64,000 nucleotides of DNA from Halorientalis marina (GTDB lineage Archaea; Halobacteriota; Halobacteria; Halobacteriales; Haloarculaceae), in contig NZ_CP095487.1 in assembly GCF_023028345.1 (NCBI RefSeq), positions 1,984,001 to 2,048,000 of the forward strand, written 5' to 3'. This document shows, piece by piece, positions 1-64,000 of the stretch (position 1 is its first letter; every line of letters starts with the position of its first letter). Both the position numbers and the translations under genes were made by a program. Below the pieces are notes generated by a model. The model saw only the letters and a list, made by a program, of their open reading frames with translations, was not told the DNA's origin and did no database searches.

Positions 1-518
1 AACGTCGCGATGGCGAACCCGACGGTCAGTCCGGCGACGACGGGGTCGCCGACGCCGGCGATCAGCCCACCTAATAGCTTGAGCTTCTCCAGGCCGGAGA
101 GCCTGGCCCAGAACCGCTGGATGGTCGTCTGGATGTCCCGGTCGACCAGTGCGACCCCGAGGCCGAGCTCCTCGGCCGTCTCGGTGGCCGCGAGCATATC
201 CGCCCCCGGTTCGATGTCGAACTGGTCGCCAAGCCGCGCCTGGACGTACGAGAGCAGCCAGTAGGCGAGAAACTGGAAGACGGTACTCCCGCCGAGCAGG
301 TCGCTCGGTTCGAGGTCCTCCGGGGCCTCGCCTTTCATCTGGCGGTACCGGCCCTCGTCGAGTTCGACGGCCACGATGTCCGGTCGCTGTTCCTCGATGG
401 TCCGTTCGACTTCTTCGACGCTGTCGGCCGAGACGTGGGCGGTTCCGAGAACCGTCACGCTCCCCTCCCCCGAGGGCTCGCCGGGCGGGTCCGGCGTCGG
501 TGCCGCACGCTCCGTCAT
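1..518 (-). CDS. TraB/PrgY family protein, 3' part missing (runs off window)
   Basis: The N-terminal ~172 residues of a TraB/GumN-type protein are present; the rest lies beyond the left edge. After a Pro/Glu-rich start comes VTVLGTAHVSADSVEEVE, the conserved GTAHVS motif of the family, followed by DIVAVELDEGRYRQM, the second conserved segment (Glu plus Arg). A later hydrophobic stretch (GGLIAGVGDPVVAGLTVGF) fits the membrane part of archaeal members. The family resembles peptidases or pheromone-shutdown proteins; its role in archaea is not established. The ATG at 516-518 is the only good start. No partner gene is visible. Confidence 0.8.
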   Translation of the reverse strand, partial: MTERAAPTPDPPGEPSGEGSVTVLGTAHVSADSVEEVERTIEEQRPDIVAVELDEGRYRQMKGEAPEDLEPSDLLGGSTVFQFLAYWLLSYVQARLGDQFDIEPGADMLAATETAEELGLGVALVDRDIQTTIQRFWARLSGLEKLKLLGGLIAGVGDPVVAGLTVGFAIAT

Positions 519-643
519 TGACCCTCCATAGACCACCCCCCGTTTTACGACTGTCGGGATGACATCGGGGCGCACGCGTCGAGAGGTCGGGCACGCACTG
601 ACGAGACAGCAGACGTTTTGTCGCTTCCGGCGAAGCGGCCCGT

Positions 644-1090
644 ATGCCGGACCTGATGGACACCTACATCGAGAACCGCGAGATGATCCAGCCCAACCAC
701 GCCAACAGCCTGAACACGACCCACGGCGGCAACGTCCTGAAGTGGATGGACGAGGTCGGCGGCATGGTCGCGATGCGTTTTGCCGGCCGGAACTGCGTCA
801 CCGCGCGGATGGAGCAGGTCAACTTCCGGCGCCCCATCGAGGTCGGCGACAACGCCCTCCTGAAGGGGTACGTCTACGACGCCGGCGAGACGAGTATCCG
901 CGTCCGCGTCCGCGCCTTCGGCGAGGACCCGCGGACCACCGAGACCGAACTCACCACCGAGTCGCACTTCGTCTACGTCGCTATCGACGACGACTTCGAT
1001 CCGGCTGCGGTCCCGGAACTCACCACCGACTCCGAACGCGGCGAGGAACTCCAGGCGGCCGCCCGGTCCAGTTCCGAGGAGAGCGCCTGA
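644..1090 (+). CDS. acyl-CoA thioesterase (hotdog fold, YciA/BFIT type)
   Basis: A 148-residue single hotdog-domain protein. The segment NTTHGGNVLKWMDEVGGMVA holds the HGG..L.WMDE signature of the YciA/ACOT family, in which the Asp/Glu region activates water for thioester hydrolysis, and the later RRPIEVGD and ESHFVYVAID segments match the same family. Members hydrolyse acyl-CoA in the cytoplasm, usually as hexamers. The ATG is 126 nt beyond the divergent TraB-type start. A Ser/Glu-rich tail follows the domain, as in other haloarchaeal copies. The substrate chain length cannot be read from the sequence. Confidence 0.85.
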   Translation: MPDLMDTYIENREMIQPNHANSLNTTHGGNVLKWMDEVGGMVAMRFAGRNCVTARMEQVNFRRPIEVGDNALLKGYVYDAGETSIRVRVRAFGEDPRTTETELTTESHFVYVAIDDDFDPAAVPELTTDSERGEELQAAARSSSEESA

Positions 1091-1154
1091 CCTGGCCCGC
1101 GGACACCGGCCCACCGACGCGCACTCTTTTCCCCGTGTCTCGCGTATCGCTCCT

Positions 1155-1616
1155 ATGGGACTGAACGTCGATCCGCCGGCACCGCCCGAACTCTCGACCG
1201 GGCTGGACGCAGACGACTACGACGACGTGGACGTACAGGGAACTGACTACCGCCGCGAGGAACTGGCGGAGTTCCTCCACGACGGAGCCTGGGAGCGGGC
1301 CTTCTACGACTGGATGGACGACACCGACATGGACGAGGACGACTTCGCAGTCGCGACCGACCTCGGGCTCTTCGAGGAGTTCGACTTCTTCTGGGACGAC
1401 TTCGCCGACCGCGTGGGCTATCACGCCCCCGGGCTGCCCGAGGACTGGCGCGAGCGTGACATCCACCCCGACCTCGACTCGTGGGGCCGCGTGTCCGCTA
1501 TCAACGCCGGCCTCACCGAACTCGGGCAGGTCGTCTGTGTCGTCCTCAAAAACGAGTACATCGACTGGGAAGCCGACTACGACGCCCCCGACGACCTCCC
1601 GGACTTCGAGACGTAG
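1155..1616 (+). CDS. conserved acidic haloarchaeal protein of unknown function
   Basis: A 153-residue, very acidic soluble protein (many Asp/Glu, few Lys). I do not recognise a named domain. Visible features are a central region DFAVATDLGLFEEFDFFWDD, rich in aromatic and acidic residues, and a hydrophobic C-terminal helix-like stretch LGQVVCVVLKNEYIDW. There is no signal peptide or membrane segment. A T-rich 'ctctttt' lies about 30 nt before the ATG, suiting a leaderless transcript. It ends 22 nt before the stop of the convergent methyltransferase. Codon use is typical of the window, so the gene is probably real. Confidence 0.7.
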   Translation: MGLNVDPPAPPELSTGLDADDYDDVDVQGTDYRREELAEFLHDGAWERAFYDWMDDTDMDEDDFAVATDLGLFEEFDFFWDDFADRVGYHAPGLPEDWRERDIHPDLDSWGRVSAINAGLTELGQVVCVVLKNEYIDWEADYDAPDDLPDFET

Positions 1617-1637
1617 CCCCCGCATCGCGGCACTCCC

Positions 1638-2198
1638 TCAGGCTTGCCACGCGGCGGCCAGTACGAACGTCTCGCGGCGGTCCTCGGCCCGATCCACGTC
1701 GAAGCCGGCATCGGCCATCGCCGCGCGCGCGTCGCTCGCGTCGAACCGTTCGTCGAGCGGCGGCCCCCCCTCGCCACGGCCGGCGGCAGTCCAGTCACCG
1801 ATGCCGACCCGTGCGCCGGGCGCGAGGACGCGCCCGAGTTCGGCGAGGGCGGCCTCCGTCGCGAACTCGTGGTAGGTCATCGTCGAGACGGCGCCGTCGA
1901 GCGCGTCGTCGGCAAACGGCAGGTCCGCAACCGCTGCGGTCACCGTCTCGACGTTTTCCGGTAGTCCCTTCTCACGGTACTGGTCGTGCATCGCGGCCTG
2001 GACGTCGACGGCGTGAACGGTGCCAACGTACGGGGCGACGTCGTCGGTGTAGAAGCCGGTCCCGCTCCCGAGGTCGGCGACCTCGTCGTCCGGGCCGGGG
2101 TCGAACAGCGCGAGGAGTTCGTCGGCCGAGAGATAGGCGTAGCGTGTGGGGTCTTCGAGCGCGTCGGCACGCTCGGCATCGAACGTGTGGAATCCCAT
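1638..2198 (-). CDS. class I SAM-dependent methyltransferase
   Basis: A 186-residue Rossmann-fold methyltransferase. Motif I is VADLGSGTGFYTDDVA (residues ~40-55), which binds S-adenosylmethionine. The motif II region VHAVDVQAAM and the post-motif DLPFADDALDGAVSTMTYHE follow in the usual order for UbiE/COQ5-like methyltransferases_11 enzymes. It is short because it lacks a substrate-cap insertion. The substrate cannot be inferred. The start ATG at 2196-2198 lies just downstream of a T-poor region, and no strong promoter is obvious. It is convergent with the upstream acidic unknown gene. Confidence 0.82.
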   Translation of the reverse strand: MGFHTFDAERADALEDPTRYAYLSADELLALFDPGPDDEVADLGSGTGFYTDDVAPYVGTVHAVDVQAAMHDQYREKGLPENVETVTAAVADLPFADDALDGAVSTMTYHEFATEAALAELGRVLAPGARVGIGDWTAAGRGEGGPPLDERFDASDARAAMADAGFDVDRAEDRRETFVLAAAWQA

Positions 2199-2248
2199 GT
2201 GCGTTCGTCGGGCCGGGTGGGATTAAGCCCCTCGGCCGCTCGTCCCGT

Positions 2249-2848
2249 TCACTCCTCCCGCCCGTACTCGCCGGTCAGCCGCGTGCTGGCGACGACAGAC
2301 CCCGAGAGGGCGTCGTCGACCGTCGGATACCGCGCGCCGGCCTGAACGTTCAGCGACCCCGAGACGGCATAGAGCGTGAACCGATAGGTGTGCGGGTCGT
2401 CCCCGGCGGGGGGGCGCGGCCCGCGGTAGCCGAGTTCGCCGAAGCCGTTCGTCCCCTGTCGAGCGTCCCCGAGGTCCGGAATGCGACGGGCCTGGGTGAC
2501 ACCCTCCGGAATCCGGGTGGTATCGGCCGGGACGTTCCAGCACAGCCAGTGGTAGAAGGGTCCGTCCGGTGCGTCAGGGTCGTCGACGATCAGTGTCAGG
2601 GTGTCGGCCCCGTTCGGGACGCCCTCGATTTCGAGGGGTGGGGACACGTCGTCGCCGTCGGCGGTGTACTTCCGTGGGATCGCCTCCCCGTCCGCGAACG
2701 CCGGCGAGCGGAGGACGAACCCGGGTGACGGGGAGACGGTCGTCGCGTTTCCCGATGGCTCGTCCGACCCGTCACCGGTACACCCCGCGAGGGCACCGCC
2801 GACCGCGACGCCGCCGCAGGCCCGCAGGAACCGCCGTCGTCCTGGCAT
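2249..2848 (-). CDS. YbhB/YbcL (PEBP) family lipoprotein with Tat-type signal
   Basis: A 199-residue secreted PEBP-fold protein. The N-terminus GRRRFLRACGGVAVGG followed by ALAGC gives twin arginines, a hydrophobic stretch and a lipobox Cys, so export through Tat and lipid anchoring are likely. The PEBP core is visible as IPRKYTADGDDVSPPLEI, LIVDDPDAPDG, FYHWLCWNVP and a C-terminal GPRPPAGDDPHTYRFTLYA, matching the ligand-binding pocket of RKIP/YbhB proteins. Archaeal roles are unknown. The reading frame continues 81 codons further upstream, but the ATG at 2846-2848 is chosen because it puts the signal peptide at the N-terminus. Confidence 0.86.
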   Translation of the reverse strand: MPGRRRFLRACGGVAVGGALAGCTGDGSDEPSGNATTVSPSPGFVLRSPAFADGEAIPRKYTADGDDVSPPLEIEGVPNGADTLTLIVDDPDAPDGPFYHWLCWNVPADTTRIPEGVTQARRIPDLGDARQGTNGFGELGYRGPRPPAGDDPHTYRFTLYAVSGSLNVQAGARYPTVDDALSGSVVASTRLTGEYGREE

Positions 2849-2933
2849 GAGCGCCCCTTCCACTCCGGGCCCCTTGAGCGTGGGGGGCTGGCAGTCGAGA
2901 GCTTCATTACGGGTGCCGGGCCAACGGGGACGT

Positions 2934-3113
2934 ATGGTGCGAGTCATCCCGCCGGAAGAACGGGTCTGTGAGCGGTGTGGGCGACGAGACGTCTGGGACG
3001 AGGCGGAACGGACGTGGGTCATCGCCGACGAGGACGGCGAGAAGGCGGTGGGGAACCCCCACTGTCTCCACGAGTGGGACATCAACGGCACCTACAACCC
3101 CTTCGAGGAGTGA
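2934..3113 (+). CDS. HEWD family small zinc-ribbon-like protein
   Basis: A 59-residue haloarchaeal protein ending in HCLHEWDINGTYNPFEE, which contains the HEWD signature that names the family. Near the N-terminus is CERCGRRDVWDEAE, and with the later His/Cys residues (PHCLH) it could bind one zinc ion. No function is known. The ATG at 2934 is taken although the frame extends upstream, because the family starts with MVRVIPPEERVC. It is divergent from the PEBP lipoprotein (85-nt gap). Confidence 0.85.
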   Translation: MVRVIPPEERVCERCGRRDVWDEAERTWVIADEDGEKAVGNPHCLHEWDINGTYNPFEE

Positions 3114-3185
3114 GCGGCGGTCCCGAACGACCACCGAACCTTTCGACCGACAGGCGTTTGCGAGTGGCCCGCGCATCTCACGGCC

Positions 3186-3491
3186 ATGCCGACGGCCTAC
3201 ATCACCGCGCCGCCCGAGGCGGCCGGGGACCTCGCGCGGACGCTCGTCGAGGAGCGCCTCGCGGCCTGTGTCAACCGCCTCTCCTGTGACTCGGTGTATC
3301 GCTGGGACGGGGACCTCCACGACGACGAAGAGGTCATCCTGCTCGCGAAGACGACCGACGCGGCCTACCCCGCCCTTCGGGATCGCGTGGTCGAACTCCA
3401 CCCCCACGACGTGCCCTGTATCGAGCGGTTCGACGAGGACGACGTGCTCGACTCGTTCGCGACCTGGCGGGGCGACGCCGTCGCCGAGTGA
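3186..3491 (+). CDS. cutA: CutA1 divalent-cation tolerance protein
   Basis: A 101-residue CutA1 protein, normal length for the family. Conserved elements are the N-terminal strand PTAYITAPPEAAGDLARTLVE, the EERLAACVN motif, the SVYRWDGDLHDDEEVILLAKT core and the HPHDVPCIERF segment. CutA forms very stable trimers with a ferredoxin-like fold and binds copper and other divalent metals; its physiological role is unsettled. It lies 72 nt after the HEWD gene on the same strand, and the ATG follows a weak T-rich element. Confidence 0.93.
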   Translation: MPTAYITAPPEAAGDLARTLVEERLAACVNRLSCDSVYRWDGDLHDDEEVILLAKTTDAAYPALRDRVVELHPHDVPCIERFDEDDVLDSFATWRGDAVAE

Positions 3492-3566
3492 CCGCCGGCT
3501 CGCGGGCCCCGAAGCAGTACCCCGCGACCCATTCGGGGCCACGACGCGAGGCGGTGAATACGAGTC

Positions 3567-4091
3567 TCAATCCTCGTCCGGGATGTGAGACTCCGTGAGA
3601 ACCTCGCTGTGGGCGGCGTGTTCCCGAGAGAGTTCGACGTACCGGTCGCCGGCGTACTGCCACGGGGAGTCCTCGACGTGCTTGACGAGTTCGGCCGGCG
3701 TCCCGGCATAGAGGACTGACTCGGGAATCTCGGTGCCCTCGGTGACGAGACTGTTCGCACCGACGAGGCTCCCGTCGCCGACCGTCGAGCGGTCGAGGAC
3801 GATCGCACCCATGCCGACCATGGCGCGCTCGCCGACGGTAGCGCTGTGGACGATGGCGTTGTGCCCGACGGTCGCGTACGGGCCGATTTCGGCCCCCTCG
3901 TGGAGCGTCGAGTTGTCCTGCACGTTCGCGCCCTCCCGGAGGACGATCTCGCCGTGGTCACCGCGCAGGACGGTTCCGGGCCAGACGCTCGCCTCTGCCT
4001 CTATCCGTACGTCGCCGATGACGGTCGCCGCGGGATCGACGTACGCCGAGTCCGCGATGTCCGGTTCCGCGTCCTTGAACGAACGAATCAT
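3567..4091 (-). CDS. gamma-class carbonic anhydrase family protein
   Basis: A 174-residue left-handed beta-helix (hexapeptide-repeat) protein. The three metal-ligand histidines of gamma-carbonic anhydrases are present in the expected spacing: His64 in DNSTLHEG, and His77 and His82 in VGHNAIVHSATVG. The GAIVLDRSTVGDGSLVGANS stretch shows further hexapeptide turns, and a C-terminal helix packs on the coil. Family members form trimers and may hydrate CO2 or have lost that activity. The ATG at 4089-4091 (MIRSF) is preferred to the GTG two codons earlier. Confidence 0.88.
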   Translation of the reverse strand: MIRSFKDAEPDIADSAYVDPAATVIGDVRIEAEASVWPGTVLRGDHGEIVLREGANVQDNSTLHEGAEIGPYATVGHNAIVHSATVGERAMVGMGAIVLDRSTVGDGSLVGANSLVTEGTEIPESVLYAGTPAELVKHVEDSPWQYAGDRYVELSREHAAHSEVLTESHIPDED

Positions 4092-4154
4092 CGTCACCGA
4101 CTGCGTCTCGGGTCGTAAAAAAGGCCGTGGAGTGGCCGAGCCCCGCTTCGTCCG

Positions 4155-5456
4155 TCAGGCCTCGGAGGTCGCGGCGCCTTTCTCGACGCTGTACCAACTC
4201 CCGTCCCAGCTGAACAGGTATTCGATGACCGCCTTGATGGCGGCGAGGCTGTACAGCGGGACGATCACCGGGACGAGCGCCCAGCCGACACCGAAACCGT
4301 CGACGGTTCCGGCGCGGCGGTCGTAGAAGCGGACGGCCGCCGTCGCCGCGAGGACGACGACGATGGGCAACAGGAACAGTCCCTCCGCGCCGGCCAGGAA
4401 GAGCACGACGAACTTCGAGAGCAGCGACAGCATGAGCAGACTCCCGACCACCGTGCTCGCACAGATGGCCGCCGACAGGAGGTTCCGGTAATCCGTCACC
4501 GGGCGGACCTTCGTGACGAGTTTGTGGAGGGTCTGGGCGTAGCCGGTCATCCAGCGTTTGCGTTGGCCCCACCAGTCCCGGAGCGAGTGGGCCGCCTCGA
4601 TCCGCGAAGGTGCAGCCAGCTGTTCTTCTACCTCGATGCGGTTCTTGTAACACTCGTAGGCGAAGTCGAAGTCCTCGGTGAGCATCGATTCGTCGTAGCC
4701 GCCGACGCGGTCGAGCACCGACCGCTCCATCACGACGGCGCGACTCGCGGCCATCCTGAAGTCGGTCACGAGGTACAGCAGGCGCCGACCGACGTAGCTC
4801 AACAGAACCGACTCGTAGTAGGCCAACTCCTCGACGAAGCCGTCGGGCTGTGGGACGGTCCGACCCTGGACGACCTCACAGGCGTTCAGGCGGGCGACGG
4901 CCCGGCCGACGAACTCCGGATGGACCACCTCGTCGGCGTCGAACACCGCAACGAGGTCACTGTCGGTACCCTCGGTCGCGTAGTTGATCGCGCCGGCCTT
5001 CGAGCCCGGCGATTCGGTGTTGACGAGGTACTCCACGCCCGCGCTGGCGGCCAGCTCGCGGGCGCGCTCGATACTCCGTTCGTCGTCCGGCTCACAGACG
5101 ATCCGGATCGACAGGTCGTCGTACTCGCTGTCCAACAGGCTCTCGACGCTCCGATGGAGGACGGCGGCGTCACCGTAGACGGGGACGATGGCGGTGACGG
5201 ACGGGCCCGATTCGACAGGGGCTGGACCCTCGCCCCGGAGGAGCGACCACAGGAAGGCGGTCGTCGATAGCCCGACGAACCCGGTGAACATCAGGCTTGA
5301 GAGGACCGCCTGGAGGAGGACGACGACCAGGACGGCGAACGCGAACTCGACCCGGAACGTCAGCGCGTAGTGTCCCTGGACGAATCCCCACAGGAACACG
5401 CCGCTCGACACGCCGACGAAGCTAAGCCGGTCGAGCCAACGTCTGAGTAGTCTCAT
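4155..5456 (-). CDS. membrane-bound processive-type family 2 glycosyltransferase
   Basis: A 433-residue integral-membrane GT2. Two N-terminal membrane helices (residues ~10-70) precede the GT-A domain, which has VTAIVPVYGD (~88), the sugar-nucleotide DXD as DADE (173-176), TED (260-262, catalytic base) and QRKRW (298-302). Three more membrane spans lie at the C-terminus. The QXXRW motif and topology are those of hyaluronan-, chitin- and cellulose-synthase-like enzymes, so it may make and export a beta-linked chain; the sugar cannot be told. It borders the N-glycosylation region but is separated from aglB by a small gene. Confidence 0.87.
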   Translation of the reverse strand: MRLLRRWLDRLSFVGVSSGVFLWGFVQGHYALTFRVEFAFAVLVVVLLQAVLSSLMFTGFVGLSTTAFLWSLLRGEGPAPVESGPSVTAIVPVYGDAAVLHRSVESLLDSEYDDLSIRIVCEPDDERSIERARELAASAGVEYLVNTESPGSKAGAINYATEGTDSDLVAVFDADEVVHPEFVGRAVARLNACEVVQGRTVPQPDGFVEELAYYESVLLSYVGRRLLYLVTDFRMAASRAVVMERSVLDRVGGYDESMLTEDFDFAYECYKNRIEVEEQLAAPSRIEAAHSLRDWWGQRKRWMTGYAQTLHKLVTKVRPVTDYRNLLSAAICASTVVGSLLMLSLLSKFVVLFLAGAEGLFLLPIVVVLAATAAVRFYDRRAGTVDGFGVGWALVPVIVPLYSLAAIKAVIEYLFSWDGSWYSVEKGAATSEA

Positions 5457-5728
5457 ACCAATGACTCGTCCGGTCGAACGTGTCGAAAGTGGGGTAAATG
5501 TATCTGTCGGTCCGTAAAGAGGATTCTCGTCCCACGTTCACACGGTAACAGGGTTGAAACCCCTGGAACCGTCTCCGTTCGTGTTCGATTTCTGCCACCC
5601 GCCCGGTCGTCGCAGTTCGACTACACGGATATCGAAAATAAAAGCAGCACAGCACGTCAGCTGCCTTGAGATATCACGACCGATAATTGCGCCGCGACGT
5701 TTATTCGGTTGGCTGACAAGCGTCAGAC
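5457..5728. other. AT-rich intergenic region between a GT2 and a small membrane gene
   Basis: About 270 bp, clearly more AT-rich than its surroundings. It holds the promoters of the two divergent genes and several A/T runs (for example around 5630-5650 and 5695-5705). A convincing open frame with haloarchaeal codon use is not present. An overlapping 77-codon minus-strand frame is Cys/Tyr-rich and basic, and is judged spurious. Confidence 0.5.
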
Positions 5729-5962
5729 ATGGACGCCACAGGTCGTGATATCGTGACCTTCGTCCTCGCGCTCGCGCTCGCGGGACTCTCGCCGGTCGTT
5801 CTCTTCGCGGACGTGGAGCTGCTTCCGATGCTCGCCGTCGCCGCGGACGTGTTCGGCGGCGTCCCACTGCACCAGGTCGGCATCGTCGCGTTCCTGGCGC
5901 TGCTCGGCGCGGCGTGGGTCGATAGTTCCAGTCCCGAGGGCGACACGCCCGACTGGGACTGA
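5729..5962 (+). CDS. small two-span membrane protein, unknown function
   Basis: A 77-residue protein with two hydrophobic segments, IVTFVLALALAGLSPVVLF (residues ~8-26) and VGIVAFLALLGAAWV (~50-64), linked by a short loop and ending in the acidic tail SSSPEGDTPDWD. I recognise no family. A 'gtttattcgg' element (5698-5707) about 27 nt before the ATG fits a leaderless promoter, which supports a real gene. It is convergent with aglB, whose stop is 32 nt away. Confidence 0.6.
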   Translation: MDATGRDIVTFVLALALAGLSPVVLFADVELLPMLAVAADVFGGVPLHQVGIVAFLALLGAAWVDSSSPEGDTPDWD

Positions 5963-5994
5963 GCGGACTGCGTCGAAAAACCGCCGGGCCAGTC

Positions 5995-8900
5995 CTATGG
6001 CGCCACTGCCTGTCGCGGGCCGGCGACGCTCTCCGCAGTCTGATTCTCGTCGGTCGTCCCCTCCGTCTGTGAGCCGTCCGTCGACCCGTCGGTCGTTTCG
6101 CTGCCTTCCGTGGCGTTTTCGCCACCGTCGGAGGCGTTGATGTTACCCTCGGCGACCGTCTGACGCTCCAGTTCCACCGTGATCGGTGAAGTGTTCTCGC
6201 CGACGACGTTCGCCTCCGGAACCGTCGCGTTGGCCGTGTAGAGGTACTGTGCGCCCGACGTCTCGTTCACGCGCACGGCCGGCCGCTGGTAGTTGGTGCT
6301 GGTCGGCGCCTCGTAGAACCGGTACGACCCGGTCGCGCGGGCACTGACGTTCGTGTACCCGTTCTCGGTACCGAAGTTCTCGTAGCCCGTCGTCGAGTAC
6401 GGCAGGGTCATCTCGAAGTTCCCCTGGGCGTCGGTGTCGGCCATCTGCCGGTAGATGAACGACGAGTCGGTCGTTGGCGAGCGAATCTGAACCCGTGCAG
6501 CGACCGACGAGTTCGGCGGCCCCTCGCCCTCGATGGTCGCTCCCGGGACGCGCTCGAAGACCTTCACCCACGGCGGCCGCACCAGTTGACTCCGGTTCTG
6601 ACTGTCCGTGTCGAACAGGATACCCTGGAGCTGGGACTGGACCTGCCTGGCCTGGACCTCGGACATGTTCCGGAGGTCCATCCCGGCCGCCAGTCCTCGG
6701 AGTTCGGACTGGACCGCCAGCTGGTACGGGCTCCCGCGCTGAATCGCCGACGTCTCGGAGTTCCGGACCAGCCGGTAGTGCTCCAGCGCCTCGACGTATT
6801 CCGGCGGGTTCGGACCGACGCCGCCGATCTGCCCGGTGTTGTTCTGCAGGTACTCCCGAGCCTGATCGAGCGTCCGGAACTGCCGGAAGTTCGGTCGGTC
6901 ACGCGGCAGGGTTCTGAGCGTCCCACCCTGAACCTGCCGTTCGCCGTAGTTGATCACGACCGGGTTCGGGCGCTGGGCGCTCCCGTGGAACTGCCACAGC
7001 CGATTGACCGTGCTGTTGTAGTAGCGCTGCGAGCGGGTGTAGTAGGCTGTCCGCGGCTGGCCGCCCGACAGCGAGAGGACGCGCTGGCGGAAGTCCCGCG
7101 GACTCACGTCCGCGTCGTCGTAGAACTGGATCGGCGCGAAGAACTTCCCGTTGGCGCGCCGGGACCACGTGTTGGTCATCTTCCAGTCGACCATGACGTA
7201 GCGGGTCGCGGCGTCGTCCTCGCTCACCTCGTCGAGAACCTCGTTCGCCCGCGTCTCGTTGGGCGCGAGCAGGAAGTTCGCGGCGTCGGTCGCTCCCTGC
7301 TGGAACGGGTTCGCGTTGGGGATTCGTTCCCCGCGAACTGTGATCCAGTGGCCGTAGTCCCACCACGACATCACGCCGTAGGACCCCGATGGGTAGTCGT
7401 AGTCGTCCTGTCGGGGCACGGTCCCGTAATAGCTCATGTTGCTGTCCGCGCCGCCGTAGGTTCCCGGTTCGGGCGTGTTGTCGTCCATCCACTCGAGGCT
7501 ACTGCCCCAGCCGACGACGCCGGCGCTCGGCTGATTGCCCTGTGCCTCGTCCACGACGGTCGGTCGACCGCCGACGTTGACGACCAGGGGTGCGACGACG
7601 ACGAGCAACACCGCCATGACCGTGATGACCTGGAACGTCTCGATATCTTTGAACGACTCGATCCGCTCGCTGGCCGTGAGATACTGGATCACGAACTTGA
7701 CCGCGTACGCGTTCAGTACCACGATGGGGAGCACGATGTAGTACGTGAACCGCTGCTGGGAGAGCGTCGCCAGCAGGAGCACGAGACTCCAGACCAGAAC
7801 GAGCAGGGTCTCGCCGCGTGGGTTGTCCGAGCGAACGTGTGCGACGACGACCAGGAGCGCGCCGAACAGCGCGCTGAACGCCGTCAGCCCGTAGCTGACG
7901 AAGAACGTGATCAGCGGCCGCGTGAGGGGCTGGGCCTCGCCAATGGTCTGTCCCGTCGCGGAGCCGGCACCGAGAATGCGGGCGGCGTTGTTGACGAAGA
8001 AACTGTAGAGGTTCGGCGTCAGCAGGGCCATCAGCACTGCGATGGCACCGATAATGCCGACGACCGAGAGCGGATACAGCCGGCGGTCGAGGTCCCGGTC
8101 GTCCCACACGCGGGCAAGGAAGGCCATGAAGCCACAGCCGAACGCGACCGCGAAGGCCAAAAGCGGTTGCAGCAGCGTGAAGTCCGTGGTAGCGAGCGCG
8201 AATTCGCTCAGCGGGATGAACGAAAGCAGGCCGGCCGTGCCGAGGCCGACGACGCCGGTGAACGCGACGTGATCCGGGCTCCGTCCGCGGAGGTAGTCGA
8301 CGTTCAACTGCACGAAGAAGTACAGTCCGAGGATCACGATGAGCAGGACCGCCGGCGGCCACACCCAGATGTACAGCGCGAGCGCGAAGCCGGCCAGGAT
8401 CGCCCAGGTGAGCGGGCGCCGGAGCGGCTCCCACTCCCTGTTTGCCACGAGTTCCCAGACCGGCATCTCCGTCTCGGAGACCGAAACCGCGACCATGAAG
8501 CCGAGGACCGCGAGCATCTGGAACAGCGCCTCGGCGACGTGGTGGTCGCTGAACCCGACCATGCTCCGCTGGAGCAGCCCGCCGGTCGAGAGCGCCAGGA
8601 TCAACACGGAGACGAGTCCGGCGAAGCGCCCGCCCATCCGTCTGCCGGCCAGGTAGACCGGAATGGCGACGAGCGTCCCGAACACGGCCGGCATGACCAG
8701 CAACACCGTCGCGATGGTCTGTTGACTCGGGTCCCCCAACCCGACGATCAGTGCCACCGTCGCGACGATCTGGTCGAACAGCGAGCCGAACTGGCCCTGC
8801 CCCGTCCCGATCGGGAAGTAGGTCCACACGTCGTACGGCATCGTGTTCGGCCAGTTCTGGACCGTGTAGGTCGTCTGCCGCAGGTGATACCACGCGTCGT

Positions 8901-9072
8901 TCCCCGAGAGCAACACCCTCCCATCCTGAATGAAATTCGAGTAGCTCTGTACTCGGATCCACAGCATGAACCCGAGAAGCACCACCAGCGTCGGGATCTG
9001 GTACCACTTCTCGAAGTCACGTACCGCGGTTCCGAGGTCGAAGTCCTCGAACCGTTCCCGGCCTTGACTCAT
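5995..9072 (-). CDS. aglB: AglB, archaeal oligosaccharyltransferase (STT3 family)
   Basis: A 1025-residue STT3-type enzyme that moves a dolichol-phosphate-linked glycan to Asn in Asn-X-Ser/Thr of exported proteins. The N-terminal half has about 13 membrane spans. Residues 57-65 hold GNDAWYHLR, the acidic motif in the first external loop that binds metal. The sequon-binding WWDYG is at residues 570-574 in the external globular half. A beta-rich domain and a Ser/Thr/Glu/Asn-rich tail follow. A 'gtttatcc' TATA-like box about 30 nt upstream on the minus strand suits a leaderless start at the ATG. The surrounding glycosyltransferases, flippase and aglJ point to one N-glycosylation locus. Confidence 0.96.
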   Translation of the reverse strand: MSQGRERFEDFDLGTAVRDFEKWYQIPTLVVLLGFMLWIRVQSYSNFIQDGRVLLSGNDAWYHLRQTTYTVQNWPNTMPYDVWTYFPIGTGQGQFGSLFDQIVATVALIVGLGDPSQQTIATVLLVMPAVFGTLVAIPVYLAGRRMGGRFAGLVSVLILALSTGGLLQRSMVGFSDHHVAEALFQMLAVLGFMVAVSVSETEMPVWELVANREWEPLRRPLTWAILAGFALALYIWVWPPAVLLIVILGLYFFVQLNVDYLRGRSPDHVAFTGVVGLGTAGLLSFIPLSEFALATTDFTLLQPLLAFAVAFGCGFMAFLARVWDDRDLDRRLYPLSVVGIIGAIAVLMALLTPNLYSFFVNNAARILGAGSATGQTIGEAQPLTRPLITFFVSYGLTAFSALFGALLVVVAHVRSDNPRGETLLVLVWSLVLLLATLSQQRFTYYIVLPIVVLNAYAVKFVIQYLTASERIESFKDIETFQVITVMAVLLVVVAPLVVNVGGRPTVVDEAQGNQPSAGVVGWGSSLEWMDDNTPEPGTYGGADSNMSYYGTVPRQDDYDYPSGSYGVMSWWDYGHWITVRGERIPNANPFQQGATDAANFLLAPNETRANEVLDEVSEDDAATRYVMVDWKMTNTWSRRANGKFFAPIQFYDDADVSPRDFRQRVLSLSGGQPRTAYYTRSQRYYNSTVNRLWQFHGSAQRPNPVVINYGERQVQGGTLRTLPRDRPNFRQFRTLDQAREYLQNNTGQIGGVGPNPPEYVEALEHYRLVRNSETSAIQRGSPYQLAVQSELRGLAAGMDLRNMSEVQARQVQSQLQGILFDTDSQNRSQLVRPPWVKVFERVPGATIEGEGPPNSSVAARVQIRSPTTDSSFIYRQMADTDAQGNFEMTLPYSTTGYENFGTENGYTNVSARATGSYRFYEAPTSTNYQRPAVRVNETSGAQYLYTANATVPEANVVGENTSPITVELERQTVAEGNINASDGGENATEGSETTDGSTDGSQTEGTTDENQTAESVAGPRQAVAP

Positions 9073-9276
9073 TGACCGGGTTAAATATGAACGGCGGGAT
9101 AAACTTTGTCAAATGACTCCGGTCCCGACCGTTCAGTAGCTATCGGTGATTCGGCCGTTTGCAGCGAGTTTCGGGACTCGAACGCCCCGTTTCGAAGCGT
9201 GAGCTTTCCGCAAGGCTCTGGAGTGTCGCCCAAGTAGAACCGCCAGTTGCCCACCGAAACGGGCCCCGACCTCAGT

Positions 9277-9750
9277 ATGAGAGACCGAGACAACCGGTTC
9301 GACGACGTGCGCGCGGTGACGGTAACCGACAGCGTCGCGACCGTTGCGCTCGTCGGATTCACGCTCGTCGTCGCGGGGGGTCTCGGACTCGGCCTGGCCC
9401 TCTCCGGCGGCGACTCCAACGCAACGCCGTCCGCGAACTTCTCGTTCGAGTACATCGGCCAGTCGAACCTCCTGTTCGTAACGAAGGATACCGGAGACCC
9501 CATCCCGGCTGGCGAACTCGTCCTCGCGAGCGGGGACACCGAGAAGACGTGGGCGGCCGTCGCCGATACGAACAATTCCTCGACGGTCGAGACGGGCGAT
9601 ACGGTCCCGCTCGGCGAGAACTCGCCGTTCGGGAAGGCGATCACCGGCCAGGATCAGGTTATCGTCCGCTGGGAGAGCGGGAACCAGACGAAACGGCTCG
9701 GGAACTGGTCCGCACAGTCGGAGTCCGGGTCCTCCGGGTTCGGCAACTGA
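9277..9750 (+). CDS. pilin-like secreted protein rich in N-glycosylation sequons
   Basis: A 157-residue protein with a short charged N-terminus, then RAVTVTDSVATVALVGF leading into one long hydrophobic helix, and PSANFSFEY after it. The layout resembles haloarchaeal type IV pilins, although the usual VSPVIGVILM is not conserved, so processing by PibD is uncertain. The exposed part has six Asn-X-Ser/Thr sites (NAT, NFS, two in NNSS, NQT, NWS). It starts 205 bp from aglB in the opposite direction, so it is a good candidate AglB substrate. The ATG at 9277 is preferred to a TTG ten codons earlier. Confidence 0.65.
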   Translation: MRDRDNRFDDVRAVTVTDSVATVALVGFTLVVAGGLGLGLALSGGDSNATPSANFSFEYIGQSNLLFVTKDTGDPIPAGELVLASGDTEKTWAAVADTNNSSTVETGDTVPLGENSPFGKAITGQDQVIVRWESGNQTKRLGNWSAQSESGSSGFGN

Positions 9751-9799
9751 ACAGCCACAGAGGGAAACGCCTTTGAACTGAGGTCGCCCACTCGCCGGT

Positions 9800-10720
9800 A
9801 TGCGGGTCTCGGTCGTCCTCTGTTGTCACACGCTGGACCGGTACGACGCGGTCCAGGAGGCCGCCGACAGCGTCCTCGGGGGGACCCACGACGACACCGA
9901 ACTGGTCCTCGTCAGCGACGGCAATCCGGACCTCTACGAGCGGTTCGAAGCGGAGTTCGGCGGCCGGGAGGACGTACTGACCCACTGCAACGACGAGAAC
10001 GTCGGCCTGCTGGAGAGTCGGAACACCGGCGCCGAGATCGCGACCGGCGATGTCGTTGCATTCATCGACGACGACGCCGTGGCCGCGCCCGACTGGGTCG
10101 CCGAACTCGTCGAGGCCTACGAGAAGCGTGACGCCGTCGCCGCCGGCGGGAAGATGGTCCCCCAGTGGGTCGCCGGCCGACCCGACTTCCTCCCCGCGGA
10201 GTTCTACTGGCTCGTCGGCGTCACGCAGCGGGGGTTCGCCGACGGCCCCGGCGAGGTGCGCAACACCTTCGGCTCGAACATCTCCTTTCGCCGCGACGTC
10301 TTCCTCGACCTCGGCGGGTTCGACACGGACATCGGCGGCCGCCAGGGCGACGCGAACCTCCAGGGCGGCGAGACCGAACTCTGTGCCCGGCTGCAAGAGG
10401 AGTACGGCCAGGGCGTCTACTACAACCCCGAGGCCGAGGTCGCACACAAGGTGTTCGAGTACCGGACCGAACCCCGCTGGCTGCTCGACCGCGCGTTCTG
10501 GCAGGGGTACTCGAAGCGGGCGATGGAGGTCCTGGTCCCCGACTCCACCGGCGAGGAGACCGAGTTCCTGGGCCAACTCCTCTTCGAGTTCACGCCCGAC
10601 CGCCTGAAGGGGCTGCTCTTCGACCCCTCGCGGGAGAGAGCGGCCCAGTTCGTCTGGTTGTACCTCCTCACGGCCGCCGTCGGGTTCGGCTACCTCTACG
10701 GAACGACGAAGTGGCGCTGA
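9800..10720 (+). CDS. aglG: family 2 glycosyltransferase, AglG/AglI-like (dolichol-P-linked glycan)
   Basis: A 306-residue GT-A enzyme. VSVVLCCHTLDRY starts the nucleotide-binding fold, VAFIDDDAVAAPDW carries the DXD motif (IDDD at 89-92), and FGSNISFRRDVFLDLGGFD plus GGETELCARL are typical of the AglG/AglI/AglE group that adds hexuronic acid or hexose to dolichol-phosphate glycans. A C-terminal helix (FVWLYLLTAAVGFGYLYG) anchors it to the membrane. Its place in the aglB locus supports a role in lipid-linked glycan assembly. The gene symbol is a family-level guess; the sugar transferred is not known. Confidence 0.75.
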   Translation: MRVSVVLCCHTLDRYDAVQEAADSVLGGTHDDTELVLVSDGNPDLYERFEAEFGGREDVLTHCNDENVGLLESRNTGAEIATGDVVAFIDDDAVAAPDWVAELVEAYEKRDAVAAGGKMVPQWVAGRPDFLPAEFYWLVGVTQRGFADGPGEVRNTFGSNISFRRDVFLDLGGFDTDIGGRQGDANLQGGETELCARLQEEYGQGVYYNPEAEVAHKVFEYRTEPRWLLDRAFWQGYSKRAMEVLVPDSTGEETEFLGQLLFEFTPDRLKGLLFDPSRERAAQFVWLYLLTAAVGFGYLYGTTKWR

Positions 10721-10808
10721 CGGGACGTGAACGGTGCCACCGTCGGCTCCGACCCGCGTCGCCGGGGGTCGATACGCTTAACGGGTGCCCGGCGCGAGCA
10801 CAACGACA

Positions 10809-12002
10809 ATGAGCGACGACACGGGGGACGGTGCCGGCGACGTGGCCGCCGGTGACGGTGGCGAGACCCCCAACGCCCCCGACATCGACGACCTCGATAT
10901 CGCCGTCGCCCACTGGGGGATCGACGCGTGGGGCGGCGCCGAGTACCTCGTGACCCGCCTCGCCGAGGCGCTGGGCTGCGAGGCCGTCCACACGCTCGGC
11001 GAGCCCGCGCCCGACGACCCGAACCCCTACGGCGACGTGCGGTTCGTGGACGTGACGGACTCGCTGGCGCCACGGCCGCTACGCAAACTCCAGGCTCGCG
11101 CCGGGCGCGTCTTCGAGTACGCCCTCTGGGAGGACGTGGACTGGCGGGAGTTCGGCGATCCAGACGTGCTCGTCACGTCGGGGGCGACCACGCGAGCTGT
11201 CATCACCCCCGACGACACGCTCCACCTCAACTACTGTCACTCCCCGCCGCGGTGGTTCTACGACCTCTACCACGACCGGAAGGACTCGCTCGTCGGCCAG
11301 CTCGCCCGGCCACTGCTTCGCTATCTCCGGATGCGGGACGCCACCATCGACCCCCGGGTCGACGGCTATTTCGCCAACTCGCCGATCATCGCCCGGCGTC
11401 TGCAGAAGTACTACGAACGCGATTCGGAAGTCCTCTACCCGCCGGTCGACATCGACTCGTACCGCGACGGCGGCGACGATGGGTTCTACCTCCACCTCGG
11501 TCGACTCGACGAGGAGAAGGGCGTCCCGGCGGTCGTCGAGGCGTTCGCTGGCTGGGACCGCGACCTGGTCCTCGCGGGCGGACGCGGTGACGTGGACGAC
11601 GACGTCCTGGCCCGGATTCGGCGGGCCGACGGCCTCGACTACCGCGGGTTCGTCTCCGAGGCGGAGAAGTGTGACCTGCTCGCGCGGTGTCGCGCGGTCG
11701 TCTTCAACGGTCGCAACGAGGACTTCGGCATCGTTCCCATCGAGGCCAACGCCAGCGGGAAGGCCTGTCTCGCCCGCGACGAGGGGTTCCCCGGAATGTT
11801 CGTCGACGACGGCGAGAACGGCGTCCTCCACGACGGGAGCGCGGAGGGGATTCGCGCCGCGGTCGAGCGGTTCGAGCGGGATGGCATCGACGCCGACCCG
11901 CAGTCGGCGGTCGAAAGGTTCTCGTCGGGTGCGTTCGTCGACCGACTCGAAACCGCGGTCACGGAGCGGTACGCGGCCTTTCGTACGCGGGGACTCGACT
12001 GA
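10809..12002 (+). CDS. family 4 glycosyltransferase
   Basis: A 397-residue GT-B enzyme. The acceptor-side N-domain opens with DIAVAHWGIDAWGGAEYL, and the donor domain has FYLHLGRLDEEKG, VVEAFAGWDRDLVLAGG and the catalytic EDFGIVPIEANASGKACLA (the EX7E motif). CHSPPRWFYDLYHDRKD is a hallmark of a subgroup of mannosyltransferase-like GT4 enzymes. The ATG at 10809 lies 26 nt after 'gcttaacg', a TATA-like box, which argues against the GTG at 10785. The next gene starts 3 nt after its stop, so the two are probably cotranscribed. Confidence 0.82.
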   Translation: MSDDTGDGAGDVAAGDGGETPNAPDIDDLDIAVAHWGIDAWGGAEYLVTRLAEALGCEAVHTLGEPAPDDPNPYGDVRFVDVTDSLAPRPLRKLQARAGRVFEYALWEDVDWREFGDPDVLVTSGATTRAVITPDDTLHLNYCHSPPRWFYDLYHDRKDSLVGQLARPLLRYLRMRDATIDPRVDGYFANSPIIARRLQKYYERDSEVLYPPVDIDSYRDGGDDGFYLHLGRLDEEKGVPAVVEAFAGWDRDLVLAGGRGDVDDDVLARIRRADGLDYRGFVSEAEKCDLLARCRAVVFNGRNEDFGIVPIEANASGKACLARDEGFPGMFVDDGENGVLHDGSAEGIRAAVERFERDGIDADPQSAVERFSSGAFVDRLETAVTERYAAFRTRGLD

Positions 12003-12005
12003 GAC

Positions 12006-13523
12006 ATGACGGACACCATCGTACTCGGACTCGACGGCGCGAACTGGGACCTCCTCGGGCCGTGGCTCGAGGAGGGGCGACTCCCGAACATCGCGGCCCT
12101 CCGCGAGTCGGGCGTCGCGACGGACATGGAGAGCTGTCTCCCCCCCGTTACCTGCCCGAACTGGCGCTGTTACACGACAGGAAAGAATCCCGGAAAGCTC
12201 GGCGTCTTCTGGTGGGAGCGCATCGACACCGACGAGCGCACCCTGACGACGCCGAACTCGCGGTCGTTCCGCAGCGCCAACTACTGGGACTACCTCGCCG
12301 ACGAGGACCTCTCGGCCGGGATCTTCAACGTCCCGATGACCTATCCGCCGTTCGAGGTCGACGGCTTCCTCGTCGCCGGCGGCCCCGACAGCGAACAGAC
12401 CGATTACACCCACCCGCCCGACCTCGGCGACGACCTCGACGCCCAGGGGTACCGCCTCCACCCCGAGACACCCGTGTCCTCGAAGGCCGACCGCGAGGCC
12501 GCCGCGGGCGTCGTCGACCTCATCGACGACCGACTCCGGACGTTCCGCGACCAACTCGGCGAGCGAGACGTGGACGTGGCCCACTGCACGGTCTTCTACG
12601 TCAACGTCCTCCAGCACTTCTTCTACCGAGGCGAACCGACCCGCGACGCCTGGGAGATCATCGACGAACACATCGGTGCCATCCGCGATGCCTACCCCGA
12701 CGCGACGCTCCTCTTGACGTCCGACCACGGCTGTCGGGACATCGACACCGTCTTCTACGCCAACAGCTGGCTCGAAGAACAGGGATATCTCGTCACCGAC
12801 GAGGAAACGGCAGCGTCGGCGCTCGACTCACTCGGCATCAACAAGGAGCGCGTCGGCAGACTCGCCCACCGGCTCGGCGTCCACGGACTCGTCACGCGCC
12901 TGACTCCCGATGGCCTCAAAGAGCGCGTCCCCGACAGCGACGAGGGGTTCCGCCGCGAGCGGAAACTCGATCAGGTCGACTGGGAGCGGACGCGAGCAAT
13001 CGCCAGCGGCCAGGGCCTCGTCTACGTCGTCGACGGCGACGAGACCGTCCGCGACGAGATCGTCGCCGACCTCCGGGACCTGGACAGCGACATCGACGGG
13101 GAGCCGGTCGCCAGCGCGGTCCACACTGCCGAGGAGGCCTACGACGGCCCCTACACCGACGAGGCACCCGATATCGTCTTCGACCAGCGGCCGGGCGTCC
13201 ACACGAGCGGCGCCATCGGCTCGAACCCGGTGTTCGCCGAGGCCGGGCAGTGGGAAGCCGAGAACGTCAGGACCGGGCTCTTCCTCGCCGATGGCCCGGA
13301 GGTGACCGCCGACGACCTCGCCACCATCTCGATCACGGACATCGCGCCGACGGTCCTCCACAGCGTCGACGCGGCCGTCCCCGAGGACGTGGACGGGCAC
13401 GCGCTCCCGCTGTTCGGTGACCGCTCCGTCGAGACGCGCGACCCGATCCCCTACGAGGACGCGACCGCGACCGGCGGGCAGGACGTACAGGACCGGCTCG
13501 AAGACCTGGGGTACTTGGAGTGA
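12006..13523 (+). CDS. alkaline-phosphatase-superfamily phosphodiesterase
   Basis: A 505-residue protein of the type I phosphodiesterase/nucleotide pyrophosphatase class. Metal and catalytic elements are LGLDGANWDLL (Asp), PPVTCPNWRCYTTGKNPGK (probable nucleophile Thr) and LLTSDHGCRD (Asp-His). There is no signal peptide, so it probably acts in the cytoplasm on nucleotide- or lipid-linked sugars, but the substrate is unknown. It ends with RLEDLGYLE, a tail shared with other proteins in this window. It follows the GT4 gene by 3 nt and precedes a deacetylase by 7 nt, so it belongs to that operon. Confidence 0.83.
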   Translation: MTDTIVLGLDGANWDLLGPWLEEGRLPNIAALRESGVATDMESCLPPVTCPNWRCYTTGKNPGKLGVFWWERIDTDERTLTTPNSRSFRSANYWDYLADEDLSAGIFNVPMTYPPFEVDGFLVAGGPDSEQTDYTHPPDLGDDLDAQGYRLHPETPVSSKADREAAAGVVDLIDDRLRTFRDQLGERDVDVAHCTVFYVNVLQHFFYRGEPTRDAWEIIDEHIGAIRDAYPDATLLLTSDHGCRDIDTVFYANSWLEEQGYLVTDEETAASALDSLGINKERVGRLAHRLGVHGLVTRLTPDGLKERVPDSDEGFRRERKLDQVDWERTRAIASGQGLVYVVDGDETVRDEIVADLRDLDSDIDGEPVASAVHTAEEAYDGPYTDEAPDIVFDQRPGVHTSGAIGSNPVFAEAGQWEAENVRTGLFLADGPEVTADDLATISITDIAPTVLHSVDAAVPEDVDGHALPLFGDRSVETRDPIPYEDATATGGQDVQDRLEDLGYLE

Positions 13524-13530
13524 GCGGTCG

Positions 13531-14343
13531 ATGACCGAGCCAGCGATCTGTCTCACCGGCGACGTCCACCACATGGGCATGGACACGCGCGACCAGGCCC
13601 ACCTCGACGGGACCGAGGTCGAAGCGGCGGTCGAGTACGCCGAGATTGCCGCCGATCACGGCATCTCCGTGACGCTCTTCTGCACCGGCAAATGCATCGC
13701 CGAGGAGCCCGGGCGGATGGCCGAACTCGCGGCGATGGAGACCGTCGAACTCGCCGGTCACAACTACTGGGGATTCACGACGCCGGTCCACGACGCCTGG
13801 CGCGCCCTCGGGAAAGTCACGGCCGGTCGCGTCGGTTCCTGGATGGGGCCGCGCCGGTTCCAGGCCCACGAGATACGGAAGACGGTCGCGGCCTTCGAGG
13901 ACCTAGGCGTCCGCATCGCGTCCTGGCGCGACCACGCCTACCGCCACGACGGTCACACCGCAGACCTGCTCGCGAGCCACGGGATCACGCACTTCTCCGA
14001 CGCGGTCGAACCAGGCGGGAGTGTCCGCGAGCAGTCCGGACTGACCGTCGTCCCGATCAACACGCCCCCGGACCACGAACACGTCTATCACGCCTTCCGG
14101 ACGCCCGAGTTCGTCGCCGCGGACGACTTCTCCGGGCCGTTCGGCGCCGAGTCACGGGAGCCGGACGAGTGGGTGGAGTGGGTTCTCGACCACGTCGAGC
14201 GCCGCCGCGAGGCCGCGGACGTGGCGACGGTGCTCGCCCATCCCGCCTGCATGGAACTCGCGGACGGACTGGCGGCGTTCGCGGAACTGTGTGAGCGAAT
14301 CGCGGCGATGGACGCCGAAGCCGTCCCGATGTCTTCGGTCTGA
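13531..14343 (+). CDS. polysaccharide-deacetylase-like protein
   Basis: A 270-residue NodB-fold protein. ICLTGDVHHMGMD carries the metal-binding Asp region, VTLFCTGKCIAEEP and VELAGHNYWGFTTP hold the second motif, in which the usual HS/THxxxH is reduced to HNYW, and IASWRDHAYRHDG resembles the third. The loss of the second His raises doubt about deacetylase activity. It is likely cotranscribed with the phosphodiesterase upstream. An ATG at 13531 is used because the longer frame overlaps the previous gene. Confidence 0.75.
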   Translation: MTEPAICLTGDVHHMGMDTRDQAHLDGTEVEAAVEYAEIAADHGISVTLFCTGKCIAEEPGRMAELAAMETVELAGHNYWGFTTPVHDAWRALGKVTAGRVGSWMGPRRFQAHEIRKTVAAFEDLGVRIASWRDHAYRHDGHTADLLASHGITHFSDAVEPGGSVREQSGLTVVPINTPPDHEHVYHAFRTPEFVAADDFSGPFGAESREPDEWVEWVLDHVERRREAADVATVLAHPACMELADGLAAFAELCERIAAMDAEAVPMSSV

Positions 14344-14348
14344 CCGAC

Positions 14349-15428
14349 TCAGAACGGCACGACGCCGAGACCGCTGTCGAGACACTGTCGCACGAACCAC
14401 TCGCCGGCGATGTCGAGCGGTCGTGCCTCGGCGCGCTCGCGGCAGAACTGCATCTTCTCGACGTACTGTTCGGGCTCGCTTCGCCCGATTTCGAGGAGGC
14501 GCCGCAGCGTCGCCGCGAGCGCGTCGGGCGACGGGTCGGTGTAGACGCCCGCGGACTCGGCGGTGAGCCGCATCCCCGGGTAATCCGAACAGATGGGGAC
14601 AGTCCCGCCCGCCAGGTACTCGCGGATCTTCAGCGGCGCCGAGTGTCGCCAGTCCCGCCGGCCGGGGAGGACACAGAGGCCGACGTGGGCGTCGCCGATC
14701 CCGCCACAGACGGCGGCGTGGTCGGTGCGACCGTGGAGCGTCAGCCCGTCGGCTACGCCACGGCGGCGCGCGAGCACGGCTACCTCGTCGTCGGCGTCGC
14801 CGTACACGTCGACGGTCACGGGCTCGTCGAGGGCGGCGAGCGCCTCGATCAGGGTGTCCATCCCGCGGTCGAGCCGCGGACTCCCCGCCCAAACACACTC
14901 CAGTCGTTCGTCGGGCGCCTCGAAGGTCGGCTCGACCAGCTCGGTCGGACAGCCCTCCGTGATGAACCGTGAGTCTCGACCGAGGACCGGTCCCGAGGGG
15001 TGGTAGTCGTGGACGACGCCGTCGGCGCGATCGACGATTCGCAGGAGGACGCGGGCGGTGACGCGGTGGTACGAATCGGGGTTGTTGAGCGCGTACTGGA
15101 GTGGATTGTCGAACACGTCGACAACCCACGGCACGTCGGCGAGGGTGCCGGCCAGCGCGGGCCCGTAGTGGAAGGTCGTCAGGAACAGCGTCCGGTCGCC
15201 GGTCGCGGCGGCGTCATCGGCGACGCCGGCAGCGGCCCGTGCGTTCCGCACGACGCCGCCGTCGAGGACGATCACGTCGTCGTAGACCGCTCGGATGGAC
15301 TCGGGCGGAGGCGACTCGGTCACGAGTGTCGTCGACTCCACGTGGGCGGGCACGGCCTCGGCGTGGACGTACCGGACCGTGCTTTGTACGTCCGGGATCG
15401 CCGGCGAGTAGTAGACGACCTCGACCAT
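14349..15428 (-). CDS. GT4-like glycosyltransferase
   Basis: A 359-residue GT-B protein. The donor domain is clear: LECVWAGSPRLDRGMDTLIE, PVTVDVYGDADDEVA, and HSAPLKIREYLAGGTVPICSD, where the usual catalytic Glu is in the KIREYLAGG segment. The acceptor half (residues 1-165) is poorly conserved but has VVDVFDNPLQYALNN. No membrane segment is visible. The frame opens further upstream, but the ATG at 15426-15428 (MVEVVYYSP) gives the expected first beta strand. It converges on the deacetylase, with only 5 nt between stops. Confidence 0.75.
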   Translation of the reverse strand: MVEVVYYSPAIPDVQSTVRYVHAEAVPAHVESTTLVTESPPPESIRAVYDDVIVLDGGVVRNARAAAGVADDAAATGDRTLFLTTFHYGPALAGTLADVPWVVDVFDNPLQYALNNPDSYHRVTARVLLRIVDRADGVVHDYHPSGPVLGRDSRFITEGCPTELVEPTFEAPDERLECVWAGSPRLDRGMDTLIEALAALDEPVTVDVYGDADDEVAVLARRRGVADGLTLHGRTDHAAVCGGIGDAHVGLCVLPGRRDWRHSAPLKIREYLAGGTVPICSDYPGMRLTAESAGVYTDPSPDALAATLRRLLEIGRSEPEQYVEKMQFCRERAEARPLDIAGEWFVRQCLDSGLGVVPF

Positions 15429-15570
15429 GCCCGCCGGTTCTGCGACCACTCGCAAAAGCGATATGGTCCGTGTCGCTCGCACCCCAGCCCACGCGACGAC
15501 CGATCACGTTCCCGCGCGAGCGACCCGACAACCGAAGGTTCTTTTTCGCGACTGCGAAGAACGATAGGTA

Positions 15571-16965
15571 ATGACGGCCTCGAACGCGTTGCTGGTGACC
15601 ATCGACAGCCTCCGCGTCGACCACTGCTCGGGGATGGGCTACGAGCGCGAGACGACACCGACCCTCGACGCAGTCGCCGACGACGGACTGTCGTTTGCCC
15701 AGGCCATCGCCAACGGCCCCTCGACGCGGTCGAGTTTCCCCTCGATTCTCACCAGCACCTACCCGCTGATGTACGGCGGGTACACCTACCTCTCGGAGGA
15801 GCGCCCCTTCCTCGCCCGCACCTTCTCCGAGGCCGGCTTCGACACCGCCGCCTTCCACTCGAATCCGCACGTCGGTGCCCCGCAGAACTACGACACCGGC
15901 TTCGACACGTTCAACGATACCGCCGAAGGCTCCGACGAGGTCGCGTCGCTAAAGGACCGAGTCGAGCGGGTCCTCGACCCCGACAGCTTCCTCTACCGTC
16001 TGCTCCGCCGTGGCTACCACATGTTCACGATGGCGACCGACTCGGCGGCCTACGCCCGGGCGGACACCATCAACGAGAACGCTATCGAGTGGCTCGACGA
16101 ACGGGCCGGCTCCGAGGACCCCTTCTTCCTCTGGGTCCACTACATGGACGTCCACTACCCCTTCCAGCCGCCCGACGAGTACATGACGGAACTGGGGCTG
16201 GACCCTCTCTCGAACCGTCGTGTCGCGGACCTCAACGGCCGGATGCACGAGGATCCCGAGTCCTTCGACGAGAGCGACCGTGAGGACCTGCTGAAGCTCT
16301 ACGACGCCGAAATACGGTACACTGACGACCGGATCGGTGACCTCCTCGACCACCTCGACTCGCTCGGCGTCCGCGACGACACCGCAGTCGCCGTCTGTGC
16401 CGACCACGGGGAGGCCTTCGGCGAACACGGCCGCTACGGCCACCACCCGTTCCTCTACGACGAACTCCTGAGGGTCCCGTTCGTCGTCGACGCGCCCGAC
16501 CTCGACGCCGCCGACCTCCCCGACGAGGGCGACACACAGGTCGAACTCCTCGACATCGGGCCGACGCTGTACGACCTGACCGGCGTCGAGACGCCCGAGG
16601 CCGTCCAGGGCGAGAGCGTCCGCGACGCGGTGGACGACGACGGCGAGCGTATCGCTATTAGCGCCAGTTCCGGAAACGACGTGGTTGCCGAAAACGTCGA
16701 CGAGTGGAAGTACTTCGCCTGCCGGACGCCCGACTGGAAGTGTTTCTGGCGCGTCGCCGACGAGGAAGTGGAACTCTACGACCTCGATGCCGATCCGGGC
16801 GAGACCCGCGACGTGAGCCACGAGAACCCCGAGACCGTCGAACGGCTCCGGGGCCACATCGAGGCCCACCTCGAGGACGCACGTGCGACGGAACTGGACC
16901 TCCCGGACGTTGAGAAATCGGAAGAAGTGAAACAGCGGCTCCGCGACCTCGGATACAAGGCGTGA
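15571..16965 (+). CDS. sulfatase-like hydrolase
   Basis: A 464-residue sulfatase/alkaline-phosphatase-superfamily protein. Metal-binding residues occur in LLVTIDSLRVDH and VAVCADHGEAFGEHGRYGHH. The catalytic region reads NGPSTRSSFPSIL; the Cys or Ser of the sulfatase C/S-X-P-X-R motif is not obvious, so activity may be phosphohydrolase-like rather than sulfatase. FLWVHYMDVHYPFQPPDEY and ELYDLDADPGETRDV are standard family segments. No signal peptide is seen. It ends RLRDLGYKA. A 'gttctttttcgcg' box about 30 nt before the ATG suits a leaderless promoter. Confidence 0.85.
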   Translation: MTASNALLVTIDSLRVDHCSGMGYERETTPTLDAVADDGLSFAQAIANGPSTRSSFPSILTSTYPLMYGGYTYLSEERPFLARTFSEAGFDTAAFHSNPHVGAPQNYDTGFDTFNDTAEGSDEVASLKDRVERVLDPDSFLYRLLRRGYHMFTMATDSAAYARADTINENAIEWLDERAGSEDPFFLWVHYMDVHYPFQPPDEYMTELGLDPLSNRRVADLNGRMHEDPESFDESDREDLLKLYDAEIRYTDDRIGDLLDHLDSLGVRDDTAVAVCADHGEAFGEHGRYGHHPFLYDELLRVPFVVDAPDLDAADLPDEGDTQVELLDIGPTLYDLTGVETPEAVQGESVRDAVDDDGERIAISASSGNDVVAENVDEWKYFACRTPDWKCFWRVADEEVELYDLDADPGETRDVSHENPETVERLRGHIEAHLEDARATELDLPDVEKSEEVKQRLRDLGYKA

Positions 16966-17005
16966 CGGTCCGGGCACGGGGCCGAACCCCCGAGGCGAGC
17001 GTCAC

Positions 17006-18388
17006 TCAGAGATAGCCGAGGTCTTCCAGCCGTTCCTGTGTATCCTGGTCGTACTCGACCGGCGACCGGGCACTCGACTCCAGCCCCTCCTCCTGGAGCC
17101 GTTCGACGATGTCGGCCAGTTCGCGTTCTGTCTGGGAGTCGCCGAGGTCGCGGAAGCCGCCGTCGATCCAGTCGACGCGCGTGTCGCCTTTGATCGCCGC
17201 GAGGTCGTACTGGACGGTCTCGAAGTCGCCGAACGCGGACACGCTGTTCCCGGTCGGCGAGGAGTCGTGGACGAACTCGGTGATCGACACCTGGTCCTCG
17301 GTCACGTCGAGCAGGTTGTCGCCGTCGAAGGTGTCGCGGTCGGGTGCGACCTGCGCGAGCGTCGTCGCCGCCATCGAGCGGATGTTGACGCTGTGGTCGA
17401 CCGTTCGCGGCTCCTCGTCGGGCGCGAACACGAGCAGCGGGACGTGGATGCGGCGGTCGTCGAGGGAACTGTGGCCGGTGAACCGGCTGCCGTGGTCGGC
17501 GGTCACGACGACGTGCGCACCGTCCTCGACCAGCTCGCGCACGAGCGGCCCGACCTTCCGGTCCGTATCCCAGATCGCCGCGTGGTACAGTTGCTCCATG
17601 TCCTCGGCGACGGATTCGTCGCCCGCCTCGATGCGGTCGATGATCTCCGGACTCCGCTGACCGACGGGCAGTTCCTCGCGTGATTTCCCCGGCGCGAACC
17701 GCTCCAGCGCCTCGTCGCTGGCCCCCAGCGGCGGATGGATGTCCATGTAGTTGGCGACGAGGAAGGCGTCCTCGTCGGACTCGGCGAGGAACGACTCGAT
17801 CTCGCGGTTCATCTTCGTCGCGTACTGGTGGCGCGCCGATTCGGCGGCGATCTTCTCCGGCCGGCCGCCCTCGGCGCGGCGGTCCCAGAGTTTGAAGCTG
17901 ACGCCGTTGACGAACGACCGGAGGGGTTTGCCACCCTCGCTGAGGAACCGGAGGTATCGCTTCGGGACCGGTGTATCCCGGTTGGCAACGAGGAACTTCC
18001 GGGGGTCGGTCGCGTCGTCGAAGACCATGTACTGTGACCCGCGGAGGTCGTCGGTCCGGTCGAAGCCCCGCTCCAGTCCGTTGAAGATGAATGGGTTGTA
18101 CGAAACCAACAGCGACCGGTGGGTCCGGGACAGTTCCTCGCCGATGGTCGGCAGGTCGGAATCGAAGTAGGGCGCGGCCTCGTGCATTCCCGTCCGCGAG
18201 GGGAGTTCGCCGGTGAACATCGAGGCGTGCGAGGAGGGACTCGACGTCCCGGGCGCGTAGGCCTCGGTGAAGACGACCCCGTGCTCGTCGGCGAGCGCCG
18301 CCAGTTCGGGCATCGTCTCCGGGCCGCCGTCGGCGAAGGGTGTCGCCTCGAAGGAGAGCGCGTCGAGGATGATCCAGGCGACGTCCAT
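17006..18388 (-). CDS. sulfatase-like hydrolase
   Basis: A 460-residue protein of the same superfamily as its convergent neighbour. AWIILDALSFEATPF and VVVTADHGSRFTGHSSLDD carry the metal ligands, and APGTSSPSSHASMFTGELPS is the catalytic region, with Ser in SSPSSH at the nucleophile place but His instead of the usual Arg. ANYMDIHPPLG is the conserved central segment. It ends RLEDLGYL. The ATG at 18386-18388 (MDVAWIIL) is chosen over one nine codons upstream because the domain starts immediately. It is likely cotranscribed behind the flippase gene (72-nt gap). Confidence 0.83.
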   Translation of the reverse strand: MDVAWIILDALSFEATPFADGGPETMPELAALADEHGVVFTEAYAPGTSSPSSHASMFTGELPSRTGMHEAAPYFDSDLPTIGEELSRTHRSLLVSYNPFIFNGLERGFDRTDDLRGSQYMVFDDATDPRKFLVANRDTPVPKRYLRFLSEGGKPLRSFVNGVSFKLWDRRAEGGRPEKIAAESARHQYATKMNREIESFLAESDEDAFLVANYMDIHPPLGASDEALERFAPGKSREELPVGQRSPEIIDRIEAGDESVAEDMEQLYHAAIWDTDRKVGPLVRELVEDGAHVVVTADHGSRFTGHSSLDDRRIHVPLLVFAPDEEPRTVDHSVNIRSMAATTLAQVAPDRDTFDGDNLLDVTEDQVSITEFVHDSSPTGNSVSAFGDFETVQYDLAAIKGDTRVDWIDGGFRDLGDSQTERELADIVERLQEEGLESSARSPVEYDQDTQERLEDLGYL

Positions 18389-18460
18389 GCCGGGCCGTTG
18401 CAGGGGTCGGTTCAAGTATCTGTCTACCTGACGGGGGGCGGTCGGCGGGCCCGCGGGCGC

Positions 18461-20017
18461 TCAGGAGAACCGACGGACCAGCGCCGAGAGCGGGCCGAGG
18501 TCCACCTCGAAGCGTTCCTCGACGGAGTCGACGAGCATGACTTCCTCCTCGGTGAACCCCTGCACCAGGACCAGGGCAACCACGTATGCCACGGCGAGGA
18601 TGGCCGAGAACGCGAGCAGTCCGAGGAACGACTTCGGGAACGCCGGCGCGACGACGGCCCCGGCCCCGTACAGCGGCACGGCGAGCGCCGCGGGGACGAG
18701 CACGCCGCCCGAGAGCGCCAGCGCCCCCGTCTCGACCCTGACGCGATAGGTCATCAGCAGGTCCTTGACGAGGTAGGCGACGACTGTCGCGACCGCGGCC
18801 CCGACGAAGGAGTAGCGAGGGATGAGCCAGAGATTGAGGCCGACGTTGACGACCGCCGCGATGACGTTGTAGGTCGCCATCTGGTCGGAACTGCCCATTC
18901 CACGCAGGAGATTCGACTGCACGCTGAGGACGTTGTGGGCGGCGAACCCGACCGAGAGGATCGCCAGGGCGAGCGCACCCGGCGCGTACCGGGGTCGGTA
19001 GATGAACTCGATGAACTCGCTCGGGAAGAAGACGAAGGGGAGAATCGCCGGGACGCTGAGCACGACCAGCCAGCGCGTCACGGCGTTCTGGACGCTGATC
19101 ATCCCGTCGGCGCCCTCCGTGGCCTCCAGTTCGCTGGAGATGGGTGCCCCGAGGAAGTTGAACGCCGTCGAGAACATGAGGACCAGGCGGGCCGCCGCGT
19201 ACGCGACGCCGTAGGTCCCCACGGCCTCGCTCCCTTTCATCCCGAGCAGCAGGAAGATGTCGATGCCGCGAAAGACGAACCCGGCGGCACCGTAGAGCGT
19301 GAACGGGACCGAGTAGCGGACGAACCTCTCCGCGAGGCCGCGGTGCTCCCGGAAACCCCGCCGCAAGTCCGCGATTGGCGACCCGATGTCCGGCAGTGAG
19401 CGTAGAAAGAGCACGGTCGCGACGGCCGCACCGACCGCGTAGGGGATGGCGTACGCGCCCGCGACGCGGGCCTGACTGACGCCGACGGCGACGACGGCGG
19501 CGACGAGCGCGAAGCGAGCGATGGGCCGAACGAAGTTCTCCACGTACACGCGCTCGCGAGAGCGTTTGCGGCCGCGAATGCCGTTTATCGACAGCGACAC
19601 GAGCGCGCCGAACGGGATAGCCAGCCCGAAGATGCGGATACTGACGGTGACGGAGGGGTCGTCGAAAATCGTCGTCGCGATGAATCCCGCGTTCAGCGCC
19701 ACGAGGATGCCGAGCAGGACCGAGACCGGGACGACGATCAGGTACGCGACCCACGTAATGAATCGCCGCTCCTCGTCGGAGTCGGCCCGTGGGAGGTACC
19801 GGATAAGCCCCTCGCCCATCCCGATGGTGCCGACGACCGCGCCGACGTTGACCAGCGCCGTCCCCGTCGTGAGGCCCCCGAAGCCGGACAGCGAGAGGTA
19901 CCGCGCCGCGAGCAGTTGCGCGAAGAAGGCGAGCAGGACCTCGACGAGCAGGCCGAGATAGACGACGCCGGCCCCCTTGACGAGGTCCCGCACCGCGTTC
20001 CGGCGCGTGTCACTCAT
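18461..20017 (-). CDS. Wzx/AglR-type flippase (polysaccharide biosynthesis membrane protein)
   Basis: A 518-residue protein with about 12-14 membrane helices and the MATE/MOP-flippase pattern: an N-terminal GAGVVYLGLLVEVLLAFFAQ helix, LAARYLSLSGFGGLTTGTAL, IGMGEGLIRYLPR and a central SFVGAAVATVVAYLVKD. Such proteins move lipid-linked glycans across the membrane; AglR does this for the Haloferax N-glycan. The start ATG lies 8 bp inside the upstream glycosyltransferase gene, indicating translational coupling. Together with the downstream sulfatase-like gene it forms a three-gene minus-strand unit. Confidence 0.85.
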   Translation of the reverse strand: MSDTRRNAVRDLVKGAGVVYLGLLVEVLLAFFAQLLAARYLSLSGFGGLTTGTALVNVGAVVGTIGMGEGLIRYLPRADSDEERRFITWVAYLIVVPVSVLLGILVALNAGFIATTIFDDPSVTVSIRIFGLAIPFGALVSLSINGIRGRKRSRERVYVENFVRPIARFALVAAVVAVGVSQARVAGAYAIPYAVGAAVATVLFLRSLPDIGSPIADLRRGFREHRGLAERFVRYSVPFTLYGAAGFVFRGIDIFLLLGMKGSEAVGTYGVAYAAARLVLMFSTAFNFLGAPISSELEATEGADGMISVQNAVTRWLVVLSVPAILPFVFFPSEFIEFIYRPRYAPGALALAILSVGFAAHNVLSVQSNLLRGMGSSDQMATYNVIAAVVNVGLNLWLIPRYSFVGAAVATVVAYLVKDLLMTYRVRVETGALALSGGVLVPAALAVPLYGAGAVVAPAFPKSFLGLLAFSAILAVAYVVALVLVQGFTEEEVMLVDSVEERFEVDLGPLSALVRRFS

Positions 20018-21152
20018 CGCGGCCCTCCACGGATTCGTCGTCACCGACCACTTCTTTCAGGAACCGCTCGTACCTGTCGTACAGCGCGCCCCAGGCGTAG
20101 GACCGCTCGACCGCGCTCCGGCCGGCGTCGCCGAGTTCGGTTCGTTCGGCTGGAGACGTCGCAAGGCGGTCGATAGCGTCAGCCAGCCCCGCGGGGTCGT
20201 GTGAGTCGACGAGCAGCCCCGTCTCGCCGTCGTCGACGACCTCGGGAACGCCGCCGACGCGCGTGGCGATGACCGGGGTCGCCGTCGCCTGTGCTTCGAG
20301 GACGACCCGTGGCAGTCCCTCGGTGTGTGAGGGCAGGACGAAGGCGTCCATCGCGTGGTAGACGGCTGGGATGTCCTCGTAGGGGACCGCGCCGAGGAAC
20401 GTCGCCAGGTCGCCGAGGCGGGCGGCCAACTGCTCGCGGGCGGGGCCGTCGCCGGCCACGAGTAGCGAGGCGTCGGCCGCACAGTCGGCCATCGCATCCG
20501 CGAGGTCGAACACGCCTTTGTAGTCGTGGAGGCCGCCGACGAACCCGAGCGTCAGGTCGGCCTCGCCGACGGTCGCTGCGTGGCCCGCGCGGAACCGTGC
20601 CACGGTGTCCGGGTCGGTCGGCTCCGTGGAGAAACGGTCGGTGTCGACGGCGTTCTTTACGTCGAAGACGTCGCCACGGACGCCGCGTGCGTCGAGTTCG
20701 GCCACGATGGCGTCACAGACGACGAAGTAGGCGTCGTGTGGGGCCTGGAGTCGGAGCGAGAACGAGGCGGCCGAGAGCCGATTCCCGATGCCAGCCCGCG
20801 GTTCGAGGCTGGACCCGACGTGGGCGACGTGCGGGATGCCGAGCCGTCGGGCCGCGAGGAGACCGGGGAGGTACGTCTTCCGGGTCTTCGAGACGATTAC
20901 TTCGGTCTGCCGTCGCGAACCGACCGACGCCGCACGGAGGGCGGTCCGTACGGCACCGTCAACGAACCGACTCCTCGGCGAGACGGAGTGCTGGAACGGG
21001 CGGTCGGGGCGGTCGTTCCAGTCGACGAGTGCGACCTCGTGGCCCCGGTCGCGGAGCCCAGCAACGACGTTGCGGACGTGGATCGCGCCCCCGCGGACCA
21101 TGGGTTCCGCGAAGCGGATCGGCTCCTCGGTGAGGTACAGCACGCGGGTCAT
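20010..21152 (-). CDS. family 4 glycosyltransferase
   Basis: A 380-residue GT-B enzyme with all expected features: RFAEPMVRGGAIHVRNVVAG at the N-terminus, LTLGFVGGLHDYKGVFDLAD opening the donor domain, ASLLVAGDGPAREQL, and SHTEGLPRVVLEAQATATPV with the EX7E catalytic motif. VGGVPEVVDDGETGLLVD follows. The gene is first in a minus-strand unit with the flippase (8-bp overlap) and a sulfatase-like gene, so it probably builds the glycan that the flippase carries. The donor sugar is not known. Confidence 0.87.
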   Translation of the reverse strand: MTRVLYLTEEPIRFAEPMVRGGAIHVRNVVAGLRDRGHEVALVDWNDRPDRPFQHSVSPRSRFVDGAVRTALRAASVGSRRQTEVIVSKTRKTYLPGLLAARRLGIPHVAHVGSSLEPRAGIGNRLSAASFSLRLQAPHDAYFVVCDAIVAELDARGVRGDVFDVKNAVDTDRFSTEPTDPDTVARFRAGHAATVGEADLTLGFVGGLHDYKGVFDLADAMADCAADASLLVAGDGPAREQLAARLGDLATFLGAVPYEDIPAVYHAMDAFVLPSHTEGLPRVVLEAQATATPVIATRVGGVPEVVDDGETGLLVDSHDPAGLADAIDRLATSPAERTELGDAGRSAVERSYAWGALYDRYERFLKEVVGDDESVEGRDE

Positions 21153-21275
21153 CGGGGGCTCAACTATCGCGTTGTCGGTCCGCCGACCGGTAAATACCTT
21201 CCCACATGGGCCGACGCTGGCCGGACGGCGACAGACACAACCGTTATGCCGGTCGTCGGTCTACCGCGGAGCCAC

Positions 21276-22271
21276 ATGGCCTCCGTCGTCGTGTCGGTCG
21301 ACGCCGAACTCTCGAACCACCGCCCGCCGACCGAACGAGCGAAGCGGCGCGCCCGCTACGGCTGGCGACGACTGCTCTCCCTCTTCGAGACCTACGACGT
21401 ACCGGCGACGTGGGCCGTCGTCGGCCGACTCTGTACGACCGAGGACACGATTGCCCCGCCCGCGGCCGAGGAGTGGTTCACCGACGGCGCTACGGAGTCG
21501 TTCGACCGCGACGCGGCGGCAGTCGTCGGGGAACGGCGAGCTCTGGCCCGTGATCTCACCGCCCCGTGGCTCGTCGACGCGCTCGCGGAGAACCCGGTGG
21601 AACACGACATCGGCTCACACTCGTACAGCCATCCGCGGTTCACGAACGTCTCCCGCGAGCTGGCCGTTGCGGACGTCGAGGCCGCGACGGCGGCACTCGA
21701 AGGATGGAACCCCGACCCGGACTCGTTCGTCTACCCGTTCAACGCAGTTGCTCACCGCGACGTACTCGCTGAGGCCGGCTTCACGTGCTACCGGGGGACT
21801 GCCGGCCCAGACGCTGGGCAAGAGTCGTCCGTCGACCGGCACCCGTTCCACCCGCTGGAACTCGTCCCGGAGCGCCCGAAAGAACTGGCCGGCTGGGCGT
21901 TCGACAGGCTCTCGGAGGCAGTCACGTGGACGGTTGGGTCGAGCGGTCCGGGACTGGTCGAACCGGAACTCGACGACTCGGGACTCGTCGCGGTCCCGTC
22001 GTCGTTGCCGTCGCTCTACCGGATGCCGGTCGCGGTTCGGAGCGCGCTCAGGGACGCCGGCCGGTACCCACTCGCACGGGTCGCGACCCGCGGCGTCGAC
22101 CGCGCTGTCGAGCGCGACAGGACCATCCACCTCTGGTTCCACCCGGCCGACTTTCACACCGAGCGGGACTTCCGGAGCCTCGAACGCGTACTCGAACACG
22201 TCCACCGACGCCGAGCAAACGGTCTCCAGGTCGAGACGATGGCGGACGTGGCCGTCCGGGTACGATCCTGA
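21276..22271 (+). CDS. polysaccharide deacetylase family protein
   Basis: A 331-residue NodB-domain protein. VVVSVDAELSNH holds the first metal-binding Asp, HDIGSHSYSHPRF is a full HxxxH motif, and DSFVYPFNAVAHRDVLAEAG matches the RxPY-like third motif with Phe and Pro. HLWFHPADFH near the end is the last conserved motif. Unlike the other deacetylase-like gene here, its metal site looks intact. There is no signal peptide. The ATG at 21276 is preferred to one ten codons earlier, as the domain begins at once. It is followed 53 nt later by a sulfatase-like gene. Confidence 0.82.
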   Translation: MASVVVSVDAELSNHRPPTERAKRRARYGWRRLLSLFETYDVPATWAVVGRLCTTEDTIAPPAAEEWFTDGATESFDRDAAAVVGERRALARDLTAPWLVDALAENPVEHDIGSHSYSHPRFTNVSRELAVADVEAATAALEGWNPDPDSFVYPFNAVAHRDVLAEAGFTCYRGTAGPDAGQESSVDRHPFHPLELVPERPKELAGWAFDRLSEAVTWTVGSSGPGLVEPELDDSGLVAVPSSLPSLYRMPVAVRSALRDAGRYPLARVATRGVDRAVERDRTIHLWFHPADFHTERDFRSLERVLEHVHRRRANGLQVETMADVAVRVRS

Positions 22272-22324
22272 CCTGGGTCCCACAGAGCAGAAGCGTTTTT
22301 TGGACCCCCGGAGAAGGCCCGGCA

Positions 22325-23521
22325 ATGCCGTCGCTCTCGGAGCTTGCCGGAACCGAGTCCGTCGAGCACGTCGTCGTCTTCATCGCCGACAGCCTCCGGT
22401 TCGACCACCTCGCGGACCCGGTGCGGGACCGCGGCGTCACGGCGCGAACCATCTCGCCGAGCACCTTTACCGCATCGTCGGTCCCGTCGATGATGACCGG
22501 TACGTACCCGGCGGCCCACCGTGTCTGGAACTTCGAGGATGTGCTCCCGGAGACGCCGCCGCTGTTCGACGGCGAGCACCGCAGCATGGTCACCCAGCAC
22601 GTCTGGGAGGACCTCGCGCCGCCCAAGCGACCGCCGATGCGGACGCTCCGGCTGGACACCGAGTTGCGGCCCGAGGACGTTCATGACGCCGATTCGTCGC
22701 TCGTTGTCGTCCACGACCGCGGCGCTCACGGCCCATACGACTACCTCGCCGGCGACTACGACGACTCTCCGTCGTTCTTTTCGGCCCTGGGCGACCGCCC
22801 GGAAGAACTCCGAGAACTGTACGCTCGCGGTGCCCGGGATGCCTGTGACCGTTTTCTAGACATGGTTGACCAGGCAGAAGCCGACGGGCGACTGGCGGAC
22901 ACGCTGTTCGTGTTCACGAGCGACCACGGGGAACTACTCGGCGAGCGCGACCGCGGCGGCGTCTTCGGCCACGGGAGCCCGATGTGTCCCGAACTCGTCG
23001 AAGTACCGACGGTGTTTCTCGGTGCCGGCCTGCCCGAGGGCGAAGGACTCGCCGGACTCGTCTCGGGGGTCGACCTCGCGCCGACGCTTCTCGGCGCGCA
23101 GGACCGTCCGGTTCCGAAACACGTCGACGGCGTCGATCTCTGGACCGACTCGGCTCCGACTGACCGCATCGTCCGCTCGGAAATCTGGGCAAACACCGGC
23201 TCGGTAACGTACGGGGCTGGATCAGCCTGGACGGACGAAGGCGGTCTCGTCCGTCACCTCGCCGGTCGGTTCCGACGACTCGCTTTCGGCGTCGACCGGA
23301 ACCTCCGGAGCGGGGCACAGGCCCCGGCCAACCGCGCGGGCCTGCCCTGGTCGGTTCCGTCGCTGCTCCGGCTGTACGGGCGTACCGAACTGACCTTCGG
23401 TGATCCGGCCGTGGAGCGGCTCCGGGAGGCGGTCGTCACCGACTTCCGGAGCGGGGACGCGGAGTACGATGTGGCGGGTCCCGACGAGGATCAGTTGGCC
23501 GCGCTCGGCTACGTCGAGTAG
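22325..23521 (+). CDS. sulfatase-like hydrolase
   Basis: A 398-residue sulfatase-superfamily protein. FIADSLRFDHLAD and FVFTSDHGELLGERDRGG carry metal ligands, and TFTASSVPSMMTGTYPAAH is the catalytic segment with Ser/Thr in place of the sulfatase Cys. SLVVVHDRGAHGPYD corresponds to the central conserved region. It lacks a signal peptide and is shorter than the other sulfatase-like proteins in this window. It ends QLAALGYVE. A 'gcgttttttgg' box about 28 nt before the ATG suits a leaderless start. It is probably part of the glycan-modification functions of this locus. Confidence 0.83.
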   Translation: MPSLSELAGTESVEHVVVFIADSLRFDHLADPVRDRGVTARTISPSTFTASSVPSMMTGTYPAAHRVWNFEDVLPETPPLFDGEHRSMVTQHVWEDLAPPKRPPMRTLRLDTELRPEDVHDADSSLVVVHDRGAHGPYDYLAGDYDDSPSFFSALGDRPEELRELYARGARDACDRFLDMVDQAEADGRLADTLFVFTSDHGELLGERDRGGVFGHGSPMCPELVEVPTVFLGAGLPEGEGLAGLVSGVDLAPTLLGAQDRPVPKHVDGVDLWTDSAPTDRIVRSEIWANTGSVTYGAGSAWTDEGGLVRHLAGRFRRLAFGVDRNLRSGAQAPANRAGLPWSVPSLLRLYGRTELTFGDPAVERLREAVVTDFRSGDAEYDVAGPDEDQLAALGYVE

Positions 23522-24364
23522 TCAGGGCTCCCCGACGCTCTCGTACTCCCACACGAGATCGAAGTAGCGCTTGAGGCCGGCGACGAACGAGCCGTTTTCC
23601 GTGATCGCGGCCTGTCGCATGTGCAGTGGCACCTCTTTCTCTTCCACGAGGAAGATCGCCCGGCCCGACTCGTAGTCCATGCTCGGGTCGACGATGGTCC
23701 CGCGCCAGGGGAGCTGTTCCTCGCTGAATCGCAGGTCCACCGACGGGTACTCCGCCCGGAGGCGCTCGACGCGGTCGCGCTGGACCGGCCGGTTCTCGTC
23801 GGTGAGATGCTCTGGGTGGAGCATGAGGACGTCGACGTCGATGCCGCGGCCGAGCGCGTCATCGAAGGCGGGGGCCACGGCGTCGAAGTACTCGAAACTC
23901 TTCGTGATAACGCCGATCCGCTCGTCGGCAGCGTGGTAGAGCCGGCGCGTCTCCGTCTCGCTCGGGTCGCCTACGTCGACGACGTGGAACAACTCCTCCG
24001 TGGGTGTGATGTCCTCGCTGGCCCGCTCGTAGCGGGGCCGGAACTCCGCGAGGAACGCCTCCCGCTGTTGGGCTATCTCCTGGCGGAACCCCTCGAACTC
24101 CTGGCGTCGGTTCTCGATGGCCCGGTCCAGAATCTCCTCGGGAGCCTTCGGCTGGTACTCCTTCGGCCGCCCGGGGATGATCTCGACGTAGCCGCGGTCC
24201 GACAGCGAGTCGAGCACGCCGTAGATTCGGGCCTTCGGAATCCCCGTCGCCTCCGCGAGGTTCGGTGCCGTGGTCCGCCCGAGCGTCAGCAACTCCGAAA
24301 GTGCCGTCGCCTCGTACTCGGTAAGCCCCAGCCCTTCGAGCATCCCGGCGGCGTCGTCTGCCAT
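23522..24364 (-). CDS. TrmB family transcriptional regulator
   Basis: A 280-residue regulator. The N-terminal winged helix is LGLTEYEATALSELLTLGRTTAPNLAEATGIPKARIYGVLDSLSDRGYV (residues 11-59), the TrmB signature, followed by a coiled-coil (residues ~75-110) and a C-terminal phospholipase-D-like sensor fold containing VVDVGDPSE and IFLVEEKEVPLHMRQAAITENG. Its target is unknown. It is divergent from a 58-aa Cys-containing gene that has a perfect 8-bp inverted repeat just before its start, a likely binding site. The stop abuts the end of the sulfatase-like gene. Confidence 0.9.
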   Translation of the reverse strand: MADDAAGMLEGLGLTEYEATALSELLTLGRTTAPNLAEATGIPKARIYGVLDSLSDRGYVEIIPGRPKEYQPKAPEEILDRAIENRRQEFEGFRQEIAQQREAFLAEFRPRYERASEDITPTEELFHVVDVGDPSETETRRLYHAADERIGVITKSFEYFDAVAPAFDDALGRGIDVDVLMLHPEHLTDENRPVQRDRVERLRAEYPSVDLRFSEEQLPWRGTIVDPSMDYESGRAIFLVEEKEVPLHMRQAAITENGSFVAGLKRYFDLVWEYESVGEP

Positions 24365-24428
24365 ACCTCGTCGTTTACTCGCCGCCGTAGTAAAAGCGCC
24401 GAAAAGTACTTATCCCGGGGACGGATAC

Positions 24429-24451
24429 AGTTACTCAGTGAGCGAGTAACT
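24429..24451. promoter_or_regulatory. perfect inverted repeat, candidate TrmB operator
   Basis: Arms AGTTACTC (24429-24436) and GAGTAACT (24444-24451) are exact reverse complements separated by 7 nt, and the right arm abuts the ATG of the small gene at 24452. A TATA-like 'tacttat' lies about 20-25 nt before the left arm, so the repeat sits at or just after the likely transcription start, where a bound repressor would block initiation. A related half-site GTTTACTC occurs at 24373-24380 next to the regulator's own start. The link to this TrmB protein is inferred from position. Confidence 0.55.
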
Positions 24452-24628
24452 ATGCCCACAGGACGAACCGAGACCGAGGCGGAGGCGGAGGGACGCGCCG
24501 ACGAGGTGGAGGGTCGGGAGACGAGTGACCCGGCGGACCGGGAGACGAGACATCTCGACGGAATGGAAGACGGGTGTGGCTGTGCCGAGGTCTGGGAGCA
24601 CATGAGCGAGCGCCGGGCCGAGGACTGA
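24452..24628 (+). CDS. small Cys-containing protein of unknown function
   Basis: A 58-residue very acidic protein. The first 35 residues are low-complexity Glu/Arg/Thr-rich, and the C-terminal part LDGMEDGCGCAEVWEHMSER holds a CxC pair followed by an amphipathic helix. I do not recognise a family. The pair could bind a metal or be redox-active, but too few ligands are visible to claim a zinc site. It is divergent from the TrmB regulator and its start abuts a perfect inverted repeat, so it is probably the regulator's target. It precedes aglJ by 81 nt. Confidence 0.65.
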   Translation: MPTGRTETEAEAEGRADEVEGRETSDPADRETRHLDGMEDGCGCAEVWEHMSERRAED

Positions 24629-24709
24629 GGCCGCGAGGCCGGCGCTGGCGTCGGGTTCCGGTCGGGCGGAACCGTACCTATTTGTGGGCGTAGCTTCGAT
24701 ACCTCGACG

Positions 24710-25759
24710 ATGGTGGACCGTTCCGACGTGTGTGTGTTGATTCCGACGCTCGACGAGGCCGCGACCATCGGGACGGTCGTCGAGGAGTTCGTCGACCGTG
24801 GGTTCTCGAACGTGCTCGTCGTCGACGGGGACTCGACGGACGACACCCGCGAGATCGCCGAGGCGGCGGGCGCTCGTGTGATCGTCCAGTCCGGGTCCGG
24901 TAAGGGCCAGGCCGTCCGGGAGGGGGTCCGCCACGTCGACGCCGAGTACGTGCTGATGCTCGATGGGGACGACACCTACCGCGTCGAGGACGCCGACGCG
25001 ATGCTCGAACCCCTCTTCGCCGGCCGCGCGGAACACGTCATCGGCGACCGCTTCGCGGACATGGAACCCGATGCGATGAGCCGCCTGAACCGTGTCGGTA
25101 ACCGGATCATCAACCGGTCGTTCTCGCTCATCCACGGCCGGGACCTGCAGGACATCCTCAGCGGCTACCGGGCGTTCACGCGGGACTCCTTCGAGCGACT
25201 CACGCTCGATGCAGAGGGGTTCGGCATCGAGACGGAGATGGCAGTCGAGTGTGTCAAACACGGCGTCCGGACCGAGGTAGTGCCGATCAGGTACGAGGCC
25301 CGGCCGGACGAGTCGGAGACGAACCTCCACCCCCTCCGCGACGGTGCGACGATCATCGTCACGCTCTACCGGATGGCAAAGACGAACAACCCACTGTTCT
25401 ACTTCGGGAGCGTCGGCACGCTCAGCTCCCTCTTCGGCGTCGCGCTGGGGGCATACGTCGTCTACGAGTGGTTCGTTCCCCCACGGACCTCACACGAGGT
25501 CATCGCCGTCGCCAGCGGGTTCGCGATCATCATCGGTATCCAGTTGCTCATCTTCGGCGTTCTCTCGGACATGATCGTGGCCCTGAACCGCGAGCAGACG
25601 CGGCGACTGGAGGAACTGGCCGAACGATTGAGCGACGAGGGGCCGCTCCAACAGCGCGGCCGGGACGTCACCCGGGAAGTCGACGGCGACGACGGCGATG
25701 CGGACGCTGGGACTGGTGACCCGGTCAGCGTCGCCCCCGACCCTGCTGACCGGGAGTAG
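24710..25759 (+). CDS. aglJ: AglJ-type dolichol-phosphate glycosyltransferase
   Basis: A 349-residue GT2 with two C-terminal membrane helices. The GT-A domain has VCVLIPTLDEAATIGTVVEE, VLVVDGDSTDDT, the donor-binding YVLMLDGDDTYR and IINRSFSLIHGRDLQDILSG. LFYFGSVGTLSSLFGVALGAYV and a second helix to ~290 form the membrane part, and the rest is an acidic tail. AglJ adds the first hexose to dolichol phosphate in haloarchaeal N-glycosylation, consistent with aglB in the same locus. The ATG follows 'acctatttgtgg', a TATA-like element ~30 nt upstream. Confidence 0.85.
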   Translation: MVDRSDVCVLIPTLDEAATIGTVVEEFVDRGFSNVLVVDGDSTDDTREIAEAAGARVIVQSGSGKGQAVREGVRHVDAEYVLMLDGDDTYRVEDADAMLEPLFAGRAEHVIGDRFADMEPDAMSRLNRVGNRIINRSFSLIHGRDLQDILSGYRAFTRDSFERLTLDAEGFGIETEMAVECVKHGVRTEVVPIRYEARPDESETNLHPLRDGATIIVTLYRMAKTNNPLFYFGSVGTLSSLFGVALGAYVVYEWFVPPRTSHEVIAVASGFAIIIGIQLLIFGVLSDMIVALNREQTRRLEELAERLSDEGPLQQRGRDVTREVDGDDGDADAGTGDPVSVAPDPADRE

Positions 25760-25760
25760 T

Positions 25761-26087
25761 TCAGAACGGAACGAGCGCTTTCAGTTGCATCAGAATGCTG
25801 TTGGAGGCCGATTCGCGCAGGTCCTCGAACACCGGGTGCAGCGCGTTCAGCAGTTCCTGCTCGGACTCGAAGTACTCCTTGCCGGTGCGGTCGATGGCCT
25901 CGCGGATCGTGATGGTATTGCCGGTGGCGTTGTACGATATCTCCGAATCGCCCAGTGCTTCGACGACCGCGTCACCGTCGGCCGGGAACGACACGTCGGC
26001 GTCCGAGAGACGGGCATCCAGTGCGGCGATCCCGAACTCGATGGCGTCCGGCTCGTCGTCGTCCTGTTGTGGCGGGCGAACTCCCAT
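25761..26087 (-). CDS. conserved haloarchaeal protein of unknown function
   Basis: A 108-residue acidic soluble protein. After a disordered start (MGVRPPQQDDDEPD) comes a compact domain with IEFGIAALDARLSDADVSFP, EISYNATGNTITIREAID and FESEQELLNALHPVFEDLRE. I do not recognise a named family. The frame extends further, but the ATG at 26085-26087 is followed by the conserved region, and 'gattttcgg' sits ~27 nt upstream of it on the minus strand. It is divergent from an RHH regulator with a 12-bp direct repeat in the shared promoter space. Confidence 0.7.
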   Translation of the reverse strand: MGVRPPQQDDDEPDAIEFGIAALDARLSDADVSFPADGDAVVEALGDSEISYNATGNTITIREAIDRTGKEYFESEQELLNALHPVFEDLRESASNSILMQLKALVPF

Positions 26088-26118
26088 TGGCACTGTCTTT
26101 GAGTCCCTGCCCGAAAAT

Positions 26119-26162
26119 CCTATCCCTCCGCGGCCGTGCCGAACACAATCCCTATCCCTCCG
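26119..26162. repeat. 12-bp direct repeat between divergent genes, candidate RHH operator
   Basis: CCTATCCCTCCG occurs at 26119-26130 and again at 26151-26162, 32 bp start to start, about three helical turns. The right copy covers the position where the TATA box of the RHH gene (start 26181) is expected. The left copy lies just upstream of the TATA-like element of the divergent 108-aa gene. Ribbon-helix-helix proteins often bind tandem sites and repress themselves, so autoregulation is plausible but not shown. Confidence 0.5.
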
Positions 26163-26180
26163 ATACCCGATATCAGGCGT

Positions 26181-26390
26181 ATGACGGACTACACGACGGT
26201 TTCGATCCCCACCGACCTGGCCGACCGCGTCGAGGATACCATCGAGGGCACGAGCTTCTCGAGCACGAGCGACCTCGTTCGGTTCCTCCTGCGGAGCATC
26301 GTCATCCAGCACGAACAGCGCGGCGAACTCACGGAGGCGGAGTTCCAGGAAATCGCCGAACAGCTCCAGGACCTGGGCTATCTGGAGTAG
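26181..26390 (+). CDS. ribbon-helix-helix (CopG-like) DNA-binding protein
   Basis: A 69-residue protein. TTVSIPTDLADRVEDTIEGTSFSSTSDLVRFLLRS has the RHH pattern: a beta strand (YTTVSIP), then two helices. It has no C-terminal effector domain and finishes with AEQLQDLGYLE, the same kind of tail as the phosphatase-superfamily proteins of the glycan locus. It would act as a dimer. The direct repeat before its start suggests autoregulation. The ATG at 26181 is the domain start; a longer frame is not needed. Confidence 0.8.
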   Translation: MTDYTTVSIPTDLADRVEDTIEGTSFSSTSDLVRFLLRSIVIQHEQRGELTEAEFQEIAEQLQDLGYLE

Positions 26391-26804
26391 TCAGAACGTC
26401 ACCGACTCCTCCGGCGGTTCGGCGTCGACGATGACCAGTTCCTGGCGGTCACCACGCCGGTCGAAGGCCGCGAGGTGCTCGCGCTCCCAGGGCGGAACCG
26501 CGACGAAGACCACCTCGTGGAGGTCGTCGCGCTTCGAAACGCCCAGCATTCCGTCCGGGTGCGAGACGAACCGCCCCTGCGTTTGCCCCGCCGGCGTCCC
26601 GAGGTCGACGCCGAAGACGGCCTGCACCGAATCGCCCGTCTCGGGCATGTAAAAGTGCGTGAAGACGGGTGTCTCCGCCGGGAGCGACGCCCCGTCGAGC
26701 TGTTCGGCCGGCGTCACGGCGACTCCGACGGTTACCCCGTCCGGGTCGCGCTCTTTCGCGAACCGGAGCAGGGTATCCGTCAGGCCCTCGGTAATATGAA
26801 CCAC
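26391..26804 (-). CDS. conserved haloarchaeal protein, unknown function (GTG start)
   Basis: A 137-residue protein without a recognised domain. Visible segments are DTLLRFAKERDPDGVTVGVAV, PVFTHFYMPETGDSVQAVFG and EVVFVAVPPWEREHLAAFDR; a beta-rich fold seems likely. The GTG at 26802-26804 is chosen because TTATAA (26827-26832) lies 25 nt upstream on the minus strand, exactly where the TATA box of a leaderless gene should be. The longer frame would start upstream of the transcript. The TATA box sits inside a 12-bp palindrome, pointing to regulation. It is divergent from a PadR regulator. Confidence 0.65.
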   Translation of the reverse strand: MVHITEGLTDTLLRFAKERDPDGVTVGVAVTPAEQLDGASLPAETPVFTHFYMPETGDSVQAVFGVDLGTPAGQTQGRFVSHPDGMLGVSKRDDLHEVVFVAVPPWEREHLAAFDRRGDRQELVIVDAEPPEESVTF

Positions 26805-26823
26805 GTTTCCATTTGGCGATTCC

Positions 26824-26835
26824 CGGTTATAACCG
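26824..26835. promoter_or_regulatory. 12-bp palindrome CGGTTATAACCG over a TATA box
   Basis: A perfect 12-bp palindrome contains the TTATAA box of the minus-strand gene starting at 26804. A protein bound here would block TBP. The nearest regulator genes are PadR (26916, divergent) and RHH (26181). Which of them binds, if any, is not known. Confidence 0.5.
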
Positions 26836-26915
26836 CACCGACTACCCCGAGCGCAAACCACGGCTTGTGTTACCAAGCATCAGGCTTATGCGTTTCAACC
26901 CAGAATCACTAACCG

Positions 26916-27209
26916 ATGCACGACCTGACCGCATTCCAGCGGGACATCCTGTACGTGCTAGCCGGGAGTGAGGACGCCTACGGGTTGGCGATCAAGCGGG
27001 AACTAGAGGGGTACTACGAGGGCGACGTGAATCACGGACGGCTGTACCCGAACCTGGACGACCTCGTGGAGCGTGGGTACGTCGAGAAAGGGCAGATCGA
27101 CCGCCGAACGAACTCGTACAACTTGACAGAAGCCGGCGCAGCGGAGATCGAACGGCGCAGGGAGTGGGAGACGGAGTACCTCCCCGATGACGAACTGCTG
27201 ACGGCGTGA
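26916..27209 (+). CDS. PadR family transcriptional regulator
   Basis: A 97-residue single winged-helix protein. LTAFQRDILYVLAGSEDAYGLAIKRELEGYY and VNHGRLYPNLDDLVERGYVEKG are the PadR signature, followed by RTNSYNLTEAGAAEIERRREW, the wing and C-terminal helix. It lacks the long dimerisation helix of larger PadR proteins. 'cttatgcg' about 29 nt before the ATG suits a leaderless promoter. It is divergent from the 137-aa gene, whose TATA box lies in a palindrome, a possible target. Confidence 0.88.
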   Translation: MHDLTAFQRDILYVLAGSEDAYGLAIKRELEGYYEGDVNHGRLYPNLDDLVERGYVEKGQIDRRTNSYNLTEAGAAEIERRREWETEYLPDDELLTA

Positions 27210-27225
27210 CTGTGCCAACCCGTCG

Positions 27226-27906
27226 TCAGCCGAAGATGAGGTTCTTGGTTATTTTGCCGTAGAGGCCGGGCGTCCGGGAGCGGCTGTTGGCTACGGCGTC
27301 GTGTAGCGCCGTCGTCGCGTCCTCGTGGACGCCGTCGCCGTGGCCGACGAGGACCCGGTCCGGCGAGAATTGGCGGAGTCGTCTCGGCGGCTTCAGCCGC
27401 AGTGCCGGGTGAACGCCCAGTATCTCGGAGCTGTGCAGGAAGTACTCGGCTCGCCCGACGGCCTCGGGGACGATCAGCGTCCCCTGTTCTTCGATCATGA
27501 TCGCGGCCTCCTGCCAGAGCCGGTTGTCGACGATCTTGTGCACGCCCGCGCCGGTGTCCGCCAGCTCCCGGCGGACCCGCTCGGTCGGCGCGTCGATGTC
27601 CTCGACGACGCCGTCCATCCACTGGGGGACGTGGACGGCCACGTCGTGGCGGTTTGCGATCTCGGCGGCGTCGCGTTTGTGCCGGTCGAGGAGCGTCACG
27701 ACGCCCGCCACCTCGCCGAACTCGGTCACGAGGTCGTCGAGTCCGTCGAAGTCGATGGGGTCCATGAGCCACACGTCGCCGTCGATCTCGAAGGCGTGGC
27801 TGGCCCGCTGCATCCGTTCGTCGGGGTAAGGGATCCACCCCACGCCGTGATCCCGCCTGTCGATCTCGCGAACCGCCGTCGGCGCACCCGAGCTTTTCAT
27901 CGGCAT
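27226..27906 (-). CDS. metallo-beta-lactamase-like fold protein lacking the metal motif
   Basis: A 226-residue protein that resembles the MBL fold in order of elements: SHAFEIDGDVWLMDPIDFDG, VAGVVTLLDRHKRDAAEIANRH at the place of the HxHxDH motif, TLIVPEAVGRAEYF and SPDRVLVGHGDGVHEDATTALHDAV at the end. The HxHxDH metal ligands are not there (DRHKRD instead), so hydrolase activity is unlikely or altered. The ATG at 27904-27906 is chosen because TTTTCA lies about 26 nt upstream; a second ATG two codons later is also possible. Confidence 0.6.
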   Translation of the reverse strand: MPMKSSGAPTAVREIDRRDHGVGWIPYPDERMQRASHAFEIDGDVWLMDPIDFDGLDDLVTEFGEVAGVVTLLDRHKRDAAEIANRHDVAVHVPQWMDGVVEDIDAPTERVRRELADTGAGVHKIVDNRLWQEAAIMIEEQGTLIVPEAVGRAEYFLHSSEILGVHPALRLKPPRRLRQFSPDRVLVGHGDGVHEDATTALHDAVANSRSRTPGLYGKITKNLIFG

Positions 27907-28044
27907 ACCCGACTGGACGGCGTCAGCACTGAAAAGCCCCGCTAAACCGGTAGCCCTGCCGGCGTCCGTTGTATGCTCGGGTCCGTCTCGTGTCCCGTGC
28001 CAGCCGACGCCGACGATTAAGACCATTCGCATCCAAGCGGGAGT

Positions 28045-28725
28045 ATGCTCACCGGGCTCCGCTGGCTGGCGCTCGAAGTCAAGTACCTCGACCGCGCGCA
28101 ATCGTTCTACGAGTCGTTTCTCGACCTCGAAGCCGTCCGGGAGACGGCCGACGAGGTGGCGCTCGCGGCCGGGGACACCGACCTCGTCCTCCGGCGACCG
28201 ACAGCCGTTCCCCGCGGCGGCCTCCACACGCATTACGCGCTCGCGACTCCGTACGACGCGTACGACACTTGGTACGAACGGCTGAACGAGTCGTTCGACC
28301 TCGTCGAGCACCAGTTCGGCGACGCGAAGTCGCTGTACTTCTACGACCTCGAAGGCAACTGCGTCGAGATCGGCCAGCGGGGCGGCGAGGGCAACGGCAT
28401 CACCGGCCTGTTCGAGGTAGTGCTGGAGGTCGCGGACCTCGACCGTGCGGAGTCGTTCTACCGCGCGCTGGGCCTGGAGGTGATGGGGCGCGGTGACGAG
28501 CGCCGGCGCGTCCGACTGACTGCCGGTCCCTTCGACCTGGAACTCTGGGAGCCACAACTCGGGCTGGCGGACGGGCGCGGCGGCGTCCACGTCGACCTCG
28601 GGTTCGAGACGGCGGACCCGGACGAGGCCCGCGAGGCTATCGCCGACGACGCGCTCGCTGTCGAGGACCTGACGGACGGCGTGCGCGTCACCGACCCGGA
28701 CGGCCACGTCCTGACGTTCCGGTGA
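28045..28725 (+). CDS. two-domain VOC (glyoxalase/dioxygenase superfamily) protein
   Basis: A 226-residue protein made of two vicinal-oxygen-chelate domains: residues 1-110 (LRWLALEVKYLDRAQSFYES to YDLEGNCVEIGQRGG) and 120-226 (GLFEVVLEVADLDRAESFYR to VRVTDPDGHVLTFR). Each shows the betaalphabetabetabeta pattern. Metal ligands (His and Glu) can be guessed but not assigned. Members include extradiol dioxygenases and glyoxalase-like enzymes; the substrate is unknown. 'cgattaagacc' about 28 nt before the ATG suggests a leaderless promoter. Confidence 0.82.
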   Translation: MLTGLRWLALEVKYLDRAQSFYESFLDLEAVRETADEVALAAGDTDLVLRRPTAVPRGGLHTHYALATPYDAYDTWYERLNESFDLVEHQFGDAKSLYFYDLEGNCVEIGQRGGEGNGITGLFEVVLEVADLDRAESFYRALGLEVMGRGDERRRVRLTAGPFDLELWEPQLGLADGRGGVHVDLGFETADPDEAREAIADDALAVEDLTDGVRVTDPDGHVLTFR

Positions 28726-28753
28726 GCGGCGGCATCGGTCGCCGGCGGACCGC

Positions 28754-29044
28754 TCACAGCCGGTCGGTGTCGATGACGACGCCCGGCGGCGCGACGATCA
28801 GGAAGTCGCGAAAGCGCATGAGCTCGCCGCCGGCCTCCGTGATCTCGCGGGCGAACCCCGCGGCGAGTTCGTTCACGTCGCCTTCCACCGAGAGGACGAG
28901 GACGGCCCCGGACTCTACCTCGTCGATCCACTCCTCGTCCGGCGTCGACCCGTCGAGCACCCCCAGGACGATCCGTCGGGACTCGCCGTCGTCGGTCTCC
29001 ATCTGGTCCTCGACCGCCTGCAGGTCGAGGTCGATGTCGCTCAT
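28754..29044 (-). CDS. DUF5779 family protein
   Basis: A 96-residue haloarchaeal protein. MSDIDLDLQAVEDQM at the N-terminus, SRRIVLGVLDGSTPDEEWIDEV and GAVLVLSVEGDVNELAAGFAREI match the family as I know it. It is soluble, probably alpha/beta, and its function is unknown. The start is fixed by the ATG at 29042-29044, as the longer frame reads into the divergent leuA promoter. It shares its 5' region with leuA. Confidence 0.75.
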   Translation of the reverse strand: MSDIDLDLQAVEDQMETDDGESRRIVLGVLDGSTPDEEWIDEVESGAVLVLSVEGDVNELAAGFAREITEAGGELMRFRDFLIVAPPGVVIDTDRL

Positions 29045-29136
29045 ATCCCCGTTCTGGCGGCCGGCCCGCAAAAATCCACCTCTCCGGCCCGACGCGACCG
29101 TGCCAATCGAACCCATGCGCGCTGTTCGGTAGATAG

Positions 29137-29144
29137 TTTTATAT
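29137..29144 (+). promoter_or_regulatory. TATA box of the leuA/branched-chain operon
   Basis: TTTTATAT at 29137-29144 is the best TATA element in the 100 bp between DUF5779 and leuA. A haloarchaeal TATA box usually lies 25-28 nt before the transcription start, which predicts a start near 29166-29170. That places the in-frame GTG of leuA (29147) upstream of the transcript and the out-of-frame ATG at 29173 just inside it. Confidence 0.6.
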
Positions 29145-29146
29145 GT

Positions 29147-30400
29147 GTGAGCGGGCTTGATTCGGGTGTAATATGTCCAACTCCAACGAGGGCACGTCGG
29201 GTTCCCCGGCGGATCGAGTTCTTCCAGGGCACACTGGATTCCACTTCTGAAATCGACGAAGCACGGATTTTCGATACCACGCTCCGCGACGGTGAGCAGT
29301 CGCCTCGCACGTCGTTCAGCTACGACGACAAACGCGAGATAGCGGCTGTACTGGACGACATGGGCACCCACGTCATCGAGGCGGGGTTCCCGGTCAACTC
29401 GGACGCCGAGTTCGAGGCCGTCCGAGACATCGCGGACGCAGCAACGCGCAGCACGGTCTGTGGACTGGCGCGCGTCGTCGATGCGGACGTCGAGGCGGCG
29501 CTGGACTCGGGGGTCGACCTCGTCCACGTGTTCGTCTCGACCAGCGACGTGCAGTTGCAGGACTCCATGCACGCGACCCGCGAGGAGGCGAAACAGGCCG
29601 CGGTCGAGTCGGTCGAGCGTGTCACCGAGGCCGGCGTCGAGTGTATGTTCTCGCCCATGGACGCGACGCGGACGGACGAGAGCTTCCTGATCGACGTCGT
29701 CCAGGCCGCCGACGAGGCGGGTGCCGACTGGGTGAACATCCCGGACACCTGCGGGGTCGCCACGCCCCGGCGGTTCTACGACATGGTCGAGAAGGTCGTC
29801 GACGCGATCGACGCGAGCGTGGACGTCCACACGCACGACGACTTCGGCCTGGCGGCGGCGAACGCGCTGTCGGGCTACGAGGCCGGTGCGATGCAGGCAC
29901 AGCTGTCGGTCAACGGCATCGGCGAGCGTGCGGGCAACGGGGCCTACGAGGAAGTCGTGATGGCCCTCGAGTCCCTGTACGACGTGGATACCGGCATCGA
30001 CACGACCCGGATCACCGAACTCTCCCGGATGGTCGAGGAGAAATCGGGGATTCCGGTGCCGGCGAACAAGCCGGTCGTCGGCGAGAACGCATTCTCACAC
30101 GAGAGCGGGATTCACGCCGCCGGCGTCATCGAGAACTCCGACACCTTCGAGCCGGGGGTCATGACCCCGGAGATGGTCGGGGCCTCGCGGGAACTGGTCC
30201 TCGGGAAGCACACGGGCCAGCACTCGGTCCGCGAGCGGCTGGTCGACGCCGGGTTCGACCCGACCGACGAGGAGGTCCGGGAGGTCACGCGGCGCGTGAA
30301 GGACTACGGCGCCGAAAAAAAGCGGGTGACGATGACGGAACTGGAGCAGTTCGCCCGCGAGGTCGGCGTCAGCGAACCCGACGAGGAGGTCAGGGTATAA
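29147..30400 (+). CDS. leuA: 2-isopropylmalate synthase/citramalate synthase (LeuA/CimA); 5' end uncertain
   Basis: An alpha-isopropylmalate-synthase-family enzyme, 417 codons from the GTG at 29147. It condenses acetyl-CoA with pyruvate or 2-oxoisovalerate. RIFDTTLRDGEQSPRTSFSY (residues 41-60) is the catalytic, metal-binding start of the HMGL-like TIM barrel, DVHTHDDFGLAAANAL holds the two metal-binding His, and NGIGERAGNGAYEEVVMAL the second signature. The length is that of the form without the C-terminal allosteric domain, so CimA is possible. No in-frame ATG exists before Met66. The GTG lies upstream of the transcript predicted from the TATA box, and the real start may be reached by frameshifting (see the ORF at 29173). 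Confidence 0.85.
   Translation: MSGLDSGVICPTPTRARRVPRRIEFFQGTLDSTSEIDEARIFDTTLRDGEQSPRTSFSYDDKREIAAVLDDMGTHVIEAGFPVNSDAEFEAVRDIADAATRSTVCGLARVVDADVEAALDSGVDLVHVFVSTSDVQLQDSMHATREEAKQAAVESVERVTEAGVECMFSPMDATRTDESFLIDVVQAADEAGADWVNIPDTCGVATPRRFYDMVEKVVDAIDASVDVHTHDDFGLAAANALSGYEAGAMQAQLSVNGIGERAGNGAYEEVVMALESLYDVDTGIDTTRITELSRMVEEKSGIPVPANKPVVGENAFSHESGIHAAGVIENSDTFEPGVMTPEMVGASRELVLGKHTGQHSVRERLVDAGFDPTDEEVREVTRRVKDYGAEKKRVTMTELEQFAREVGVSEPDEEVRV
29173..29250 (+). CDS. 25-codon ORF overlapping the leuA 5' end in another frame
   Basis: ATG at 29173, 29 nt after the TATA box, opens a frame of 25 codons (MSNSNEGTSGSPADRVLPGH at its start) ending in TGA at 29248-29250. The stop context is UUC-UGA-A, and leuA continues in the +1 frame as GAA-ATC-GAC, precisely where homology to other LeuA begins. 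Possible roles are a leader peptide, an upstream ORF that gates leuA by reinitiation, or the true N-terminus of LeuA joined by +1 frameshifting at the UGA. Its amino acids are not branched-chain-rich. Nothing here proves translation. Confidence 0.4.
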   Translation: MSNSNEGTSGSPADRVLPGHTGFHF

Positions 30401-30458
30401 CCCTCTCCTCCGGTCGCACACGCCCGCGAGTGACGCTCGGGCGGGTGCGACTCGGAAG

Positions 30459-30466
30459 AATTATAC
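30459..30466 (+). promoter_or_regulatory. TATA box for the ilvB leader transcript
   Basis: AATTATAC at 30459-30466 follows the purine-rich 'cggaag', a BRE-like context. Its centre is 30 nt before the ATG of the leader ORF at 30493, so transcription would begin a few nucleotides before that ATG. This argues that the ilvB-leuB genes have a promoter of their own besides read-through from leuA. Confidence 0.6.
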
Positions 30467-30492
30467 CACTCCGCAGATATCCATCAATCACG

Positions 30493-30576
30493 ATGCCACC
30501 GCGCGCCTGGTCCGGGCGAGTGCCCCCGACCAGCGACGCGAGCGATCTTCTGGCGATCATTGTAGGGGCAGCCTAG
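30493..30576 (+). CDS. putative ilv leader peptide (27 codons)
   Basis: A short ORF with ATG at 30493 and TAG at 30574-30576. Its C-terminal part is DASDLLAIIVGAA, with Leu-Leu-Ala-Ile-Ile-Val in a row just before the stop. Its promoter predicts an almost leaderless mRNA, so the ORF should be translated. The last codons form the 5' arm and loop of a perfect hairpin (30561-30584). A ribosome starved for Leu, Ile or Val would halt on that arm. This is the design of a bacterial ilv attenuator peptide. The start of ilvB follows 118 nt after the stop. Confidence 0.6.
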   Translation: MPPRAWSGRVPPTSDASDLLAIIVGAA

Positions 30577-30584
30577 CCCCTACA
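30561..30584 (+). terminator. 9-bp hairpin at the end of the ilv leader ORF, candidate attenuator
   Basis: Arms TGTAGGGGC (30561-30569) and GCCCCTACA (30576-30584) pair perfectly around a 6-nt loop that holds the leader ORF's last codon and most of its TAG. The stem has five G-C pairs next to the loop. There is no run of T after it, only a pyrimidine-rich stretch (30585-30593), so it could act on termination through a factor, or as a switch for a further structure. A second hairpin follows at 30613. Confidence 0.5.
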
Positions 30585-30612
30585 TCACCCTCTCAGTCGA
30601 CGGTAGCGGACT

Positions 30613-30629
30613 GCTCCGAACATCGGAGC
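30613..30629 (+). terminator. 7-bp hairpin in the ilvB leader, possible terminator
   Basis: GCTCCGA (30613-30619) and TCGGAGC (30623-30629) pair perfectly around ACA and are followed by 'gtatttgag', a short T-rich stretch. It lies between the leader ORF and ilvB and could be the terminator of an attenuation system or part of it. No complementarity between this hairpin and the upstream one was worked out. Confidence 0.4.
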
Positions 30630-30694
30630 GTATTTGAGTCGTCACGGACTTCCAGCCGACAACGGACCAGCAGCCAACACATGGAGGACACAAC

Positions 30695-32491
30695 ATGAGC
30701 GAACGAGCACAGAAACCGCACGCGGACGAGGTCGAGTCCGAGGCCGAGAGCGAGACTCGGACCGAGCCCGAGGGCGAGAGCCACGTCGAACCCGTCGAGA
30801 CGGGTGCCGACGCGGTCGTCGCCGCGCTGAAAAACGCCGGCGTCGAGACCCTCTTCGGCGTGCAGGGCGGGGCGATCATGCCCGTCTACGACGCGTTGTA
30901 TAGCGAGACAGATATGAACCACATCACGATGGCCCACGAACAGGGCGCGGCCCACGCGGCCGACGCCTACGGCATCGTGACCGGCGACCCGGGCGTCTGT
31001 ATGGCGACCTCGGGCCCGGGCGCGACGAACCTCGTGACCGGCCTGGCCGACGCCAACATGGACTCGGACCCGGTCATCGCCCTGACGGGCCAGGTGCCGA
31101 CGAACTTCGTCGGCAACGACGCCTTCCAGGAGACCGACACCATCGGCGTCACCTCGCCGATCACGAAACACAACATCTTCTCGGACAGCCCCCACGACGT
31201 CGGCGACGACGTGGGAACCGCCTGGGCGCTGGCAAAGGAGGGCCGGCAGGGACCGACCCTGGTGGACCTCCCGAAGGACACGACCCAGAACGAGACCGAC
31301 GCCGAACCGGGCGAACCGACGACGCCGGACACGTACAATCCGCCCGAGGAGGCTGACGCGGGGATCGTCGAGGCGGCCGCCGAGTGCCTCGCCGAGGCCG
31401 ACCGCCCGGTCATCCTGGCCGGCGGTGGCGTCATCAAGGGCGAGGCCAGCGATGAACTCCGGGCGTTCGCGATGGAGTACGAGATTCCGGTCATCACGAC
31501 GATGCCGGCCATCGGTGCCTTCCCCGAGGAACACGACCTCTCCCTGGAGTGGGCGGGGATGCACGGCACCGGCTACGCGAACATGGCTATCACGATGACC
31601 GACGCCATGTTCGCCATCGGGACGCGCTTCGACGACCGCCTGACCGGTGGCGTCGACTCGTTCGCGCCCGACGCGGAGGTCATCCACTGCGACATCGACG
31701 CGGCCGAGATCAGCAAGAACGTCGAGGCCGACTACCCGCTGCTGGGCGACGCCGCGGCGGTCATCGAACAGATGGACGCGGCGATGCCCGGCGCGCCCGA
31801 CGTCGCGGAGTGGCGCGAGCAGTGTGACGAGTGGAAAGAGCAGTACCCGATGGAGTACGATATGCCGGAGGACCGGCCGCTCAAGCCCCAGTACATCGTC
31901 GAGCAGTTCGACGAGGCGACGCCGGACGGCGACACAATCGTCACGACAGGCGTCGGGCAACACCAGATGTGGGCCTGCCAGTACTGGATGTTCTCCGAGC
32001 CCCGGACGTGGGTCTCCTCCCACGGCCTGGGGACGATGGGCTACGGCCTGCCGTCGGCCATCGGCGCGAAGATCGCCGCCCCGGACAAGGAGGTCGTCTG
32101 CTTCGACGGCGACGGCTCGTTCCTGATGACGAGTCAGGAACTCTCCGTGGCGGTGCGGGAGAACCTCGACATCACGGTGGTCGTCCTGAACAACGAGGCG
32201 GTCGGGATGGTCCGCCAGTGGCAGGACGGCTTCTACGAGGGCCGCCGCATGGCCTCGGAGTACCCGTGGATCCCGCAGTTCGACAAACTCGCGGAGGCCT
32301 ACGGTGCCCGCGGCTGGCGGCTGGAGGACTACGACAACGTCGAGGAGACGATCGAGGAAGCCATCGAGTACGACGGCCCCTCGGTCGTCGACGTTATTAT
32401 CGACCCCGCGGAGAACGTCTACCCGATGGTGCCGTCCGGGGGCGACAACGGCCTGTTCGCCCTGAACGAGGACCACCTGGAGGAGATCTGA
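30695..32491 (+). CDS. ilvB: acetolactate synthase, large subunit
   Basis: A 598-residue thiamine-diphosphate enzyme that makes acetolactate or acetohydroxybutyrate. After a disordered acidic start (residues 1-32) come TGADAVVAALKNAGVETLFG and GAIMPVYDALY, MAHEQGAAHAADAYG (catalytic Glu), and VCFDGDGSFLMTSQELSVAV with NNEAVGMVRQWQDGFYEGRR, the ThDP-Mg site. GGAGG at 30683-30687, 7 nt before the ATG, is a Shine-Dalgarno site, unlike most genes here, consistent with a long leader. A 5-codon ORF (ATG at 30681) ends by ATGA overlap at the ilvB start. Confidence 0.96.
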   Translation: MSERAQKPHADEVESEAESETRTEPEGESHVEPVETGADAVVAALKNAGVETLFGVQGGAIMPVYDALYSETDMNHITMAHEQGAAHAADAYGIVTGDPGVCMATSGPGATNLVTGLADANMDSDPVIALTGQVPTNFVGNDAFQETDTIGVTSPITKHNIFSDSPHDVGDDVGTAWALAKEGRQGPTLVDLPKDTTQNETDAEPGEPTTPDTYNPPEEADAGIVEAAAECLAEADRPVILAGGGVIKGEASDELRAFAMEYEIPVITTMPAIGAFPEEHDLSLEWAGMHGTGYANMAITMTDAMFAIGTRFDDRLTGGVDSFAPDAEVIHCDIDAAEISKNVEADYPLLGDAAAVIEQMDAAMPGAPDVAEWREQCDEWKEQYPMEYDMPEDRPLKPQYIVEQFDEATPDGDTIVTTGVGQHQMWACQYWMFSEPRTWVSSHGLGTMGYGLPSAIGAKIAAPDKEVVCFDGDGSFLMTSQELSVAVRENLDITVVVLNNEAVGMVRQWQDGFYEGRRMASEYPWIPQFDKLAEAYGARGWRLEDYDNVEETIEEAIEYDGPSVVDVIIDPAENVYPMVPSGGDNGLFALNEDHLEEI

Positions 32492-32492
32492 G

Positions 32493-33140
32493 ATGACGGG
32501 CAGTATGCCAGGTCCCGGTCCGCACGAGCGCGAGCGGCCCGAGGGCCGACGGAACGAGCAGGGGATTCGCATCGACCCCGAGGCGGAAGCGGCCCACGAG
32601 CCGCGCCGCGCGGTGCTGTCGGCGCTGGTCGAACACGAGCCCGGCGTGCTGGCGAAGGTGTCGAGCCTGTTCAGCCGTCGGCAGTTCAACATCGAGAGTC
32701 TCACGGTCGGGACGACGGTCGACGAGACCCGGGCGCGGATGACCATCGTCATCGAGGAGCCCGAGCCGGGCGTCGAGCAGGCGAAAAAGCAACTGAACAA
32801 GCTCATCCCGGTCGTCTCGGTGCGGGAACTCGACGCCGACGCGCTCCAGCGCGAACTCGTCATCGTGAAGGTCAACGGCGAGGACCCGGACAAGGTCCAC
32901 GCTATCACCGAGATGTACGACGGGACGACGCTGGACGCCGGCCCGCGGACGATCACGGTGGAGATCACCGGGAACGTCCAGAAGATCGACGACGCCATCG
33001 ACGCGTACAAGCAGTTCGGCATCCGCGAGATCGTCCGGACCGGCTACGCGGCGCTGGCCCGCGGGGAGCGACAGACGGCGGAAGTGGAACCGGAAGTGAA
33101 ACTGACAGCGGATTCAGGAGTGCCTGCCGACGATGACTGA
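32493..33140 (+). CDS. ilvN: acetolactate synthase, small (regulatory) subunit
   Basis: A 215-residue protein with an N-terminal ACT domain ([20 protein letters not shown], then [20 protein letters not shown]) that binds valine in the family, and the C-terminal ALS-small domain ([20 protein letters not shown] and [15 protein letters not shown]). An extra ~38-residue charged N-terminal region is typical of haloarchaeal forms. The ATG is 2 nt after the ilvB stop, and ilvC begins 8 bp before its end, so all three are translationally linked. Confidence 0.95.
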
Positions 33141-34131
33141 CGAATTTACGACAGACATCTACTACGACGACGACGCGAACGTTTCGGAGATCGAAGACAA
33201 GACCGTGGCCGTCCTCGGTTACGGGAGCCAGGGCCACGCACACGCGCTGAACCTCGACGACTCCGGGGTCGACGTGGTTGTTGGCCTTCAAAAATCCTCC
33301 TCCTCGCGCGAGACGGCACAGGACGAGGGGCTGGAGATCGCGACGCCGGCCAACGCGGCCGCAGCGGCCGACATCGTGATGATGCTCGTCCCGGACACCA
33401 TCCAGCCGTCGGTCTACGAGGCCGTCGCAGACGAGATGGACGCCGGTGACACGCTGATGTTCGCCCACGGGTTCAACATCCACTACGGCCAGATCGAACC
33501 ATCCGAGGACGTGGACGTGACCATGATCGCGCCCAAATCCCCCGGCCACCTCGTGCGCCGCAACTACGAGAAAGGCGAGGGGACGCCCGGCCTGCTGGCG
33601 GTCTATCAGGACACGACCGGCGAAGCCCAAGACGAAGCCCTGGCCTACGCGAAGGCAATCGGCTGCACCCGCGCGGGCGTCATCGAGACCACCTTCGAGG
33701 AGGAAGTCGAGACGGACCTCTTCGGCGAGCAGGCCGTCCTCTGTGGCGGCGTCACCGAGATGGTCAAGGCCGGCTTCGAGACACTCGTGGACGCGGGCTA
33801 CAGCCCCGAGATGGCCTACTTCGAGTGTCTGAACGAACTCAAACTCATCGTCGATCTGATGTACGAGGGCGGCAACATGGAGATGTGGAACTCCGTCTCG
33901 GACACCGCCGAGTACGGCGGTCTGACCCGCGGCGAGGAGGTCATCGACCGCGAGGGGATGGAGGACATCCTCGAAGGCGTCCAGACCGGCGAGTTCGCCC
34001 GCGAGTGGATCAACGAGAATCAGGCCAATCGGCCGGCATACAAACAGTACCGCGCGGCCGAACAGGACCACCAGATCGAGGAGGTCGGCGCACGGCTGCG
34101 CGACCTCTTCGCGTGGGGTGAGGACGAATGA
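33133..34131 (+). CDS. ilvC: ketol-acid reductoisomerase (NADP+)
   Basis: A 332-residue class I enzyme that isomerises and reduces acetohydroxy acids, with Mg2+ and [25 protein letters not shown] (residues ~25-44) is the Rossmann nucleotide-binding loop. [20 protein letters not shown] and [17 protein letters not shown] carry catalytic Lys, Asp and Glu, and [19 protein letters not shown] is the knotted C-terminal domain. The start lies 8 bp inside ilvN and the stop overlaps the next ORF by ATGA. Confidence 0.97.
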
Positions 34132-34382
34132 CCGACGAGATGGGAGAGATCAGCCACACGAACCCCTACACCGACGAAGCGTTCGGGGAGCGCGTGCAGG
34201 TGTTCGACCGCGGGACGACGATTGCCGCGGACGGCGGACGTGACGAGGAAGCGGGCGACGATACCGAACGGAACGTCGACGAGGAGACGATGGAAGACGT
34301 CGACCACGAGCCGCCGAACGACAGTGAGAGCGCGAACCGCGTCTACAAGCGCGGAACGGAGCGACGGGACGATTCAGTATGA
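34128..34382 (+). CDS. small acidic protein of the ilv-leu operon, unknown function
   Basis: An 84-residue, very acidic protein with no recognised domain. It begins [20 protein letters not shown] and contains [19 protein letters not shown], then a disordered acidic stretch and a basic end [12 protein letters not shown]. Its ATG overlaps the ilvC stop (ATGA), and its own stop overlaps the start of a 20-codon ORF by ATGA. Such tight coupling inside a biosynthetic operon suggests a role with the neighbouring enzymes, for example as an assembly or regulatory factor. That is inference only. Confidence 0.75.
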
Positions 34383-34441
34383 GTTCCGAAACGTCTGCGA
34401 TGTTTCGACCTCATGCTCGGTCACGAGGTGACCTCACATGA
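34379..34441 (+). CDS. 20-codon ORF linking the 84-aa gene to leuC by two ATGA overlaps
   Basis: ATG at 34379 overlaps the stop of the 84-aa gene, and its TGA (34439-34441) overlaps the leuC ATG at 34438. The encoded peptide is [20 protein letters not shown]. It spans a 6-bp hairpin (34387-34407) and the hairpin that holds the leuC ribosome site. Because both ends are joined by ATGA, ribosomes could pass from ilvC through both ORFs to leuC. Whether the peptide itself matters is unknown; the ORF may only carry ribosomes across the leuC leader. Confidence 0.45.
34419..34433 (+). promoter_or_regulatory. hairpin enclosing the leuC Shine-Dalgarno site
   Basis: GGTCAC (34419-34424) and GTGACC (34428-34433) pair around GAG. 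The loop and 3' arm contain GAGGTGA (34425-34431), complementary to the 3' end of 16S rRNA, 6 nt before the leuC ATG. Folding would hide the ribosome site, while translation of the 20-codon ORF through it would open it. A further 6-bp stem, CGAAAC with GTTTCG, lies just upstream (34387-34407). Confidence 0.5.
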
Positions 34442-35859
34442 GCCAGGGTACGCTGTACGACAAAGTCTGGGAGAACCACAAGGTAACGACGCTGCCGAAC
34501 GGACAGGATCAGCTGTTCGTCGGCCTCCACCTCATCCACGAGGTGACGAGCCCGCAGGCGTTCGGTATGTTGCAGGAGCGCGGCCTGGAGGTCGCTCGCC
34601 CGGACCTGACGCTGGCGACGGTAGACCACATCGTCCCGACGGCCGACCAGTCCCGGCCCTACACCGACGACGCCGCCGAGGAGATGATGTCGGAACTCGA
34701 GGAGAACGTCCGCGACGCGGACATCGAGTTCCTCTCCCCGGAGACGGGCGAGCAGGGCATCGTCCACGTCATCGGTCCGGAGCAGGGGCTGACCCAGCCC
34801 GGCAAGACCATCGTCTGTGGCGACAGCCACACCTCGACCCACGGCGCCTTCGGCGCGCTGGCCTTCGGTATCGGGACCAGCCAGATCCGTGACGTGCTGG
34901 CGACCCAGACCATCGCGATGGAGAAACGGAAAGTGCGGAAGATTCGGGTCGACGGCGAACTCGGCGACGGCGTCGAGGCCAAGGACATCATCCTGGAGAT
35001 CATCCGCCGGCTCGGGACCGAGGGCGGCGTCGGCTACGTCTACGAGTACGCCGGCGAGGCCATCGAGAACCTCGGGATGGAGGGCCGGATGTCCATTTGC
35101 AACATGTCCATCGAGGGGGGCGCTCGCGCGGGCTACGTCAACCCCGACGAGACCACCTACGAGTGGCTCCGCGAGACGGACTACTTCCAGGAGAACCCGG
35201 AGAAGTTCGACGAGCTGAAACCGTACTGGGAGTCGATCCGCAGCGACGAGGACGCCGAGTACGACGACGTGGTCACCATCGACGCCGACGAACTGGAACC
35301 GGTCGTCACGTGGGGGACCACCCCCGGCCAGGGTGTCGGCATCACGGACCCGATTCCGGCCCCGGAGGACCTGCCGCCGGAGAAGCAGGACACCGCCCGG
35401 CGTGCCCAGGAGCACATGCGCGTCGAACCCGGCGACACCATGGAGGGCTACGAGATCGACGTCGCCTTCCTGGGTTCGTGTACGAACGCACGGCTGCCGG
35501 ACCTGCGCCGCGCCGCGAAGATCGTCGAGGGCCGCGAGGTCCCCGACGACGTGCGCGCGTTCGTCGTCCCCGGCAGTCAGCGCGTCCAGCAGGCCGCCGC
35601 CGAGGAGGGCCTGAAGGACATCTTCGAGGCCGCGGGCTTCGACTGGCGCAACGCCGGCTGTTCGATGTGTCTGGGCATGAACGAGGACCAGCTGGAGGGC
35701 GACGAGGCGTGTGCGTCCTCCTCGAACCGGAACTTCAAGGGCCGCCAGGGAAGCAAGGACGGGCGGACCGTCCTGATGAACCCACAGATGGTCGCCGCGG
35801 CGGCGGTCACCGGCGAAGTCACTGACGTGCGCGAGATGGAGGAGGTGGTCTCCGTATGA
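34438..35859 (+). CDS. leuC: 3-isopropylmalate dehydratase, large subunit
   Basis: A 473-residue aconitase-family subunit that with LeuD isomerises 2- to 3-isopropylmalate. Iron-sulfur ligands are the Cys of [10 protein letters not shown] and the pair in [34 protein letters not shown] is the active-site signature, and [17 protein letters not shown] near the C-terminus is the substrate-binding Arg/Ser region. The ATG is coupled to a 20-codon ORF, its Shine-Dalgarno site lies in a hairpin, and its stop overlaps the leuD start by ATGA. Confidence 0.96.
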
Positions 35860-36515
35860 GTCGGGAGGCTGACCGACGGGAGCCGCGAACCGACGGCGGT
35901 GACGACGTCGAGATTCCGGAAGTGGAGCACGTCTCCGGGACGGGCGTCCCCATCCGCGGCAACGACATCGACACGGACCAGATCATCCCGGCGCGGTTCA
36001 TGAAGGTCGTCACCTTCGACGGCCTGGGGCAGTTCTCGTTTTTCGACCTCCGGTTCGACGAGGATGACAACGAGAAGGACCACCCGATGAACGAGGACCG
36101 GTTCCAGGACGCCAACGTCATGGTCGTCAACCAGAACTTCGGCTGTGGCTCCTCGCGCGAACACGCGCCGCAGGCCCTGATGCGCTGGGGCATCGACGCG
36201 TTCATCGGCGAGTCCTTCGCCGAGATCTTCGCCGGCAACTGCCTCGCCCTGGGGATGCCGACGGTCACCGCCGACCAGGAGACGGTCGAGGACATCCAGA
36301 AGTTCGTCGACGAGAACCCGGACGCCGAGATAGACATCGACGTCGCCGAGGAGACGGTGACCTACGGCGATACGACCGTCGAGGTCACGGTCGACGAGGG
36401 CCAGCGGAAGGCGCTGGTCGACGGCATCTGGGACACGACGGCGCTGATGAAGGCGAACCAGCAGGCGATCTCGGAGACGGCGGACGCGCTGCCGTACGTC
36501 GAGTCGGCGGACTGA
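35856..36515 (+). CDS. leuD: 3-isopropylmalate dehydratase, small subunit
   Basis: A 219-residue swivel-domain subunit. [20 protein letters not shown] and [20 protein letters not shown] are the two family signatures; the latter includes the substrate-contacting Ser-Ser-Arg. [15 protein letters not shown] follows. A short charged N-terminal extension (residues 1-28) is not conserved. The start is inside the leuC stop (ATGA), which fits a fixed subunit ratio. Confidence 0.96.
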
Positions 36516-36584
36516 GGTCGTCCAGCCATCTCGCGACGCAGGCGAACCGAACCCTTTTCGCCGGCCGCCCACGTCGCGACTGAC

Positions 36585-37613
36585 ATGACACACCGGATCG
36601 CGGTCATTCCTGGTGACGGTATCGGCGGCGAGGTCGTGCCGGCGGCAATCGACGTGCTCGACGCGCTCGACCCCGCATTCGAGTTCGTCGAGGGTGAGGC
36701 CGGCGACCACGTGCTCACAGAGCGCGGCGAGGCGCTCCCCGAGGAGACCTACGAACTGGCGGCCGAGGCCGACGCGACGCTGTTCGGTGCGGCCGGGGAG
36801 ACGGCCGCCGACGTCATCCTCCCGCTCCGGGAGGCCGTCGACTCCTTCGCCAACGTCCGGCCCGCCCGCGCGTATCCCGGTATCGACGCGGTCAAGCCCG
36901 AGACCGATCTCGTCTTCGTCCGCGAGAACACCGAGGGGGTCTACTCGGGCATCGAGGACCACATCACCGACGACGTGACGACGCTGACCCGCGTCATCAC
37001 CGAGGACGCCTCCCGGCGGATCGCGGACTTCGGCTTCGAGTACGCCGCGGAGAACGGCTACGACGACGTGACTGTCGCGCACAAAGCGAACGTGATGCGG
37101 GAGACCGACGGTCGGTTCCTCGAGGCCTGCGAGGCCGTCGCGGAGGAGCGCGGGGTCCCACGGACCCCGGATGGCGCGAGCGGCGAAGCCGTGAGCGAAG
37201 GCATCGAGTTCGACGACGCGCTGATGGACGCGCTCGCGATGCACCTCATCATGCACCCGGAGGACTACGGCGTGGTTATCTGCCCCAATCTCGCGGGCGA
37301 CATGCTCTCCGACCTGGCAGCCGGCCTCGTTGGTGGACTCGGCCTGCTCCCCAGCGCCAACGTCGGACCGGACAACGCGCTGTTCGAGCCGGTTCACGGC
37401 TCCGCGCCGGACATCGCCGGCGAAGGCATCGCGAACCCGGCGGCGATGATTTTGAGCGCGGCGATGATGCTCGAACACCTGGACTACGGCGGCGCGGCCG
37501 ACCGCGTCCGCGAGGCCGTCGAGGGCGTCCTCGAAGACGGGCCACGCACGCCCGACCTCGGCGGGGACGCGTCGACCGACGAGGTGACCGCGGCGGTCGT
37601 CGACCGACTCTAA
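36585..37613 (+). CDS. leuB: 3-isopropylmalate dehydrogenase with a palindromic insertion
   Basis: A 342-residue isocitrate/isopropylmalate dehydrogenase that oxidises 3-isopropylmalate with NAD+. [53 protein letters not shown] (catalytic Lys) and [20 protein letters not shown] with [16 protein letters not shown] are all in order. Residues ~190-205 ([20 protein letters not shown]) form an extra loop encoded by palindromic DNA. A 69-nt gap after leuD holds 'cccttttcgcc' ~30 nt before the ATG, so an internal promoter is possible. Confidence 0.93.
37151..37169. repeat. in-frame palindromic insert in leuB
   Basis: CGGGGTCC (37151-37158) and GGACCCCG (37162-37169) pair perfectly around CAC, and a second short inverted element CGGC-GAA-GCCG follows at 37181-37191. 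Together they encode an additional loop that LeuB proteins do not normally have here. A similar paired-hairpin insert occurs in the HerA-type gene (49371-49422), which suggests the same kind of small element. Confidence 0.5.
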
Positions 37614-37682
37614 TCGCTCAACAGCAACGGAGCCGTTTCTCGTGCCACGAGGCTTAAGTCATCGCGCGGAGACCCTTCAACT

Positions 37683-37835
37683 ATGCCGAAAATCGAACTC
37701 GACGAGGAGACGATCGAGCGACTGGACGGGCTCCGTATCGAGGACGAGAGCTACGACGAAATCGTCACCGAACTGATTAACATCTACCAGGCGGAGGAGT
37801 TGACGCTGTTCCGAGGTAGCGACGAGGACTACTGA
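37683..37835 (+). CDS. DUF7557 family protein (antitoxin-like, 50 aa)
   Basis: A 50-residue protein. The sequence MPKIELDEETIERLDGLRIE followed by SYDEIVTELINIYQ is an RHH-like strand-helix-helix, the pattern of small antitoxin-like proteins in haloarchaea. No toxin gene is adjacent, so a toxin-antitoxin role is not supported. 'gcttaag' ~30 nt before the ATG is a TATA-like box for a leaderless mRNA. Its last 7 bp overlap the end of the convergent DUF5799 gene. Confidence 0.75.
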   Translation: MPKIELDEETIERLDGLRIEDESYDEIVTELINIYQAEELTLFRGSDEDY

Positions 37836-38281
37836 CTGGCGGCGGCCGCCCGGACGTCGTCCCACTTCCCGCGTTCTTCGAGGTGGGCCTGGAGTTCTTC
37901 CGCGTAGGCCTGTGCCAGCCGTTCGGCCGCTTGGACCCGGTCGGGATTGGCGGTATCGTCGGACGAATCCCCGTCGCTGCCGAGGCCGAGAGCGTTCTTG
38001 ACGTTCCCGAGGAACCCGCTGCTCTTGCTGTGTCCACCCCCCGGGCCGGTCACCCGTTCGTCCATCTTGTCGAGTTCCGGAATGATTGCTGAGACGTTCG
38101 TCGTGTCGGCGACGAGACGTGCTCCCTCCGCGCTCTCGGGGTTCTCGATTTCGAACTCGACGGCCGTCATGATCATGCCCCACTCCTGGTTGCTGAACTG
38201 CGACCCCTGGACGCGGTCGTTGAACGCCTGGTCGACGGTCATTCTGTCGCCGACGATCCGGTCGGTCCACTCGTCACTCAT
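37829..38281 (-). CDS. DUF5799 family protein
   Basis: A 150-residue haloarchaeal protein. MSDEWTDRIVGDRMTVDQAF, SNQEWGMIMTAVEFEIENPE and the C-terminal AAERLAQAYAEELQAHLEERG are recognisable family segments; the middle (VTGPGGGHSKSSGFLGN) is flexible and glycine-rich. The function is unknown. The start is the ATG at 38279-38281, though the frame stays open further upstream. Confidence 0.8.
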   Translation of the reverse strand: MSDEWTDRIVGDRMTVDQAFNDRVQGSQFSNQEWGMIMTAVEFEIENPESAEGARLVADTTNVSAIIPELDKMDERVTGPGGGHSKSSGFLGNVKNALGLGSDGDSSDDTANPDRVQAAERLAQAYAEELQAHLEERGKWDDVRAAAASQ

Positions 38282-38531
38282 AGACCCACGTACTCGCCGG
38301 CGCGTTATGAGCGTACGGGAAAAGACGGTTGCGACCGTCGATGCCACCCCCCAGTGGCAGCCGCGATCCCCCGGTCACGGCGTCCGTCTGAAGCCTCGGT
38401 CAGATTCCCCCCACCCCGACCGACGCTGCAAACACTACTCCCCCGGCTACCCCACTGATACTTTCCCCGGGTGTAACCGGCTATTTATAACAATAGTTCA
38501 TTGAGTCCGCGGTCGGAGCGGTGGCGTCCGC
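38282..38531. other. intergenic region with an isolated AT-rich promoter-like patch
   Basis: About 250 bp without a supported gene. Most is GC-rich, but 38484-38512 is AT-rich and includes 'ctatttataacaat', a good TATA-like sequence on the plus strand with nothing coding downstream except the antisense of the OsmC gene. It could drive a non-coding or antisense RNA, or simply mark the end of the OsmC transcript. Confidence 0.4.
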
Positions 38532-38930
38532 TCAGAACGCGTCCGCTTCGACCGTCACGTCCGCGTGCAACCCCTCTCGGAGTGCGGCGTGGACGTGACA
38601 GATGTCCTCGGCCTTCGAGACCAGGTCGTCGATCTCCTCGTCGCTCAACTCCGCCTCGACCAGCATCGTGAACGCGATGTCCGTCAGATCGTCGTCGTCG
38701 TCGATGTTCGCCTCCGCCTCGGTCTGGATGCGACCGAGTTCCTCGCGGCCCGACCGCATCGCCCCCGCACGGAAGGCGAAGGTGAAACACGAGGCGTAGT
38801 CGGCGACGAGCACCTGATTCGGACTCGGCCCGGTCTTCTCCTGTGCGTCGATGTCGAGTTCGTACTCGCCGACGATGTTTCCGGCCGCGAATCCCTCGTC
38901 GTTTGTCGTCGTGGTTTCGATGTCTGCCAT
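38532..38930 (-). CDS. OsmC family protein
   Basis: A 132-residue OsmC/Ohr-like protein. GPSPNQVLVADYASCFTFAF carries the first conserved Cys, and VSKAEDICHVHAALREG the second; in the family these two form the redox-active pair that reduces organic peroxides. EELGRIQTEAEANIDDDDD is the central strand region. The protein is acidic and cytoplasmic. It sits 69 nt downstream of the metallo-hydrolase gene on the same strand. Confidence 0.88.
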   Translation of the reverse strand: MADIETTTTNDEGFAAGNIVGEYELDIDAQEKTGPSPNQVLVADYASCFTFAFRAGAMRSGREELGRIQTEAEANIDDDDDLTDIAFTMLVEAELSDEEIDDLVSKAEDICHVHAALREGLHADVTVEADAF

Positions 38931-38999
38931 GCGATAGCACGTCGCTGTCCAGCGGCTAAACGGTTGGCATACGGGAAAATACGAGGGATAGCTGTGACG

Positions 39000-39728
39000 T
39001 TACAGCGCCGAGAGGTCGACGCTCTCGTCGCCGTCGAGGACGTGTACCTCGGCGTCGCTGCCGGTGGCCGCGACCTCGTTGACGAACTCCTGCGTGTCGA
39101 TCTCGATTGGCGGGAAGGTGTCGTAGTGCATCGGGAAGGCGTGGTCGACGTCGAGCCAGTCGACGGCGATGGCCGCCTGCATCGGCCCCATCGTGAAGTG
39201 GTCGCCACAGGGCACCGCGGCGGCGTCGGGTTCGAGATGCGGACCGATCACGTCGCGCATCTCGGTCATCAGGGCCGTGTCGCCGGCGTGGTAGAACGTC
39301 GTCGAGTCCTCGTCGCTGACCTGGGTCGGCTTCGTGTCGCTGATGACGTAGCCGGCACACGACCCGCCGCTGGGGGCCTCGAAGCCCTCTTCGAGGCCGT
39401 TGGTGTGGTCGGCCCGGTGCATCGTCACGAAGGCGTCACCGAGTTCGACGGTCCCGCCGAGGTTGAACCCCATCGTCGCATCGTCGTCGAAGCCGTGTTC
39501 CGCAGCGAGGTGACCGACGACTTCGGGCGTTCCCGCGACGGTCGCGTCGGGGAATGCCCCGACGTGGGCCACGTGGTCGTCGTGGCCGTGGGTCACCAGA
39601 ACGTAGTCCGGGTCCAGCTCGTCGGGGTCGGTATCGGTCTTCGGGTTGCTGAAGAAGGGGTCGATGAGCAGGTCCGTGTTCCCGATCGAGACGTGCCACG
39701 TCGCGTGACCGTGCCAGGTGAGTTCCAT
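39000..39728 (-). CDS. UPF0173-type metal-dependent hydrolase (MBL fold)
   Basis: A 242-residue protein. [20 protein letters not shown] starts the fold, [16 protein letters not shown] is the HxHxDH metal motif, and [20 protein letters not shown] and [14 protein letters not shown] give the remaining ligands. Members of UPF0173 are uncharacterised hydrolases related to lactonases and ribonuclease Z. The start is fixed by the ATG at 39726-39728, which begins with the expected M-E-L-T-W. Confidence 0.9.
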
Positions 39729-39817
39729 GACAGCCCCACCTTCGACTGACGGCCACTTAACGCTACAGGCGTCTGGAAGTCCCTGCCGGCTCTCGTCGGC
39801 CGACACGGTCCTGGGTA

Positions 39818-40045
39818 TCACCGCCGGTAGTACCAGTAGACGCCGCCGACCAGTACCGCCAGGAGGGCCGCCCCGAGCGTGAATCCGCTGAACGTCCCCT
39901 GGATTCCCACGGACGTCGCGTCCGTGGCCGTCGGCGTGCCCCCCTCGGTTGCCGCCACCAGTGCCATCGCGATGGCGGCGACGGGAACGGTCACCGTGAG
40001 ACCGCCGACAGCCCGGTCCCGGCCCGCGGGTCGACGTAGGTCCAT
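39818..40045 (-). CDS. small secreted or membrane protein, unknown function
   Basis: A 75-residue protein with a basic start ([11 protein letters not shown]), a hydrophobic segment [20 protein letters not shown], a Thr-rich middle [20 protein letters not shown] and a C-terminal helix [21 protein letters not shown]. The tail resembles sorting anchors of haloarchaeal PGF-CTERM proteins in layout, but the PGF signature itself is not there. I cannot assign a role. Codon use is ordinary. Confidence 0.5.
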
Positions 40046-40107
40046 CGAGTCGGCGTACGCGCCCGTCCTTGTAAACGCTTATCAGTCGGCGACGCGATTC
40101 GCGGGAC

Positions 40108-40881
40108 ATGAAACGCGTCCGGTTCCGGGACTCGGCGGGGAACGTACGCGGCGGTCGATGGACCGTCGACGGCGGTGAGGACGTCGTCACGGCGGCGGCC
40201 GGACCGTACGGCCGTATCTCCTTCGGTGACGAGACGTTCTCGCCCGACGAGGTGGAGATACTCCCGCCCTGTGAACCCACGAAGATCGTCTGTATCGGCC
40301 TGAACTACGAGGACCACGCCGAAGAACAGGGCGAGGAGATTCCCGACCGCCCGATGCTCTTTTTGAAGCCGCCCAACACCGTCACCAGCCACGGGAAACG
40401 CGTCACGCTCCCGGCGAACAAGGAGCGCATCGACTACGAGGCGGAACTCGGCGTCGTCATCAGCGAGCAGTGCCGCAACGTCACGGCCGAAAACGCCGAG
40501 GACGTGATCGCGGGCTACACCTGCGTCAACGACCTCTCGAACCGCGACGACCAGATGGTCGAACAGAACTGGGTCCGCGGGAAGGCCTTCGACAACGCCG
40601 CGCCTATCGGCCCGCTCATCGCCACGCCCGAACACCTCCCCGAAGACGCGACCATCGAAGCGCGGGTCAACGGCGAGACCAGACAGTCCTCCTCACGGGA
40701 CAACCTCATCTTCTCGATCCCGGAACTCATCGAGGAGATCACGACCTACATGACGCTCGAACCCGGCGACGTGATATCGACTGGCACGCCCGCCGGCGTC
40801 GGCCCGCTCGAAGACGGGGACGAGGTCGAAATCGAGATCGAGGGCATCGGGGCCCTCAGCCACACCGTTCACATCCCCTGA
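40108..40881 (+). CDS. fumarylacetoacetate hydrolase family protein
   Basis: A 257-residue FAH-fold enzyme. [19 protein letters not shown] is the N-terminal signature, [20 protein letters not shown] and [19 protein letters not shown] hold the catalytic His/Glu and metal Glu, and [12 protein letters not shown] the metal Asp. [20 protein letters not shown] is the last signature. Members act on 2-oxo-acids or acylpyruvates; the substrate cannot be read here. 'acgcttatcagtc' about 30 nt before the ATG is a TATA-like box. Confidence 0.9.
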
Positions 40882-40983
40882 CTGCCGGGCCGTTGGCGGT
40901 TGCTTTCGACGGACCCCAAGAGTGGCTGCTCCGTCACTCACCCGTGTCCCGGAGACGGCCGTCCCACAACGCAACGCATAAGT

Positions 40984-40997
40984 TTAGGCTCACCTAA
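40984..40997 (+). promoter_or_regulatory. candidate iron box (DtxR/Idr-type operator) before the GMC operon
   Basis: TTAGG (40984-40988) and CCTAA (40993-40997) form an inverted repeat with a 4-nt spacer, like the cores of DtxR/IdeR/Idr boxes. It overlaps 'taagttta', the TATA-like element ~26 nt before the ATG at 41009, so binding would block transcription. No DtxR-type regulator is encoded in the window. The resemblance was judged by eye. Confidence 0.5.
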
Positions 40998-41008
40998 TCC
41001 CTGGCGAG

Positions 41009-41554
41009 ATGGAACTCTCGCGTCGTGACGCGCTGGCGGCGCTGTCGAGTGCCGGTATCGTGGTGGGGGGCGGAGCCGCGGTCCTCGCTCGCGACGCGAT
41101 CAGTTTCGAGGAGGACACCGACGGGCCCTCCGCGGTGTCGGTAATCGAGACCCTCGATGCCGTCGCCCGAATCGTCTATCCCTCCGCCCTCGACGGCGTC
41201 GGCGAGTTCGTCGAGTCCTACTCGGCGACGCGGATCGACGAGCGACCCGCCTACGCTGCTGGCGCGCGCGAGTCAGTCGCCTCCCTCGACGACTACACGC
41301 GAGTCCACGCCGACGCGGGTCGGTTCGTTGCCCTCCCGCGGGCGAAGCAGGAAATCCAGTTACAGCGGATGGGCGTCGAGAGCGCCGAACCAGCCCCGGA
41401 CGGGACGACGCCCGAACGAATCCGGTACTACGTGGTCAACGAACTGTTGTTCGCGCTGTACTCCTCGCCCACCGGCGGCCGACTGGTCGGTATCGAGAAC
41501 CCGCAGGGGCACCCGGGTGGTACCGACTCCTACCAGCGGGGGCCACCGGAATGA
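41009..41554 (+). CDS. gluconate 2-dehydrogenase subunit 3 family protein, Tat signal
   Basis: A 181-residue protein. LSRRDALAALSSAGIVVGGG is a twin-arginine signal, so it is exported folded. The mature part has VSVIETLDAVARIVYPSALDG and YAAGARESVASLDD, typical of the small subunit that accompanies membrane-bound GMC dehydrogenases. Its last codons overlap the ATG of the GMC gene (ATGA), so the two proteins are made together. A possible iron box overlaps its promoter. Confidence 0.85.
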   Translation: MELSRRDALAALSSAGIVVGGGAAVLARDAISFEEDTDGPSAVSVIETLDAVARIVYPSALDGVGEFVESYSATRIDERPAYAAGARESVASLDDYTRVHADAGRFVALPRAKQEIQLQRMGVESAEPAPDGTTPERIRYYVVNELLFALYSSPTGGRLVGIENPQGHPGGTDSYQRGPPE

Positions 41555-43215
41555 GCGGGACACCAGGGAGTCGTGACGCGACCGAGGCGGTGGACCGCAC
41601 GCCGAGCGGGCGCGTCGACGCCTGCATCGTCGGCGCCGGCCCGGCGGGCGCGCTCGTCGCCGACCGCCTCGCGAGCGCGGGCCACGACGTGGTGATACTG
41701 GAGGCCGGCCCCCGATTCGAGCCGGATTCACGGCTGGACCGGATGGAGCGTGCGATTCGCCCGGCCCACGACAGCGTCTGGGACATGGGCGGCGAGCGGG
41801 ACGCCTACACCTCGTCGGGCGACCGCGGCTATCCGCTCAACAAGGCCCGCGTGAAGGGGATCGGCGGCTCGACGCTCCACTGGCAGGGGATGGTCTTTCG
41901 CAACCACGAAGCGGACTTCGAGCGGCGGACCCGTGACGGCGTCGCGCGCGACTGGCCGGTCGATTACGCCGACCTCCAGCCTTACTACGCCGCAGCGGAG
42001 GCCGAACTCGGCGTCGCCGGCGCCGCGGACAACCCCTTCGCGCCGCCCCGCGAGGAGCCGTATCCGATGCCGGGCTTCGAGCCGTCCTACAGCGACTCGC
42101 TGTTCGCCGGGGCCTGCGAGCGACTGGGCGTGACGATGCACTCCGCGCCCAACGCCCGCAACTCCGAAGGGTACGACGACCGGAGCGCCTGCGTCGGCTA
42201 CGGCACCTGCAAACCGGTCTGTCCGTCCGGCGCGAAGTACAGCGCGGACGTCCACGTCCGGAAGGCCGAGTCCGAGGGCGCCCGCGTGATCGACCGCGCG
42301 CCGGTCCAGCGCCTCGGTACCGATTCGAGCGGCGAGCGCGTCACCGCGGCCGTCTACGCCACGCCCGACGGCGAGGAGTACCGCCAGGAAGCCCGACAGT
42401 TCGTCCTCGCCTGCGGCGGCGTCGAGACCCCGCGGCTCCTCCTGCTCTCCGAGTCGGCGCGGCACCCGAACGGCCTCGCGAACTCCAGCGGCCTCGTCGG
42501 CCGGGGCTTCATGGACCACCTGTTCGTCGGGATGGGCGGCGAACTCGACCGCGAGACGCGCCAGAACCACGTCGGGTTCATCACCAGCGAGTGTCACGAC
42601 TTCTACGACGACCCCGGCAAGGCCACCGAGGGCACGGCAGGGTCGGTCCCCAGCAGCGACGCCGACCTCGGCCCCATCAAACTGGAGTTTCTCAACTACG
42701 CCGGCCCCTCGCCCGTCGAGATGGCCTGTGGCGGAAACGAGTGGGGCGACGACCTCCTCGAAACCCTCCGAGGCGCCTACGGCGACCACATCGGGATGGG
42801 TGGACTCGTCGGCCAGCTCCCCCGCGAGGAGAACCGCGTCACGCTCGACCGCTCGACGACCGACGACCACGGCAACCCCGTCCCCGATATCCAGTGGTCG
42901 CTCGACGCCCGGACGCGACGGACCATCGAGCGCGCGAACGAAATCCAGCGTGCAATCCTCACCGAACTCGGCGTCGACATCGGCTGGACAGTCGGCCCCG
43001 ACAACACCGGCCCCGCCTTCCACCACATGGGGACGACCCGGATGGGGACCGACCCCGCCGAGAGCGTCGTCGACTCGCGGCTCCGGACACACGACGTGGC
43101 GAACCTCTCGATCTCGGGGAGCAGCGTCTTCGTCACGAGCGGCGCCCTGAACCCGACGCTGACCATCGCAGCGCTGGCGCTGAAGTGTGCGGACGGCGTC
43201 GCAGAATCGTTGTAA
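41551..43215 (+). CDS. GMC family FAD-dependent oxidoreductase
   Basis: A 554-residue flavoprotein, probably the catalytic partner of the upstream subunit. ACIVGAGPAGALVADRLASA is the ADP-binding fold, GIGGSTLHWQGMVFR the FAD-contact motif, and FHHMGTTRMGTDP holds the active-site His with SGALNPTLTIAALAL at the end. CVGYGTCKPVCPSGAKYS, a Cys cluster also seen in gluconate and sorbitol dehydrogenases, lies in the middle. It has no signal of its own and may be exported as a complex with its Tat partner. Confidence 0.9.
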   Translation: MSGTPGSRDATEAVDRTPSGRVDACIVGAGPAGALVADRLASAGHDVVILEAGPRFEPDSRLDRMERAIRPAHDSVWDMGGERDAYTSSGDRGYPLNKARVKGIGGSTLHWQGMVFRNHEADFERRTRDGVARDWPVDYADLQPYYAAAEAELGVAGAADNPFAPPREEPYPMPGFEPSYSDSLFAGACERLGVTMHSAPNARNSEGYDDRSACVGYGTCKPVCPSGAKYSADVHVRKAESEGARVIDRAPVQRLGTDSSGERVTAAVYATPDGEEYRQEARQFVLACGGVETPRLLLLSESARHPNGLANSSGLVGRGFMDHLFVGMGGELDRETRQNHVGFITSECHDFYDDPGKATEGTAGSVPSSDADLGPIKLEFLNYAGPSPVEMACGGNEWGDDLLETLRGAYGDHIGMGGLVGQLPREENRVTLDRSTTDDHGNPVPDIQWSLDARTRRTIERANEIQRAILTELGVDIGWTVGPDNTGPAFHHMGTTRMGTDPAESVVDSRLRTHDVANLSISGSSVFVTSGALNPTLTIAALALKCADGVAESL

Positions 43216-43358
43216 CTGCGCGGCCTCGTCGAAACCCCGAGAGATCTGTTTCGGCGCCACATCTGAACCCAGGGCACGAGTCGGTCATCGCCGAATCGGG
43301 CCACTCGGGCGGTTGAAAGAAACTGGGGTAATTTATTCCACACCCTCCGACAACGGAT

Positions 43359-44096
43359 ATGACGACTGGTGACGGATCGCGGATCGGGATCATCTGCCGG
43401 CCGACCCATCACGTCTTCGAGACAGTTGGACACCGCCTCAGAGACCGCGGCCACGAGGTGACGTTCCTCGAACCGGAACGGGAGCTGCCACGGTCTGCCA
43501 TCGAGGGGGTGTCACTCCTGGTCTGTAAGAAAGTCCGCCCCGCGTCGGTTCGGGCACTGCGCACGGCCGAGCGTGCCGGTATCGCCACCTGGAACGGCCT
43601 GTTGTCGACGACCATCCTCGCCTCGCGGCTGGTGATGCTGAAGGCGCTGTCTGCGGTCGGCTTTCGCGTGCCGCCGGTGACCTTCGAGCCACCCGACGAG
43701 CCGTACGTCGCAAAGCCGCTGTACAGCTGGGACGGTGACCCGCAGATCGGCGGGACTGGTGGGTTCTACCAGCCGCTGCTGGAAACCGACGGCCGCGACC
43801 GCAAGCATTACGCCGTCGACGACGGCCGGACGCTCCAGACCGCGACGGTCATCTGTACCTCGAAACTGCTGGGCGAGCGGGAGGTGCTTGGACACGAATC
43901 GACACCAGAGCGGGACGCCGAGCGGATGGGACGACTGCTGTCGCTCGCGGATACGGAGGCGATCGGTGTCGACGTCATCGAGTCGGAGGGTACCCACTAC
44001 GCCGTCGACTGCAACGCCGCGCCGAGTTTCCGAGCGGCGGGACTCGAGACGGCCCTGACCGATTCGATTCACGAGTCGGTCCCGAGCGGCCAGTGA
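43359..44096 (+). CDS. ATP-grasp-like (RimK-type) protein
   Basis: A 245-residue protein. The N-terminal part has IGIICRPTHHVFETVG and RHRLRDRGHEV-like pre-ATP-grasp elements; the middle has YVAKPLYSWDGDPQ, where a Lys contacts ATP, and the C-terminal EAIGVDVIESEGTHYAVDCN followed by AAPSFRA is the metal- and ATP-binding end, with Asp and Asn. Such enzymes join carboxyl to amine groups, for example by adding glutamate to a substrate. The target is unknown. 'taatttattcc' ~28 nt before the ATG is a good TATA box. Confidence 0.75.
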   Translation: MTTGDGSRIGIICRPTHHVFETVGHRLRDRGHEVTFLEPERELPRSAIEGVSLLVCKKVRPASVRALRTAERAGIATWNGLLSTTILASRLVMLKALSAVGFRVPPVTFEPPDEPYVAKPLYSWDGDPQIGGTGGFYQPLLETDGRDRKHYAVDDGRTLQTATVICTSKLLGEREVLGHESTPERDAERMGRLLSLADTEAIGVDVIESEGTHYAVDCNAAPSFRAAGLETALTDSIHESVPSGQ

Positions 44097-44260
44097 CAGC
44101 CGAACTGGTGGCCCACTCGACCCTCTCCACGAGCGAACGAGCCGCCCGCTTTACCGAATCGACTCGTTGTTGATCCGCTAAACCGAACACCGCCCTCTCC
44201 GAGCGCACTCTCTATTCGGCAAGCCGGTTGTATCGGATAGCAGCGGCAACTGAGACCGAT

Positions 44261-44713
44261 TCAGAGGCCGAGCAGGAGGCCGGCGACGACGAGCAGGCCG
44301 AGGGCGGCGACGGAGCCGGCGAGGAAGAAGGGGCGCCCCTTCTCGGCGGGCGTGCGGACTTTGCGTTCGCGGAGGCCGTCGCTGATGCGGCTGGTCCCGA
44401 CCTCGACGAGGCCGGCCAGCGAGAGCCAGAGGACGATCATGGCGATGACGAGGTAGCCGCGCGTCGAGCCGGTCAGCGATTCGACGGTGTAAAGGACGCC
44501 GGCGAGGTGCCCGCCGGTGAGAAAGAGGACGAGTGCGCTGGCCCGCGAGAGAGTCAGGAGACGGCTCGTGATGTCGGCGAAGGGGTCAGTGTCGATGTCG
44601 CCGGCCCGGGCGACGGGGAGGATACCGTAGGTCATGAACAGGACGCTACCGGTCCAGACGCCGGCGAACAGCATGTGTACGACGTAACTGATCGTTGTCC
44701 CGATTGCTGCCAT
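44261..44713 (-). CDS. CopD-like four-span membrane protein
   Basis: A 150-residue integral membrane protein with four helices: ISYVVHMLFAGVWTGSVLFM, ASALVLFLTGGHLAGVLYTV, GYLVIAMIVLWLSLAGLVEV and FFLAGSVAALGLLVVAGLLL. The His residues in helices 1 and 2 match CopD-related proteins, which bind copper or heme; the role here is only inferred. It is divergent from hisC. Confidence 0.7.
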   Translation of the reverse strand: MAAIGTTISYVVHMLFAGVWTGSVLFMTYGILPVARAGDIDTDPFADITSRLLTLSRASALVLFLTGGHLAGVLYTVESLTGSTRGYLVIAMIVLWLSLAGLVEVGTSRISDGLRERKVRTPAEKGRPFFLAGSVAALGLLVVAGLLLGL

Positions 44714-44815
44714 ACGCGGATGCTGGCGCGTCGCCGACTTGAAGGTGGTGAGTTCCCCTCGGACCGGCGACCCGATGTGAGCAGTCTTAAGACTCGGCCG
44801 CCACTCCCCTCATCC

Positions 44816-45889
44816 ATGCAACCACGGGACCTCTCGGACCACACCGTCTACCGGGCCGGACGGGGGATCGAGGAGGTCGCACGCGAGCGCGGCCTCGACC
44901 CCGACGACCTCGTGAAGCTCTCCTCCAACGAGAACGTCCTCGGCCCCAGTCCGAAGGCGACCGAGACCATCCGCGAGTACGCGAACCGGGTCCACGTCTA
45001 CCCCAAATCGTCCCACACCGACCTCGCCGAGCGTCTCGCCGACGACTGGGACGTGCGCCCGGAGCAGGTGTGGCTCGCCAACGGCGGCGACGGCGTCCTC
45101 GACTGCCTCTCGCGGGCGATGCTCGAACCCGGGGACCGCACACTCGTGCCGGAACCCGGATTCGCCTACTACGCCATGAGCACGCGCTACCACCACGGCG
45201 AGGTAGCGACCTACAAGCTGCGCAAGGCGGAGGACTTCGTCCAGACCTCCGGCGGCGTGCTGGCCTCCTACGACGGCGAGCGGATCGTCTACGTCACCAG
45301 CCCGCACAACCCCTCGGGTTCGGAGATGTCCCTCTCGGAGGTGGAGACGCTCGCGGAATCGACCGACGAGGAAACCCTCGTCCTCGTCGACGAGGCCTAC
45401 AAGGAGTTCTCGGACTCGCCCAGCGCCGTCTCGCTCGTCCGCGAGCGCGACGACGTGGCCGTCCTCCGCACCTTCTCGAAGGCGTACGGGCTGGCAGGGA
45501 TGCGGCTGGGGTACGCGCTCGTCCCCGACGACTGGGCCGACGCCTACGCCGCGATCAACACACCTTTCGACACCGGCGAACTCACCTGCCGCGCGGGCAT
45601 GGCCGCGCTGGACGACGACGAGCACCTCGACGCGAGCGTCGAGATGGCGCGCGAGGCACGCGAATACCTCTCTACCCACCTCGATGCCCCGACGTGGGAG
45701 AGCGCCGGCAACTTCGTCCTCGCGGAAGTGGGTGACGGCGAAGCCGTGGCAGACGCCGCGATGGACGAGGGAATCATCGTGCGGGACTGCGCCAGTTTCG
45801 GCCTCCCGGAGTGTATCCGGATCACCTGCGGCACGAGCGAGCAGATGGAGCGGGCCGTCGCCGTTCTCAACGAGGTGATCGGCAGGTGA
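44816..45889 (+). CDS. hisC: histidinol-phosphate aminotransferase
   Basis: A 357-residue class I/II PLP enzyme acting late in histidine synthesis. LSSNENVLGPSPKATETIRE is the N-terminal substrate region, VYVTSPHNPSGSEMSLSEVE holds the conserved Asn-Pro, LVDEAYKEF the Asp contacting PLP, and VLRTFSKAYGLAGMRLGYAL the Schiff-base Lys. The ATG at 44816 is the family start; a longer frame overlaps the divergent CopD-like gene. Its stop overlaps the GTG of the next gene, and two further genes follow with overlaps. Confidence 0.94.
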   Translation: MQPRDLSDHTVYRAGRGIEEVARERGLDPDDLVKLSSNENVLGPSPKATETIREYANRVHVYPKSSHTDLAERLADDWDVRPEQVWLANGGDGVLDCLSRAMLEPGDRTLVPEPGFAYYAMSTRYHHGEVATYKLRKAEDFVQTSGGVLASYDGERIVYVTSPHNPSGSEMSLSEVETLAESTDEETLVLVDEAYKEFSDSPSAVSLVRERDDVAVLRTFSKAYGLAGMRLGYALVPDDWADAYAAINTPFDTGELTCRAGMAALDDDEHLDASVEMAREAREYLSTHLDAPTWESAGNFVLAEVGDGEAVADAAMDEGIIVRDCASFGLPECIRITCGTSEQMERAVAVLNEVIGR

Positions 45890-46392
45890 GGGTCGTCGTC
45901 ACCGGGACGCCGGGCACGGGCAAGACCACCGCGACGGAACGGCTCGACACCGACCTCGACGTGGTCCATCTCAACGACGTCATCGAGCGCGAGGAGCTGA
46001 CGACCGGCCGCGACGACGAGCGTGACTCGCTGGTCGCCGACCTCGACGCTGTCCAGGAGTGGCTCGGCGACCGCGACGGCGTGCTCGTCGAGTCCCACCT
46101 CGCCCACCACCTCGACGCCGACCGGGTGGTCGTTCTCCGCTGTCACCCCGACCAGCTCGAAGCGCGGCTCGGCGAACGCGGCGAGAGCGAGGCCAGTGCG
46201 AAAGAGAACGCCGAGAGCGAGGCGCTCGACGTCATCCTCTCGGAGGCGGTCGAGCGCCACGGGCTGGACAGTGTCTACGAGATCGAGACGACCGACCGTT
46301 CGCCGGATGCGGTGGCGGCAGAGATCGAGCGGGTCGTCGACGGCGACCGTGAACCGAGCGCCGGCGAGGTGTCCTACGTCGAGTACCTATGA
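45886..46392 (+). CDS. adenylate-kinase-like NTPase (Fap7/AK6 family), GTG start
   Basis: A 168-residue P-loop protein. VVVTGTPGTGKTTATERLDTD is the Walker A region (trimmed: GTPGTGKT), LDVVHLNDVIEREEL the NMP-binding side and VLRCHPDQLEARLGERGESE the lid, as in archaeal Fap7/AK6, which helps small-subunit ribosome maturation. The start is a GTG overlapping the hisC stop (GTGA), and the end overlaps the next gene by ATGA, so hisC, this gene and the CDP-alcohol transferase form one translationally coupled unit. Confidence 0.87.
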   Translation: MRVVVTGTPGTGKTTATERLDTDLDVVHLNDVIEREELTTGRDDERDSLVADLDAVQEWLGDRDGVLVESHLAHHLDADRVVVLRCHPDQLEARLGERGESEASAKENAESEALDVILSEAVERHGLDSVYEIETTDRSPDAVAAEIERVVDGDREPSAGEVSYVEYL

Positions 46393-46997
46393 CGCTGGAC
46401 CGCTTGCGGCCGCTGGCAGACCGTGCGCTGGCGCCGTTCGTCAGCGCCTCCGCACGGCTCGGGCTGACCCCCAACGGGGTCAGCGTCATCGCCTTCCTGC
46501 TGGCGGTCGCCGCCGGCGTCGCCTTCTACCTCGGCGGTCGCCGCCCGCTCTGGTACGGTATCGGGGCGCTACTCGTGTTCTGTAACGGGTGGCTCGACCT
46601 CGTGGACGGCGCGCTCGCCAGGCGCCTCGACGAGACGTCGGCGGCCGGCGACCTGCTCGACCACGCGCTCGACCGGTACGCCGACATCGTCATGCTCGTC
46701 GGCCTCGCCGCGGGCGTCGACCGGTTCGGGCTCGGACTGGCGGCCGTCACTGGCGTCCTGATGACCTCCTATCTCGGTACACAGTCACAGGCCGTCGGAC
46801 TCGACCGCGTCTACGGCGGCGTACTCGGTCGGGCCGACCGCCTGGCGCTGATGGGGCTGGTCGGTGCGGCGACCGTTGCCCTCCCCGCGCCGGTCCGCGG
46901 ACTGACGCTCGTGGGATGGCTGCTCGTCTTCTTCGCCGTCGTCGGCCACTTCACCGCACTCCAGCGGTTCGCCGGCGCGTTCCGGGCGCTGTCCTGA
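46389..46997 (+). CDS. CDP-alcohol phosphatidyltransferase
   Basis: A 202-residue membrane enzyme. DLVDGALARRLDETSAAGDL followed by LDHALD is the DX2DGX2ARX8GX3DX3D signature of the family, in residues ~71-96, preceded and followed by membrane helices. In archaea this kind of enzyme makes polar lipid headgroups, such as archaetidylinositol phosphate. The substrate is not certain. It is coupled by ATGA to the adenylate-kinase-like gene. Confidence 0.9.
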   Translation: MTLDRLRPLADRALAPFVSASARLGLTPNGVSVIAFLLAVAAGVAFYLGGRRPLWYGIGALLVFCNGWLDLVDGALARRLDETSAAGDLLDHALDRYADIVMLVGLAAGVDRFGLGLAAVTGVLMTSYLGTQSQAVGLDRVYGGVLGRADRLALMGLVGAATVALPAPVRGLTLVGWLLVFFAVVGHFTALQRFAGAFRALS

Positions 46998-47069
46998 CTT
47001 CCTGCGGTCACGGTCCCCGGTCGCCATCGGCGGCGTACGATTTATACACGCGGCGGCGAAAGAGCGGAC

Positions 47070-47621
47070 ATGGTCCAGTGTGAGATGTGTGGAGCGGAGA
47101 CGGCTTCGCCGAACACGGTGAAAGTCGAGGGTGCGGAGCTCGACGTGTGCGACGAGTGCTCGGACTTCGGGACCGAGGTGCGCCAGGAGAGCGGCTCCAG
47201 CACGTCGACGAAGTACTCGACGGGCAGCAGCGGCTCGTCCGGCTCGGGGTCGGGTTCGTCGGGCGGGTCCTCCGGGTCCACGGGGAGCAGTGCCGGCGGC
47301 TCGGGCGGTGGTGGCCGCCGTCGCGATATGTTCGACGAGATGGACGAGGTCGTCCAGGACTTCGACGAGCGCATCCGCGAAGCCCGCGAACGCGCGGGAC
47401 TCAGCCAGGAGGAGCTGGCGAACCAGCTCAACGAGAAGGCGAGCCTGATCCGCAAGCTCGAACGCGGCGCGTCGCTGCCGAGCGACGACGTTCAGCGGGA
47501 ACTGGAGAGCGAACTCGGCATCTCGCTCACCGAAGGCGGTGGAGGCGGTGACACCGAGTGGGAAGGTTCCTCCGATGCGGGGGAGACGACGCTCGGCGAC
47601 GTGGTCCAGCGGAAGGACTGA
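47070..47621 (+). CDS. multiprotein bridging factor aMBF1
   Basis: A 183-residue protein. The N-terminal zinc ribbon has CEMCGAETASPNTVKVEG and VCDECSDFG; a Ser/Gly-rich linker (residues ~38-85) follows; and the helix-turn-helix domain contains RIREARERAGLSQEELANQL and KASLIRKLERG. This is the archaeal MBF1 layout; in archaea it has been linked to transcription and ribosome function. The long low-complexity Ser/Gly linker is typical of haloarchaea. The stop is 21 nt from that of the convergent HalX gene. Confidence 0.93.
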   Translation: MVQCEMCGAETASPNTVKVEGAELDVCDECSDFGTEVRQESGSSTSTKYSTGSSGSSGSGSGSSGGSSGSTGSSAGGSGGGGRRRDMFDEMDEVVQDFDERIREARERAGLSQEELANQLNEKASLIRKLERGASLPSDDVQRELESELGISLTEGGGGGDTEWEGSSDAGETTLGDVVQRKD

Positions 47622-47642
47622 TCCGGGGTCGACCGGGGCGGC

Positions 47643-48206
47643 TCAGATGTGGCGCTGGAGGTCCTCGAACTCCAGGTCGTCGCTGATGTCGTCCAGTTCC
47701 GATTCGAGTTCGGCGATCTCCTCGGTCAGACGCTCGTACCGTTGACTCTCGGCCAGTTCCGGCCCGCTCTTTTCGACCTGGAGGACGTTCCGGGTGAGCT
47801 TCTTCGACGTCAGCTGCTGGTGTTTCTCGCTGTACTCCGAGAGTTTCAGGAGGCGGGCGACGACCTCCTGCAGGTCCTCGCGCGAGACCGGCTTGACGAG
47901 GTACTCGTCACAGCCCATGTCGATGATGTCGAAGCCGGGGTTGACGGCGGTCACCATCGCGACGCGGACCTCGTCGTCGCCGTCGTTGATCGCCGCGAGC
48001 ACCTCGTCGCCGGAGAGATCCGGCATCCGGCGATCGAGGAGCGTCACGTCGATATCGTGGTTCGCGAGCAAGTCAAGGGCCTCCTCGCCGCCGTAGGCAG
48101 TGAGAACCTCGTGGTCGTCGGCCAGGTAATCGGTGTAGAGGTCAGCGAGGTGGCGTTCGTCGTCGACGACCAGAACCGTCGCCTGCTCGGGTGTCTGCTC
48201 GGTCAC
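47643..48206 (-). CDS. response regulator with HalX domain (GTG start)
   Basis: A 187-residue two-domain protein. The receiver has [31 protein letters not shown] (phospho-acceptor Asp58) and [12 protein letters not shown] (Lys). The HalX domain, a coiled-coil-like C-terminus ([20 protein letters not shown] and [11 protein letters not shown]), is known from haloarchaeal regulators. The GTG at 48204-48206 is used because an 'attattt' TATA box lies ~30 nt upstream on the minus strand. Its cognate kinase is not adjacent. It is divergent from tpiA. Confidence 0.88.
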
Positions 48207-48283
48207 GTCAATCGGTGTGGGGTTCCTCCCACCAAATAATAAAACGGTCGACCGGTTCGGTGCGCCGAAGCCGAATCGGGACC

Positions 48284-48289
48284 TATATA
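48284..48289 (+). promoter_or_regulatory. TATA box of tpiA
   Basis: TATATA at 48284-48289 is 24-29 nt before the tpiA ATG at 48313, the expected spacing for a leaderless haloarchaeal mRNA. The divergent HalX gene uses a separate AT-rich element at 48234-48241. Confidence 0.65.
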
Positions 48290-48312
48290 CTCCCGCCGGT
48301 CCGGCGTCCGGT

Positions 48313-48960
48313 ATGTTCGTTCTCGTCAATCTCAAGGCGTACCCCTGTGACCCCGTAGCGGTCGCGAACGCCGCCTACGAGGTCAGCGAAACCACCGGCG
48401 CCCGAATCGCCGTCGCACCGCAGGCAGCCCACCTCAATGCCGTCGCCGACACCGGCGTCGAGACCTGGGCCCAGCACGTCAGCCCGGTCGAACACGGCAG
48501 TCACACAGGCTCGACGCTCGCCGAGGCCGTCGCCGACGCGGGCGCGACCGGCACCCTCCTCAACCACTCCGAGAACCGCCTGAAACTCGCCGATATCGAC
48601 GGGAGTCTCGCGGCCGCCGACCGCGCCGACCTGGAGACCATCGTCTGCGCGAACAACCCCGAGCAGATCGGCGCGGCGGCGACCCTCGGCCCGGACGCCG
48701 TCGCCGTCGAGCCCCCGGAACTCATCGGCACGGGGACGCCCGTGAGCAAGGCCGACCCCGATATCGTGCGCGACGCGGTGGACGCCGCAGCCGCCGTCGG
48801 CGAGGGCGTCGACGTCCTCTGTGGCGCTGGCATCTCCACCGGCGAGGACCTCGCTTCCGCGAGAGAGCTCGGCGCGTCGGGCGTCTTGCTCGCCAGCGGC
48901 GTCGCCAAGGCCGACGACCCGAAAGCCGCCCTAGAAGACCTCGTCGAGCCGGTCGCCTGA
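48313..48960 (+). CDS. tpiA: triosephosphate isomerase
   Basis: A 215-residue archaeal-type triosephosphate isomerase, shorter than bacterial ones as usual. [19 protein letters not shown] holds the Asn-Leu-Lys active site, [17 protein letters not shown] the His, [20 protein letters not shown] the catalytic Glu, and [20 protein letters not shown] followed by [17 protein letters not shown] is the phosphate-binding end. The ATG at 48313 follows a TATA box at the leaderless distance. The 3' end overlaps an 82-codon minus-strand ORF by 30 bp. Confidence 0.96.
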
Positions 48961-49179
48961 CCGGTGCCGGCGCGCGACCGGCGCGCGCTTGTGCCGTCCG
49001 ACCGTGACATAACGGACGTACTCGTTCTCGTCGAGCGCCGGTTCGCCCGTCGACCCCTTCGTCTCGCAGACCCGCCTGACGTAGTCGACGGCCGCCCGGG
49101 AGTCATCGGTCGAAGCCGACCCGGACCGTCCTCCGTCTCGGTCGGCGGTCGACCGGATTCGACGCTCGCTCTCGATCAT
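48931..49179 (-). CDS. small basic-ended protein behind the HerA-type gene, unknown function
   Basis: An 82-residue frame starting with ATGA overlap at the stop of the HerA-type gene. It contains [40 protein letters not shown] and a basic end. I recognise no domain. The coupling suggests translation after the HerA-type protein, but the frame overlaps tpiA by 30 bp on the other strand, and its basic composition is unusual here. It is a plausible but unproven gene. Confidence 0.5.
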
Positions 49180-51305
49180 TGCTCCCCCTTCGTGAATGCA
49201 TCCTCGACGGCGGCGACCATCGCGTCGAGTTCCGCGTCGGTGGGGTGGCCGCCGTACTCCTCGGCGATCAGTTCCCGGAGGCGGTAGTCGTAGTGGCCGC
49301 AGCCGACGTGTTCGATGAGGCCGTGCGTCCGGAGTGTCCGGTTGTGGGCGTAGGCGTTGGTTCGGTCGCCGTCACCGGCCTGTGGCCGGTTGCCAGAGGG
49401 ACTTCGTCCCTCGCTGTCACCGCCGCCCGCGAAGTGCGCGTCGAGCGGTTTCGACGGCCCCTCCTTCCGGTAGTAGCGCAGCATCCCCCTGGTCTTCGCC
49501 GGCATCGACTCGACGGCGGAGACGAGTCCGGTGACGACCTCGCGGTCGGCCGGGTCGACGCCCGGCGAGGCACCGCTGCCGGTGGTCACGCCCCCTCGAA
49601 CGTCGCCGCCGTCACCGCTCTCGGCCACCACGCCACCGGGTTCGTCCGCTCCAGCGGTGCTGGCCGCGTCGGGCGAGGGCCCGGGGCCGGAGACGACCCG
49701 GTCGTCCATGTTCGCCAGCGCGGCCGCGACGGCTTCCTCGTCGACACCGCTCTGGCCGTAGTCGGTCGCCGCGTCGTCGTCTTCGCTCCCGCTCGCCATC
49801 GCCTCCGCGGCCGTGGAGACGGCGTCCTCGACGGCCACGTCGGAGTCGAGCAGCCAGCCGGTCCGGTCCACCCCGTCGTCGCTCACGTCTTCTTCGGTCG
49901 ACTCGCCCGCGCTGTCGCCCGGTTCTGGGTTCGCATCCCCCGCCGCGTCGACTGCGTCCATACCGTCTTCGAACACGAATCCCGTGTCGTCGGCTGCCGC
50001 TTCGTCCTCCGTTTCGCCGTCATCGGCGGCCACGTCGGCGAGCGCGGCGAGGTCGGGCATCGCCCCGTCGTCGGCCTCGTCGCCGGCTGACGCACTCTCC
50101 TCGTCGCTGGGGTCGGCCCCGTTCGTTTCCGGGCTCGAATCGCCGTTCGTCATGGTGAGCGTCGGCACCGCATCGGCGTCGACGGTCCCGTTGCCCTGCT
50201 CCCGTCGGCGTCGGTCGCGCATCCGCTCCTGTTCGGTGCGGCCGGGGTTCGGGCCCTGGACGTGGTCGACGAGCGCGCTGACGAACTGGTCGGCCATTCG
50301 GCTCAGGTCCCGGGCGTCCTGCAACTCGGTCTCCAGTTCCGCGATGCGCGAGTTCTTCCGGTCGAGTTCCTCCCTGAGTTCCTCGATGCGGTCCTCCGTC
50401 CGCTTTTTCTCTTCGCTGATTTCGGACAGTTCGGAGACGAGGTCGGAACTCACCGATTTGAGGTCCGGCCGGTCCACGTCGTCCAGTCCCGGCGTGGCGC
50501 CGGCGTCGAAGGTCTGCTTGCGGTGGAACTGGACGCGCTGAACCGACTCGGACCAGTCGTTCATCATGAACGCCTCGCCGTCGTCCAGGTTCTCGACGGC
50601 CGCGGCGTACTCCGAATCGAGGATGCGGCTGACGACCTTCGTGTCGTTGTTCCAGGTCAGGCGGTGCCAGACCAGCCAGTCACACTGGGTGATGAAGTCC
50701 TTTTTCACGTCGGCCGGGCGCTGGCTGATGCCCACCATCCCGAGGCCGTGTTTGCGGCCGCGTTTGCCGATCTTGATGAGCATCTTCCCGCACTCGCCCA
50801 TCGAGCCTTTCTCGGGAATCCACTCGTGGACCTCCTCGACGAGCATGAGGAAGGGCTGTTTGAGCTTTTTTTCCTTGGCGAACAGCTGTTTCGAGACCTC
50901 GGTGAGCAGTTCCTCGGCCTCGTCCTCGTCGAGGAACGAGGACACGTCGAGGATGATCGGGACGTTCTGTTCGAGCGCGAGCGAGGCGATCTTCTCGGCG
51001 TGGTCGACCGTCACCTGGATGTCACACTCGTCGTCGGCCCCGACGTGGAGGATCTCGTACTCCTCCTTCAGCCCGTAGTACTCCCCGTCGATGTCGACGA
51101 TGAGCATCCCGAATCCGGCGTCGAGCAGGTTCTCGGCGACGACGCTCGCCGTGTTGCTCTTTCCCGACCCGCTCTTGCCGGTCACGAACCCGCGGCCGGT
51201 GAGGATTTCGACGACCGGCAGATCGACGGTCTCGTCGGGCAGGCTACCTAGGGGCGGGCCGTCGCTCAACTCCGCGACTTCGATTCGTTCCTGTTCGTCT
51301 CCCAT
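49176..51305 (-). CDS. HerA/DUF87-type ATPase with a long disordered middle
   Basis: A 709-residue protein. The ATPase domain has the Walker A GKSGSGKS at residues 43-50, Walker B PFLMLVEEVHEW (151-162) and VGISQRPADVKKDFITQCDW, like HerA/FtsK hexameric motors. A coiled-coil spans ~290-345, then ~250 acidic, low-complexity residues, then a winged-helix-like C-terminus (GMLRYYRKEGPSKPL and THGLIEHVGCGHYDYRLREL). HerA normally works with NurA in DNA ends, but no nurA is adjacent. A 45-bp palindromic insert lies near the end. The stop overlaps the next ORF. Confidence 0.87.
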   Translation of the reverse strand: MGDEQERIEVAELSDGPPLGSLPDETVDLPVVEILTGRGFVTGKSGSGKSNTASVVAENLLDAGFGMLIVDIDGEYYGLKEEYEILHVGADDECDIQVTVDHAEKIASLALEQNVPIILDVSSFLDEDEAEELLTEVSKQLFAKEKKLKQPFLMLVEEVHEWIPEKGSMGECGKMLIKIGKRGRKHGLGMVGISQRPADVKKDFITQCDWLVWHRLTWNNDTKVVSRILDSEYAAAVENLDDGEAFMMNDWSESVQRVQFHRKQTFDAGATPGLDDVDRPDLKSVSSDLVSELSEISEEKKRTEDRIEELREELDRKNSRIAELETELQDARDLSRMADQFVSALVDHVQGPNPGRTEQERMRDRRRREQGNGTVDADAVPTLTMTNGDSSPETNGADPSDEESASAGDEADDGAMPDLAALADVAADDGETEDEAAADDTGFVFEDGMDAVDAAGDANPEPGDSAGESTEEDVSDDGVDRTGWLLDSDVAVEDAVSTAAEAMASGSEDDDAATDYGQSGVDEEAVAAALANMDDRVVSGPGPSPDAASTAGADEPGGVVAESGDGGDVRGGVTTGSGASPGVDPADREVVTGLVSAVESMPAKTRGMLRYYRKEGPSKPLDAHFAGGGDSEGRSPSGNRPQAGDGDRTNAYAHNRTLRTHGLIEHVGCGHYDYRLRELIAEEYGGHPTDAELDAMVAAVEDAFTKGEQ
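49371..49422. repeat. two hairpins between 7-bp direct repeats inside the HerA-type gene
   Basis: ACCGGCC (49374-49380) pairs with GGCCGGT (49384-49390), and GAGGGAC (49396-49402) with GTCCCTC (49406-49412). Both stems are perfect. The copies of GTCACCG at 49371-49377 and 49416-49422 flank the pair 45 bp apart, a multiple of three, like a target-site duplication around an in-frame insertion. It encodes the flexible loop around GDSEGRSPSGNRPQAGDG. Confidence 0.5.
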
Positions 51306-51450
51306 CGCTTACTCGGCTACTGTACGCCAGCCCCCATAATCATCCGTCAGGCAGGCGTCAGACGACGGTCCGACCGGCCGAACCGGTGCGAACGGATTTA
51401 CGGGAGGCACGCGAACGGACGGGTACGACCCTCGCTCGAAGGCCCTCAGG

Positions 51451-51816
51451 ATGGCGACACGCATGCGCACCCACGAAACGACCGTCGAGGACGGGACCGT
51501 CTTTATCGAGACACCCGAGAGCCGGCTCGAAGTCGGCGAGGTGGAGCCGATCATCGAGACCGTCGGCGGGCACGCCTGGACCATCGAGTACTCCGAGTGG
51601 GAACGCGACTACTACGACGACCTCGACACCGGCGACGAGGGGCTCACCGTCGACGTCGTCGACATGATGGCCGCGATGACCCACGGCGACCCCTTCGTCG
51701 AGACGCTCCGGGCTCATCCCGCCGAAACCGACCCCGACTCCGAGGAACCGCTCTCCCCGAGGCTCGGGCTGTTCGTCGGCAAACTCCTCGAGAACCTGGA
51801 GAACGGCCTCGACTGA
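51451..51816 (+). CDS. conserved haloarchaeal protein of unknown function
   Basis: A 121-residue acidic protein. HETTVEDGTVFIETPESRLE and VGGHAWTIEYSEWERDYYDD start it; DVVDMMAAMTHGDPFVETLR is a helical middle, and SPRLGLFVGKLLENLENGLD ends it. I do not recognise a named family. It is soluble and has ordinary codon use. It is divergent from the HerA-type gene. A second in-frame ATG four codons later is an alternative start. Confidence 0.65.
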   Translation: MATRMRTHETTVEDGTVFIETPESRLEVGEVEPIIETVGGHAWTIEYSEWERDYYDDLDTGDEGLTVDVVDMMAAMTHGDPFVETLRAHPAETDPDSEEPLSPRLGLFVGKLLENLENGLD

Positions 51817-51903
51817 GTACGGGCCGCGTACGCGCTTTCCCCCCGCTTCGGGAGGCTGAATCGAGGGGCACACTTACCTCTATTGGGTAACTGTACTGTG
51901 TTA

Positions 51904-53685
51904 ATGGGTGGCATTGACTACCACCGAGTGTTCGAGGTCACCGACGACGCCTTGCTCGTCTGTGACGTGTCGAACGGGCGGCTACGTGACAGCAATCCGG
52001 CCGCTCGTGAACTGCTGGGCCTCGACGCTGACGCGCTGTCGGGTGTTTCTCTTTCGGAGCTGTTCGACTCGGTCGACGGGTCGTCGCCGATGGACGCCTA
52101 CCGTGACCGAAGCGACGGCACGGACGGCGTGACGGTATCGGCTACCGTCGCCCATCCGGACGCCGTTCCGGTGTCGGTCGACCTTCGCCTCGCGTCGCTC
52201 TCCGCGGATCGTGTGCTGGTTACTGTGGCTGTTGCGGGCGATGATGGAGCGGGCCACCAGTTGCCGAATCCCGGCGTCCTGTCACAGTTGGTCGAGCACA
52301 CGCCCGACGTGATGTGGATGTTCTCCGCGGACTGGGAGGAGTACGTCTTCGTCAATTCGGCGTACGAGGACGTGTTCGGACGGTCGCTGTCGGACCTCCG
52401 TGCGGACCCGACGGACTTCCTGAACGGGGTCCACCCCGACGACCGGGCCGACGTGCGGGCCGCGATGAAGCGGCTCAGCGCGGGCCAAACGATCGATATC
52501 GAGTACCGGACCGACCCGACCAGCGACTTCGAGCGATACGTCTGGGTCCACGGGATTCCGATCAGGAACGACGACGGCGAGGTGTACCGCGTCGCCGGGT
52601 TCACGCGGGAGATCACCGAGCGCAACGAACACGAGATGGAGTTGCTCCGCCAGCGCAACCTCGTCCGGAACGTCCCGGTCGGGGTGTTCCGCGTCGCGCT
52701 CGACGAGGGGCGTCGCCTCCTCCAAGCGAACCCCGCCCTGGTATCGATGCTTGGCGCCGACGGGACCGACGACCTGGTCGGCCGCAGCGTGGCGGAGTTC
52801 TACCACGACTCCGACCTCGAACCCCGTATCGCCGACCGCCTCGACGACGAAGGGACGATCACCTTCGAGACGCAGTTCGAGACGCTCGCCGGGGACGTGT
52901 TCTGGGGGCGGGTCACCACGGTCCGACAGACCGACGACGCCGGCCGCCCCATCGCCGACGGCGTCATCGAGGACATCACGACCCGCAAACATCGCCAGCG
53001 CCAACTGCGGGTCGTCGACCGCATCCTCCGGCACAACATCCGCAACGACGTGTCGGTCATCTCCGGGTACGCGACGTACCTCGACGAGAAACCGGATGTG
53101 TCGGCCGCGGAGCCAATTCGGGCGATCCGCGACCGCAGTCGGAAACTCCTCCGAACCGCCGAGAAGGGCCACGTCGTCGTCGACGTGCTCTCGAACGGGG
53201 GCGACCCGGTCACGTTCGACGTGGTCCCCGACATCGAGGGGTCGGTCGAGCGACTCCGGGAGACCCACGAGGGGGCGGTCATCGAGACGACGCTGCCCGA
53301 CGCCGCCGCCGTCTCCGCGCTACGCGAGATCGACCTCGCCCTGTACGAACTCGTCGAGAACAGCATCGTCCACCACGAGGGAACGCCGACCATCGGCATC
53401 GCGGTCGCGACGGCAGACGACGGCGTCCAGATTCGTATCAACGACGACGGCCCCGGTATCCCCCAACGCGAGTACGAAATCCTCTCCGGGACCGAGGACG
53501 TCGACCCGCTCTCCCACGGGAGCGGGATGGGATTGTGGCTGGTCCACTGGATCGTCCGGCTGTCAGGCGGGGACATCGCGTTCGAATCCTCCAATAACGG
53601 CTCGACTGTCGTCGTCACGCTCCCGGCCGGCGAGGACGAGGACGCAACTGCTGGGCAGGAGACCGACTCGTCACGGGTTCCGTGA
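51904..53685 (+). CDS. PAS-domain sensor histidine kinase
   Basis: A 593-residue soluble kinase with three PAS-like regions: ~1-105 (FEVTDDALLVCDVSNGRLRD), ~125-245 (PDVMWMFSADWEEYVFVNSA) and ~250-365 (VPVGVFRVALDEGRRLLQAN). The phosphate-accepting His377 is in RILRHNIRNDVSVISGYATY, followed by an ATP-binding part with ELVENSIVHHEG, INDDGPGIPQ and SGMGLWLVHWIVRLSGGDI. No membrane segment exists, so it senses a cytoplasmic cue. It lacks a receiver domain. The ATG at 51904 is preferred to one seven codons earlier. Confidence 0.9.
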   Translation: MGGIDYHRVFEVTDDALLVCDVSNGRLRDSNPAARELLGLDADALSGVSLSELFDSVDGSSPMDAYRDRSDGTDGVTVSATVAHPDAVPVSVDLRLASLSADRVLVTVAVAGDDGAGHQLPNPGVLSQLVEHTPDVMWMFSADWEEYVFVNSAYEDVFGRSLSDLRADPTDFLNGVHPDDRADVRAAMKRLSAGQTIDIEYRTDPTSDFERYVWVHGIPIRNDDGEVYRVAGFTREITERNEHEMELLRQRNLVRNVPVGVFRVALDEGRRLLQANPALVSMLGADGTDDLVGRSVAEFYHDSDLEPRIADRLDDEGTITFETQFETLAGDVFWGRVTTVRQTDDAGRPIADGVIEDITTRKHRQRQLRVVDRILRHNIRNDVSVISGYATYLDEKPDVSAAEPIRAIRDRSRKLLRTAEKGHVVVDVLSNGGDPVTFDVVPDIEGSVERLRETHEGAVIETTLPDAAAVSALREIDLALYELVENSIVHHEGTPTIGIAVATADDGVQIRINDDGPGIPQREYEILSGTEDVDPLSHGSGMGLWLVHWIVRLSGGDIAFESSNNGSTVVVTLPAGEDEDATAGQETDSSRVP

Positions 53686-53693
53686 CCGCCTGC

Positions 53694-54935
53694 TCACTCG
53701 AAGTCGCCGAGGGAAGTCTGTCCGGTGACGGTCGCGTCGTCGGTGTCACCGCCGTCGGCGAACTCGGACAGTGACCGGTCGGTCCGCGTGGGGCCGTCCT
53801 CGAAGCCGTCGAGCGTTGCCTGGTCGGCCGTCGAAAACGAGAGGTTCGAGACGCGAACGCCGAGTTTCCGCACGTCGTCGTCCGCAAACTCCGACAGCAG
53901 GTCCAGGGCAATCTCTTCGACGAGGTCGGAGTCCTCGACCGGGCCCGGCAGCGACTCGGCCCGGGTCTGAATCGAGAACGGCGGTGTGACGACCTTGATA
54001 CCGATGGTCTGGTAGAGCGCGTTCCGTCGTGTGGCCCGCTCGGCCACGTCGGAAGCGAGCGCGCGGACGCGATCGCGCTTGCGCTCGGGGTCGTCGGTGG
54101 CTTCGGTGAACGCCGACTCCCGGGAGAAACTCTTGGGCTCCCCGACCGGTTCGACCGCCCTGTCGTCCTCGCCGCGGGCGAAGTCCCAGATGGTGCGGCC
54201 CCGCTCGCCGAACCGCTCCACGAGCGGCTCCGGGTCCGCGGCAGCGAGGTCGCCGGCCGTCTCGATACTCATCTCGCGGAGTTCCCTGGCGGTCACCGGG
54301 CCGACGTTGTGGACCGCCGCCACGTCGAGCGGTGCCAGAAACTCCCGGACGGTGCCCGACTCGACGACCGTCAGCCCGTCGGGTTTGTCGTGGTCGCTGG
54401 CGATTTTCGCCGCGCTCATCGTCGGTGCGATGCCGACGCTCGCGACCACGCCGACCTCCTCCTCGATGCGGGTCTTGAGATGATCGCCGAAGGCTTCGGC
54501 TTCGTCCCAGTCGACGGCGTCGGTCACGTCGAGGTACGCTTCGTCGATGCTGACCTCCCGAACGGTGTCCGCGGTGGTCCGGAGGATTTCCTTCACGTCA
54601 GCCGCGACCGATTCGTAGAAATCCAGGTCCACGGGCCGGTAGAAACCCGTCTGCTCGGGGCCGGACTCACTCGCCTCGGCCTCGCGGGGCAACAGCTCCA
54701 GGGCTTCCGTGATGGGCATCGCGCTCTCGACGCCGAACTCGCGGGCCTCGTAGCTGGCCGTCGCGACCGCGCCGTGGGTCTCACCGGACTCGTAGCCCAT
54801 GCCGACCACGAGTGGTTCACCCCGCAGTTCCGGCTCCCGGAGTCGCTCACAGGCGGCGTAGAAACAGTCCATATCGACGTGACAGACCACCTGGTCCGGC
54901 GACCCATCGTCGACGCCCGGGAGCCGCTCCTTCAT
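53694..54935 (-). CDS. dinB: DNA polymerase IV (Y family)
   Basis: A 413-residue translesion polymerase. CHVDMDCFYAACERLREPEL and REVSIDEAYLDVTDAV carry the catalytic carboxylates, GIAPTMSAAKIASDHDKPDG belongs to the palm/thumb, and the little-finger domain spans ~260-365 (SFSRESAFTEATDD). The protein finishes with QTSLGDFE, a PIP-box-like motif for binding PCNA. There is an acidic linker before it. The ATG is directly after a stretch without a clear TATA box. Confidence 0.95.
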   Translation of the reverse strand: MKERLPGVDDGSPDQVVCHVDMDCFYAACERLREPELRGEPLVVGMGYESGETHGAVATASYEAREFGVESAMPITEALELLPREAEASESGPEQTGFYRPVDLDFYESVAADVKEILRTTADTVREVSIDEAYLDVTDAVDWDEAEAFGDHLKTRIEEEVGVVASVGIAPTMSAAKIASDHDKPDGLTVVESGTVREFLAPLDVAAVHNVGPVTARELREMSIETAGDLAAADPEPLVERFGERGRTIWDFARGEDDRAVEPVGEPKSFSRESAFTEATDDPERKRDRVRALASDVAERATRRNALYQTIGIKVVTPPFSIQTRAESLPGPVEDSDLVEEIALDLLSEFADDDVRKLGVRVSNLSFSTADQATLDGFEDGPTRTDRSLSEFADGGDTDDATVTGQTSLGDFE

Positions 54936-55010
54936 ACCCGCCGCTTGGAATCGGGCCCACCTAAGCTTCCCGCTGCGGGCCGCTGGTCAACCGAGAGGGT
55001 GCGCCGGCGG

Positions 55011-55535
55011 TCACTCCGTACCGGCGTCGCCCAGCCAGCGGGTCGGCCCGTCGATGCGGTCGAGGTTCGCCGCGAGCGCGGCCCGAACTCCCTCGTCGAC
55101 GCCCGGGTAGGTCCCGACGGTGACGGCGTCCTCGAAGGGGTGGGCTTCGAGCTGGCTGCGGGCCTCGAACAGGCGCCCGTACCCGGCCGAGCCCCACTCC
55201 ACGTCGCTTGTAAAGACCATCTCGCGGAACGTCCGCCCGTAGTTGGCCTCGGCTTTCGCGGAGAGGGTGTCGAGTCGCTGTGCGATCGACGAGCCCGACC
55301 GCTCCAGTGCGAGCAGGAGGTCAGTGATTGCAGAGGGCGGCTCGGCCTCGAAATCCGGTGCGTAGGCGCCCCCGACCGGGTCCAGCCGCGGCGGTCCGTC
55401 ACCGTCGCCCGTCACATCGTAGGCGACGAACCGTGGGAGGGTCCCACCGTAGAGGTGTGCGACCGAGGATGGACGGATACCGCCACCCAGCGGCGGGCGG
55501 GAGCCGACGTGGACGACGGCCGTGAGGGCGCTCAT
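55011..55535 (-). CDS. conserved haloarchaeal protein of unknown function
   Basis: A 174-residue protein with an N-terminal LTAVVHVGSRPPLGGGIRPS and then SSVAHLYGGTLPRFVAYDVT, later AITDLLLALERSGSSIAQRL and WGSAGYGRLFEARSQLEAHP. I recognise no family. There is no signal peptide or membrane helix. The frame extends 15 codons further upstream, but the ATG at 55533-55535 is likely because the conserved part follows. It is probably cotranscribed with the gene upstream on the same strand (41-nt gap). Confidence 0.6.
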   Translation of the reverse strand: MSALTAVVHVGSRPPLGGGIRPSSVAHLYGGTLPRFVAYDVTGDGDGPPRLDPVGGAYAPDFEAEPPSAITDLLLALERSGSSIAQRLDTLSAKAEANYGRTFREMVFTSDVEWGSAGYGRLFEARSQLEAHPFEDAVTVGTYPGVDEGVRAALAANLDRIDGPTRWLGDAGTE

Positions 55536-55576
55536 GGCTCTCACGAGGGGAGCCGACCTCGTAAACCCCCTGGCGC

Positions 55577-56035
55577 TCACTGCCGCGAGCGGCGGTCGAC
55601 CGTCAGGCGCGCGTAATCGACGAAGTCGTGCCCTTCGCAGTAGGCTCGTACCTCGTTGTCGACCTCGCCGTCGGTCACGAGCAGGAGGTCGCCCTTCTTA
55701 CAGAGCAGGGGAAGCAGCCCATCGAGGGTCGCCTTCGTCAGCGTGTCGACGCCTGTGACGAGTTCGATCTGCAGCCGGCTCTCGTCCTCGAAGACGACGA
55801 TCGCGGTCAGCCTGTCGACGATAGCCAGGTACGCTATCGGCTGCGAGCAGAGCCGCTGGACGAGCGTGCAGTAGGCGGGGACGAGCGTATCGATGTCCAC
55901 GTCGCTCGGGCGGCGTCCACGGAGTGCGGACAGGACCCGCGGTCCCGTCGTCTCCGAACCAGGGTCCGTGATCCGCAGGGGTAACTCGCCGGCGTCCGAA
56001 TTCTCCATCGCCTCTTCGTTCGGGAACAGGTACAT
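55577..56035 (-). CDS. protein of unknown function, possible regulator
   Basis: A 152-residue protein. It has GRRPSDVDIDTLVPAYCTLV, SQPIAYLAIVDRLTAIVVFE, LDGLLPLLCKKGDLLLVTDG and VRAYCEGHDFVDYARLTVDR, an alpha/beta pattern without a domain that I recognise. The ATG at 56033-56035 is used, but one nine codons later (56006-56008) is also possible, because an AT-rich patch (56041-56049) would place its TATA box too close to the first ATG. The Cys residues do not form a pair motif. Confidence 0.5.
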   Translation of the reverse strand: MYLFPNEEAMENSDAGELPLRITDPGSETTGPRVLSALRGRRPSDVDIDTLVPAYCTLVQRLCSQPIAYLAIVDRLTAIVVFEDESRLQIELVTGVDTLTKATLDGLLPLLCKKGDLLLVTDGEVDNEVRAYCEGHDFVDYARLTVDRRSRQ

Positions 56036-56182
56036 TAGTCGTTATTATCGCTTTCAGACAGTTTCGTCGTGAAATACCCGGTTGATTGGCCGTATTCGGC
56101 CATCAGCCGTCGCGTTCGCTCGTCTCCACACCTGCACAGGAAACGGTGGCTGGGCGGAGGTCACTCCCGGCCCGGCACGCCC

Positions 56183-57832
56183 TCAGTCAAGCAGTGCGCC
56201 GGGGTTCATCACGCCTGCTGGGTCGAAAGCCTCCTTCGCGGCCCGGAGCGCCTCGCGGTACTCGGCGGGTGTCTCCTTCTCGTACCAGTCGCGGTGAACG
56301 CGGCCGACCGCGTGGTGGTGGGTGATGGTCCCACCGTGTTCCTCGATGGCGTCCGACGCGGCCGCCTTGATCGGTCGCCACTGTTCGAGTTCCCGGCCGG
56401 GGTCGGCGGGCGCGAGCAAGGTGTAGTACGGCGCCGGACCGTCTTCGTAGACGTGCGTGAACCGACACGCCAGGAACCCGGTCCCGCACTGCTCGTCCAT
56501 GGCGGCCGTGACGCGTTCCGTGACCGCCTCGTGGAGCGCCGGGAAGCCGTCCCACGTCACCGCCGTCTCGAACGTATCGACGATCACCCCCAGACTCACG
56601 AGCGTGTTGAACTGGTACGGGGCCTCGAAGAACGCCGATCGCCAGTCCCCCTCAGAGCCACCGCGGTCGTCACCGGCCCCGCCATCCTCTCCAGCATCGT
56701 CCGAATCTTCGAGATGCGGGCCTTCGTAGCTCGGCTCCGCGGGGAGGTCGCCGCCGTGATCCTCAGCGATAGCGATGGCCCGGGCGAGGCCGTCCTCGAC
56801 GGGGTGGTCCGTCGATTCGAACCCGAGGACGAGGACGTGGCTGCCGTCCATCGCCACCTCGTTCAACATCGCTTCGTTGCGGTCCAGCAGGCGGCAGTTG
56901 GCGGGGTAGAGGCGCGCCTGTGCGATCTCTCGGGTCGCGTCGACAGCCGCCTCGAAGTCCCCGAAGTGGACGCTCGCTCGCGCCCGGTAGGGCGGTCGTG
57001 GCTGTACTTCCATCCAGGCCTCCGTGATGACGCCGAAGGCACCCTCCGATCCGAGGACGAGTTTGTCGGGGTCCGGACCGGCCCCGGACCCGGGCAGGCG
57101 TCGCGTCTCGACGGTGCCGGCCGGCGTCACCATGCGGACGTTCTCCACGAAGTCGTCGATTCGGGTGTACACTGTGGCGAAGTGGCCGCCCGCTCTGGTT
57201 GCGATCCAGCCTCCGAGCGTCGAGAACTCGTAAGACTGGGGGTAGTGGCGCAGTTGCAGGCCGTGTTCGGCGAGCTGGTCCCGAATCTCGGGGCCGGTCG
57301 CGCCCGCCTGAATCCGCGCGCTCCGGGAGTGCGGGTCGACTTCGAGAACTGCATCCAGCGCGCGCACGTCGAGGGAGACGACTCCCGCGTAGCCACTCCC
57401 GTCACCGTCCGGGTCACACTCCACGCCGCCGACGACGCTCGTGCCGCCACCGTAGGGCACGACGGCGACGCGTTCCTCCGTAGCCCAGTCGAGCAACGCC
57501 GCTATTTCCGCCTCGTCCGCGGGTTCCGCCACTGCGTCCGGGGCGGCGTCGAAATCGCCGTGGAACCCCCGAACGAGGTCGCGATACGCCTTTCCGTACG
57601 TGTGGCGGACCCGGTCTTCAGTCGCGGTCGAGACGAACCCCGAGAGCCTGTCCGGAACGCGCACCCGCGAATCGGGAATGGAGACGGCATCGATGGTCGG
57701 GGGATCGAGCAGCGGCCGTTCGGGAAAGCCGAGCATCCCCTCCAGGCGTGTTTTCAACTCGCGGCGCTCCTCGTCGTCCGGGAAGCGGTCGGCGTGCCCC
57801 CACCCCCAGAAACTCAGTTCACGGTCAGACAT
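56183..57832 (-). CDS. FAD-linked oxidase, alkylglycerone-phosphate-synthase-like
   Basis: A 549-residue flavoprotein. VPYGGGTSVVGGVECDPDG and YEFSTLGGWIATRAGGHFAT are the FAD-binding PCMH-type motifs, and GSEGAFGVITEAWMEVQPRP is the third. Near the end, CRFTHVYEDGPAPYYTLLAP and EHGGTITHHHAVGRVHRDWY match alkyl-dihydroxyacetone-phosphate synthases, including the catalytic His cluster. In haloarchaea, which make ether lipids by another route, the substrate is unclear; D-lactate or 2-hydroxyacid oxidation is also possible. An acidic insert lies around residues 366-385. Confidence 0.85.
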   Translation of the reverse strand: MSDRELSFWGWGHADRFPDDEERRELKTRLEGMLGFPERPLLDPPTIDAVSIPDSRVRVPDRLSGFVSTATEDRVRHTYGKAYRDLVRGFHGDFDAAPDAVAEPADEAEIAALLDWATEERVAVVPYGGGTSVVGGVECDPDGDGSGYAGVVSLDVRALDAVLEVDPHSRSARIQAGATGPEIRDQLAEHGLQLRHYPQSYEFSTLGGWIATRAGGHFATVYTRIDDFVENVRMVTPAGTVETRRLPGSGAGPDPDKLVLGSEGAFGVITEAWMEVQPRPPYRARASVHFGDFEAAVDATREIAQARLYPANCRLLDRNEAMLNEVAMDGSHVLVLGFESTDHPVEDGLARAIAIAEDHGGDLPAEPSYEGPHLEDSDDAGEDGGAGDDRGGSEGDWRSAFFEAPYQFNTLVSLGVIVDTFETAVTWDGFPALHEAVTERVTAAMDEQCGTGFLACRFTHVYEDGPAPYYTLLAPADPGRELEQWRPIKAAASDAIEEHGGTITHHHAVGRVHRDWYEKETPAEYREALRAAKEAFDPAGVMNPGALLD

Positions 57833-58077
57833 ACCGTACCACAGCAGACGGACCGACTAAAGACGACTGGCTGTCAGTCGAGGGTCGATAAAAACCGGCT
57901 CCCGGGAAAGGTACGTGAGTCGGCTGGCCAGCCATGCACCGGGAGCGTCTCGCTTGGTCGCCGATGCCAATTCCCGAGCGGTCGCGTTGCGACGGTCGTT
58001 CCCGCCGGGAACCCCACGCACCGGGGCTCCGGATGGATGTTATTCTCTCACACACTAAGATGTTATGGTAGTTACTG

Positions 58078-58935
58078 TCACTGTAGGAAGGGCGGCTTCC
58101 CGTTCGAACCTTCTGAGTTCGAGGGTAGAATCCGATACGTCACAGTCGCACCCGCCGTGCCATAGAGGAGGCCGGTCGCGTGTGCGAAGACGTTCGTGAC
58201 GGTCCCGTCGGCGACGATCCGGGCAGGGAAGAGAATCGCGACGAACAGCACGAGAAAGACGACGACGGTGGTGACCTGCCCCAGCGCGGGCCAGTATCGT
58301 GCCCACTGGCTGTCTGCGAGGTCGACTTCGCCGAGTAGCCCCCACAGGCAGAACCCCCAGCCGATGGCGGTGACCACACCGACCGTGAGCGTCAGGGACC
58401 CGGCGTATATGACGTACACTTCGAGCAGTAACAACAGCCAGACGGCCAGTCCGACGAACAGTGCCGTCCGTGCGCCGAAGGCGTCGCGGATACCGGCCAG
58501 CATGGCAACGAACACGAACCCGACGAACCCGGCTCCGACCCCCGAAAACCCCCTGGTGATGGGGTCGATGCCCGGGAACTGCCAGGCGAGAATCGCGTAG
58601 CTCGTCAGGCCGACGGCCACCGGCAACCCCAGCAGGAAACAGCCGAACGTGACCCGGAACCACTGCCTGCGACCCACCTGGACGGCGAGACCGTAGGCGA
58701 GCGCCGCGGCCGCGAGATACCCCGCGACGTTTCCAAGCAAGTGCCGACCGTCGACGTGGACGAACGCGCTGGTAAAGACCGTCACTGGATCGAGCGTCCC
58801 GTGGTCGAACGCCAGGCGCGCTCTGGTCGCGGGCGGCAGGCCGAGGTGGACGACCGCGAGCACGACCGCGACGCCACCGATCAGTAGCGCGTCCTGGATC
58901 AGTCGCCGGCGCGACGGTACGTCCGACCCCTCCAT
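58078..58935 (-). CDS. rhomboid-family intramembrane serine protease
   Basis: A 285-residue membrane protein with about seven helices. FTSAFVHVDGRHLLGNVAGY (HxxxN, residues 60-69) leads the fold, the catalytic Ser131 is in TRGFSGVGAGFVGFVFVAML, and the catalytic His252 is in NVFAHATGLLYGTAG. It cleaves membrane proteins within the bilayer; targets in haloarchaea are mostly unknown. It starts 400 bp from the type IV pilin gene, in the opposite direction. The frame extends upstream, but the ATG at 58933-58935 precedes the Arg-rich pre-helix. Confidence 0.88.
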   Translation of the reverse strand: MEGSDVPSRRRLIQDALLIGGVAVVLAVVHLGLPPATRARLAFDHGTLDPVTVFTSAFVHVDGRHLLGNVAGYLAAAALAYGLAVQVGRRQWFRVTFGCFLLGLPVAVGLTSYAILAWQFPGIDPITRGFSGVGAGFVGFVFVAMLAGIRDAFGARTALFVGLAVWLLLLLEVYVIYAGSLTLTVGVVTAIGWGFCLWGLLGEVDLADSQWARYWPALGQVTTVVVFLVLFVAILFPARIVADGTVTNVFAHATGLLYGTAGATVTYRILPSNSEGSNGKPPFLQ

Positions 58936-59335
58936 CGCCCATCTCTCGGAGTCCGTCACTAATGAAATCCACGTCCGATCCCGAGACACTCCCTCCGTTC
59001 AGTTACAGGTTTGTTACCTTGCACAGGGCTTCTTTTTCTGGAATGATATTCCGAAACCAGGCATCTCGTTCGATTCACATTTCGCCTAACCGCAATACGC
59101 GATGGGTGTAATGCGTCACTACACTCGATGTTAATGCGGTATTTACTCCCGCAATTTCAGCATCAGACAACGGCCTAACCTTTAAGCCAGGTCAACAGGT
59201 AAAGGAATTGTAACACCGTGAGCCGAAGACGACAAGGGCGCTGGGGAGAACGACTCGACGACTCCAGCTGGCGGTGCGACGTACGCTCGTTCGTTCGAGT
59301 GGGGCCCTTGCTCGGCGCGGTGTGGTGACAAAACC
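58936..59335. other. 400-bp AT-rich region with pilin promoter and long leader
   Basis: The left part (58936-59160) is AT-rich and holds the rhomboid promoter ('tttcattag' ~30 nt from its start) but no convincing gene. At 59180 'ctttaag' is the probable TATA box of the pilin gene, giving a leader of about 120 nt. That leader contains a GTG-started 36-codon ORF (59218-59328) and is GC-rich and probably structured. Confidence 0.5.
59218..59328 (+). CDS. 36-codon upstream ORF in the pilin leader (GTG start)
   Basis: GTG at 59218, about 35 nt after the TATA-like 'ctttaag', opens a 36-codon frame that stops at TGA 59326-59328, 7 nt before the pilin ATG. The peptide is basic and rich in Arg and Trp (MSRRRQGRWGERLDDSSW at its start), unlike the acidic proteins around it, so it may be a chance frame in a structured leader. 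If translated, it would control the pilin by coupling. Confidence 0.35.
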   Translation: MSRRRQGRWGERLDDSSWRCDVRSFVRVGPLLGAVW

Positions 59336-59845
59336 ATGGAACTGAAACGACTGCTTCACGACGACGACGCGGTGAGTCCGGTCATCGGGGTCATCCTGAT
59401 GGTCGCAATCACGGTCATCCTGGCGGCCGTTATCGCCTCCTTCGTGCTGGGCCTGGGCGGCAACCAGCAGGCGACGCCGACGGCTAGCTTTACATTCGAC
59501 TTTACAGACCCCGATGCCTCAGGAGACGATCCATACCTCGCTGTTACCCATGATGGTGGCGATACGATCAAAACTAGCGAGCTTTACTTCCGAGGTAGCA
59601 ACTTCGGCAACAACATCGGCCAAAGCGATGTGACTAACCACATTCAAAGCACTGGCGAGACGTGGAGCGATGGCGTTGACGATGGTGCGTCAGCATCTGC
59701 AGAGGTAGGTGACGAAAGCGCCGTCGCGGCTGGCGACTCAATCAATATCGGTGCTGCTTCGGATTACGAGATTCGCGTCGTTTGGCAGCCTGGACAGGGT
59801 GATTCCTCAGCCACGCTCGGTCAGGACACCGGTCCCGACGCATAA
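59336..59845 (+). CDS. type IV pilin (PilA-like)
   Basis: A 169-residue pilin precursor. After a short charged start (MELKRLLHDDDA) comes VSPVIGVILMVAITVILAAV, the archaeal class III signal with one long hydrophobic helix cut by PibD, then PTASFTFDF and a beta-rich, Gly/Asp-rich head. No Asn-X-Ser/Thr sites are present, unlike the pilin-like protein at 9277. The head's DNA is noticeably more AT-rich than the window average, as if it had recombined. A T-rich terminator follows. Confidence 0.92.
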   Translation: MELKRLLHDDDAVSPVIGVILMVAITVILAAVIASFVLGLGGNQQATPTASFTFDFTDPDASGDDPYLAVTHDGGDTIKTSELYFRGSNFGNNIGQSDVTNHIQSTGETWSDGVDDGASASAEVGDESAVAAGDSINIGAASDYEIRVVWQPGQGDSSATLGQDTGPDA

Positions 59846-59875
59846 ATAGCAAACAACTTTTTGTTTTTATTATCC
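59846..59875 (+). terminator. T-rich terminator after the pilin gene
   Basis: TTTTTGTTTTTAT at 59858-59870, only 12 nt after the stop, is the kind of oligo-T run that ends transcription in archaea. No strong hairpin precedes it. Confidence 0.6.
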
Positions 59876-60024
59876 GATCAGCGGCGGCTACGCGAATGAA
59901 ACCGCCTTTTCATCCGACAGCGATGACTCTCTTGAGACATCATCCGGTGAGAATATGGACACGGGATGATTGAAATACAGTCGCTGATGCTCGCTCCCTG
60001 GTTCAAATCCTCCTCCCAAACGTC

Positions 60025-60054
60025 GCTGTCGCTCGCGGAGTAGCTCGCGACAGC
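60025..60054 (-). terminator. 8-bp inverted repeat beyond the tRNA-Trp 3' end
   Basis: GCTGTCGC (60025-60032) and GCGACAGC (60047-60054) pair perfectly around 14 nt, beginning 6 nt after the last base of tRNA-Trp in its direction. It could terminate the tRNA transcript or guide 3' processing. No T-run is obvious. Confidence 0.45.
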
Positions 60055-60059
60055 AATAG

Positions 60060-60235
60060 TGGGGTCGGAGGGATTTGAACCCCCGATCGACTGATATCTC
60101 CGGTTGCGCCTCGGAACTCCAGAGGGTCATCAGCGCGACCGATGATCAGTCGGTCGCTCAGTATATCAGTCTGGAGTCTCGTCCCGGGCGCCAGCCTCTG
60201 GAGTCAGTCGCCATGCCGGGCTTGGCCACGACCCC
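60060..60235 (-). tRNA. tRNA-Trp (CCA) with a 102-nt intron
   Basis: Reading the minus strand, exon 1 (60198-60235) starts GGGGTCG and ends in the loop CTCCAG, and exon 2 (60060-60095) starts ATCAGT, has T arm GGGGG-TTCAAAT-CCCTC and ends CGACCCC plus A. Acceptor ends pair over 7 bp, the D arm is GCCA/TGGC, and the anticodon stem ACTGA pairs with TCAGT. The anticodon is CCA. CCA is not encoded. The intron sits after position 37, the place of the haloarchaeal tRNA-Trp intron, and matches its known length range. Confidence 0.9.
60096..60197 (-). ncRNA. tRNA-Trp intron acting as a box C/D guide RNA
   Basis: The intron has a C-type box (TGATGA) and D-type box (CTGA). ACTGATAT just before ATACTGA is complementary to exon 2 ATATCAGT and, by the box D plus five rule, points at U39. 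CTCTGGAGT before CCGA is complementary to exon 1 ACTCCAGAG and points at C34. In Haloferax volcanii the equivalent intron guides 2'-O-methylation of C34 and U39, so the same is inferred here. One D-type box is degenerate (CCGA). Confidence 0.75.
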
Positions 60236-60275
60236 TCGTGTGTTGGGTGGTCGCTTCCCCGTAAAGGGGTTTCGA

Positions 60276-60503
60276 TTACTCCCGGTCCGTCTCGGCCCAG
60301 TCGCAGTCCTGGCACTTCCAGCCGGTAACGAACTCCGTCACCGAGGGCATGTATCCGACTTCGAGGACGTCGCCGCCACAGTCCGGACAGTCCCTGTCGG
60401 CGTCCTCGATTGCTTCTGCCTCCATCACGCTCTCGCCCTCGATCAGTTCGGCGAGTTTCCCCGGAGTCACCATGCGGCCCTGCACGACGCGGTTGTCGGC
60501 CAT
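60276..60503 (-). CDS. DUF5795 family zinc-ribbon protein
   Basis: A 75-residue protein. VVQGRMVTPGKLAELIEGES starts it, and a zinc ribbon is formed by DCPDCGGDVL and WKCQDCDWAE, each with a CxxC pair. The family is known from haloarchaea and its function is not established. It lies next to DUF5794 on the same strand and 40 nt from the tRNA gene. Confidence 0.85.
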   Translation of the reverse strand: MADNRVVQGRMVTPGKLAELIEGESVMEAEAIEDADRDCPDCGGDVLEVGYMPSVTEFVTGWKCQDCDWAETDRE

Positions 60504-60548
60504 ACATCACGTACCGTCCGACGGCTCCCTAAGCCTTCCCCTCGCGGC

Positions 60549-61433
60549 TCACAGCCAGGGGGCGCGATCCTCCTCTCTGGCCTCCTCGCCGGCCGGGCCG
60601 ACGATCTCGAAGTCCTCACGGCCGCCGTCTGCGACCGAGGGGTCCACGTTCCCGGGGCCCTCCCGGCCGGCCGACCCGTCCTCGCGACCGCCTGGGAGCG
60701 AGGCCCCGTCCGGGTCGAACGCGAACAGGAACGACACGCCGAGGACGGCCAGCGCGAGGGGGGCGTCGCCGGGGACGAGCCCGAACAGGCTGAGTGGGAG
60801 CGTCCCGAGGGCGACGGCGCTGCCGAATCGGAAGCGGTCGATGTCGACGACCTCGCGGAGCCACGGCCCGAAGAGGGCCAGGTGGAGCGCGAAGGCAACG
60901 GCGACGCCCGCGGCGGCGGCCGCCCTGAGCATGAGGTCGGGGTTCAACTGGACGACCAGCGACGCGCCCGCGGGGTCGAGACTGGCGACGAGACCGAGCG
61001 CGATGATGATGGCCGGGCGGGGCAGAATCTCTCCGATCCGGGCGCTGGCGGTCCTGGCCGCGACGGCCAAGATGACGAGGCCGGCGAATCGCTCGAAGAC
61101 GGCGAGGTCGATCAGTTCCGCGATGGTCGGGGCGAGCGCCGCCTCGACGACGGCGCCGACGACGAGAACGACCCCGACGAGCAGAACCGCGGTCGTCTGC
61201 TCGCGGACGCTTCCCTCCAACTCCGCGAGGATGACCGCGACGGTCGCGCTCCCGCTGAAGATCAGGAGTCCGATCTCGACGATGCCGAGCGGGTCCGAGA
61301 GCGCGCCCGCGAGGACGAGCGCCGGGAAGATACCGTCGAGCAGGGGGAGACACATCACGGTCCCCAGCAGTCGCGTCGCACCGCCGACGCGTCGCTCGAC
61401 GGAGAGTGCGACCGGGTGTCTGGAGCTACTCAT
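60549..61433 (-). CDS. DUF5794 family membrane protein
   Basis: A 294-residue integral membrane protein with about seven to eight helices, for example RLLGTVMCLPLLDGIFPALV, VLLVGVVLVVGAVVEAALA and PLALAVLGVSFLFAFDPDG, and a hydrophilic, acidic C-terminal tail of ~60 residues. The family is haloarchaeal and uncharacterised. Its ATG directly follows the TAG of a possible 72-codon ORF. The DUF5795 gene is 45 nt downstream. Confidence 0.8.
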   Translation of the reverse strand: MSSSRHPVALSVERRVGGATRLLGTVMCLPLLDGIFPALVLAGALSDPLGIVEIGLLIFSGSATVAVILAELEGSVREQTTAVLLVGVVLVVGAVVEAALAPTIAELIDLAVFERFAGLVILAVAARTASARIGEILPRPAIIIALGLVASLDPAGASLVVQLNPDLMLRAAAAAGVAVAFALHLALFGPWLREVVDIDRFRFGSAVALGTLPLSLFGLVPGDAPLALAVLGVSFLFAFDPDGASLPGGREDGSAGREGPGNVDPSVADGGREDFEIVGPAGEEAREEDRAPWL

Positions 61434-61652
61434 CTACGGACGATGGCCGTCTCCCGCGGCCAGTGGGTGGTGTCCGCCCCGAGACACGCGTACAGCGGTC
61501 GACAGCGGCCCAAAGCGACCGAACCGGGCCGCGTCGTCGACCGTGGGCGGGGTCCCCGCCAGTTTGGTGTGTGCGCCATTGAATGTGAAGCGGCCGCTCT
61601 CGAACGGGGCCTGCTTCGCGACGCACACACGCTGTTGGCTGGCGGGTTCCAT
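61434..61652 (-). CDS. possible 72-aa ORF before DUF5794
   Basis: ATG at 61650-61652 opens a frame ending in TAG that abuts the DUF5794 ATG. 'tttatg' lies 25-30 nt upstream, the usual TATA distance. Against it, the protein is basic and Gly/Arg/His-rich (FESGRFTFNGAHTKLAGTPP) while haloarchaeal proteins are acidic, and no domain is recognised. It may instead be a leader. Treat as unproven. Confidence 0.3.
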   Translation of the reverse strand: MEPASQQRVCVAKQAPFESGRFTFNGAHTKLAGTPPTVDDAARFGRFGPLSTAVRVSRGGHHPLAAGDGHRP

Positions 61653-61939
61653 ACGACAACGTTGCGCCGTTTCGAGCATAAACGTTGTGTGGTAATTGGG
61701 CACATAGCTCCCAAAACGTCCACTGGTACGTGTGAAAGATGGACACTATCGCCCCAATCGGCCATCCGTGAACACGTTTGGACACTACCGTACGGAACCG
61801 TGTACGGATGGTCGATTCCGCGTTCATCCCCGTGCCCGCGTCGGATTGCTCGGCTCCTGTGGGTCGACGCGGCATGGCCTTCCCTGTCGAACTGCTGTCG
61901 TCTCGCAACGCTTTTGGCGCCCGGCCTGCCACGGTTTAC
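61434..61939. other. 506-bp region between DUF5794 and guaB, mostly non-coding
   Basis: Apart from the doubtful small minus-strand ORF, nothing convincing is coded. TGGACACTA occurs at 61741-61749 and again near 61781, and CCGTAC with GTACGG forms an inverted repeat around 61789-61808. The guaB promoter lies at the right end ('cttttgg' ~27 nt before its ATG). The repeats may be sites for a regulator of guaB, which is speculation. Confidence 0.45.
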
Positions 61940-63427
61940 ATGGCGAACGACAACGAGTTCTTCTCGGAGAAACTGCGAGTGCCGGAGGCGCTGACGTTCG
62001 ACGACGTACTGCTCCGTCCGAAGGAGAGTCACGTCGAACCGGACGACGCCGACACACGAACGCGGGTCTCGAAGAACGTCCAGCTGACAGTGCCAGTCCT
62101 CTCGGCGGCGATGGACACCGTCACCGAGAGCGACATGGGCATCGCGATGGCTCGACAGGGTGGGCTGGGGGTTCTCCACCGGAACATGGACGTCGACGCG
62201 ATGGTCTCGGAAATCGAGCGCATCAAGCGTGCCGACGAACTCATCATCCGCGACGTCGTGACGGCATCGCCCGACCAGACCGTCCGCGAAGTCGACGAAA
62301 TGATGAGTCAGAAAGACGTCTCCGGTGCCCCTGTGGTCAACGAAGACGAGGCAGTCATCGGCATCATCTCCGCGACGGACATCCGCCCCCACCTTGAGGT
62401 CGGGGAGAGCGACCAGGTCCGCGAGGCCATGACCGACGAGGTCATCACCGCGCCCGAGGACGTGACCCCGCGGGAGGCGCTCGAACTCATGTACGAACAC
62501 AAGATCGAGCGCGTTCCCATCGTCGACGACGCCGACCGTCTCATCGGCCTCGTCACGATGCAGGGCATCCTCCAGCGCCGCGAGTACGACGACGCCGCCC
62601 GCGACGAGAACGGCGCGCTCCGCGCCGGCGCCGCCGTTGGCCCCTTCGAGACCGACCGCGCCGTCGCCGCCGACGAGGCCGGTGCTGATGTCGTATTTAT
62701 CGATTGCGCGCACGCGCACAACCGCAACGTCATCGACTCCGCCCGCGAGATCGAGGCAGCGGTCGACGCCGACGTGGTCGTCGGGAACATCGGCACCCGC
62801 GAGGCCGCCGAGGCCATCGCCGACTTCGCCGACGGCATGAAAGTCGGCATCGGCCCCGGTTCGATCTGTACAACCCGCGTCGTGACCGGTGCCGGGATGC
62901 CACAGATCACAGCCGTCGCACAGGTCGCTGACGTGGCCCGCGAACACGACATCCCCGTCATCGCCGACGGCGGTATCCGCTACTCCGGTGACGCCATCAA
63001 GGCCATCGCGGCAGGCGCCGACGCCGTCATGCTCGGCTCCTACTTCGCCGGCACCGACGAGGCACCGGGTCGCGTCATCACCATGCAGGGCAAGAAGTAC
63101 AAACAGTACCGCGGCATGGGGTCGGTCGGCGCCATGAAGTCGGGCGGTGGCGACCGCTACCTCAAGGACGTCGACGAGGACGATGGCGACGAGTTCGTCC
63201 CGGAAGGCGTCGAGGCCGCCACACCCTATCAGGGCCCCGTCGAGGACGAACTCCACCAGCTCGTCGGCGGCATGAAAAGCGGTATGGGCTACGTCGGCGC
63301 CGAGACCATCCCCGACTTCAAGGAGCGCGCTGAGTTCGTCCGCGTCTCCTCGGCCGGACAGCAGGAGAGCCACCCACACGACGTGGTCATCACCGACGAG
63401 GCACCGAACTACAGCCCCGGTGAGTGA
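61940..63427 (+). CDS. guaB: inosine-5'-monophosphate dehydrogenase
   Basis: A 495-residue enzyme of guanine nucleotide synthesis. The barrel starts [20 protein letters not shown], two CBS domains (residues ~98-210) include [20 protein letters not shown] and [20 protein letters not shown], and the catalytic Cys310 is in [39 protein letters not shown] and [20 protein letters not shown], the active-site flap, follow. The ATG at 61940 fits a leaderless start ~27 nt after 'cttttgg'. Confidence 0.97.
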
Positions 63428-63451
63428 TCACGGAAACGGGCTGCTCCGAAC

Positions 63452-63577
63452 TCACAACCGTTTCCCGACCGATTCACACGCTGGACTGCAGTACGCGTTC
63501 GCCGCAGCGTTACCGCTCGGGTGCGCTTTGAATCCCTCACCACAGTTGCCACACGTGTAGCTCTCGAAGTCCGACAT
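63452..63577 (-). CDS. DUF7563 family small zinc-finger protein
   Basis: A 41-residue protein with SYTCGNCGEGFKAHPSGNAA and YCSPACESVGKRL, a C2-C2 zinc ribbon typical of this haloarchaeal family. No function is known. 'ctatttttcgg' ~28 nt before the start on the minus strand is a clear TATA-like box, which supports the short start at 63575-63577 over the longer open frame. It converges on guaB. Confidence 0.75.
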   Translation of the reverse strand: MSDFESYTCGNCGEGFKAHPSGNAAANAYCSPACESVGKRL

Positions 63578-63643
63578 CGCGTCGAACTGCAGCCGGAACC
63601 GAAAAATAGCTTCTGGATACTCCCGAAGGCATTTATCCGAACC

Positions 63644-63655
63644 GGTATATATACC
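63644..63655. promoter_or_regulatory. 12-bp palindrome GGTATATATACC before the last gene
   Basis: A perfect 12-bp palindrome ends 4 nt before the GTG at 63660. The better TATA box is 'atttat' at 63631-63636, at leaderless distance, so the palindrome would lie between TATA box and transcription start, a place for a repressor. It could instead be a second TATA element. Confidence 0.45.
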
Positions 63656-63659
63656 ACCA

Positions 63660-64000
63660 GTGAGCAGGCCCCGAGCCCTCTCGCACAGACTCGCCACTAT
63701 CGTCCCCGGCGAGAGTGCAGTTATCACACTCGGGCTCGGACTGACGGCGATCTCCCTCTGGAACTTCTGGATGGAGGTGAACACTCTCTCGAGTTTCCTC
63801 GGCCCCTTCTTCGCGGGAATCGCGAACGTGGGACTCTCGCTGGTACTCGTCGGCGTGGGCGTCTGGCTCGCCCGATCACCGCTCCCGGACCATCGGCGCT
63901 GGACCATCGCGGGCTGGTGTCTCCTCGGCGCGCTGGTCGCCGTCTCCGCCGAGGCCTTTACCGTCGCTGTCCGGGTATTCGAGGGGCGAACCGTGACCGA
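63660..64000 (+). CDS. membrane protein, N-terminal part (runs off window; sensor-like)
   Basis: The first ~113 residues of a multi-span membrane protein, GTG-started, with no stop before the right edge. VITLGLGLTAISLWNFWMEV, FAGIANVGLSLVLVGVGVW, a basic loop ARSPLPDHRRW and TIAGWCLLGALVAVSAEAF are membrane segments in the arrangement of the N-terminal sensor regions of some haloarchaeal histidine kinases. The catalytic part is not in the window, so the type is uncertain. Confidence 0.5.
   Translation, partial: MSRPRALSHRLATIVPGESAVITLGLGLTAISLWNFWMEVNTLSSFLGPFFAGIANVGLSLVLVGVGVWLARSPLPDHRRWTIAGWCLLGALVAVSAEAFTVAVRVFEGRTVT

Follow-up and report, generated by a model that had tools for sequence, protein, structure and literature searches.

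A conserved leaderless leader ORF and hairpin before haloarchaeal ilvB, a probable ribosome-mediated attenuator

The gene ilvB of haloarchaea is preceded by a compact leader unit, in which a short and apparently leaderless open reading frame (ORF1) places isoleucine and valine codons at the foot of a hairpin and its stop codon within the loop. This unit is best read as a device for ribosome-mediated attenuation, through which the supply of branched-chain aminoacyl-tRNAs probably controls ilvB. The element is real and widespread within the haloarchaea, being found before ilvB in 159 of the 163 regions open to assessment, and in 151 of the 155 that are distinct. It is described here from a window of 64,000 nucleotides of Halorientalis marina DNA (contig NZ_CP095487.1), to which all coordinates refer, and from its comparison with other haloarchaeal loci.

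Within the window the leader unit sits in the gap between a LeuA-type gene, which ends at 30400 on its 5' side, and ilvB, which encodes the large subunit of acetolactate synthase (30695-32491, + strand; TIGR00118 above cut-off) and whose product, compared with the 80 top-ranking named loci out of 314 stretches encoding a relative, comes nearest to the IlvB of Halorientalis salina (83% identity). Downstream of ilvB follow ilvN and then ilvC, with leuC, leuD and leuB assigned after ilvC by position and ORF reading only. The LeuA-type protein obtains its top profile scores from 2-isopropylmalate synthase models, yet stays under every curated cut-off shown, and it may for this reason be a citramalate synthase instead. 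Between leuA and the leader promoter lies a long GC-rich inverted repeat (30414-30452), possibly the leuA terminator, which also gives a weak chance match to Rfam mir-H2.

ORF1 (30493-30576, + strand) comprises 27 codons, from the ATG at 30493-30495 to the TAG at 30574-30576, and encodes the peptide MPPRAWSGRVPPTSDASDLLAIIVGAA, whose C-terminus Leu-Leu-Ala-Ile-Ile-Val-Gly-Ala-Ala directly precedes the stop. A TATA box, TTATACC, is located at 30461-30467 (+ strand), and given its distance to the ATG the expected transcription start is therefore the start codon itself. The last codons of ORF1 encode the 5' arm of a perfect 9-bp hairpin (30561-30584, + strand; TGTAGGGGC at 30561-30569, loop AGCCTA at 30570-30575, GCCCCTACA at 30576-30584), the TAG reaching from the end of the loop one base into the 3' arm, and the Ile-Ile-Val codons ATC ATT GTA, of which ATT and GTA are rare, stand at the foot of this hairpin (30556-30564, + strand). 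ORF1, its TATA box at leaderless distance, the hairpin and the stop in its loop, as well as a Shine-Dalgarno site for ilvB (GGAGG, 30683-30687, before the ATG at 30695), had been pointed out in the initial annotation and are read directly in the sequence. A folding energy of -19.4 kcal/mol was obtained for the 40-nt hairpin region (z = -4.3, 0/200 shuffles equal or better), while a 61-nt stretch around the hairpin gave z = -2.45, with 5/200 shuffles as stable. An upstream hairpin within ORF1, CTGGTC ... GACCAG (30507-30533, + strand), is seen in the sequence; the stretch 30494-30560 that holds it has a z of -1.98, and at the same place 16 Haloarcula-like loci show a hairpin with 10 consensus pairs, 5 of them formed by more than one standard pair type.

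The comparison set was assembled from the 80 named loci just mentioned, which ranked highest among 314 stretches encoding a relative, and from 30 loci obtained by searching 392 genomes, of which L082 belongs to the window's own genome and 29 (L083-L111) were kept; together with the window these make 110 regions, 108 of them unique. To them were added 30 loci from 59 matching genomes of family f4, which we take to be the Haloferacaceae, and 19 used loci hand-picked from other families of the 392-genome search. The total of 157 regions includes 155 with the core, 147 being distinct around it, and the locus counts given here ignore relatedness. L119 and L120 are counted through a pattern widened after inspection, L154 was placed by hand, the variants L126, L252, L253 and L254 were identified by eye, and L042, which begins inside ilvB, falls outside the assessable set. 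Of 99 genomes, 83 matched a strict pattern of the unit and 7 its reversed control, a few of the 83 matches being probably due to chance. Examination of 7 of the 16 genomes negative for the strict pattern yielded the variants L252-L254 and four regions without a leader, L255-L258 (families f9 and f11; IlvB 59-61% identical), in which ilvB lies close behind leuA.

These alignments point to an element built for reading by the ribosome. An ATG with a TATA-like element 20-34 nt on its 5' side, which is a loose pattern, is found in frame with the hairpin core in 127 of 147 distinct loci and out of frame in 7 (2 and 5 loci by frame); by the same loose pattern it is absent in 19 loci, L039 having an out-of-frame one only. 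The length of ORF1 is mostly 21-33 codons. As in leader-peptide attenuators, a translatable short ORF lies between promoter and operon. Its stop codon is TAG in 130 loci, TAA in 12 and TGA in 5, and 136 of 147 loci have it 12-15 nt from the core, where it falls within the loop or touches it; in 10 others it is found just 3' of a hairpin that persists. Such a variation of stop type at a constant position is difficult to account for unless ORF1 is translated. L159 has lost the loop stop (TTGGGC vs TTGAGC in L147), and its ORF ends 90 nt past the core. The in-frame translation logic, the rare cognate codons, the hairpin and the placement of the stop, present mostly in one copy per genome, are established by this comparison.

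The body of the peptide behaves differently from that of a conserved protein. Over 39 disjoint pairs of loci, 126, 128 and 128 substitutions were counted by codon position, and the codon changes of the ORF1 frame (69 synonymous, 225 non-synonymous) match those of the other two frames (71/216 and 69/217), indicating no purifying selection on the body in this three-frame comparison. Such lack of constraint is as expected for a leader peptide, and ORF1 would accordingly seem to be a reading device and not a protein; it weakens the small-protein reading, but it also leaves no direct coding signal. Short ORFs are common, and 16 uORFs among 97 long 5'UTRs of Haloferax volcanii were taken as small proteins (PMC4983044), so ORF1 might be a small functional protein or a chance ORF lying over structured RNA. 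With no amino-acid constraint on the body and a frame tied to the hairpin, this is the least credible of the readings weighed here.

The share of Leu, Ile and Val is 34.8% over the 8 codons that precede the core and 10.1% earlier in the ORF. The core codon is GTA in 147 of 147 loci, and the codon preceding it is ATT in 107, ATC in 37, GTA in 2 and CGC in 1. Within the 8-codon stretch preceding the core, ATT serves for 82 of 112 Ile, GTA for 17 of 134 Val and CTT for 50 of 163 Leu residues, vs a background of 9.6%, 2.2% and 0.7%, respectively, drawn solely from seven genes of the window. Codons for the amino acids that the operon produces, often rare ones, are therefore found at the control point, as an attenuator requires. 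The conservation of a short ORF with Leu, Ile and Val codons across haloarchaea, which had been proposed beforehand as a check on the initial annotation, was strongly borne out. Where the Ile before GTA is replaced, it is by Val in L119, L120 and L254, by Leu in L253, and by Arg in L126, L154 and L252, in which Ile stands one or more codons upstream.

Some nascent peptides, TnaC and SpeFL among them, halt translation at their stop codon upon sensing a small molecule, and the C-terminal Ile-Val-Gly-Ala, found near the stop in most loci, might sense such a signal in the same manner. We consider this quite improbable, since the peptide body is free to change, the Ile can be replaced by Val, Leu or Arg, and Gly-Ala by Gly-Val, Gly-Gly, Gly-Pro or Arg-Ala. 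Roles of the peptide and of the RNA are nonetheless inseparable at this end of ORF1, because the bases of GTAGGGG are fixed too.

Indeed, the GGGG:CCCC stem is nearly invariant across loci, and its G run comes directly after the GTA codon in 146 of 147 (one base later in L154), a geometry by which a ribosome at the sensor codons can block the hairpin. Compensatory changes in the stem, another check proposed in advance, were encountered only as a few balanced ones (GGGCC/GGCCC in L052, L154 and L252; GGGGCC/GGCCCC in L037 and L126), a weak pass, since a stem that hardly varies leaves little room for covariation. The invariance of GTAGGGG exceeds what pairing or codon choice demands. A loop length of 3-9 nt depends on how many of the inner pairs are counted, and the spacing between GGGG and CCCC is used in its place: it is 8 nt in 123 of 147 loci, 5 or 6 nt in 20 and 9 nt in 2, L052 and L154 having runs other than GGGG and CCCC.

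A near-invariant half-site, the prevailing spacing of 8 nt and the usually single copy per genome would also suit a DNA operator, GTAGGGGC-N-GCCCCTAC being then a palindromic repressor site just 3' of the start. This possibility appears very remote, considering that (i) 22 of 147 loci have spacings of 5, 6 or 9 nt, which would rotate the half-sites around the helix, (ii) the right arm frequently fails to keep its outer bases, with the A:T pair beside the G run kept in 96 of 147 and the G:C pair three bases out present in 36 of 147, and (iii) the reading frame and the choice of stop codon require translation.

Downstream of the stem, a second hairpin with a short T-rich tail had been taken as part of the attenuator. 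The inverted repeat itself exists (GCTCCGA-ACA-TCGGAGC, 30613-30629, + strand), but the tail GTATTTGAGT makes a poor U-tract, and its role as a terminator found no support: the z of its region is -0.94, with 30/200 shuffles as good, it is not conserved, and the consensus fold of a 12-sequence Halorientalis-type alignment contains no helix for it. Of the attenuation initially suggested, coverage of the 5' arm by a stalled ribosome would follow from geometry and might in turn change ilvB expression; the second hairpin as terminator is not supported. Base composition over the 147 loci instead draws attention to the spacer 3' of the stem (30585-30600, + strand, in the window), where the 16 nt after the C run are G-poor (0-19% G per position, <8% at 13 of 16) and T peaks at 45-53% from +11 to +13 nt after the C run. 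T runs of at least 4 within 40 nt were counted in 32 of 147 loci (shuffled mean 13.7, max 22), the window having none, and no strict U-tract follows the hairpin in the 147 loci, only this weak T peak. Archaeal terminator rules differ from the hairpin-plus-U-tract scheme, and bacterial pause hairpins lie ~11 nt from the RNA 3' end. As the spacing of the T peak resembles this distance, a pause at the T peak is plausible, whereas a strict terminator is not evident.

No antiterminator pairing common to the alignments of five lineage groups was found, the main stem alone being shared; direct-masking attenuator designs work without an antiterminator. In the Natrinema-like group alone among the five, the codon region pairs with the start of a second upstream ORF (uORF2), in a helix that is taken as unproven. 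Searches against Rfam at gathering score returned one tRNA and nothing else in the whole window, nothing near any cut-off in its positions 28600-30900, and no matches in 20 ilvB loci plus 10 more loci (ilvB, pheS, trpS). The tRNA gene (60060-60235, - strand) carries an insertion of ~100 nt in its anticodon region, presumably an intron.

Attenuation would then operate in the following manner. The start codon of ORF1 would also be the point where transcription begins, and a ribosome would load on the leaderless 5' end of the RNA and trail the RNA polymerase. When Ile- or Val-tRNA runs short, this ribosome would wait at the rare ATT and GTA codons, a shortage of Leu-tRNA acting via the Leu codons upstream, and, by standing over the G-rich 5' arm, would keep the hairpin open, allowing the polymerase to go on into ilvB. 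With charged tRNAs available, the ribosome would get to the stop in the loop and depart, the hairpin would close behind a polymerase located at the T-rich spot ~12 nt downstream, and the closed hairpin would cause pausing or termination, perhaps with the help of a termination factor. A ribosome at the stop covers the stem too, and timing would therefore be needed. We infer in this way the stalling, the masking and a control at transcription rather than at ilvB translation. Several observations stand against attenuation: there is no real U-tract and no shared antiterminator, 19 of 147 loci are without the TATA-spaced ATG, and the stop lies 3' of the hairpin in 10 loci and 90 nt after the core in L159.

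The same sensor might have another output, either ilvB translation, through uORF2 and a coupled start, or exposure of the G-poor leader to a termination or cleavage factor. The missing U-tract favors such an output, and so does uORF2 (30681-30698, + strand; MEDTT and stop), which includes the GGAGG and whose TGA overlaps the ilvB ATGA. ORFs of this type, with TGA over ATGA or GTGA, occur in 79 of the 101 loci (from 149 scanned) in which the script recognised such a start, a raw count. Likewise, 101 of 147 loci have a box 3' of the stem, G[CTA]A[CT]CGN1-3YY (e.g. GCACCGTTTTC), located 17-37 nt past the C run, compared with a mean of 8.9 and a maximum of 16 in mononucleotide shuffles, for a motif defined post hoc and tested on the same data; the window is without its strict form. 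Against such an output, no pairing of a hairpin arm with the ilvB start region is common to the five groups, and the T peak is placed where a pause hairpin needs it. We therefore regard another output as unlikely and retain attenuation at transcription as the preferred reading.

Comparable leaders were detected before other genes. At pheS, 20 of the 30 loci scanned (L162-L191, with L170 as the example from the window's genome) carry a short ORF in which 3 or more Phe fall within 8 residues, vs 1 of 30 on the opposite strand; its typical peptide is MASE...GFGFFFA followed by the stop. Many pheS leaders are followed by a structured-looking stretch, GGTGGACTC...GACGAAACC and CGGAACCGCTAACTGACC. 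At trpS, a peptide of W-R-W type is shared by 11 of 30 loci (L192-L201 and L207), with ADS next in 9 of the 11; the argument relies on this sharing and not on the count of a crude scan (13/30 vs 7/30 on the opposite strand), which is weak alone. The Trp codons lie within a hairpin with both arms coded by the ORF in 6 of 11 predicted folds (L192-L195, L200 and L207), with paired changes in L195 and L200. A Trp leader at trpC was discarded, the crude scan giving 11/29 vs 7/29 on the opposite strand and no shared peptide.

Translation of haloarchaeal leuA, for its part, seems to require a +1 frameshift at a Leu codon. In the window, a leaderless ATG opens MSNSNEGTSGSPADRVLPGHTGFHF and its stop at 29173-29250, and the LeuA frame from 29216 (EFFQGTLDSTSEI...) is without a start there. 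A near-invariant site, GAGTTCTTCC[AG]GGG, is present in 76 of 81 leuA sources, and in 75 of these 76 the ATG selected is offset from the LeuA frame by one base, the script having taken an inner in-frame ATG in L002. No start in the LeuA frame exists between the ATG and the site in 69 of 76, while one does precede the site in 7 (L002, L017, L040, L043, L057, L062 and L070). The putative frameshift site reads CGA GTT CTT CCA, and among the 146 Leu codons of seven window genes CTT is used once, being so rare that leucine shortage could drive the frameshift. Two recoding reviews, in their accessible parts, do not contain it (PMC8211752, PMC5009743). The window LeuA is also without the LeuA allosteric domain PF08502 (LeuA_dimer), which the LeuA fragments of L255 and L257 have; this small sample, two of the four regions without a leader vs the window LeuA alone, fits a displacement of control from LeuA allostery to translation. 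It is conceivable, though we advance it tentatively, that haloarchaea possess a general ribosome-read sensing of amino acids, with leaderless ORFs at ilvB (Ile/Val/Leu), pheS (Phe) and trpS (Trp) and the frameshift at leuA, and that this sensing as a whole replaced allosteric LeuA feedback. If so, the frameshift would tie LeuA to the supply of leucyl-tRNA, and the polymerase involved would be the eukaryote-like one of archaea.

In bacteria, attenuation through leader peptides is textbook knowledge, and in the enterobacterial ilv, leu, his, trp and phe attenuators a ribosome stalled at codons for the product amino acid blocks a hairpin. The haloarchaeal unit resembles them in its cognate codons placed for hairpin blocking and in its counterparts at pheS and trpS, and departs from them in having no shared three-segment antiterminator, an archaeal polymerase and a leaderless mRNA. 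No description of leader-peptide attenuation in archaea was found in the open-licence PMC literature, which does not cover subscription papers. A haloarchaeal cis element of the leucine pathway, the leuA-Halobacteria RNA motif, was reportedly described by Weinberg and colleagues in 2017; it is located at leuA, while the present unit is at ilvB, and no Rfam family reached the gathering score in the leuA and ilvB regions of the window or in 20 other ilvB loci. For H. volcanii, dRNA-seq uORFs are listed at pheS and at a tryptophan--tRNA ligase gene (PMC4983044 Table 2), a table that is without ilvB and whose uORFs are read as small proteins, 'attenuat' and 'leader peptide' being absent from the text.

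The closest resemblance is to the candidate ilvB leaders of actinobacteria (Corynebacterium, Mycobacterium and Streptomyces), for which PMC1262725 describes a short Ile/Val/Leu ORF overlapping a hairpin before ilvB, as here. These have a poly-U after the hairpin and a bacterial host, in contrast to the absent U-tract and archaeal host of the haloarchaeal unit, which is further distinguished by its leaderless start, its stop in the loop and its nearly invariant Ile/Val-GTA. A look-alike ilvB leader of Streptomyces coelicolor, in which mutation of the codons had no effect according to the same source, is by analogy a warning for the haloarchaeal case. Should attenuation be the right reading, the coupling of archaeal transcription and translation would be so tight that a ribosome can guide a eukaryote-like polymerase, laboratory haloarchaea would offer a genetically tractable test case, and the logic of attenuation known from bacterial leaders would seem to have arisen independently in two domains.
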